Positions 1 to 36,388 of a stretch of 36,388 bases of DNA are shown piece after piece. The DNA is taken from assembly GCA_902553465.1 (NCBI GenBank), contig CACDKW010000006.1, forward strand, positions 1 to 36,388, in the 5' to 3' direction. Position numbers and translations under genes: made by a program. The stretch is from an uncultured Pelagibacteraceae bacterium. GTDB lineage: Bacteria > Pseudomonadota > Alphaproteobacteria > Pelagibacterales > Pelagibacteraceae. Position 1 is the stretch's first letter. Each line of letters opens with the position of its first letter. The notes below the pieces were generated by a model. The model had not been told where the DNA came from and searched no databases. It saw only the letters and a program-made list of their open reading frames with translations.

Positions 1-332
1 TTTTTCTTTACTCTTAACATATCTAGAATTGGTATTCCTTCAGTTATACATACAATTAATTCAATAGAAGCCTCAATAGCCTCTATGATAGCAGAGGCGG
101 CAAATTTAGCAGGAACATAAATCATAGAAGCATTTGCCTCTGTTTTTTCTTTTGCTTCTTTTACAGAATTAAAAACTGGTTTTGAAAGATGTGTTTGACC
201 ACCTTTTTTTGGAGTTACTCCTCCAACCAAATTAGTTCCATATTTAATTGCTTGTTCAGAGTGAAATGTTCCATGATTTCCTGTGAAGCCTTGGCATATT
301 ACTCTAGTATTTTTATTAACTAAAATTGACAT
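1..332 (-). CDS. sucD: Succinyl-CoA ligase alpha subunit (partial, N-terminus only)
   Basis: Reverse complement reads [60 protein letters not shown]..., the CoA-binding N-terminus of SucD; start codon at 330-332; adjacent to sucC; truncated by window edge. Confidence 0.95.
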
Positions 333-333
333 T

Positions 334-1494
334 TTATTTTATTGCTTGAACTATTTTTTTTGCAGCATCAGATAAATCTGAAGCAGATATAATTTTTAAA
401 CCTGAATTATCTAGGATTTTTTTTCCTTCTTCAAATTTAGTTCCTGCCAATCGAACAACCAAAGGAACTTCAATTTTAATTTCTTTAGCTGCATCTACAA
501 CTCCTTGTGCTAAAATATCACATCTCATTATACCTCCAAAAATATTTATCAAAATTCCTTTTACATTTGTATCTGATAAAATTATTTTAAATGCTGCTGA
601 AACTTTTTCTTTAGAAGCTCCTCCGCCAACATCTAAAAAATTTGCTGGTTCTTCTCCTTGCAATTTTATTATATCCATTGTTGCCATTGCTAAACCAGCA
701 CCATTAACCATACATCCAATACTGCCTTCTAATTTGATATATGATAAATCGTATTTGCTTGCTTCTATTTCTATTTTTTCTTCCTCATTAAAATCTCTTA
801 GCTTTAAGATTTCTGGATGTCTAAATAATGCATTATCATCAAAGCTCATTTTTGCATCTAAACAAACAATTTTATTTTCTTTTGTTAAAATTAATGGATT
901 TATTTCAACAAGATTAGCATCTAGCTCAACAAACATTTTGTATATTGATTTAATTAAATTTGTAGCCTGCTTTTTTGCATCTAAATTTAAATTAAATATT
1001 TCTATAATTTTTTTACAATCTTCATCGGATATTTTTTTTTCTAAGTTAACATTGGTAGTTATAATTTTTTTTGGGTTATTTTTTGCTACCTCTTCAATAT
1101 CCATTCCACCTTGATCACTTGAAATAAATGTAATCTTAGAACTTGCTCTGTCAACCAAACATGAAAGATAAAATTCTTTATCAATTTTTGAAGATGACTC
1201 AACATAAAGCCTTTTGACATTTCTTCCTTGAGGTCCCGTTTGGTGGGTAATCAAATTTTTTCCTAACATTTCTTTAGCTGCTACACCCAATTCTTCTATT
1301 GTATTAATGATTTTTATTCCTCCTGCCTTTCCTCTTCCACCGGCATGAATCTGTGCTTTTAAAACTAATTTTTCTGTTTTTAGTAACTTTGCTTTTTCTA
1401 ATAATTCTTCTACTGAGTGTGAAAAAACACCATCTGGTACAGCTGCTCCATATTTTTTTAAAATTTCTTTAGCTTGGTGCTCGTGAATATTCAT
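334..1494 (-). CDS. sucC: Succinyl-CoA ligase beta subunit (ADP-forming)
   Basis: 386 aa, ATP-grasp features ([43 protein letters not shown]). Confidence 0.97.
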
Positions 1495-1496
1495 TA

Positions 1497-2462
1497 TTAT
1501 TTAGAAAGATCTTTATCAATTGCTGAAGCTGCTTCCCATAACTTTTTAACTGCATCTATTGAGTGCATAAATTGACTTTTTTCTTTTTCATCTAAGCTTA
1601 TTTCTTCTATCTTTTCTACACCATTCTTTCCGATAATTACTGGAACTCCTGCAAAAATGTTTTTTACACCATATTCACCATTAAGATGAACGGCGCAAGG
1701 AAGTAATTTTTTTTCATCTCTTAAATATGCTTCAGCCATTTGAACACCTGCTGCCGCTGGAGCATAAAATGCAGAACCTTTTTCCAAATATTTAACAATT
1801 TCCGCACCTCCATCTCTTGTTCTTTGATTAATTTCTTCTAATCTTTCTGATGATAATTTGCCCTCTTTAACTAAATCTAATAATGGTTTACCTGAAACTT
1901 TTGTGAATCTTGGTAATGGAACCATTGTATCTCCATGGCCTCCCATAACCATTGCTTCTATTTCTCTAACAGGAATTTTAAGTTCAAGTGACAAAAATAA
2001 TTTAAATCTTGAACTATCCAATATTCCTGCCATACCCACAACTTTATTTGCTGGAAGTGCTGAGTATTTTTGAAATGCCATCACCATAACATCTAATGGA
2101 TTAGTGATGCATATAACAAATGCATTTGGTGCATTTTTTTTTATACCTTCTGCTACCTGTTTTATAATTTTTAAATTTATTCCTAATAAATCATCCCTGC
2201 TCATGCCTGGTTTTCTTGGAACACCTGCGGTTATAATAATTACATCAGAGTCTTTAATATCTTCGTAATTATCAGTTCCAGATAATTTAACATTAAAACC
2301 ATCAACTGATGATGATTGAGCTATATCTAATGCTTTTCCTTTAGCAATACCACTTGCAACATCAAACATAACAACCTCATCTGCTAGTTCCTTTAAGCCA
2401 ATTAAATGTGCGAGTGTTCCACCAATTTGCCCAGCACCTATTAATGATATTTTTTTTGACAT
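1497..2462 (-). CDS. mdh: Malate dehydrogenase (NAD)
   Basis: 321 aa, Rossmann start [32 protein letters not shown], catalytic [10 protein letters not shown]. Confidence 0.96.
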
Positions 2463-2467
2463 TTTTT

Positions 2468-3961
2468 TTACTTCATTGTTGGCATAACAAATTCAGGATC
2501 TGATCTTATTCCAGATGGCCATCTTGAAGTTATTGTTTTAAGTTTTGTATAAAATCTTACACCTTCTACACCATGCATATGTTGATCTCCAAATAATGAT
2601 CTTTTCCATCCACCAAAACTATGAAATGCTACTGGAACAGGTATAGGTATATTTATACCAACCATTCCAATTTTAATATTACTAGCAAATGTCCTTCCAA
2701 CATCTCCGTCTCTAGTGTATATACTCGTTCCATTACCAAACTCATGGTTATTAATTAAATTTGTAGCTTCATCAAAATCTTTAACTCTAACCACCGAAAG
2801 TACTGGTCCAAAAATTTCTTCTTTATAAATTCTCATATTTTCTTTTACATGATCAAACAAACATCCACCTATGTAGTAACCATTTTCATAGCCTTGTAAT
2901 TTTAAATTTCTTCCATCAACTACTAATTTTGCTCCTTCTTTAACTCCTAGATCAACATAACCCTTTACTTTTTCTAAATGTTCTTTTGTGACTAATGGCC
3001 CCATTTCGGATTTTTTATCCATACCCGGGCCAACTTTTAGTGCTTCAACTTTTTTTGACAATTCATTAACTAAATTATCTCCAATATTTCCAACTGCGAC
3101 TGCGACTGACTGAGCCATACATCTTTCACCAGCAGATCCATAAGCTGCACCCATTAAACCATTAACAGCTTGGTCTAAATCACAATCAGGCATCACAACA
3201 CAATGATTTTTTGCTCCTCCCAAAGCTTGAACTCTTTTTTCATTTTTTGCTGCATTCTCATATATATATTTTGCAATCGGAGTTGATCCCACAAAACTTA
3301 CAGCTTTAATATCTTTGTTAGTCAAAATTGCATCAACTACTTCCTTATCACCATTGATTACATTAAATACACCATCCGGTAATCCAGCTTCTTGAAATAA
3401 CTCTGCTAATTTAATTGAAATAGATGGATCTTTTTCTGATGGTTTTAATACAAAAGTATTTCCACAAGCAATAGCCATTGGAAACATCCACATTGGAACC
3501 ATCGCTGGAAAATTAAAAGGAGTTATACCTGCACAAACACCAAGTGGTTGCCTAATTGACCAACTGTCAATATCAGTTCCAACGTTTTCCGTAAATTCTC
3601 CTTTTAAAACTTGAGGAATTCCACAAGTAAATTCTACTACTTCAAGTCCTCTTATTAATGAACCTTTTGCATCTTCATATACTTTGCCATGTTCAGAAAC
3701 TATCATTTTTGTTAATTCGTCAGAATTTTTTTCTATCAATTCTTTAAATTTAAACATAATTCTTGCTCTTTGAATTGGTGGTTTCAAAGACCATGTCTCA
3801 AAAGCTTTTTTTGCTAAATCTACAGCTCCATCTAAATCTGATTTTGAACCTAAAATTACTTCTGACTCTTGTTCTCCAATTGCTGGATTAAATACTTTTC
3901 CTTTTCTATCAGATTTTCCTGGAATTATTTTTCCATTTACAAAATGTTGAATTAAATTCAT
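2468..3961 (-). CDS. mmsA: CoA-acylating methylmalonate-semialdehyde dehydrogenase
   Basis: 497 aa ALDH superfamily; [40 protein letters not shown] and [17 protein letters not shown] typical of MmsA. Confidence 0.9.
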
Positions 3962-3985
3962 GCTAAAAATTATTTAATTAAGTAA

Positions 3986-4759
3986 TTAACCTGTTGCAAG
4001 CATTTTTTTTATAGATGCAATTGCTTTTGCAGGATTTAAGCCTTTTGGACATGCATTAGTACAATTCATAATAGTATGACATCTATAAAGCTTAAGTTCA
4101 TCTGCAACTTTCTTCAATCTCTCTTTTCTATCTTCGTCTCTACTGTCTATTATCCATCTGTAAGCTTGTAATAAAACTGCTGGTCCTAAATATTTGTCAC
4201 CATTCCACCAATAGCTAGGGCAAGAAGTAGAACAACATGCACACATTATACATTCATATAATCCATCTAATTTAGAACGATCCTCAATTGATTGTAAGTT
4301 TTCTTTCTTTTGATCTTTTTTTGAAATTTTTAACCAGGGCTCAACCGACTCGTACTGTTTATATAAGATGCTTAAATCTCCAATTAAATCTTTTTGAACT
4401 TTTAAATGAGGCAAAGGATAAATATTAATATCGCCTTTAATTTCTTTATGAGGTTTTGTACAAGCTAACCCATTTTTCCCATCCATATTCATTGCACAAG
4501 AACCGCAGACACCGTGTGCACAAGATCTTCTGTATGAAATTGATGGATCTATTTCATTTTTAATTTTATTTAAAAGATCTAATACTTTTGATGGACAATT
4601 ATCCATATCAACTTCATATGTATCTATACGAGGATTTTCACCACTCGAAGGATCCCATCTATAAATATTAACTTTTCTAATATTTTTTGAACCAGTTTTA
4701 TCTTTATAATATTCACCTTTTTGAACTTTAGAATTTTGAGGTAAATTTATTTGTACCAT
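3986..4759 (-). CDS. sdhB: Succinate dehydrogenase iron-sulfur subunit
   Basis: 257 aa; [22 protein letters not shown] and [16 protein letters not shown] / [17 protein letters not shown] Fe-S cysteine motifs. Confidence 0.97.
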
Positions 4760-6534
4760 TAATAAACTCTTTCTTGAGGTGGAAAATATTGTACATCATT
4801 TGTTAATGTTGATCTATGTACATCTCTATAAGAAATTTTTGTTTTACTACCATTACACCAAGATAATGTATGTTTCATAAAGTTATTATCATCCCTTTTA
4901 GGATGATCTTCTCTTGCATGAGCTCCTCTACTTTCTTTTCTTTCATATGCAGAGTCTAATGTAACTATTGCTTGTCTAATTAAGTTATCAAATTCTAAAG
5001 TTTCAACTAAATCAGTATTAAAAATTAAAGATTTATCTTTTACTGATATTGAATCCATTCCTTCATAAGATTTCCTTATTTCTTCTACTCCTTCTTTTAA
5101 AGTTTTTTCAGTTCTAAATACTGCACATTTTGACTGCATAGTTCTTTGCATAGCTAATCTTAGATCGGCAGTTCTATTAGTCCCATTTCCATTTCTTAAC
5201 TTTTCAAATCTATCTAAGCATTTATCAGTTTCTGAGTCTGAGATTGCCTCATGTGGGGTTCCTGGTTTTACTAATTCTGCAGCTCTTTTTGCTGCAGCTC
5301 TTCCAAAAACTACTAGATCAATTAATGAATTTGATCCCAACCTGTTAGCTCCATGAACAGAAACGCATGCGGCTTCACCTATTGCCATCAGTCCTGGTAC
5401 AACTTTCTCAGATCCATTAACTGTTAAAACTTCAGCTTTATAATTTGTTGGAATGCCTCCCATATTATAATGTACTGTAGGAACCACTGGTATCGGTTCC
5501 TTAGTTACATCAACATCTGCAAATAATCTTGAAGATTCTGAAATTCCAGGAAGTCTTTTCTCAATTACTTCTGGATCTAAATGATCTAAATGAAGATGGA
5601 CATGATCTTTTTCTTTTCCAACTCCTCTTCCTTCATTAATTTCAACTGCTATTGATCTACTTACCACATCTCTAGATGCAAGATCCTTGGCCTTAGGAGC
5701 ATATCGCTCCATAAATCTTTCTCCTTTGGAATTTAATAAATAACCTCCTTCACCTCTAACACCTTCAGATATTAATGTACCATGACCATAAATTCCTGTT
5801 GGATGAAATTGAACAAATTCCATATCTTGCAAAGGTAAACCAGCTCTTAAAACCATAGCATTACCGTCACCTGTACAAGTATGAGCAGATGTGGATGAGT
5901 AATATGTTTTTCCATATCCACCAGTTGCAATAATTGTTATATGAGATCTAAATCTATGAATAGTTCCATCATTTAAATTCCAAGCAATTAAACCTTTGCA
6001 CTCTCCATCTTTCATTAATAAATCTAAAGCAAAGTATTCAATAAAAAATTCTGTATTGTGCTTTAATGCTTGCCCATACATAGTATGCAATATTGCATGA
6101 CCAGTTCTATCTGCAGCCGCACAAGTTCTTTGAACAGTTTCATTGCCATAATTTTTAGTCATTCCTCCAAAAGGTCTTTGATAAATTTTACCATCTTCTG
6201 TTCTACTAAATGGAACTCCATATCTTTCTAGTTCTAAAACAGCTCTTGGGGCCTCTTTACATAAATACTCAATGCAGTCCTGATCCCCTAGCCAATCTGA
6301 ACCTTTGACTGTATCGTACATATGCCACCTCCAGTCATCTTCTCCCATATTTCCTAGGGCTGCAGAAATACCACCCTGTGCTGCTGAAGTATGGCTTCGA
6401 GTAGGAAAAACTTTTGATATACAGGCAGTTTTTAATCCAGCCTCACTAAGGCCAACTGCGGCTCTCAAACCTGCACCTCCAGCTCCAAGTACGACTACAT
6501 CGTATTCATGTTCTATAATTTTGTATGAACTCAT
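4759..6534 (-). CDS. sdhA: Succinate dehydrogenase flavoprotein subunit
   Basis: 591 aa; [58 protein letters not shown]. Confidence 0.97.
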
Positions 6535-6860
6535 AAACTCAATCTAAATAATAAAAATAATGTTAATACAGGAATTATTATAGCAGATAAATATAGTAAT
6601 TTGTTTGCGACATTTTTTAATTTTTCATTCTCAATATAATCTTCAAAAACCTCACTAATGCTTAATGCAGAATAAAAATAAGCAAAAATAATAAATAATG
6701 AGAAAATAAATTTTGATGGCTGACTAGTAAAAAATAATAATACTTCTTCATATGATTTGTCATAAAAAGAAACCAGATTAAGTAAAAACCATAATATTAA
6801 AGGAACTAATATTGCTGAACTTACTTTTAAAAAAATCCATTTTTTTGTAGCACCAATCAT
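6531..6860 (-). CDS. sdhD: Succinate dehydrogenase membrane anchor subunit SdhD
   Basis: 109 aa, three TM segments, [13 protein letters not shown] corresponding to the SdhD xxxDY quinone-site motif; lies between sdhC and sdhA. Confidence 0.85.
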
Positions 6861-7237
6861 AAAATTATATTTTTTCCTAAAATTAAAATTGTAAAAATAA
6901 AAGATCCAAAGATAACTGCTAGACCAGTTATATTTGAAGTTTTTAGTTCAAAACCATATCCCAAATCCCAAAATAAGTGTCTAATTTCACATAACGCTTG
7001 AAAAGAAAAAGACCAAACTGTGCCAACAATAAAAAATTTACCAATGAAAGTTTCAAAAAAATTCTGCACTAATTCATAATTCGAGCTTCCTAAAAGTAAA
7101 AGTGATACCCAAAAGCAAATTAGAGTTATAATAATTATATTTATAATTCCTGTTATTCTATGAGAAATTGAAATTAAAGATGATATATGCCAATTATAAA
7201 TTTGTATATGTGGTGATAAAGGATTTTTATCTTTCAT
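6857..7237 (-). CDS. sdhC: Succinate dehydrogenase cytochrome b556 subunit SdhC
   Basis: 126 aa; NPLSPHIQIYNWHISSLISISHRITG and EIRHLFWDLGYGFELKTSNITG typical of alphaproteobacterial SdhC. Confidence 0.92.
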   Translation of the reverse strand: MKDKNPLSPHIQIYNWHISSLISISHRITGIINIIIITLICFWVSLLLLGSSNYELVQNFFETFIGKFFIVGTVWSFSFQALCEIRHLFWDLGYGFELKTSNITGLAVIFGSFIFTILILGKNIIL

Positions 7238-8237
7238 GTAAATTTTTTTTAATTAAGCTTTCAGCAATTTCAACTGCATTTAATGCAGCACCTTTAAGTA
7301 AATTATCAGAAACTATCCATAAGTTTATAGTATTAGATTGAGAGTCATCTTTTCTTATTCTTGAAATAAATGTTTCATATTTGTTTTCTGCCTCGACAGG
7401 TGTCATGTATCCACCATCTTTCTGTTCATCAACAACCTTACACCCTGGAGATGAGGATAAAACATTTTTTATTTCATCTAAATTACATTTTTTATCAAAT
7501 TCAACGTTGGCACTTATAGAGTGTGAAACAAGAACAGGTATTCTTACACAAGTTGATGTAATTTTAATTTTTTTATCTAAAATTTTTTTAACTTCATCAG
7601 AAGTTTTTTGTTCTTCTTTGGTGTAACCATTTTCTAAAAAACTATCAATATGTGGAATAATATTAAAAGCTATTTGTTTTGTAAAATATTCAGATTTTAA
7701 ATTTTTATTATTAAAATAATCTTGAGTCTGAGATAAAAGCTCATCCATTGGAGCTTTGCCTGCTCCGGAAACAGATTGATAAGTTGATATAACAATTCTC
7801 TTAACTGAATATAAATCATGCAAAGGTTTTATCGCAACAACAAGTGGTATCACCGAACAATTTGCATTTGCGATTATATTTTTATTTTTAACATGAGCCA
7901 GTTCTTTCGAATTCACTTCGGGTACTATTAAAGGAATATCGGGATCTTTTCGAAAAAATTTTGAATTATCGATCACTATAGTTTTTTCAGCCGCTTTATG
8001 AGCCCATTTTTCCGCTACAACACTTCCTGCAGCAAAAAAAGCAATTGTTACTTTTGAAAATTCAAATTTTTCTAAATCTATAACAGTATGTTCTTTACCC
8101 TTAAAATTAATTTTTTGTCCTGAACTTTTTGATGAAGCAATTAAATACAATTCAGAAATCGGAAAGTTTTTATTTTCCAAAACTTCTATTATTTTTCTTC
8201 CAACATTTCCCGTTGCACCTACTATTGCTATATTCAT
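7227..8237 (-). CDS. asd: Aspartate-semialdehyde dehydrogenase
   Basis: 336 aa; MNIAIVGATGNVGRKIIEVLE, NCSVIPLVVAIKPLHD (catalytic Cys), STYQSVSGAGK. Confidence 0.95.
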   Translation of the reverse strand: MNIAIVGATGNVGRKIIEVLENKNFPISELYLIASSKSSGQKINFKGKEHTVIDLEKFEFSKVTIAFFAAGSVVAEKWAHKAAEKTIVIDNSKFFRKDPDIPLIVPEVNSKELAHVKNKNIIANANCSVIPLVVAIKPLHDLYSVKRIVISTYQSVSGAGKAPMDELLSQTQDYFNNKNLKSEYFTKQIAFNIIPHIDSFLENGYTKEEQKTSDEVKKILDKKIKITSTCVRIPVLVSHSISANVEFDKKCNLDEIKNVLSSSPGCKVVDEQKDGGYMTPVEAENKYETFISRIRKDDSQSNTINLWIVSDNLLKGAALNAVEIAESLIKKNLHER

Positions 8238-8252
8238 GATGATTTAGTTATA

Positions 8253-9362
8253 CTAAATGAAAGGTAAATCGCAAACTTTTCCCTCAAAAACACTATCATT
8301 TATTGATATTTTAAATGTTTGAGAAACTTTAAAATAAGGCTTATTCAACATCGCAATACCAATCACTTTTTTAAAATGTGGTGAATAAGTACCCGATCTT
8401 AGATCTCCTATTTTTTGATTTTTTTCATTAATAAGTTCAATTGATTTTGAAACATTTATTTCTTTTGCATCAATTATTACTCCCATCAACTTTCTATTAA
8501 TTCCTTTCTTACTAACTTCTTTTAGTTTTTCTTTTCCGAGAAAATCAATCTCTGAGTCTAGATTAACATATTTATCTAATCCACACTCAAGTGGATTATC
8601 ATCATTATCCATATCATTACCATATGAAAGTAAGGCGCTTTCAATTCTCTCAATTAAATTTGGACATCCAGCTTTAATATTAAAACTTTTCCCAACTTCA
8701 AATAATTTATCATATAAAGAAAGACCTGATTTTGTATTTTCAACATAGATCTCATAACCTCCTTGTTTTGACCACCCTGATCTAGCAATTAAATGTTTTG
8801 CTCCATCAAATTCAAAATAATCAAAACCAAAAAATTTCATTTCTGTAATTTTTTTCCCAAATATTTTTTCCATAAGATTAAAAGATTTGGGCCCTTGTAC
8901 TGCTAATATATCAACATTTGGTTCAAATATTTTAACATCAAATTTTTTTCCAATTGCCAAGCCTTTTGCAAATAAAATAACATCTGAATCTGCTATTGAA
9001 ATCCACCATCTATCTTCAGCAAGTTTTAAAATTACTGGATCATTTATTAAACCTGCTTTATCATCTATAATTGGACAATAATAACATCTTCCTACTTTAG
9101 ATTTTGAAAGATCTCTACAAGTCATTAACTGAACTAATTTTGCAGAATCTTTTCCTGAAATTTCAACTTGTCTTTCCCCTGCAACATCCCAAACTTGTAC
9201 ATTTTCTTTAAGATGATGATATGAATCTTCTAAAGAGCCGAAGGCTGCTGGTAAAAGCATATGGTTATAAGATGTATAAGCAGTCACACCTTGCTTTTCA
9301 ATTCTTGATGTATAAGGGGTACTTCTAAGTCTTCTTGATCTTGCTATTGAATAATTTTTCAT
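8253..9362 (-). CDS. dmdA: Dimethylsulfoniopropionate (DMSP) demethylase
   Basis: 369 aa GcvT-fold protein; [68 protein letters not shown] matches the SAR11 DmdA sequence as remembered; next to acyl-CoA ligase and acyl-CoA dehydrogenase. Confidence 0.93.
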
Positions 9363-9377
9363 ATTTTTTAAAATTTA

Positions 9378-11000
9378 TTATTCTTTAGCCTTTTTTCTTA
9401 GCTCAAATTTTTGAATTTTTCCTGTTGATGTTTTAGGTAGATCACAAAACTCTATTTTTTTAGGTACTTTAAAGCCTGCTAAAGTTTCTTTACAAAAATC
9501 TATTAATTCTTTTTCAGTAACACTTTTATCTTTTACTTTTTCAATAAATGCGCAAGGAACCTCTCCCCATTTTTCGTCCGGTTTTGCAACAACTGCTGCA
9601 ATAGAGACAGATGGGTGTTTGGCTAAAGTATTTTCAATTTCAATAGAAGAAATATTTTCTCCACCGGATATTATTATATCTTTAGATCTATCCTTTATTT
9701 TTATATAACCATCAGGATTAGTGACTGCTAAATCTCCAGAATGAAACCATCCATTTGCCATTGCTTTTTCTGTAGCATTTTTGTCTTTAAAATAGCCCTT
9801 CATTACAATATTTCCTCTTATCATAATTTCTCCAATTGTTTTTCCATCCTTCGGAACAGGTTTCATTGTTTCAGGATCCATAACCATAGCATCTTCTGTA
9901 TTTGGATACCTTACTCCTTGTCTAGCTTTAATTTCATTTTTTTTATCTTCATCGTAAGAATTCCATTCATCATTCCAAGCACATTGCAAAATATGTCCGT
10001 AAGTTTCTGTAAGTCCATAAACATGCATTACCTCAAATCCTAATGCTTCCATTTTTTTAAATATTATACTTGGAGGAGGGGCTCCTGCGGTTAAAACATA
10101 AACTTTGTGATTTAATTTTTTTCTATCAGATTCAGCTGCTCCAGTTATCATATTTAAGACAATTGGCGCTCCACCAAAATGGGTAATTTTATGTTTTTCT
10201 ATCAATTCGAATATTTTTTTTATATCTATGGCCCTTAAGCATATTGTTTTTCCATTTAACATTGGAATTGTCCATGGATAGCACCACCCATTACAATGAA
10301 ACATAGGAACAACTGTTAAAAAATTTAATCTATTTGGCATATTCCATGCAACTGCACTACCAGTAGACATCAAATATGAACCTCTATGGTGATAAACCAC
10401 ACCTTTAGGATTTCCGGTTGTTCCTGACGTATAACTTAGAGATATTGCTTTCCATTCATCTTTTGGCCTTTTCCAAATATAATTATCATCTCCTGAATTT
10501 AAAAATTCCTCATATTCTTTATCACCAATTTTTTTTAATAAAGACTGGTCTGCAAAATTATCCTGAATATCTATAATTATTGGCTTTGATTTAATTTGAC
10601 TTAATGCCTTTTCAATAATTGAATGAAGCTGTCTATCTACAATTAAAACTTTTGCTTCACTATGTTCTAAAATATATGCAACAGTTTTTGCATCCAATCT
10701 ACTATTGATTGTATTTAAAACTGCTCCTGTCATAGGAACTGAATAATGGGCTTCAAATATTTCTGGAGTATTAAATGCCATTACAGAAACAGTATCACCT
10801 TCACCAATTCCAATTTTTTCTAATGCGCTAGCAAACTTTATACATCTTTTATAAACTTCGGTCCAAGTATAACTTTTATCCTCATACACTAGAGCTTCAT
10901 AGTTTGGATAAATATCTTTCGCTCTTTCTAAAAAACTCAGTGGTGTTAGTGGAACGAAATTTGCATCATTTTTATCAAGATTTTTTTCGTAATTATTCAT
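9378..11000 (-). CDS. dmdB: Acyl-CoA synthetase, probable 3-methylmercaptopropionate-CoA ligase
   Basis: 540 aa AMP-binding enzyme (SYTSGTTGNPKGVVYHHRG; GWFHSGDLAV; KTSTGKIQKFELRKKAKE); DmdB function from its position next to dmdA and dmdC. Confidence 0.85.
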   Translation of the reverse strand: MNNYEKNLDKNDANFVPLTPLSFLERAKDIYPNYEALVYEDKSYTWTEVYKRCIKFASALEKIGIGEGDTVSVMAFNTPEIFEAHYSVPMTGAVLNTINSRLDAKTVAYILEHSEAKVLIVDRQLHSIIEKALSQIKSKPIIIDIQDNFADQSLLKKIGDKEYEEFLNSGDDNYIWKRPKDEWKAISLSYTSGTTGNPKGVVYHHRGSYLMSTGSAVAWNMPNRLNFLTVVPMFHCNGWCYPWTIPMLNGKTICLRAIDIKKIFELIEKHKITHFGGAPIVLNMITGAAESDRKKLNHKVYVLTAGAPPPSIIFKKMEALGFEVMHVYGLTETYGHILQCAWNDEWNSYDEDKKNEIKARQGVRYPNTEDAMVMDPETMKPVPKDGKTIGEIMIRGNIVMKGYFKDKNATEKAMANGWFHSGDLAVTNPDGYIKIKDRSKDIIISGGENISSIEIENTLAKHPSVSIAAVVAKPDEKWGEVPCAFIEKVKDKSVTEKELIDFCKETLAGFKVPKKIEFCDLPKTSTGKIQKFELRKKAKE

Positions 11001-11002
11001 AA

Positions 11003-12766
11003 TTATTTAAAATTAAAATTCATTATATATTCGCTTCCGGTAGCGGCTGTTTTAAAATGATTTTCCACCCTTGGCAACACTCTTTTAAAATAAAATTTTG
11101 CAGTTTGGATTTTATCTTCATAAAAACCTTTATTACTATCATAATCTTTAAAGCTAACCTCTAAAACTTTTATCCATGCGTGTGCTATTGAAACAAATCC
11201 CAACGCCTTTAAATAATCATTACATGCAGCACTAGCATCGTCTTTTGAATTTTGTATTTTTTCTTTGATCCATGATGTAAAATTATTTAGTATTTCTATA
11301 TGAACATTTAAATCTTTAATAAAGGGTTTAATTTTTTCGTCTTTAATATTGCATTCACTTTTAATCATATTTAAATATTTATTAATTATATCTCCATTTT
11401 TATTGACTAATTTTCTAAATACTAAATCTGCAGCTTGAACAGAATTTGTTCCCTCATAAATTGGTGTAATTCTATTATCCCTATATAATTGTTCAATACC
11501 TTGATCTTTTGTGTAACCATAACCTCCATAAACTTGCATTGCTTCGCTTGTTATTTCCATTCCTAAATCTGTAAACATTGTTTTGACCACAGGAGTCATT
11601 AATGAAACAAAGTCAGATGCCTCTTGTCTAACTTTTTTATCCTCATGATTAAGACTCACTTCTGTTTGCTGAGATAACCAAAAACACAATGCTCTTTCTC
11701 CTTCAATTATAGACTTCATATTTAATAAAGATTTTCTAATATCAGCATGATCAATTATATAATCAGCACCATTTGTAGATTTACTATTATTTGCTTTTCC
11801 TTGCTTTCTTTCTTTCGCATAACTTAAAGAATTTTGATAAGCAATTTCAGAAATACCTAGCCCTTGAATTCCAACAACAATTCTTTCTAAATTCATCATT
11901 GTAAACATAGCATTTAGTCCTTTGTTCTTTGGTCCTATCATATATCCAACTGCATCATCAAAATTTAATACACATGTTGCTGAGCCCTTAATTCCCATTT
12001 TACTTTCAATTGATCCAGTAGAAATTCCATTTCTAGATCCTATTGATCCATCATTATTTACTTTAAACTTAGGAACTAAAAATAAACTAATACCTTTTGT
12101 ACCTTTTGGAGAGTCGGTTGCTCTTGCTATAACTAAATGAATTATATTTTCAGTTAGATCATGATCTCCTGAAGTAATAAATATTTTTTGACCATTTATT
12201 TTAAAAGTTCCATCAGATTGTTCTTCAGCTTTTGTTTTTAATAGTCCCAAATCCGTTCCACAAACTGGTTCTGTTAAGCACATCGTTCCACTCCATTTAC
12301 CCTCAACCATTTTGGGTAAATATTTATTTTTTATTTCTTCAGTTGCATGATGATGGATACAGTTATATGCACCTATGCTTAGTTCACTGTATAGTTTAAA
12401 AGAGAGACTTGCAGATGAAAGCATTTCATCAAAAAAAGCACTTACAGTTTTAGGCATACCTTGTCCTCCATACTTAGGATCACATGAAAGAGATGTCCAT
12501 CCATCCTCTATAAACTTGGTATATGCCTCTTTATAACCTGGAGGAGTTCTTACAACTCCATTTTCTAAAACGGTAGGATTTTCATCTCCAGATTTAGCAA
12601 GAGGTAAAATTATGTTTTGATTTATTTTAGCAGCTTCATCTAATATATTTTTTACTAATTCAGAATTAACTTCCTTATATTTTTCTATTTCATTATAATT
12701 TTTATTATTTCTTAACTTGTCGAAAAGAAACATCATATCTTCTATTGGAGCATTATAAATTGGCAT
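11003..12766 (-). CDS. dmdC: Acyl-CoA dehydrogenase, probable 3-methylmercaptopropionyl-CoA dehydrogenase
   Basis: 587 aa long-form ACAD (MCLTEPVCGTDLGLLKTKAEEQSDGTFKINGQKIFITSGDHD; QVYGGYGYTKDQGIEQLYRDNRITPIYEGTN), characteristic of DmdC-like enzymes; next to dmdB and dmdA. Confidence 0.85.
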   Translation of the reverse strand: MPIYNAPIEDMMFLFDKLRNNKNYNEIEKYKEVNSELVKNILDEAAKINQNIILPLAKSGDENPTVLENGVVRTPPGYKEAYTKFIEDGWTSLSCDPKYGGQGMPKTVSAFFDEMLSSASLSFKLYSELSIGAYNCIHHHATEEIKNKYLPKMVEGKWSGTMCLTEPVCGTDLGLLKTKAEEQSDGTFKINGQKIFITSGDHDLTENIIHLVIARATDSPKGTKGISLFLVPKFKVNNDGSIGSRNGISTGSIESKMGIKGSATCVLNFDDAVGYMIGPKNKGLNAMFTMMNLERIVVGIQGLGISEIAYQNSLSYAKERKQGKANNSKSTNGADYIIDHADIRKSLLNMKSIIEGERALCFWLSQQTEVSLNHEDKKVRQEASDFVSLMTPVVKTMFTDLGMEITSEAMQVYGGYGYTKDQGIEQLYRDNRITPIYEGTNSVQAADLVFRKLVNKNGDIINKYLNMIKSECNIKDEKIKPFIKDLNVHIEILNNFTSWIKEKIQNSKDDASAACNDYLKALGFVSIAHAWIKVLEVSFKDYDSNKGFYEDKIQTAKFYFKRVLPRVENHFKTAATGSEYIMNFNFK

Positions 12767-12792
12767 TTTATAACTTTAGAATAATTGATTAG

Positions 12793-13899
12793 TTATTGCA
12801 ATTTTGAAATTATCGCATCACCCATTTTAGATGTTGATACTTCTTTTGTTCCTTTGGACAAAATATCTTTAGTTCTAAGTCCTTCATCCAAGACGCTTTG
12901 TACAGCTTTTTCCAGTGCATCTGCTTCTTTATCTAAATTAACGGAATATCTTAAAGCCATTGCAAAACTTAATATTGTTGCAATTGGATTCGCTATACCT
13001 TGTCCGGCTATATCAGGCGCTGAACCATGTATAGGTTCATACATTGCTCTAATTTTACCATCTTTATTTTTTGCTCCCAAAGATGCGGATGGCAATAAAC
13101 CTAAAGAACCAGTTAACATAGATGCTTGGTCAGATAACATATCTCCAAACAAATTATCTGTAACTATCACATCGAATTGTTTAGGATTTCTAAGTAATTG
13201 CATAGCACAGTTATCCGCAAGCATATGATTTAATTCTACATCTTTAAACTCTTTATCATGTAGTTCTTGAACCTCTTCTTTCCAAAGTAAACCTGCTTCC
13301 ATTACATTCGATTTTTCACATGATGTCACTTTATTTTTTCTTTTTTTGGCTAAATCAAAAGCAACTCTTGCAACTCTTTGGATTTCACTTGTAGTATAAC
13401 TATGAGTATTAATTCCTTTTCTCTCTCCGTTATCAATTGGTTTAATTCCTCTTGGTTCACCAAAATAAATTCCGCCTGTAAGCTCCCTAACAATCATAAT
13501 ATCTAATCCTGAAACAATTTCAGGTTTAAGAGTTGAGGCGTCCACTAATTGTTTAAAGCATATTGCTGGTCTTAAATTTGCAAATAGTTTAAGTTCTTTT
13601 CTTAATTTTAATAAAGCTCTCTCAGGCTTTTTTGAAAACTCTACATCATCCCATTTAGGACCTCCTACTGCACCTAAAATTACGGCTTCACACTCTAAGG
13701 CTTTATAAAAAACTTCATCAGTAATAGGAGTTCCATGTTTATCAAATGAAGCTCCTCCAGCTAAATCTTCATCTATTTCAAAATCTAATGATTTATTTTT
13801 GTTAAACCATTGAATAATTTTTTTAACTTCTCCCACAACTTCTGGTCCTATTCCATCACCTGGTAATAATAAAAATTTTCTTTTTTTAACTTTAATCAT
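12793..13899 (-). CDS. leuB: 3-isopropylmalate dehydrogenase
   Basis: 368 aa; [52 protein letters not shown]. Confidence 0.97.
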
Positions 13900-14497
13900 T
13901 TAATATCCATGGTTTAGATGATTTTAATTTTTTTTCAAAAGATTCAATTTTTTCAGATTTTTCTAATGATAGTGCAATATCATCTAATCCCTCAAGCAAA
14001 CATTTTTTTTTAAATTGGTCTAAGTCGAATTTAATTTCATTATTTCCAAAAATAACTTTTTGCTCATTTAAATCTATTTTGATCTCTTCTTTTCTTAAGG
14101 AATACTCAGAAATTTGTTTAATTTTTTCCTCATCAATTTTAATTGGTAATATCCCGTTTTTAAAACAATTATTATAAAAAATATCTGCATAACTTGAGCT
14201 AATCACACATGTAATTCCAAAATCAAGTAATGCCCATGGCGCATGCTCTCTGGAAGAGCCACATCCAAAGTTTTTTCCAGCAATTAAAATTTTGGACTGA
14301 TTAAATGGCTTTTGATTTAAAACAAAATCTTTTATCTCATTCCCTTCGTCATCATACCGCATTTCAAAAAACAAATTTTTTCCAAGACCAGTTCTTTTTA
14401 TTGTTTTTAAAAATTGTTTAGGAATTATCATATCTGTATCAATATTAACTATTGGTAGATATGCAGGAATACTAGTAAGTTTATTAAACTTTTGCAT
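13892..14497 (-). CDS. leuD: 3-isopropylmalate dehydratase small subunit
   Basis: 201 aa; [43 protein letters not shown]. Confidence 0.97.
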
Positions 14498-15900
14498 TAA
14501 TTTTGATACTTTCTAACATCATCTAAATTTCCTGAAATTGCAGCTGCTGCTGCCATACCTGGGCTAACTAAATGCGTTCTACCACCTCGTCCTTGTCTTC
14601 CTTCAAAGTTTCTATTTGAAGTAGAGGCACATCTTTCACCTGGTTTTAATTTATCAGCGTTCATTGCTAAACACATAGAACATCCTGGCTCTCTCCACTC
14701 AAAACCTGAATTTATAAAAATTTTATCTAGCCCTTCTTGTTCGGCTTTTTCTTTAACTAGTCCTGAACCTGGAACAACCATTGCATTAACATGTTTTGCT
14801 ATTTTCTTATCTTTCAATATTTTTGCTGCTTCTCTTAAATCTTCAATTCTACCATTCGTACAGCTGCCAATAAAAACCTTATCAATTTTAATATCTTTAA
14901 CTGAAACATCGGAATTTAAACCCATATATTTTAATGATCTTTCTATTGAGTTTTTTTTATCTGGATCAGTTTCATTTTTTGGGTTTGGTACTTTTCCATC
15001 AATTGTAACTACATCTTGAGGTGAAGTTCCCCAAGTAACCATTGGTTTAATATCTTTTCCCTCTAAATTTATTTCTTTATCAAAATTTGCTCCTTGATCA
15101 GATTTAAGATTACTCCAATATTCTAAAGCTTTTTCCCATCTATCTCCTTTTGGAGACATTGGTTTATCTTTTAAGTAATCAAAAACTTTTTGGTCGGGTT
15201 GAATTAAACCTGCTCTTGCTCCACCTTCTATTGTCATATTGCAAATGGTCATTCTATTCTCTACGCTTAAATTAGAAATTAAATCACCTGCATATTCAAT
15301 TACGTAACCTGTACCTCCAGCCGTTCCAATTTTTCCTATAATTTGCAAAATTACATCTTTTGAAGTTACTCCAATAGGTAATTTTCCATTGACGTTAATT
15401 CTAAAGTTTTTTGATTTTTTTTGAACTAAAGTTTGTGTGGCTAATACATGTTCGACTTCTGAAGTTCCAATTCCAAAAGCTAAAGCTCCAAATGCTCCAT
15501 GAGTTGCTGTATGACTATCACCACAAACAATAATGGTTCCAGGTTGAGTAAAACCTTGCTCTGGACCAATTATATGAACTATTCCCTGTCTTTTATCATT
15601 CATTCCAAAAATCTGAATTCCAAATTCTTTACAATTTGAATCTAAAGTGTCGACTTGTATTTTTGACTCTTTATCTGAAATTCCTTTTGTTCTATCAGTT
15701 GTCGGAACATTATGATCTGCTACAGCTAAAGTAAGTTTGGGTTGTCTTACTTTTCGATTTGAACTTCTTAAACCTTCAAATGCTTGAGGACTAGTTACTT
15801 CATGAATTAAATGTCTATCAACAAAAAGTAATGAAGTTCCATCTTCTTGTTGATGAACAAGGTGTTCGTTCCAAATTTTATCGTAAATTGTATATGGCAT
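14497..15900 (-). CDS. leuC: 3-isopropylmalate dehydratase large subunit
   Basis: 467 aa aconitase family; [71 protein letters not shown]. Confidence 0.97.
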
Positions 15901-15911
15901 TTAGAAAAAAA

Positions 15912-16463
15912 TTATTTTTTTTCTTCAGGAGTATCTTTTTTAGTTTCTTCTTTTTTTGTTTCAGCCTTAGGTTTTTCTAGTTTTTCTTCTGAAGTTTTTG
16001 GTTTATCTGCAGTTTTTTCTTCAACAACTGGTGCTAAATTTTCTTCAGTAACTTCTTCAGGTTTCGATTCAACATCAATACCTATTTTCTTTTTTATTTT
16101 CTCTGTAATTCTAGCTGATTTACCTGTTCTATCTCTTAAATAATAAAGTTTAGCTCTTCTAACTTTTCCAGATCTAATAACCTTTATTGAATTCACAATA
16201 GGACTATATAAAGCAAAAGTTCTTTCAACTCCTTCTCCAAAAGATATTTTTCTTACTGTAAATGATGAATTTAAATCTCTATTTTTTTTTGCTATACAAA
16301 CACCTTCAAAATATTGAATTCTATCTCTTTTTCCTTCTGTAATCTTAACACCCACTTTAATTATATCGCCGGGAAAAAAGTCTGGAAGTTTTTTTTCTGC
16401 AGAAATTTTCTTAACATTTGCAATGTTTATTTCTTCAATAGTTTTCATGTTTAAATTTATCAA
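15912..16463 (-). CDS. rplS: 50S ribosomal protein L19 with Lys/Glu-rich C-terminal extension
   Basis: 183 aa; [51 protein letters not shown]; low-complexity tail [36 protein letters not shown]. The next upstream in-frame Met (MNMKT, start 16451) is also possible. Confidence 0.95.
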
Positions 16464-16464
16464 A

Positions 16465-17151
16465 TTAATTCTTTTTATATTTTTGCCACAAATCAGGTCT
16501 TCGGTCGCGTGTTATAGCCTCAGATTGAGATAAACGCCAGTCTTTAATTTTAGCATGATCGCCAGATAATAATACATCTGGAACTGTTTTTTCTTCCCAA
16601 ATTTGAGGTTTTGTATATTGAGGATACTCTAAAAGTCCATTCTCAAAGCTTTCTTCTTCCGTTGATGTTTCGTTTCCAAGTACCCCAGGTAATAATCTTA
16701 TGATGGCATCTAACATAACAAATGCAGCACTTTCCCCACCAGACAATATAAAGTCACCTATACTTACTTCTTCAATATTTCTAGATTCTATAACTCTTTG
16801 ATCTACACCTTCAAAATGTCCACATATCAAGTTGACAGTTTCTTCATTAGAAATTTTTTTTGCCATTTCTTGGTTAAATAATTTACCCCTAGGACTTAAA
16901 TAAATAATTTTTTCCTTAGTTTTCAAATTTTTGTCTAAAGAATTTGCAAGAACATCTGGCTTAATTAACATTCCAGATCCTCCACCATAAGTAGTGTCAT
17001 CAACTGTCTTATGTTTGTCAGTTGCATAATCTCTAATATTTATTGTTTCTAGTTTCCATATTTTTTCAGCTAATGCTTTGCCGTAAAGACCTTTTCCTAA
17101 AGGTCCTGGAAAAAATTCTGGATAAAGGGTAAATATTCGAGCAAACAACAT
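16465..17151 (-). CDS. trmD: tRNA (guanine-N1-)-methyltransferase
   Basis: 228 aa; [47 protein letters not shown]. Confidence 0.97.
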
Positions 17152-17153
17152 TT

Positions 17154-17582
17154 TTATTTTTTTACCTCAGATTTAGGAGCATCAGCTTTTTTCTCTTCTG
17201 CTTTAGGAGCATCAGCTTTTTTCTCTTCTGCTTTAGGAGTATCAGTTGAAGCTTCACTTTTTGCTTCTCCTTCTTCTTTTTTTCTATCTTTTTTTGGTAT
17301 AGCTTTTTGCGGATTATTACCCTTTGCAGGCATTTCCATCATTTTGTTTTCACCAAGAATTCTTGCTACTCTTGTTGTAGGCTGAGCACCTTGGCTTAAC
17401 CAATATTTAATTCTTTCCTCCTCTAATCCTACTCTTTCTTTTTTCTCTTTTGGAAGCAAGGGATTAAAAAAACCAAGTTTTTCAATAAACCTTCCATCTC
17501 TTGCAAACCTACTGTCTGCTACTACAATTTTATATACGGGTCTTTTTTTTGTTCCTCCCATAGATAATCTAAGTTTTAACAT
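17154..17582 (-). CDS. rpsP: 30S ribosomal protein S16 with repetitive C-terminal extension
   Basis: 142 aa; [42 protein letters not shown]; tail of [10 protein letters not shown] repeats. Confidence 0.96.
17172..17246 (-). repeat. 30-bp in-frame tandem repeat (two full copies plus a partial copy) in the rpsP tail
   Basis: tttaggagcatcagcttttttctcttctgc at 17172-17201 and 17202-17231, then tttaggagtatcag...; encodes (P/S)KAEEKKADA repeats. Confidence 0.9.
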
Positions 17583-17596
17583 TTATTCTCCTTTTA

Positions 17597-18955
17597 TTAT
17601 TTTAGTTGATTAAAAAGCTCTGGAGGTATTCCTTTATCTGTCATACCTTTCAGGTTTCCTTTTGACATCTTTTTCATCATTTCAGACATCATTTTAAATT
17701 GTTTTAACAATTTATTGATAGTGGCCACGTCTGTTCCAGAGCCATTAGCAATTCTTTTTCTTCTAGAACCATCAATAATTTTTGGGTTTTCTCTTTCTTT
17801 TTTTGTCATCGATAAAATTATTGCTTCATTTTGAGAAATAATTGATTCATCAATTCCAGCTTGGTCCATTTGAGATTTTACTTTTGAAACTCCAGGAAGA
17901 AAAGACATGACACCTTCAATTCCACCCATCTTTTTCATTTGTCTTAACTGAGTTAAATAATCTTCCATGGAAAAACTACCTTTTTTTAAATTTTCTTCTG
18001 TTTTCTTTAAATTTTCCTCGCTTAGATCTTGAGATGCTTTTTCTACAAGAGAAACAATATCTCCCATGCCAAGAATTCTATTTGCAATTCTATCAGGATG
18101 GAAAACTTCTAGATTTTCGATTTTTTCTCCAATACCTAAAAATTTAATAGGAACATTTGAAACATATTTCATGCTTACTGCAGCTCCCCCTCTAGCATCT
18201 CCATCTGCTCTTGTTAAAACTATACCTGTAAGATTTACAGTATTTTTAAATTCTTTTGCTACTTCAGCAGCAACTTGTCCTGTTAAAGAGTCTGCAACAA
18301 GAAATGTTTCTGTTGGTTTAATTATACTTTCTATTTGCTTAATCTCACTCATCATTTGAAGATCAATTTGAGTACGTCCTGCAGTATCAAATAAAATTAT
18401 CTCAGCTCCGTTTAAGTTTGCTGCACTAATTGCTCTTCTACAAATATCTGCCGGTAATTGTCCTTCGATAATTGGTAATGTTAAAATATTATTTTGTTCA
18501 CCAAGAGATTTAAGTTGTTCTTGGGCGGCTGGTCTGTATACATCAAGACTAACCATCATAATTTTCTTTTTTTTATTTTTTTCTAAAAATTTTGCTAATT
18601 TTGCAGTTGTGGTTGTTTTTCCTGAACCCTGAAGTCCTACTAACATCATTGGAACAGGTGGAACAGCATTTAAATTTATATCTTCATTTTTTTCACCAAG
18701 TAATTTTACTAATTCGTCATAAACTATTTTAACCACCATTTGTCCTGGTGAAGTGGATCTAATTATTTCTTGACCTAAAGCTTTTGGTTTAACATTTTCA
18801 ATGAATTGTTTTGCAACATCTAAAGTTACATCTGCTTCTAATAAAGCTTGTCTGATACCTCTAAGCCCTTCATCAACTTGTTTTTCATCAAGTGATGGTG
18901 CTTTTTTAAGAGAAGAAAAAACTTCTTCAAATTTATTTGTCAAATTTTCAAACAT
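17597..18955 (-). CDS. ffh: Signal recognition particle protein Ffh (start corrected to MFENLTNKF)
   Basis: SRP54 GTPase: VGLQGSGKTTTTAKLAKFL, DTAGRTQID, M-domain Met-rich C-terminus. The ORF track extends to 18979, but those 8 codons fall in the structured leader; the ATG at 18953-18955 gives the conserved Ffh N-terminus. Confidence 0.95.
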   Translation of the reverse strand: MFENLTNKFEEVFSSLKKAPSLDEKQVDEGLRGIRQALLEADVTLDVAKQFIENVKPKALGQEIIRSTSPGQMVVKIVYDELVKLLGEKNEDINLNAVPPVPMMLVGLQGSGKTTTTAKLAKFLEKNKKKKIMMVSLDVYRPAAQEQLKSLGEQNNILTLPIIEGQLPADICRRAISAANLNGAEIILFDTAGRTQIDLQMMSEIKQIESIIKPTETFLVADSLTGQVAAEVAKEFKNTVNLTGIVLTRADGDARGGAAVSMKYVSNVPIKFLGIGEKIENLEVFHPDRIANRILGMGDIVSLVEKASQDLSEENLKKTEENLKKGSFSMEDYLTQLRQMKKMGGIEGVMSFLPGVSKVKSQMDQAGIDESIISQNEAIILSMTKKERENPKIIDGSRRKRIANGSGTDVATINKLLKQFKMMSEMMKKMSKGNLKGMTDKGIPPELFNQLK

Positions 18956-18960
18956 ATTTA

Positions 18961-19068
18961 CATCCAGCAGCAATCGCACCAGTGGGCGAACCCTCGCAGA
19001 CTGGTGTCGATCTCTTTGTTACCAAAGACACCGCAAATTGCTCATTTTGCGGAAACTGCGATAAACTA
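18961..19068 (-). ncRNA. Structured leader RNA upstream of ffh (candidate cis-regulatory 'ffh' motif of Pelagibacter)
   Basis: GC-rich island in an AT-rich genome. On the minus strand: closing helix AUCGCA/UGCGAU (19062-19057 with 18978-18973), hairpin CCGCAAA/UUUGCGG (19052-19046 with 19037-19031), helix GGUGUC..GACACC (19032-19027 with 19008-19003) containing UUUG-GUAA-CAAA, and hairpin CACCAGU/ACUGGUG (19006-19000 with 18983-18977). Adjacent helices share 1-2 bases. Confidence 0.8.
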
Positions 19069-19090
19069 TAATAGAGGTTCAAAAAGTCAA
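19065..19090 (-). promoter_or_regulatory. Possible sigma70-like promoter for the ffh leader
   Basis: Minus strand TTGACT (19090-19085) and overlapping TATTAT/TATAGT (19073-19065); spacing is shorter than the ideal 17 nt, so weak; predicted start would fall at the first helix of the leader RNA. Confidence 0.35.
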
Positions 19091-19112
19091 TAAATAAGTT
19101 AAATATTATTAT

Positions 19113-19937
19113 ATGGAATTCAAAGCTTTTAAAATGGATGGTTTAGGAAATGATTTTGTAATAATTGACCAGCGAAATGATCAATTTGAATTAACCAATG
19201 ATCAAGTTAAAAAAATATGCAATAGAAATTTTATTGGTTGTGATCAGCTTATTTTAATTAAAGAAAACATAAAATATGATGCTGAGTTAAAATTTTTTAA
19301 TTCAGATGGTAGTGAGGCCAGTGCTTGCGGTAATGGGACAAGATGTGTCGCTTATTTTTTATCTAAAGAAAATAAAAAAGATATAATAAATGTTTACACT
19401 TCTTCTGGAAATTTAAAGTCTAAAATATTAGATAAAAAAATAGTCCAAACTCAAATAGGTGTTCCCAAAACAAAATGGAATGAAATACCAATAAATAAAA
19501 ATATAGATACTGTAAATCTTAATATTAAAATTTATGATAAAAATAATAAAGAATTTATTGGTGGTACAGCTATTAATGTTGGAAATCCTCATATTATTTT
19601 TTGTGTAAGAAATCTTGAGGACTTTGATATAAAAAAAGTTGGTCCAGTAATTGAAAAACATAATCTGTTTCCAGAAAAGTGCAATGTAACGATAGCTCAA
19701 GTAATAAATAAAAGTTTAATTAAAGTCAAAGTCTGGGAGAGAGGAGCTGGTAACACAAAGGCTTGTGGTACAGCGGCATGTGCAACAGCGGTGGCAGGAA
19801 AAATAAATGGAGTAACAGGTTCACAAACTGAAATTGCTTTTCCCTTAGGCAACCTTTCTATTCTAATAGATAAAGAAAATATTATTCATATGACTGGACC
19901 AGTTTCAGAAATTGAAGAAATTAAAATAAAATTATAA
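19113..19937 (+). CDS. dapF: Diaminopimelate epimerase
   Basis: 274 aa; FKMDGLGNDFVIID, NSDGSEASACGNGTRCVAYFL, ERGAGNTKACGTAACATAVAG. Confidence 0.96.
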   Translation: MEFKAFKMDGLGNDFVIIDQRNDQFELTNDQVKKICNRNFIGCDQLILIKENIKYDAELKFFNSDGSEASACGNGTRCVAYFLSKENKKDIINVYTSSGNLKSKILDKKIVQTQIGVPKTKWNEIPINKNIDTVNLNIKIYDKNNKEFIGGTAINVGNPHIIFCVRNLEDFDIKKVGPVIEKHNLFPEKCNVTIAQVINKSLIKVKVWERGAGNTKACGTAACATAVAGKINGVTGSQTEIAFPLGNLSILIDKENIIHMTGPVSEIEEIKIKL

Positions 19938-20854
19938 TGGGAATATTTGAAAAATTTAAATTAGGTTTTAAAAAAAGTGCCTCTACTTTTGCTTCTGGAC
20001 TTAAGGAAATAATTATAAAAAAAGAAATAGACGATAAGGCGCTAAATGAAATTGAAGATTTTTTAATTCAATCTGATGTGGGTGTCACAGCATCTGAAGA
20101 AATTAGAAATATAATTGCTGAAAAAAAAATTGATCCAAATAAAAATAAAGTTAATGAAATTAACTTAATTCTTAAAAATTATATAATTGATTTAATGTCT
20201 CCATTGGAAAATGAAAGTTTTTTTAAAATTAAAAATAATTTAAATGCTGTTCTTGTCTCAGGTGTTAATGGAGTTGGAAAAACAACAACAATAGGAAAAA
20301 TAGGAAAAATATTAAAATCTAATAATAATAAAGTTATTTTTTCAGCATCAGATACTTTTAGAGCTGCTGCAATAGAACAATTAGAAAATTGGGCAAAAAA
20401 AATAGATGTAGAAATTATTAAATCTTCACAAGGTTCTGACCCTGCGTCCGTTGCATATAAAGCTGTTGATGAAGCACTAAAAAATAAATTTACACATGTC
20501 TTAATAGACACCGCAGGAAGACTACAAAATAAAAAAAATTTAATGGAAGAATATAAAAAAATTGCGAATGTAACAAAAAAAATTGATCCAAATGCTCCTC
20601 ACGAAGTTTTATTAGTTTTAGATGCAACTTCTGGACAAAATGTAATTAATCAAGTCGAAGAATTTAATAAGATAATTCCGATTACAGGATTAATTATGAC
20701 TAAACTAGATGGAACTGCAAAGGGTGGTATTTTAATTGCAATTGCAAAAAAATATAAATTACCAATTATTGCTTTAGGTTTGGGAGAAAAAGAAGATGAT
20801 CTACAAATTTTTAAAGCAGAACAATTTGCTGAAGCTTTTATTACAACTAATTAA
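19937..20854 (+). CDS. ftsY: Signal recognition particle receptor FtsY
   Basis: 305 aa SRP GTPase; VSGVNGVGKTTTIGKIGKIL, SASDTFRAAAIEQLENWA, DTAGRLQNKKNLMEE, TKLDGTAKGG; start overlaps the dapF stop. Confidence 0.95.
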   Translation: MGIFEKFKLGFKKSASTFASGLKEIIIKKEIDDKALNEIEDFLIQSDVGVTASEEIRNIIAEKKIDPNKNKVNEINLILKNYIIDLMSPLENESFFKIKNNLNAVLVSGVNGVGKTTTIGKIGKILKSNNNKVIFSASDTFRAAAIEQLENWAKKIDVEIIKSSQGSDPASVAYKAVDEALKNKFTHVLIDTAGRLQNKKNLMEEYKKIANVTKKIDPNAPHEVLLVLDATSGQNVINQVEEFNKIIPITGLIMTKLDGTAKGGILIAIAKKYKLPIIALGLGEKEDDLQIFKAEQFAEAFITTN

Positions 20855-21407
20855 TTAAATTATTTGAAATTAAAGGTTTATAATAATTACAATTATATTT
20901 TTCCTCTAAAGTTAAATATCCACATTTCTTTGCAACTGATGAAATTATAAACTCTAATCTATTTTTTTTATCATATTTTTTTAAATTTCTTTTAGAGATA
21001 TCAAAAACTAAGTTAGCGTTAATATTTTTAATGGCACTTACCATTATTAAAGTATTATTATCGTTTAATAAATAATATGCAAAATCTTCTGGAAATACTG
21101 GAAAATCGTAATTTTCTATTATTTTTTTTGCTTTTGATGGAAACCAATCATAAGAAATTAATGACTCGTCAGATTTAGTATGATTATTATAAATATATAA
21201 GTCTTGAGGATAATCAGTTATATAATTAAATTCCTCACCTCTAGCTAGTACAGCTTTACTTCTTGTTTTAAAGTAAAGTGTAAAATCATTGTTATAAGAT
21301 TGCATTTTTCCTATATAAAAAAAATCTTCTTTTTCCAAATTATTAGGTTCTGCAAAAGAATTTTTGCAAATTAAAAAAATCAATACAATTAATACTTTAA
21401 ATTTCAT
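20847..21407 (-). CDS. Hypothetical protein with N-terminal signal peptide (putative exported)
   Basis: 186 aa; MKFKVLIVLIFLICKNSFAEP signal-like N-terminus; no family recognised. Confidence 0.7.
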   Translation of the reverse strand: MKFKVLIVLIFLICKNSFAEPNNLEKEDFFYIGKMQSYNNDFTLYFKTRSKAVLARGEEFNYITDYPQDLYIYNNHTKSDESLISYDWFPSKAKKIIENYDFPVFPEDFAYYLLNDNNTLIMVSAIKNINANLVFDISKRNLKKYDKKNRLEFIISSVAKKCGYLTLEEKYNCNYYKPLISNNLIN

Positions 21408-21481
21408 ATAAAATAATGGGTAAAGTAAAATTTTGTATATGGTTTGTTTAAATTATGAATAAAATGTGATTATAAAATTTA

Positions 21482-22708
21482 ATGAAAAAAATTCTTAATT
21501 TTGCACTGTATGACTTCGCTAATTCTGCATTTACAACAATTATAATTACTTTTATTTTTTCAACATATTTTGCAAAACAAATTGCACCTAATCCTGTTTT
21601 AGGACAATCATACTGGGGTTGGGCCATAGGGACTACAGGAATATTGGTTGCAATAATTGGACCAATATTAGGAAGTTACGCAGATAAAAAAAATTTTACA
21701 GAATTCTTTATTAAGTTATTTACAATAATATGTATTTCATTAACAACTTTATTGTGGTTTTCAAAACCTTCAGAAAAATATTTATTATTTACTTTAATTA
21801 TAGTTGCCTTGGCTAATTTTTTTTATGAGTTAAGCCTAATTTTTTATAATTCTATTCTTAAAAGAATTTCAAAAACAAGTGATTTAGGAAAATCTTCAGG
21901 TTTTAGTTTTGCTTTGGGTTATATTGGTGGAATATTAATATTGATAATTTGTATAAAAATTTTTATTGATAATGATGTTTTGCCTTTTGGTCTTTCAAAA
22001 GAAAATTCAGAAAATATTAGAGCTACATCAATTGTAGTTGCAGTCTGGTATTTAATTTTTTCAATACCCTTTTTATTTAGTTTAAAAAAAAAAATAAATA
22101 ATAAAATTGAACTATCTTCAGATAATATAAAAAAAATTAAGGATTTAATTTGGAATAATGGTTTAAATAATTTAGGAAAATTTTTAATTGCAAGAATGCT
22201 TTATGCTGACGGCTTAAATGCCATTATAGTAATGGGCGGAATTTTTGCAGTAGGTGTATTTAATTTAGAAATCAAAGATTTACTAATTTTATCAATACTT
22301 ATGAATGTTACAGCCTTTATTGGTGCAATAGTAGGAGGTTATGCAAATGACAAATTCTCATCAAAATCTGTAATTATTTTCTCTCTATTGGGTTTAATAA
22401 TTTCTTCATCAATAATTCTTTTTGTTAAATCACAGTTATTTTTTTTAATTTTCGCAGCGATAAATGGTTTTTTTATTGGTCCAATCCAATCAGCAAGCAG
22501 AGTTTTCATTACTAAATCTATAGATGAAAATAATCAAGCTTCAGGCTTTGGTCTATTTGCCTTATCTGGAAAGTTGACTTCATTTATTGGGCCACTATTG
22601 GTAAGCACAATTACTTATATCTCTAGTAGTCAAAGAATAGGTTTTTCTTCAGCAATAATTCTTCTTTTGATTGGTTTGCTTATTTTACTAAAAGTAAAAA
22701 AAAACTAA
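21482..22708 (+). CDS. MFS transporter, UMF1/Atg22-like family
   Basis: 408 aa, 12-TM pattern; NFALYDFANSAFTTIIITFIFSTYFA and GSYADKK typical of UMF1 family. Confidence 0.85.
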   Translation: MKKILNFALYDFANSAFTTIIITFIFSTYFAKQIAPNPVLGQSYWGWAIGTTGILVAIIGPILGSYADKKNFTEFFIKLFTIICISLTTLLWFSKPSEKYLLFTLIIVALANFFYELSLIFYNSILKRISKTSDLGKSSGFSFALGYIGGILILIICIKIFIDNDVLPFGLSKENSENIRATSIVVAVWYLIFSIPFLFSLKKKINNKIELSSDNIKKIKDLIWNNGLNNLGKFLIARMLYADGLNAIIVMGGIFAVGVFNLEIKDLLILSILMNVTAFIGAIVGGYANDKFSSKSVIIFSLLGLIISSSIILFVKSQLFFLIFAAINGFFIGPIQSASRVFITKSIDENNQASGFGLFALSGKLTSFIGPLLVSTITYISSSQRIGFSSAIILLLIGLLILLKVKKN

Positions 22709-23508
22709 TTTAAATTTCTTATAAATAGATCAATTTCATTGACTAATTTTTCATCAAAATTCATCATATGATCATCTAAATCTGTAAAGTATTTAAATTT
22801 AGGACTATTTGCCATTTCGAAAATTTTTTCTCCCATATAAAATGGTACAATTTTATCTTTTCTTCCGTGTAAAACTAGAATGGGTGATTTTATATTTTTA
22901 ATTTTATTTTTACTTTCATATTTATCTTTAAGAAGAAACTTTACAGGAAAAATTGGATATATTTTTTGACCCATATCTACCATAGAAGTAAAAGGTGCTT
23001 CTAAAATTATACCTGCAAAATTTTCATTTTGCGCAACTTCAGTGGTTATAGCTGTTCCCAAAGACTCTCCGTATAATATAATTCGATCATTGGAAATTCC
23101 TTTTTTATTTAGCCATTCTATACCACCTAGAGCATCTTTGTATAAACCTGTTTCGCTAGGATTGCCTGGATTTCCACTATACCCCCTCCATGAAATAATT
23201 AAAAAATTAATATCCATATTTCCTAAAAAATTAAGTTTATCAATTCTATTATCTAAATTGCCTGCATTACCATGTAAAAAAAGTATTGTTTTTTTATTAG
23301 AATTTTTTAAGTGAAACCAACCTTTTAATTCAAAATTATCAGAGGTTTTAAAATTTATAGTTTCAAAATTATGTATCAAGCCTTCCCCTGTTATCTGGGG
23401 ACTAAAAGGATGATAAAGAAGTTTCCTTTGAAAAAAATACACAACAACTGTAATAACAAAATAGATTAAAATTAATAAAAAAAAAGATTTAATAAAGATA
23501 TTATTCAT
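22705..23508 (-). CDS. Alpha/beta hydrolase, membrane-anchored (BEM46-like)
   Basis: 267 aa; N-terminal TM, KTILFLHGNAGN, LYGESLGTAITTEVA (GxSxG), ILVLHGRKDKIVP, DDHMM. Confidence 0.85.
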   Translation of the reverse strand: MNNIFIKSFFLLILIYFVITVVVYFFQRKLLYHPFSPQITGEGLIHNFETINFKTSDNFELKGWFHLKNSNKKTILFLHGNAGNLDNRIDKLNFLGNMDINFLIISWRGYSGNPGNPSETGLYKDALGGIEWLNKKGISNDRIILYGESLGTAITTEVAQNENFAGIILEAPFTSMVDMGQKIYPIFPVKFLLKDKYESKNKIKNIKSPILVLHGRKDKIVPFYMGEKIFEMANSPKFKYFTDLDDHMMNFDEKLVNEIDLFIRNLN

Positions 23509-24715
23509 TTCTATTATTTAGTAAAAAATATAAATAACTAAAAATACATATTAACAAATAGGCAGAAAAAGAAATTTGAAAACTTTGAATTTCTCCTTTT
23601 CCAAGAAATTGTGATAGATCAATAACTAAACCAATTCCCCACTGCATTATAAAAGTACCTACAAAAATAAGTAAATTAAATGATGTAAGTGATTTTCCAG
23701 CTAAACTAGTTGGAAAAGATAAAGCCACAGCAGGCTGAGTAAGCGTTAGTACAATTGAAGTAAGTATATATAGAGTAAAATGTAATGCGCCCGCATTTTC
23801 ACCTAAAATAATAATAAAAAGTAATGATAGATAGCTAATTGGTAATCCTAGCTTCATAAGTTTCATAGACTCAAGTCCAAGTTTTGTAATTTTAGGTAAA
23901 ATGTATCCAAAAATAAAAAAAGCAATTAACATTGTTGTATTTATCCAAAATAGTCCTGTTGCGCTTTCTAGTGGTGTATATCCCGCAACTCTAACCATCC
24001 AAGGTCCAGCCCATAAGGTTTGAATTGCTACCATTCCCCCATAATTAAACAAACCAAGAGGAATTGTGCTTCTAAAAAACTTATTTTTCCAAACATCTGA
24101 TAAAGATCCTTCATTCTGTTCCTCTTTGCTATCTTCACTTTTCCATGAAGGAATGAACAGTAAAGTTAAAATTATAATAAGAAGAATAATAATAGCTACT
24201 GAACCAAATATCCATCTCCAACCAATAGTTGGTAATAAAATTTGAACAGGTAGTGTTGAAAAAACAAAACCCATTGAAAGCACCATTAACATCCATGCAT
24301 TAGCTCTTTGTTGGTATTCGTCTGCAAACCAAATTCTGTAACCAGTTAAAGGTCCCATTAAACATGCGCTAACACCAACTCCAATTAAAATTCTTGATAT
24401 AAGCAGACCTGAAAAGCTTTGTGCTAAAGCAAAAGCAGTAGTTCCAATAATTGCAATTAACAAAAATGATGAAACAACTTTTTTAGGTCCGTGTTTATCA
24501 AGTAAATATCCAAGAGGTATTTGCATAGATGCAAATCCTAAAAAATAACCACCTGCTAATAATCCGAGGTCACCAGCGGTTAAATTAAACTCTGAAGTTA
24601 ATAAAGGAGACAAAGTTGCAGTAATTGCCCTTAAAAGTGCAGATATAAAATATCCACAAGCGAATACAAAAAATATTAATACCGCTTTTTTTATCGGTAA
24701 AATATTTTTTTCCAT
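23501..24715 (-). CDS. MFS transporter
   Basis: 404 aa, 12-TM; LLAGGYFLGFASMQIPLGYLLDKHGPKKV, GVSACLMGPLTGYRIWF. Confidence 0.85.
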   Translation of the reverse strand: MEKNILPIKKAVLIFFVFACGYFISALLRAITATLSPLLTSEFNLTAGDLGLLAGGYFLGFASMQIPLGYLLDKHGPKKVVSSFLLIAIIGTTAFALAQSFSGLLISRILIGVGVSACLMGPLTGYRIWFADEYQQRANAWMLMVLSMGFVFSTLPVQILLPTIGWRWIFGSVAIIILLIIILTLLFIPSWKSEDSKEEQNEGSLSDVWKNKFFRSTIPLGLFNYGGMVAIQTLWAGPWMVRVAGYTPLESATGLFWINTTMLIAFFIFGYILPKITKLGLESMKLMKLGLPISYLSLLFIIILGENAGALHFTLYILTSIVLTLTQPAVALSFPTSLAGKSLTSFNLLIFVGTFIMQWGIGLVIDLSQFLGKGEIQSFQISFSAYLLICIFSYLYFLLNNRNE

Positions 24716-24724
24716 TTATTTAAA

Positions 24725-27376
24725 TTAGAAATTTAAAGATATATCACGGTGAATAGAGTTACAACTTGCAACAAATTTAGCCTGTTCTTTTGTTAAACGA
24801 GATTGTAGTCTTAAACCTATATTATTTTTAATAACCTCATTATATTTTTCAAGTTCTGGCACTAAATTTTGGGCTGCATCTTTTCTCCAATTTACTTCCT
24901 TTTCAAACAAAATAAATACTTCTGAGCTTGCATCTGAGATTTTATTTTCTTCTATTTCTTCACTATCAACTAAAGAATATAAATCATCTAGTCTATTGGC
25001 AAATTCCTCAGTGCCTGAAATTTCACTTAGTTTTTCAAATAGGCCATCTATAAGTGAAATTGAATTTTCATAATTTTTATTATTAATTTCATATTTTAAA
25101 TCTTTAATTTCAGGTGAAAGTTCATTTAATTTATCATTGTCTTTTATAAACATCGCGATTTGATCTAGATTATCATATGCCTCGTCTACATTTTTTTTAT
25201 ATCTTTTTGTTTGTGTATTTTTAGCTTTCTGAATAACTTCAAATTCTTTATTTTTAGATTCCCAATTTTCTGGGATTTGTTTTTCTATTTCATCGATTTC
25301 TAACTTATAATCCTCAATTTTCAGATCGATTTTATTTTTTTGTGCCACTTTATCTTTATCTAAATTTCTAATTTCTGCTTTAAGTTTTTCTATTTTATTA
25401 TCTATTTTTCTAATCTTTTTTTGTTTTTTTCTTACTTGGAAATGAAGGTCTCTATAATCTTCTGCAAATAAGTTATATTCATTCTCTGTTTTTTGAAGTT
25501 TTTTAACTAAAGCAAATGTGCCCAATGCATTTTCAAAATGTTCCTCGAAAATATCTAATTTATCATTTGGAAGATCAGAAGGAACAAGCTGTTCAAAACT
25601 TTTTATAGCAGCTGTGATTTTTTGCTCTTCATTATTATAGATATCAAATTTATATTCTTGTAAACAATGTTGAAGCTTAGGGTTCATTGGAGGAGGAGCC
25701 ACATGAGATGTTAAGTATGTTCTAGCGGGTAAATAGTTTACTAAACTTGGATAAAAACCTACAATTCCAAGTCCTATTAATTGTAATACTATGAAAGGAA
25801 CAACGCCTTTCCAAATATTTAGGGTTGTAATAAACTTGGGTGCAACACCTTTCAAATAAAATAAAGCAAAACCAAAAGGGGGAGTTAAAAAAGAAGTTTG
25901 TAAATTTACCCCAATCATTACACCCAACCATATTGCACTAACATTGGCTCCTGTTTCAGCTAATAATATTGGCGCAATAATAGGTACAACAACTACAGCA
26001 ATTTCTATAAAATCAAGGAAGAAACCTAAAAGAAAAATTACTGCCATTACAACAATAAATTGGGTCCAAAATCCACCTGGTAAATCTTGTAAAAAATCTC
26101 TTACTAATTCTTCACCTCCAAAGGCCCTAAAACCTGAGGTTAACATCGCTGCTCCCAGAAGAATTATAAATACCATGGAAGTAGTTACACAAGTTTCGGT
26201 AACAACTTCTTTTAAAACGTTATCAACTTTATAAGATCTCCAAAAACTCCAAATTATACCTATTAAAAAGAATAAAGTGAAAAAACCTGTTATAAAAATT
26301 GCAGTTAAGTTTCTAGTTTCTATAGCTTTGATGTTTAAATTATAATTGTTTGAAATAAAAAAAATTGGAATTAAAGCTATAACGGATATTAGTAATGGAT
26401 AATATGCATCTTTTTTACCTTGATGCAGACGATACCCAGCCATTATAGTTGCACCTATTGCACCAATAGAGCCAGCTTGGTTCACTGTTGCAATACCCAT
26501 TAATATAGATCCAAGAACTGCAAATATTAATGCAAGTGGTGGAATTATTACCATTATAACTTTCATCCAAAATTTAAAATCAAATTGACCTTTAAATGGA
26601 ACAGGAGGAGCTGCTCTAGGATTTAATCTTGCATATACAAATACATACAACATATACAAACCAACTAATACTAATCCAGGTAATAATGCTCCAAGAAACA
26701 TATCGCCAGCACTAGTAGAGCCTACTCTAAACTCGCCAGGCATATTAAATTCACCTGTTATTAATTTATAGTCTGCCTGTCTCATTGTATTTGCTACATC
26801 AGCAGCACTAGCTAATTGGTCTGCAATAATAATTAAAACAATTGATGGAGGAATTATTTGACCAAGTGTTCCAGATGAACAAACTATTCCACTTGCAAGA
26901 CTTCTATCATATTTATTATTCAACATAGTGGGCAATGAAATTAAGCCCATTGCAATTACAGTTGCTCCAACTATTCCCGTAGTTGCTGCAAGCAATGCTC
27001 CAACAAAAATTACTGAAATTCCAAGTCCTCCAGGGATAGGACCAAATAATTGACCCATAGTTACCAAAAGATCTTCAGCAATTTTAGATTTTTGCAACAT
27101 AATCCCCATGAAAATAAATAAAGGTATTGCGATTAAAGTATCAGTTTCCACATCCCAATAATTACTCCTAAAATTTGTAATTCCTGCTGTTAACCATTCT
27201 ATTGGTCCATCAGTTGCGTAATATGCACCCGCATCCCCTTCAAAAAGATATCCAAAGAAAGCTGCAGCACCTATTGAAATAATAGCTGAACCTGGTAATG
27301 CAAAAGCAACGGGGAAACCAGATGCCAACGCCACTATCATAATTAAAACAAGTAGAGTTAAAAATAAATGTTCCAT
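24725..27376 (-). CDS. TRAP transporter large permease (DctM) fused to a ~319-aa C-terminal coiled-coil-like region
   Basis: 883 aa; residues 1 to ~564 DctM-like (ASGFPVAFALPG, IPLFIFMGIML, GALLAATTGIVGATVIAMG, SSGTLGQIIPPSIVLIIIADQ, LGFFLDFIEIAVVVVPIIAPI, LTPPFGFALFYLKGVAP); from ~25684 down to 24725 a soluble Lys/Glu-rich region. Confidence 0.92.
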   Translation of the reverse strand: MEHLFLTLLVLIMIVALASGFPVAFALPGSAIISIGAAAFFGYLFEGDAGAYYATDGPIEWLTAGITNFRSNYWDVETDTLIAIPLFIFMGIMLQKSKIAEDLLVTMGQLFGPIPGGLGISVIFVGALLAATTGIVGATVIAMGLISLPTMLNNKYDRSLASGIVCSSGTLGQIIPPSIVLIIIADQLASAADVANTMRQADYKLITGEFNMPGEFRVGSTSAGDMFLGALLPGLVLVGLYMLYVFVYARLNPRAAPPVPFKGQFDFKFWMKVIMVIIPPLALIFAVLGSILMGIATVNQAGSIGAIGATIMAGYRLHQGKKDAYYPLLISVIALIPIFFISNNYNLNIKAIETRNLTAIFITGFFTLFFLIGIIWSFWRSYKVDNVLKEVVTETCVTTSMVFIILLGAAMLTSGFRAFGGEELVRDFLQDLPGGFWTQFIVVMAVIFLLGFFLDFIEIAVVVVPIIAPILLAETGANVSAIWLGVMIGVNLQTSFLTPPFGFALFYLKGVAPKFITTLNIWKGVVPFIVLQLIGLGIVGFYPSLVNYLPARTYLTSHVAPPPMNPKLQHCLQEYKFDIYNNEEQKITAAIKSFEQLVPSDLPNDKLDIFEEHFENALGTFALVKKLQKTENEYNLFAEDYRDLHFQVRKKQKKIRKIDNKIEKLKAEIRNLDKDKVAQKNKIDLKIEDYKLEIDEIEKQIPENWESKNKEFEVIQKAKNTQTKRYKKNVDEAYDNLDQIAMFIKDNDKLNELSPEIKDLKYEINNKNYENSISLIDGLFEKLSEISGTEEFANRLDDLYSLVDSEEIEENKISDASSEVFILFEKEVNWRKDAAQNLVPELEKYNEVIKNNIGLRLQSRLTKEQAKFVASCNSIHRDISLNF

Positions 27377-27379
27377 GGT

Positions 27380-28363
27380 TTAATTTTTTAAAAGCTTGTA
27401 ACTGCTACTCATAAAATAGCTTGTAAATTGAATTAACATACTTACAGCAAATACAGCTAGATATACCGCCATTAGATAAAGTAAATATAATCCGTTTGAT
27501 CCTTGTTGTGTAATTTCAAAAGATATAACAGGACCATTAATAATACTTGCTTTACCTCCCATTCCTAAAAACAAAACTATAAGACAAAGCGGAATACCTA
27601 ATACCAATGATCCGATTGAATTTGTCCAAGCTTTCTTTTTCTCACTGAAACCAGTGTATAAAACATCAACTCTCACATGACCTTCATGCATTAATGCATA
27701 TGCGCTAGCAAATAGATAAAGGGCAGAATACCAGAAACGAACTAAGTCTCCCTGAAAAGCTTGTTCATATTCGAATATAAATCTTGAAACTACAATAAAA
27801 AATTCACTAGCAACAACTAGAACAGCCAACCAAATAAAACCTACTGATCTTGTAAAATAACCAATTACAAAAGAAATTAATATTAAAGGAAAATGAACAA
27901 AGGTAATTCTAAAAGCTGGAATAACTAATTTAACTTTTAAAGTTTCCCCAAAAATTGGTTCAACTAATTTTTCTACAACCATAAATGAAACTATTAAATC
28001 TGCGATTCCAACAATCAAAACTGCCCAAAAAGATGAACGAATAATATAAGAAGTAAATTCCGTAAGAATTCTTGAGTCAGTTTCTAAAGTTTGTTTAATA
28101 GATTTAAATACATAGAAAATTGCTAATAATATTGAAATAAAATATAAAAATAATTGTATATAGGCTGTTGTTAATATTGAACCTTCTAAAGGGTTACTCA
28201 ATTTTTTAAATCCAAATAAGCCATAATGAGCAAATAATTTTTTAACACCAGGCCATTCAAACCAAACTGTTAAAATATTGTTAATTAGAAAAATAAAAGT
28301 AATAGCTAGTATCGAATAACTAAATATCCTTATAATTATCGGTAAATTACTTTTTGAAACCAT
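27380..28363 (-). CDS. TRAP transporter small permease (DctQ), enlarged
   Basis: 327 aa; C-terminal DctQ-like WYSALYLFASAYALMHEGHVRVDVLYTGFSEKKKAWTNSIGSLVLGIPLCLIV; preceded by extra hydrophobic segments; 3 bp from dctM. Confidence 0.88.
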   Translation of the reverse strand: MVSKSNLPIIIRIFSYSILAITFIFLINNILTVWFEWPGVKKLFAHYGLFGFKKLSNPLEGSILTTAYIQLFLYFISILLAIFYVFKSIKQTLETDSRILTEFTSYIIRSSFWAVLIVGIADLIVSFMVVEKLVEPIFGETLKVKLVIPAFRITFVHFPLILISFVIGYFTRSVGFIWLAVLVVASEFFIVVSRFIFEYEQAFQGDLVRFWYSALYLFASAYALMHEGHVRVDVLYTGFSEKKKAWTNSIGSLVLGIPLCLIVLFLGMGGKASIINGPVISFEITQQGSNGLYLLYLMAVYLAVFAVSMLIQFTSYFMSSSYKLLKN

Positions 28364-28390
28364 AAAATATAAAATTTTGTCTTATTAAAA

Positions 28391-28412
28391 AAGGGCCCTA
28401 AAAAGGGCCCTT
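28391..28412 (-). terminator. Rho-independent terminator/attenuator between the TRAP binding protein gene and the permease genes
   Basis: Perfect 9-bp stem AAGGGCCCT-AAAA-AGGGCCCTT (28391-28399 with 28404-28412); minus-strand transcript continues into a U6 tract. Confidence 0.85.
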
Positions 28413-28440
28413 AATTTTTTATATTATCAAACTTTAAGTA

Positions 28441-29574
28441 TTAAAGTCCTAAAGCTCTGTTTCTTTGAGCAATGTATGGTGAGTCTGACAAGTTTGTCCA
28501 AGCACCAATCTCTTTACGAGCTTTAACAAAAGCTTTATGCGTTCTAGCAGCAAGATCACTGTGTTGTTGAACTTCATCATAAACTTCAGCAGCACCTTTA
28601 GCAAAAGCATCGTAAACTTTGTCATTAAACTTCTCAAGTTTAACACCATGATCGTTTATTAAACGACCTAATGCTGCACCATTTTTAGCATTATACTCAG
28701 CCATTGTAATTTCATCTGCCCAAGCACACGCAGTTTTAATTATCATTTGGTCAGATTTAGTTAAACCTGTAAACCATGATTTATTAACACCACATGCTAA
28801 CATCGAACCAGGTTCGTGCATACCAGGATAGTAATAGTACTTAGCAGCTTCATGGAACTTCATAGCTTCGTCATTCCATGGACCTACCCATTCTGTTGCA
28901 TCGATTGCACCTGACACAAGGTTTTCATAAATTTGTCCACCAGGAAGTGAAATTGGAGAACCACCAAGTTTTCCAAGTACTTGTCCTCCTAATCCAGGCA
29001 TACGCATTTTTAAACCTTTTAGGTCGTTAGCTGATCTAATTTTTTTGTTAAACCAACCACCCATTTGAACTCCAGTGTTACCAGCTATGAAACTTTGAGT
29101 ACCAAAGTCATCAGTTAGCTCATCCCAAAGCGCTTGTCCTCCACCATGGTGAATCCAAGCATTGATTTCAGAATATGTGAAACCAAATGGGCACGCTGTA
29201 AAATATCCAAATGCTGGGTGTTTTTTAACCCAGTAGTAGTCTGCACCGTGATACATTTGCGAGTTACCAGAAGCGACTTCGTCAAATGAGTCAAATGCTT
29301 TAACTCTTTCGTTTGCAGCATAATAAGTAACTTGTATTCTTCCGTCACTCATATCGCTAAGTCTTTTTGCAAGTCTTTGTGCACCAGTACCTAAACCAGG
29401 AAAGTCTCTTGGCCAAGTAGCTACCATAGCTGCTTCTACTCTCTCTGCAGCAACTGCTGGAGCAGCTAAAGATGATGCAGCTACAGCAGCAACACCAGTT
29501 GCAGCAGCAGCTTTAAAGAACTTACGTCTTGAAGGTGATTTATTAACCTTCAATGATTTTTTTTCTTTAATCAT
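28441..29574 (-). CDS. TRAP transporter substrate-binding protein (TakP / lactate-binding type), Tat signal
   Basis: 377 aa; SRRKFFKAAAATGVAAVAASSLAAPAVAAE twin-Arg signal; DATEWVGPWNDEAMKFHEAAKYYYYPGMHEPGS resembles the TakP / calcium-lactate TRAP binding protein signature. Confidence 0.92.
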   Translation of the reverse strand: MIKEKKSLKVNKSPSRRKFFKAAAATGVAAVAASSLAAPAVAAERVEAAMVATWPRDFPGLGTGAQRLAKRLSDMSDGRIQVTYYAANERVKAFDSFDEVASGNSQMYHGADYYWVKKHPAFGYFTACPFGFTYSEINAWIHHGGGQALWDELTDDFGTQSFIAGNTGVQMGGWFNKKIRSANDLKGLKMRMPGLGGQVLGKLGGSPISLPGGQIYENLVSGAIDATEWVGPWNDEAMKFHEAAKYYYYPGMHEPGSMLACGVNKSWFTGLTKSDQMIIKTACAWADEITMAEYNAKNGAALGRLINDHGVKLEKFNDKVYDAFAKGAAEVYDEVQQHSDLAARTHKAFVKARKEIGAWTNLSDSPYIAQRNRALGL

Positions 29575-29585
29575 TTTTTCTCCCT

Positions 29586-29603
29586 ATTAGTTAATTAACT
29601 AAT
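29586..29603. promoter_or_regulatory. 18-bp perfect palindrome immediately upstream of the TRAP binding-protein ribosome-binding site
   Basis: ATTAGTTAATTAACTAAT; followed on the minus strand by AGGGAGAAAAAATG. Candidate operator or leader hairpin. Confidence 0.4.
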
Positions 29604-29671
29604 TTATTTAAACATATTATTGTTGCAGAGTCTTAGAAAAAAAATCAAATTCAACTTAAAGTAGAAATATC

Positions 29672-30448
29672 CTAATTATAAATATTATTTTTACCAGGAA
29701 AAATGCCTTTTATAACTTCGCTGCGATATTTTTTAGCTGCTATTTTAATTTTATATCTAAGATTTTCATATCTTTTTACAAATTTTGGAGACTTTTCAAA
29801 TAATCCAAGTAAATCTTCTGTCACTAAAATTTGTCCATCACAATTTTTTGAGGCTCCTATGCCAATTACAGGAATTTTAGAAATTTTATTAATTTTTTTT
29901 GTTAAGTTTAGAGTAACTGACTCTAAAACAACTGCAAAAGAACCTGCTTTTTCAACAGATATGAGATCATTAATAACTTTTTTTTCTTCTACTTTTTTTT
30001 TTCCTAAGACCCTAAATTTTTTCTTATTAGATATTTTTTGAGGTTGAAGGCCAATATGAGACATTACAGGTATATTATTTTTTTTTAAAATTTTAATTGA
30101 TTTTATAATTTCAGTTCCACCTTCTAATTTAAGAGCATCACATCTTGTTAGTTTTCTTATTTTTTTTGCGTTTTTAAGTGCTAATAATGACGATTTTTCA
30201 TAAGTTCCTTTAGGCATATCTACTACCATAATACTTTTTTTAATTCCTTTCCTAACGGCCTTTCCATGGCCGATCATCATATCAAGAGTAACTTTATTTG
30301 TTGTATTTTCACCATATACAACCATTCCAAGTGAGTCTCCTACTAAAATAATATCACAAAAATTATCTAATATTTCTGCTGTATAAATGTTGTTTGCTGT
30401 AAGACAAACTAAAGGTCTTTTTTTTAAAATTAATTTAATTCTTTTCAC
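29672..30448 (-). CDS. panB: 3-methyl-2-oxobutanoate hydroxymethyltransferase
   Basis: 258 aa; LTANNIYTAEILDNFCDIILVGDSLGMVVYG, VVDMPKGTYE, ALKLEGG, MSHIGLQPQ, IGIGASKNCDGQILVTEDLLGLF. Confidence 0.94.
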   Translation of the reverse strand: MKRIKLILKKRPLVCLTANNIYTAEILDNFCDIILVGDSLGMVVYGENTTNKVTLDMMIGHGKAVRKGIKKSIMVVDMPKGTYEKSSLLALKNAKKIRKLTRCDALKLEGGTEIIKSIKILKKNNIPVMSHIGLQPQKISNKKKFRVLGKKKVEEKKVINDLISVEKAGSFAVVLESVTLNLTKKINKISKIPVIGIGASKNCDGQILVTEDLLGLFEKSPKFVKRYENLRYKIKIAAKKYRSEVIKGIFPGKNNIYN

Positions 30449-30464
30449 TAATTAGATTTTTTAA

Positions 30465-31838
30465 TTAGTTAATATCAAAAATTTTTCCAGGATTCATTAT
30501 GTTATTTGGATCCATACTTCTTTTAATTGACTTCATTACTGGTAAGTTGTCTGGATGTTCTTTGAGCAAGTAGTGTTTTTTTTGCAATCCGATACCATGT
30601 TCTCCTGTGATTGTTCCTTCAAGGTCTAATGCCTTTGTAATAAGATTGTCACTATATTCTCTAATTAATTTTTGCTTTTCTTTATCATTCGGATCATACA
30701 AAATAATAGAATGAAAATTACCATCTCCAACATGCCCAACCATTGGAGCTGTTAGACCTTTATTTTTGACTTCTTTTTCAGCCCAAGAAATACATTCTAC
30801 TAGATTCGAAACTGGAACACATATGTCAGTAGAATATACTTTCATATTTTGACCTAAAGCTTTTACAGAATAATATACATCGTGTCTTGCTTTCCATAAT
30901 TTATTTCTTTCTTCAATTGACTCAGCCCATTTAAAGTCACTTCCGCCATTATTTTTTGACAATTCTTCAACAATTTTTATAGATTCTCTATTTGAAGCTT
31001 CACTTCCATGAAATTCAAAAAAAAGAGTTGGTGAAGCTTTTATATTTTCTAACTTTGAATATTTAATACTTATTTCCATTTGTTCTTTATTTAGCATTTC
31101 AATTCTTGCAATAGGAACTCCGTATTGAATTACTTCCTGAGAAGTTAAAACCGCTGAGTCAAGATCTGGAAAATAACAGACTGCACTCATTATACTTTCT
31201 GGAATTGGAGAAAGTCTTAATTGAACTTCTGTTATAATTCCTAAAGTTCCTTCAGATCCTATAAATAAGTTTGTTAAGTTATATCCTGCAGAAGATTTCT
31301 TAGATCGGGTTCCTGTTTTTATTATATCTCCATTTGCTAAAACAACAGTTAATCCCGATACTACTGTTCGCATCGTTCCATATTTAACTGCCATAGTTCC
31401 TGAAGCAGAAGTTGATGCCATACCACCTAAAGCAGCATCGGCGCCTGGATCTATTGGAAAAAAAACTCCATCTTCTCTTAAGTGTTCGTTTAATTGTTTT
31501 CTTGTTACGTTAGCTTGCACTCTACAATCAAAATCACTTGCATTAACACTTAATACTTTGTTCATCTTTTCTAAAGAAATTGTAATGCCATTTTCATTTC
31601 CTACTACATTGCCTTCTAATGATGTTCCAGTTCCAAAAGGTACAACAGGAATTTTATGTTCATTACATAATTTTAATATTTTTGAAACTTCATCATTTGT
31701 TTCTGGAAAAATTACCGCTTTAGATAAGACGGGATCATAAGTGTCTTCACCTCGAGCATAGTTAGCTCTTGTAGATTCCGACATTGAAAACCTACCATTA
31801 AATATACTTTTTAATTCTTTTTGTATCTGTTCATTCAT
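30465..31838 (-). CDS. FAD-linked D-2-hydroxyacid dehydrogenase (D-lactate dehydrogenase / GlcD family)
   Basis: 457 aa; VPFGTGTSLEGNVVGNENGITISLEKMNKVL, DPGADAALGGMASTSASGTMAVKYGTMRT, GSEGTLGIITEVQLRL, MVGHVGDGNFHSIIL, GTITGEHGIGLQKK. Confidence 0.92.
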   Translation of the reverse strand: MNEQIQKELKSIFNGRFSMSESTRANYARGEDTYDPVLSKAVIFPETNDEVSKILKLCNEHKIPVVPFGTGTSLEGNVVGNENGITISLEKMNKVLSVNASDFDCRVQANVTRKQLNEHLREDGVFFPIDPGADAALGGMASTSASGTMAVKYGTMRTVVSGLTVVLANGDIIKTGTRSKKSSAGYNLTNLFIGSEGTLGIITEVQLRLSPIPESIMSAVCYFPDLDSAVLTSQEVIQYGVPIARIEMLNKEQMEISIKYSKLENIKASPTLFFEFHGSEASNRESIKIVEELSKNNGGSDFKWAESIEERNKLWKARHDVYYSVKALGQNMKVYSTDICVPVSNLVECISWAEKEVKNKGLTAPMVGHVGDGNFHSIILYDPNDKEKQKLIREYSDNLITKALDLEGTITGEHGIGLQKKHYLLKEHPDNLPVMKSIKRSMDPNNIMNPGKIFDIN

Positions 31839-31878
31839 TTTTTAATAATCTTAAAATTATATAATAAATTTTACTATA

Positions 31879-33042
31879 TCAACTTAACATTTTTTTAATA
31901 TTTTCTAGTGCCTGAGAAATATTATCTTGAGAAGCTGCAAAACTAAAACGTACATAATCTATAGCTTTTTTTCCAAAAGATGTGCCTGGTACAATAGCTA
32001 CTCCTGCTTCATGAAGGCATCTTTTTGTAAATTCTTGTCCATTCATTCCAGTTCCTATAACATTTGGAAAAGCATAAAATGCTCCACCAGGCAAACTACA
32101 TTCGATTCCTTTAATACTATTTAATCCGTCAAATATTAACTTTCTTCTTTTAGTAAATTTTTCCATCATAAAATTTATTGAGTCGTCTGGACCATCCAGG
32201 GCAGCTATTCCTCCAAATTGAATTGCAGCATTTACACATGAATGATTATTTACACAAAATTTATTAACATGTTCTACTAATTTTTCTGGCCATACAGCCC
32301 AACCTAAGCGCCAACCTGTCATTGAATAAGCTTTGCTCCATCCATCAAGAATAATTAATCTATCGTATAAATCTGGATAATTAAAAAAAGTTGGCATTGA
32401 TTTTTCATCATAAATTTGTCTGCTATAAATTTCATCACTCAAAATTGCAACGTTTGGAAATTTTTTTAAACCTTCTGCCAATTTATCTATTTGTTTTTTT
32501 TCTGTAAAAGCACCTGTGGGATTATTGGGATTATTTAATATAATTAAACGAGTATTATTATTAATTAAGGACAATATTTTTTCAGGATTAATTGAAAAAT
32601 CCTTGTTCTCAAGCATGTTTATTGGCACTGCTTTTGCACCAGTATAATTAATCATAGACTCATATATTGGAAAGCCTGGATCTGGATATATTATCTCTGC
32701 TCCTGGCTCACCAAATAATGTTATAGCATAATACATTGTTGGTTTGCCTCCGGGCATAATAATAACTCTTTCAGGATCAATATTTGCATTGTAAAGTTTT
32801 TTAATTTTTCTTGTAACAGCTTGCCTGCATTCAATTGTTCCATTTGAAAGAACATATCCGTGATGACCTTCATCTAATGCTTTTTTTGCTGCATCTACTA
32901 CATGCTTTGGTGATTTAAAATCTGGCTGGCCTATACTTAAGTGAATTATTTTTTTTCCCTCAGCTTCTAATTTTTTTGCTTCTGCTAATATTTTAAATGC
33001 AGACTCAGTTCCTAATCTTTCAAGATTTTTTGCAAGTTTCAT
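31879..33042 (-). CDS. Class I/II PLP-dependent aminotransferase (aspartate aminotransferase-like)
   Basis: 387 aa; LSIGQPDFKSPKHV, NNPNNPTGA, SDEIYSRQIYD, DGWSKAYSMTGWRLGW. Confidence 0.93.
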   Translation of the reverse strand: MKLAKNLERLGTESAFKILAEAKKLEAEGKKIIHLSIGQPDFKSPKHVVDAAKKALDEGHHGYVLSNGTIECRQAVTRKIKKLYNANIDPERVIIMPGGKPTMYYAITLFGEPGAEIIYPDPGFPIYESMINYTGAKAVPINMLENKDFSINPEKILSLINNNTRLIILNNPNNPTGAFTEKKQIDKLAEGLKKFPNVAILSDEIYSRQIYDEKSMPTFFNYPDLYDRLIILDGWSKAYSMTGWRLGWAVWPEKLVEHVNKFCVNNHSCVNAAIQFGGIAALDGPDDSINFMMEKFTKRRKLIFDGLNSIKGIECSLPGGAFYAFPNVIGTGMNGQEFTKRCLHEAGVAIVPGTSFGKKAIDYVRFSFAASQDNISQALENIKKMLS

Positions 33043-33045
33043 TTT

Positions 33046-34197
33046 TTATTTTCTGTAAATAAGTTTTGAACTATTTAACTCACTAAGATTTTTACATCCC
33101 ATCAATATCATATTTCTATTTATTTCATCGTGTAAATTTTGTAATACTTTTTCAACTCCATCTTGACCACCTACACTTAAACCAAATAAAAACATTCTTC
33201 CAAAGCTACATGCCTTAGCTCCAGCAGCTAGCGCTTTTAAAACATGAGTTCCTCTTCTTACTCCACCATCTAATATAATTTCCAATTTATCTCCTACAGC
33301 ATCTGAAATTGCTTTCAATTGATCGAAGGGCGATCTAGATCCATCTAGTTGTCTTCCTCCATGATTAGATATCATTATTGCTGTACAGCCTATATCAATT
33401 GCTCTTTTTGCATCATCAACTGACATAACTCCTTTTAATGCAAATGGACCATCCCACTTTTTTACAATGTATTCTGCATCTTTCCAATTCATTGATGGGT
33501 CATACTGTTCGTTAACATATTGTATAACTGATGTTGTAATATTTGTTCCCTTGTCAGTTTTTTTTGAAACATTAGATAGTTCAAATCTTTCATGAGTTAA
33601 ATAATCAAAAACCCATTTAGGATGAAGAGCAAAACTCATAAGACTTTGAAGTGTTAATTTTGGCGGTGTAGTAAATCCTGTTCTATGATCTCTTTCTCTA
33701 TTTCCAGCAACAAGTGTATCAACGGTAAGACACATTCCATCAAATCCTGCTCTTTTACTTCTTTCAATTAAATCATCAGTTATTGCTTTATCTTTATGAA
33801 CATAGAGTTGAAATAATTTTGGACCACTTGAGATATTAGATATTTCTTCTATCGATGTATTTGCCATAGATGACATACTATAAAATGTTCCAAATTTTTC
33901 AGCTGCTCTTGCTGAAGCTTTATCACCTTCGTAATGGTATAATCTTTGCATAGCAGTTGGTGATAAAAAAACTGGTAGATTAATTTTTTTTCCAAAAATT
34001 GTTGTTGTTAGATCTGGTTTACCTACATTTGCAAGTACATTTGGAATTAAATCACACTTGTTGAATGATTCTGTATTTCTTTTTAAAGTAATCTCATCAT
34101 CTGCTCCTCCATCTATGTAGTGAAAAATTGGAGATGGTAATTTTTTTTTTGCTAATTTTCTAAAATCTTCAAAATTATGACAATTCTTGATACTCAT
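33046..34197 (-). CDS. FMN-dependent alpha-hydroxy acid dehydrogenase (LldD family), paralog 1
   Basis: 383 aa; FHYIDGGADDEITLKRN, LSPTAMQRLYH, ISNHGGRQLDGSRSPFDQL, DGGVRRGTHVLKALAAGA. Confidence 0.92.
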   Translation of the reverse strand: MSIKNCHNFEDFRKLAKKKLPSPIFHYIDGGADDEITLKRNTESFNKCDLIPNVLANVGKPDLTTTIFGKKINLPVFLSPTAMQRLYHYEGDKASARAAEKFGTFYSMSSMANTSIEEISNISSGPKLFQLYVHKDKAITDDLIERSKRAGFDGMCLTVDTLVAGNRERDHRTGFTTPPKLTLQSLMSFALHPKWVFDYLTHERFELSNVSKKTDKGTNITTSVIQYVNEQYDPSMNWKDAEYIVKKWDGPFALKGVMSVDDAKRAIDIGCTAIMISNHGGRQLDGSRSPFDQLKAISDAVGDKLEIILDGGVRRGTHVLKALAAGAKACSFGRMFLFGLSVGGQDGVEKVLQNLHDEINRNMILMGCKNLSELNSSKLIYRK

Positions 34198-34205
34198 TTG
34201 ATAAA

Positions 34206-35360
34206 TTAAATATTTCTAAATCTTAAATTATTTCTATTAAGATCGCTTATTTTGTTACAACCCATTAATTTCATATCTCTCTCTAACTCAGCTTTGTACT
34301 GTCCTAAAGCTCTTTCAACGCCAGCTTGGCCCGCAGCAGCTAAAGCATAAAGATATAATCTACCCCCAGAGCATGCTTTAGCTCCTAAAGATAAAGCTTT
34401 AAGCATATGAGTTCCTCTTTGGAATCCACCTTCACAAATAACATCTAATTTATCACCAACTGCATCTACTATTTCTTGTAATTGATCAAAAGGTGATCTA
34501 GATCCATCTAGTTGTCTTCCTCCATGATTTGAAACCATTATACCTGTACAACCAATATCAACTGCTCTCTTCGCATCTTCAACGCTCATCACCCCTTTCA
34601 AAGCAAAATGACCGCCCCATTGAGAACAAAGTTTTTCAGCATCCTTCCAATTCATAGATTGGTCCAACATAGTAGAAAAATAATTTCCAATTGAAGTGTT
34701 GGTGCTAGTACCTTCTTGTACATAATCTTGGAGGTGTGGTAATTCAAACTTACCTTTTGTTAAATAGTTTATTCCCCACATTGGTTTTGTGGCAAAACTA
34801 AATAAACTTGATAATGTTAGTTTAGGTGGAGAAGTAAAACCTGTCCTTAAATCTCTTTCACGATTTCCACCAGTTATTGTATCAACTGTTAAAGCCATAA
34901 CATCAAATTTAGCCGCCTTTGCTCTTTCTAAGCAAGAATCGTTTAAACCTCTGTCTTTATGAAAATAAAACTGAAACATTTTTGGAGTGTCAATTATGGA
35001 AGATATTTCCTCTACACTCACAGTAGCTAATGCTGAAACGCCAAACATTGTATTAAATTTTTGTGCAGCTTTTCCAACAGCTCTTTCTCCATCATAATGA
35101 AAAAGTCTTTGAAGTGCTGTAGGCGCAAGATAAAAAGGTAGATCAAGTTTTTTTCCAAAAATTGTAGTTGATAAATCGACATTCTCAACTCCTCTTAATA
35201 CATTTGGAACTAAATCAACATCATTGAATGAACTTGTATTTCTTTTATATGTAATTTCATCGTCAGCAGCTCCGTCGATATAATGAAAAATCGGAGAGGG
35301 TAATTTTTTTTTCGCTAATTTTCTAAAATCATTAAAATTATAACAGTCTTTTAATTTCAT
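34206..35360 (-). CDS. FMN-dependent alpha-hydroxy acid dehydrogenase (LldD family), paralog 2
   Basis: 384 aa; FHYIDGAADDEITYKRN, VSNHGGRQLDGSRSPFDQL; shared sequence with the downstream paralog (e.g. DFRKLAKKKLPSPIFHYIDG). Confidence 0.92.
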   Translation of the reverse strand: MKLKDCYNFNDFRKLAKKKLPSPIFHYIDGAADDEITYKRNTSSFNDVDLVPNVLRGVENVDLSTTIFGKKLDLPFYLAPTALQRLFHYDGERAVGKAAQKFNTMFGVSALATVSVEEISSIIDTPKMFQFYFHKDRGLNDSCLERAKAAKFDVMALTVDTITGGNRERDLRTGFTSPPKLTLSSLFSFATKPMWGINYLTKGKFELPHLQDYVQEGTSTNTSIGNYFSTMLDQSMNWKDAEKLCSQWGGHFALKGVMSVEDAKRAVDIGCTGIMVSNHGGRQLDGSRSPFDQLQEIVDAVGDKLDVICEGGFQRGTHMLKALSLGAKACSGGRLYLYALAAAGQAGVERALGQYKAELERDMKLMGCNKISDLNRNNLRFRNI

Positions 35361-35368
35361 AAATAAAA

Positions 35369-35887
35369 TTAAAACTTTTTAAGAAAATTGAATATATAAC
35401 TATTTGCCCCTGGGTTTTTATCACCCAAACTCGCATTAGATATATGGTTATATGAAATTCCTAGCTCACTTTGTGAGAATATGTCAAAAGAGAGTTGAAT
35501 TTCACTTTTAAATTCAATCGCATGTCCTAAATCTTTTCCATCACCTTTTCCATATATACCTGGTGTAAAAGAGGGAATAATATTTAATTTACCCAAACTA
35601 TATTGAGCTTGAATTCCCGTATATGCATAAGCTGCATTATTTTCAGTTAACATAAAACCTGATACAGGAGACAAAGTTCCCAAAAAACTATCCCTAACTA
35701 AATTTTCATTTTGATGTTCAAACCCAAATAAAGCAGCTCTTTGTCCATCATCACTAAAATCAAACATACCAGTATAAAAGTTTAGTTGATGTTCATCAAA
35801 ATTTTCTTTTTTTTCTTCACTATACGTAGGAACTAATAGTAAAAAAAATAAAAATAAATTTAATATAATTTTTAATGTTTGTTTCAT
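35369..35887 (-). CDS. Outer-membrane lipid A deacylase, PagL-like / acyloxyacyl hydrolase
   Basis: 172 aa; signal peptide, beta-barrel-like alternation, GISYNHISNASLGDKNPGANSY matching the PagL H-x-S-N-A...NPG motif. Confidence 0.75.
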   Translation of the reverse strand: MKQTLKIILNLFLFFLLLVPTYSEEKKENFDEHQLNFYTGMFDFSDDGQRAALFGFEHQNENLVRDSFLGTLSPVSGFMLTENNAAYAYTGIQAQYSLGKLNIIPSFTPGIYGKGDGKDLGHAIEFKSEIQLSFDIFSQSELGISYNHISNASLGDKNPGANSYIFNFLKKF

Positions 35888-35893
35888 TTATCC

Positions 35894-36265
35894 TTAATTA
35901 ATAAACACTTTTCTATAAATTAACAGACCCCCAAAAATAAATAAAATCAATGGAAATGCCCATAGTATTAGATTTTTTTTATTGAACTCAGGATCATATA
36001 CAATCCACTCGCCATATTGATTTTTTAAATAATCATAAATTTGTTTTTCCGATTTACCTTCTTTTATTTTATTATCAATTAATATTTTCATGCTTATTGC
36101 AAAATCTGATTGTGAATCGTAAACAGATTGACCTTGGCAAATTAGGCATCTAAGATTTTTAGAAATTTTATCAACAGATAAAGAATTATTATTTGCATTT
36201 GATAATTTTTGAAGTGATAAAATTAAAAACAGTATTAATGAAATAAATTTAATCAATCTTATCAT
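35894..36265 (-). CDS. ccmH: Cytochrome c-type biogenesis protein CcmH (thiol-disulfide component)
   Basis: 123 aa; LRCLICQGQSVYDSQSDFA (CxxC) and QYGEWIVYDPEF, C-terminal TM. Confidence 0.94.
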   Translation of the reverse strand: MIRLIKFISLILFLILSLQKLSNANNNSLSVDKISKNLRCLICQGQSVYDSQSDFAISMKILIDNKIKEGKSEKQIYDYLKNQYGEWIVYDPEFNKKNLILWAFPLILFIFGGLLIYRKVFIN

Positions 36266-36388
36266 TTAATTATTTTTATAATTTCTAAAATATTATTCTC
36301 TGTTAAAGGACCAATATATTTTTTTATAATTTTTGATTTATTATTCAAAAGAAAAGTTTCAGGAACACCGTAAGCTCCTAGTGAAATG
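36262..36388 (-). CDS. ccmG: Thiol:disulfide interchange protein CcmG/DsbE (partial, C-terminus)
   Basis: Reverse complement reads ...ISLGAYGVPETFLLNNKSKIIKKYIGPLTENNILEIIKIIK*, the thioredoxin-like GxYGVPETF motif; ATGA overlap with the ccmH start; truncated by window edge. Confidence 0.88.
   Translation of the reverse strand, partial: ISLGAYGVPETFLLNNKSKIIKKYIGPLTENNILEIIKIIK

Follow-up and report, generated by a model that had tools for sequence, protein, structure and literature searches.

TRAP importers in which the membrane component carries an additional domain at its C-terminal end have been described in the TAXI family. In VcGluQM, a TAXI-TRAP studied by Davies et al. in 2024, the claw (DUF3394) is modelled to bind its solute-binding protein (SBP), and the authors report that no DctP-type TRAP is known with such an extension (PMC11574862). 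The DctP-type systems SiaQM/HiSiaQM (7qha, 7qe5, 8thi) have the same permease fold as the protein studied here and are collinear with it to the last transmembrane (TM) helix; SiaM displays an N-out/C-out topology (PMC9971032). TakPQM, the 2-oxoacid TRAP of Rhodobacter sphaeroides, shares a TakP-family DctP (TakP, 2hzk) whose Gln, Glu-Trp and Glu ligands are aligned; a DctM tail is not reported for it in the open-licence papers covered. Outside the TRAP family, the maltose importer MalEFGK2 is a works-like analogue, as cited in PMC11574862, since a periplasmic docking part of its membrane component engages the SBP, although it is an ABC importer of an unrelated family. How TRAP permeases recruit their SBP, and why some TRAP SBPs are dimeric, are open questions (PMC8276074, PMC11574862).

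The SAR11 locus reported here departs from SiaQM at three places: SiaM ends where a long tail starts, DctM adds a TM pair at 321-380, and DctQ adds four TM helices. Like the VcGluQM claw, the tail extends a TRAP membrane component at its C-terminal end, is placed in the periplasm and is proposed to make contact with the SBP. The claw, part of a TAXI system, consists mostly of beta-sheet and lies between the last two of three extra TM helices, whereas the tail is all-helical, belongs to a DctP-type system and is terminal, with no added TM. No sequence relation between the two was found; as a docking arm, the tail would be a non-homologous analogue of the claw.

A dctPQM operon with a tailed DctM and an enlarged DctQ

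The operon is arranged in the order dctP-dctQ-dctM across positions 29574-24725 of the window, the whole stretch of 36,388 nucleotides that was analysed. Its features are:

28441-29574, minus strand: dctP, TakP-family 2-oxoacid solute-binding protein (2hzk, E 3e-71; 7ug8, E 3.9e-71)
28360-28445, minus strand: dctP-dctQ intergenic hairpin AGGGCCC-UUUUU-AGGGCCCUUUUUU, terminator/attenuator-like
27380-28363, minus strand: dctQ, enlarged small subunit of 327 aa with 8 predicted TM helices
24725-27376, minus strand: dctM, TRAP large permease with C-terminal tail, 883 aa, single open ORF
25712-27376, minus strand: DctM permease core, residues 1-555, PF06808, collinear with SiaT/SiaM up to the last residues
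25751-25807, minus strand: last membrane helix of DctM, residues 524-542, in-to-out by the positive-inside rule

The dctM frame starts with ATG and is uninterrupted, and its product is a complete TRAP large permease followed by a soluble, helix-rich tail of about 320 residues. The PF06808 profile matches the N-terminal part with an E-value of 1.7e-60 and 205 bits (cut-off 23.8), and the core ends at about residue 555. The additional TM pair is shared with tail-less relatives and keeps the parity of the fold. The original observation of an intact permease-tail fusion is borne out by an ORF that is open throughout, with tail residues 565-883 encoded at 25684-24728. A frameshift or an assembly fusion is ruled out, the frame being open in all intact orthologues and in single-cell genomes; the nearest named loci are Pelagibacteraceae single-cell genomes and metagenome-assembled genomes, which places the window in a SAR11 genome. 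A separate tail ORF was not found in relatives, and the 324-aa frame of genome G095 stops at a contig end.

Within DctQ, four extra TM helices, a part for which Pfam has no name, come ahead of the DctQ domain (residues 188-312). Helices were predicted for the DctQ of 16 tailed systems, and in each of them it is a long subunit with 7-8 predicted TM helices that matches nearly all of the window DctQ, while in the tail-less systems (9/9) DctQ has 195-243 aa and 3-5 predicted TM helices, and matches the DctQ domain only. The tail and the enlarged DctQ co-occur, as had been guessed from the window, and are one architectural package (16/16 tailed against 0/9 tail-less systems).

In DctP, the TakP ligands of Na+/pyruvate are conserved (Gln156, Glu214-Trp215 and Glu240 are aligned), which points to 2-oxoacids or close analogues as likely substrates; the C-terminal helix region of TakP, a helix-swapped homodimer, also aligns. 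The tailed SAR11 transporter thus probably takes up small 2-oxo/2-hydroxyacids. In SAR11, next to the operon lies a gene whose product we take, from its sequence, for a glycolate/lactate-type FAD-linked oxidase, and another tailed locus (L154) has as neighbours what are presumably FMN lactate dehydrogenase-like and 2-hydroxyacid dehydrogenase-like genes.

The gap between dctP and dctQ contains, at 28388-28411 of the minus strand, two AAAAAGGGCCCT copies that make a hairpin followed by a U-run. The RNA minimum free energy of the hairpin is -20.3 kcal/mol (z -2.5), and a GGGCCC...GGGCCC hairpin occupies the same gap in 13/13 SAR11 relatives viewed. Its probable role is that of an attenuator, through which DctP would be made in excess over QM.

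Elsewhere in the window, at 17172-17245, a 30-bp tandem repeat (2.5 copies, 97% matches) lengthens the C-terminus of an rpsP-like ORF (ribosomal protein S16) by a stretch rich in Lys, Ala and Glu.

Distribution and age of the tail

Within the genus, the tail is carried by all 12 genomes that have an intact orthologue, the window's own genome counted; these proteins have 883-887 aa and tails 49-84% identical to that of the window, well beyond what chance would give. Two partial tails (L013 and L014), treated as contig ends, bring the number of genus genomes with the tail to 14 of 37. The transporter is hence patchy within SAR11, and the tail is missing from the complete genus genome G012 as well as from G267 and G357. 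In the same survey of the genus, f2 matches (E 2.2e-4, residues 52-130, in a 661-aa frame) were read as coiled-coil cross-talk. In named records, 35 further loci match the tail, namely 34 from SAR11 and a spurious one (L081), a 43-residue match in a Flavobacteriaceae genome that has no profile match.

A profile of the tail only was found in 32 of 386 alphaproteobacterial genomes, representing 25 of 275 genera, and in these genomes the tail is always fused to DctM, save in one case cut by a contig end. Over the same 386 genomes, a profile of the SAR11 protein splits its matches into two groups: those of the first extend into the tail, with frames of 882-960 aa in nearly all, and those of the second end near residue 554, with frames of mostly 520-740 aa. 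A phylum-wide draw of 399 genomes returned the tail in seven, all from the class of the window, the class make-up of the remainder not being given. Among plasmid relatives (14 records) the matches stop at residue 550-592, without a tail, and no relatives were found on viral contigs.

When 29 non-SAR11 sequences are compared with the window protein, identity is 62-68% in the permease and 21-32% in the tail, and the tails contain 0-6 inserted residues relative to that of the window; in one of them 23 residues are deleted. Distances between pairs of sequences in the tail are correlated with those in the permease (Mantel r 0.83, a value reached in 0/2000 permutations), which indicates that the two were inherited together. 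In SAR11 pairs with dS 0.15-0.9, the permease has a median dN/dS of 0.05 and the tail as a whole one of 0.14, with 0.065 over the last 38 tail residues. The tail is under purifying selection, given its dN/dS of 0.14, in agreement with what had been suggested. The argument that a streamlined genome kept extra coding sequence does not hold in that form, as the tail is fixed and old in one DctM subfamily across Alphaproteobacteria. Sequence comparison thus indicates that the tail predates SAR11 and is not specific to it.

In at least eight non-SAR11 loci (L140, L141, L143, L145, L148, L151, L152 and L118) the tailed operon lies near genes that we take, by sequence recognition, to be bpt- and parC-like, and often also near genes recognised in the same manner as recO, era or bioY. 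Such stability of position is unusual for a transporter operon, and it suggests that the operon has long been passed on vertically in those lineages.

Fold of the tail and side of the membrane

The tail can be divided into the following parts:

24728-25684, minus strand: DctM C-terminal tail, residues 565-883, predicted to be an all-helical domain in the periplasm (AF2, mean pLDDT 78; conservation)
25646-25696, minus strand: N-terminal base of the tail, residues 561-577, PPPMNPKLQHCLQEYKF, conserved
25664-25666, minus strand: Cys571, invariant in 46/46 tails
25142-25567, minus strand: coiled-coil stalk, helices 604-671, 677-699 and 705-745 (AF2), hydrophobic period 3.4-3.6
24728-24841, minus strand: C-terminal segment of the tail, residues 846-883, ...IGLRLQSRLTKEQAKFVASCNSIHRDISLNF, conserved, dN/dS 0.065
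24761-24763, minus strand: Cys872, invariant in 46/46 tails, proposed disulfide partner of Cys571

The AF2 model of the tail alone contains a helix at 566-596, the three stalk helices, a bundle up to about residue 852 and a last helix at 863-881. The first stalk helix comprises 68 residues and would be about 10 nm long, and the hydrophobic periodicity of the stalk is compatible with a coiled coil. Confidence is low over about the last 35 residues, with 849-861 and 872-883 below pLDDT 50, and proximity of C571 and C872 is not visible in this model; a full-length DctM model based on 22 SAR11 sequences is poor on the permease (mean pLDDT 47.6). The tail is hydrophilic and has no hydrophobic segment, its 19-residue hydropathy maximum (KD) being 0.34, and its helices are highly charged and Lys-rich. 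The best-conserved stretches are residues 561-577 and 846-883, one at either end of the tail, whereas the stalk has kept its length and not its sequence; residues invariant across the class include N565, L568, C571, R649, W705, W830, R831, G854, C872 and F883. The label of coiled coil given to the whole extension thus fits its middle (604-745) but not its two ends, which form a more conserved base.

Searches of the tail in Pfam, NCBIfam, PDB sequences and, with Foldseek, PDB and BFVD structures returned nothing beyond generic coiled coils; Foldseek of the tail model against PDB and BFVD gave zero matches at E <= 0.001. In Pfam and NCBIfam, no family lies above its curated cut-off for the DctM residues past the core, with sub-threshold coiled-coil noise only. 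Matches to SMC/Rad50, EzrA and DivIC coiled coils are weak and scattered among members, those of the window protein being below curated cut-offs, and were rejected. The claw family DUF3394 is absent to E 10 in the Pfam search of the window protein, and from the 25 families listed for the 29 tails. A DctM coiled-coil or C-terminal extension was not found in the open-licence literature. The extension is, as claimed at the outset, unlike the usual DctM, being missing from tail-less relatives and unannotated in Pfam and NCBIfam; of the objection that it could be a common annotated feature of its subfamily, the first half is right and the second is not.

When the SAR11 profile is aligned with SiaT (7qe5, a chain of 616 residues), DctM residue 551 is matched to SiaT residue 612, and the two proteins are collinear through the last membrane helix, which means that the tail starts at the SiaM end. 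The loop 489-523, ahead of this helix, contains three Lys/Arg and no Asp/Glu, a cytoplasmic signature that, by the positive-inside rule, orients the helix from in to out. Furthermore, in the 46 tails examined Cys occupies the alignment columns of C571 and C872 every time and no other column, so that each tail has exactly two, and many permeases of tailed DctM have zero Cys. A lone invariant Cys pair is a mark of a disulfide. The pair thus suggests a C571-C872 disulfide and, with it, an oxidising compartment. DsbB, the oxidase partner, is present in 32 of 37 relatives and was not found in the window's own assembly, which is 58% complete. The tail is most likely periplasmic, a placement that is well supported by these comparisons.

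Possible roles of the tail

The reading that we consider most likely, with a probability of roughly 0.5, is that of an arm in the periplasm capturing, positioning or retaining DctP. The last DctM membrane helix would emerge into the periplasm and lead to the conserved base 561-577, then to the coiled-coil stalk and to a smaller helical bundle, and the return segment 846-883 would be clamped to the base via the C571-C872 disulfide; the conserved ends of the tail would be the parts that the proposed disulfide brings together. The arm would lie beside the periplasmic face used for DctP docking, where the TakP-type DctP could be captured, positioned or retained, leading to more efficient delivery of 2-oxo/2-hydroxyacids. 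We infer the disulfide, the docking role and the substrate class, and, from homology, the periplasmic side. Near-gapless tails at 21-33% identity argue for a structured domain, the co-occurrence with the enlarged DctQ also counts in favour of the arm, and the VcGluQM claw may be taken, by analogy, as a precedent for arm-SBP contact. The DctPs of tailed systems have 27 common positions that are rare or absent in tail-less ones, and a distinct, QRNRVLGL-like C-terminus; these clade-specific positions fit a matched docking surface, but they may reflect mere descent. TakP-like DctP occurs in tailed and tail-less systems alike, from which it follows that docking does not generally depend on a tail.

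At one locus (L118, G402:C4:560000-575000), a tail-less and a tailed DctQM are divergent and flank a dctP that is the sole one found within these 15 kb; a single binding protein may serve both architectures.

A cytoplasmic module is the common default reading of charged soluble C-terminal extensions, and the charged, Lys-rich helices would suit a domain that regulates or scaffolds on the cytoplasmic side. The positive-inside rule, the C-out topology of the fold and the invariant lone Cys pair speak against it, making this the least likely rival, with very little chance of being correct. Of the regulatory, scaffolding or clustering module originally suggested, for which no cellular side was given, cytosolic regulation thus becomes unlikely, since the evidence places the tail in the periplasm; scaffolding or clustering may still apply. 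On the periplasmic side, the tail might instead fold back onto the enlarged DctQ and the periplasmic loops of the permease, as a membrane brace with no docking role for DctP. The strict co-occurrence of tail and enlarged DctQ would agree with a brace, as would the fact that the best-conserved parts are the presumed membrane-proximal ends, but the length-conserved 68-residue stalk exceeds what a brace needs, and we regard this as quite improbable. The stalk, with a helix of about 10 nm on the periplasmic side, could also reach for peptidoglycan, the outer membrane or a porin, anchoring the importer in the envelope under an entry point. No known envelope-binding motif or family was matched, however, and the conserved residues lie at the presumed membrane-proximal tail ends and not in the stalk, so that an anchor is improbable as well.

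A periplasmic oligomerisation scaffold deserves more weight, while still being unlikely. Here the tails of two DctQM would join in an intermolecular coiled coil, and the transporters would thereby be paired in keeping with a dimeric TakP-type SBP. The long amphipathic helices of the tail are consistent with such an assembly, TakP is a helix-swapped dimer of unknown advantage (PMC1839085, PMC8276074), and the enlarged DctQ adds further to the membrane part. On the other hand, the sole predicted fold is that of a single chain, TakP-type DctP is also found in tail-less relatives, and known TRAP QM dimers are without a substantial protein interface (PMC10942642).

Returning to the arm that would contact DctP, we suggest tentatively, at slightly short of even odds, that a family of undescribed disulfide-clamped helical arms, fixed together with an 8-TM DctQ in a single alphaproteobacterial branch of the DctP-type TRAP importers, takes an active part in capturing or holding the SBP. 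As regards the extension itself, the tailed DctM family, conserved across many alphaproteobacterial genera, is a counter-example to the view that DctP-type systems have none. Moreover, tailed and tail-less sister systems, found side by side in one genome (L118), offer a natural comparison. If the proposed role is true, SBP-docking domains would have arisen more than once in TRAP importers, independently of the TAXI claw.
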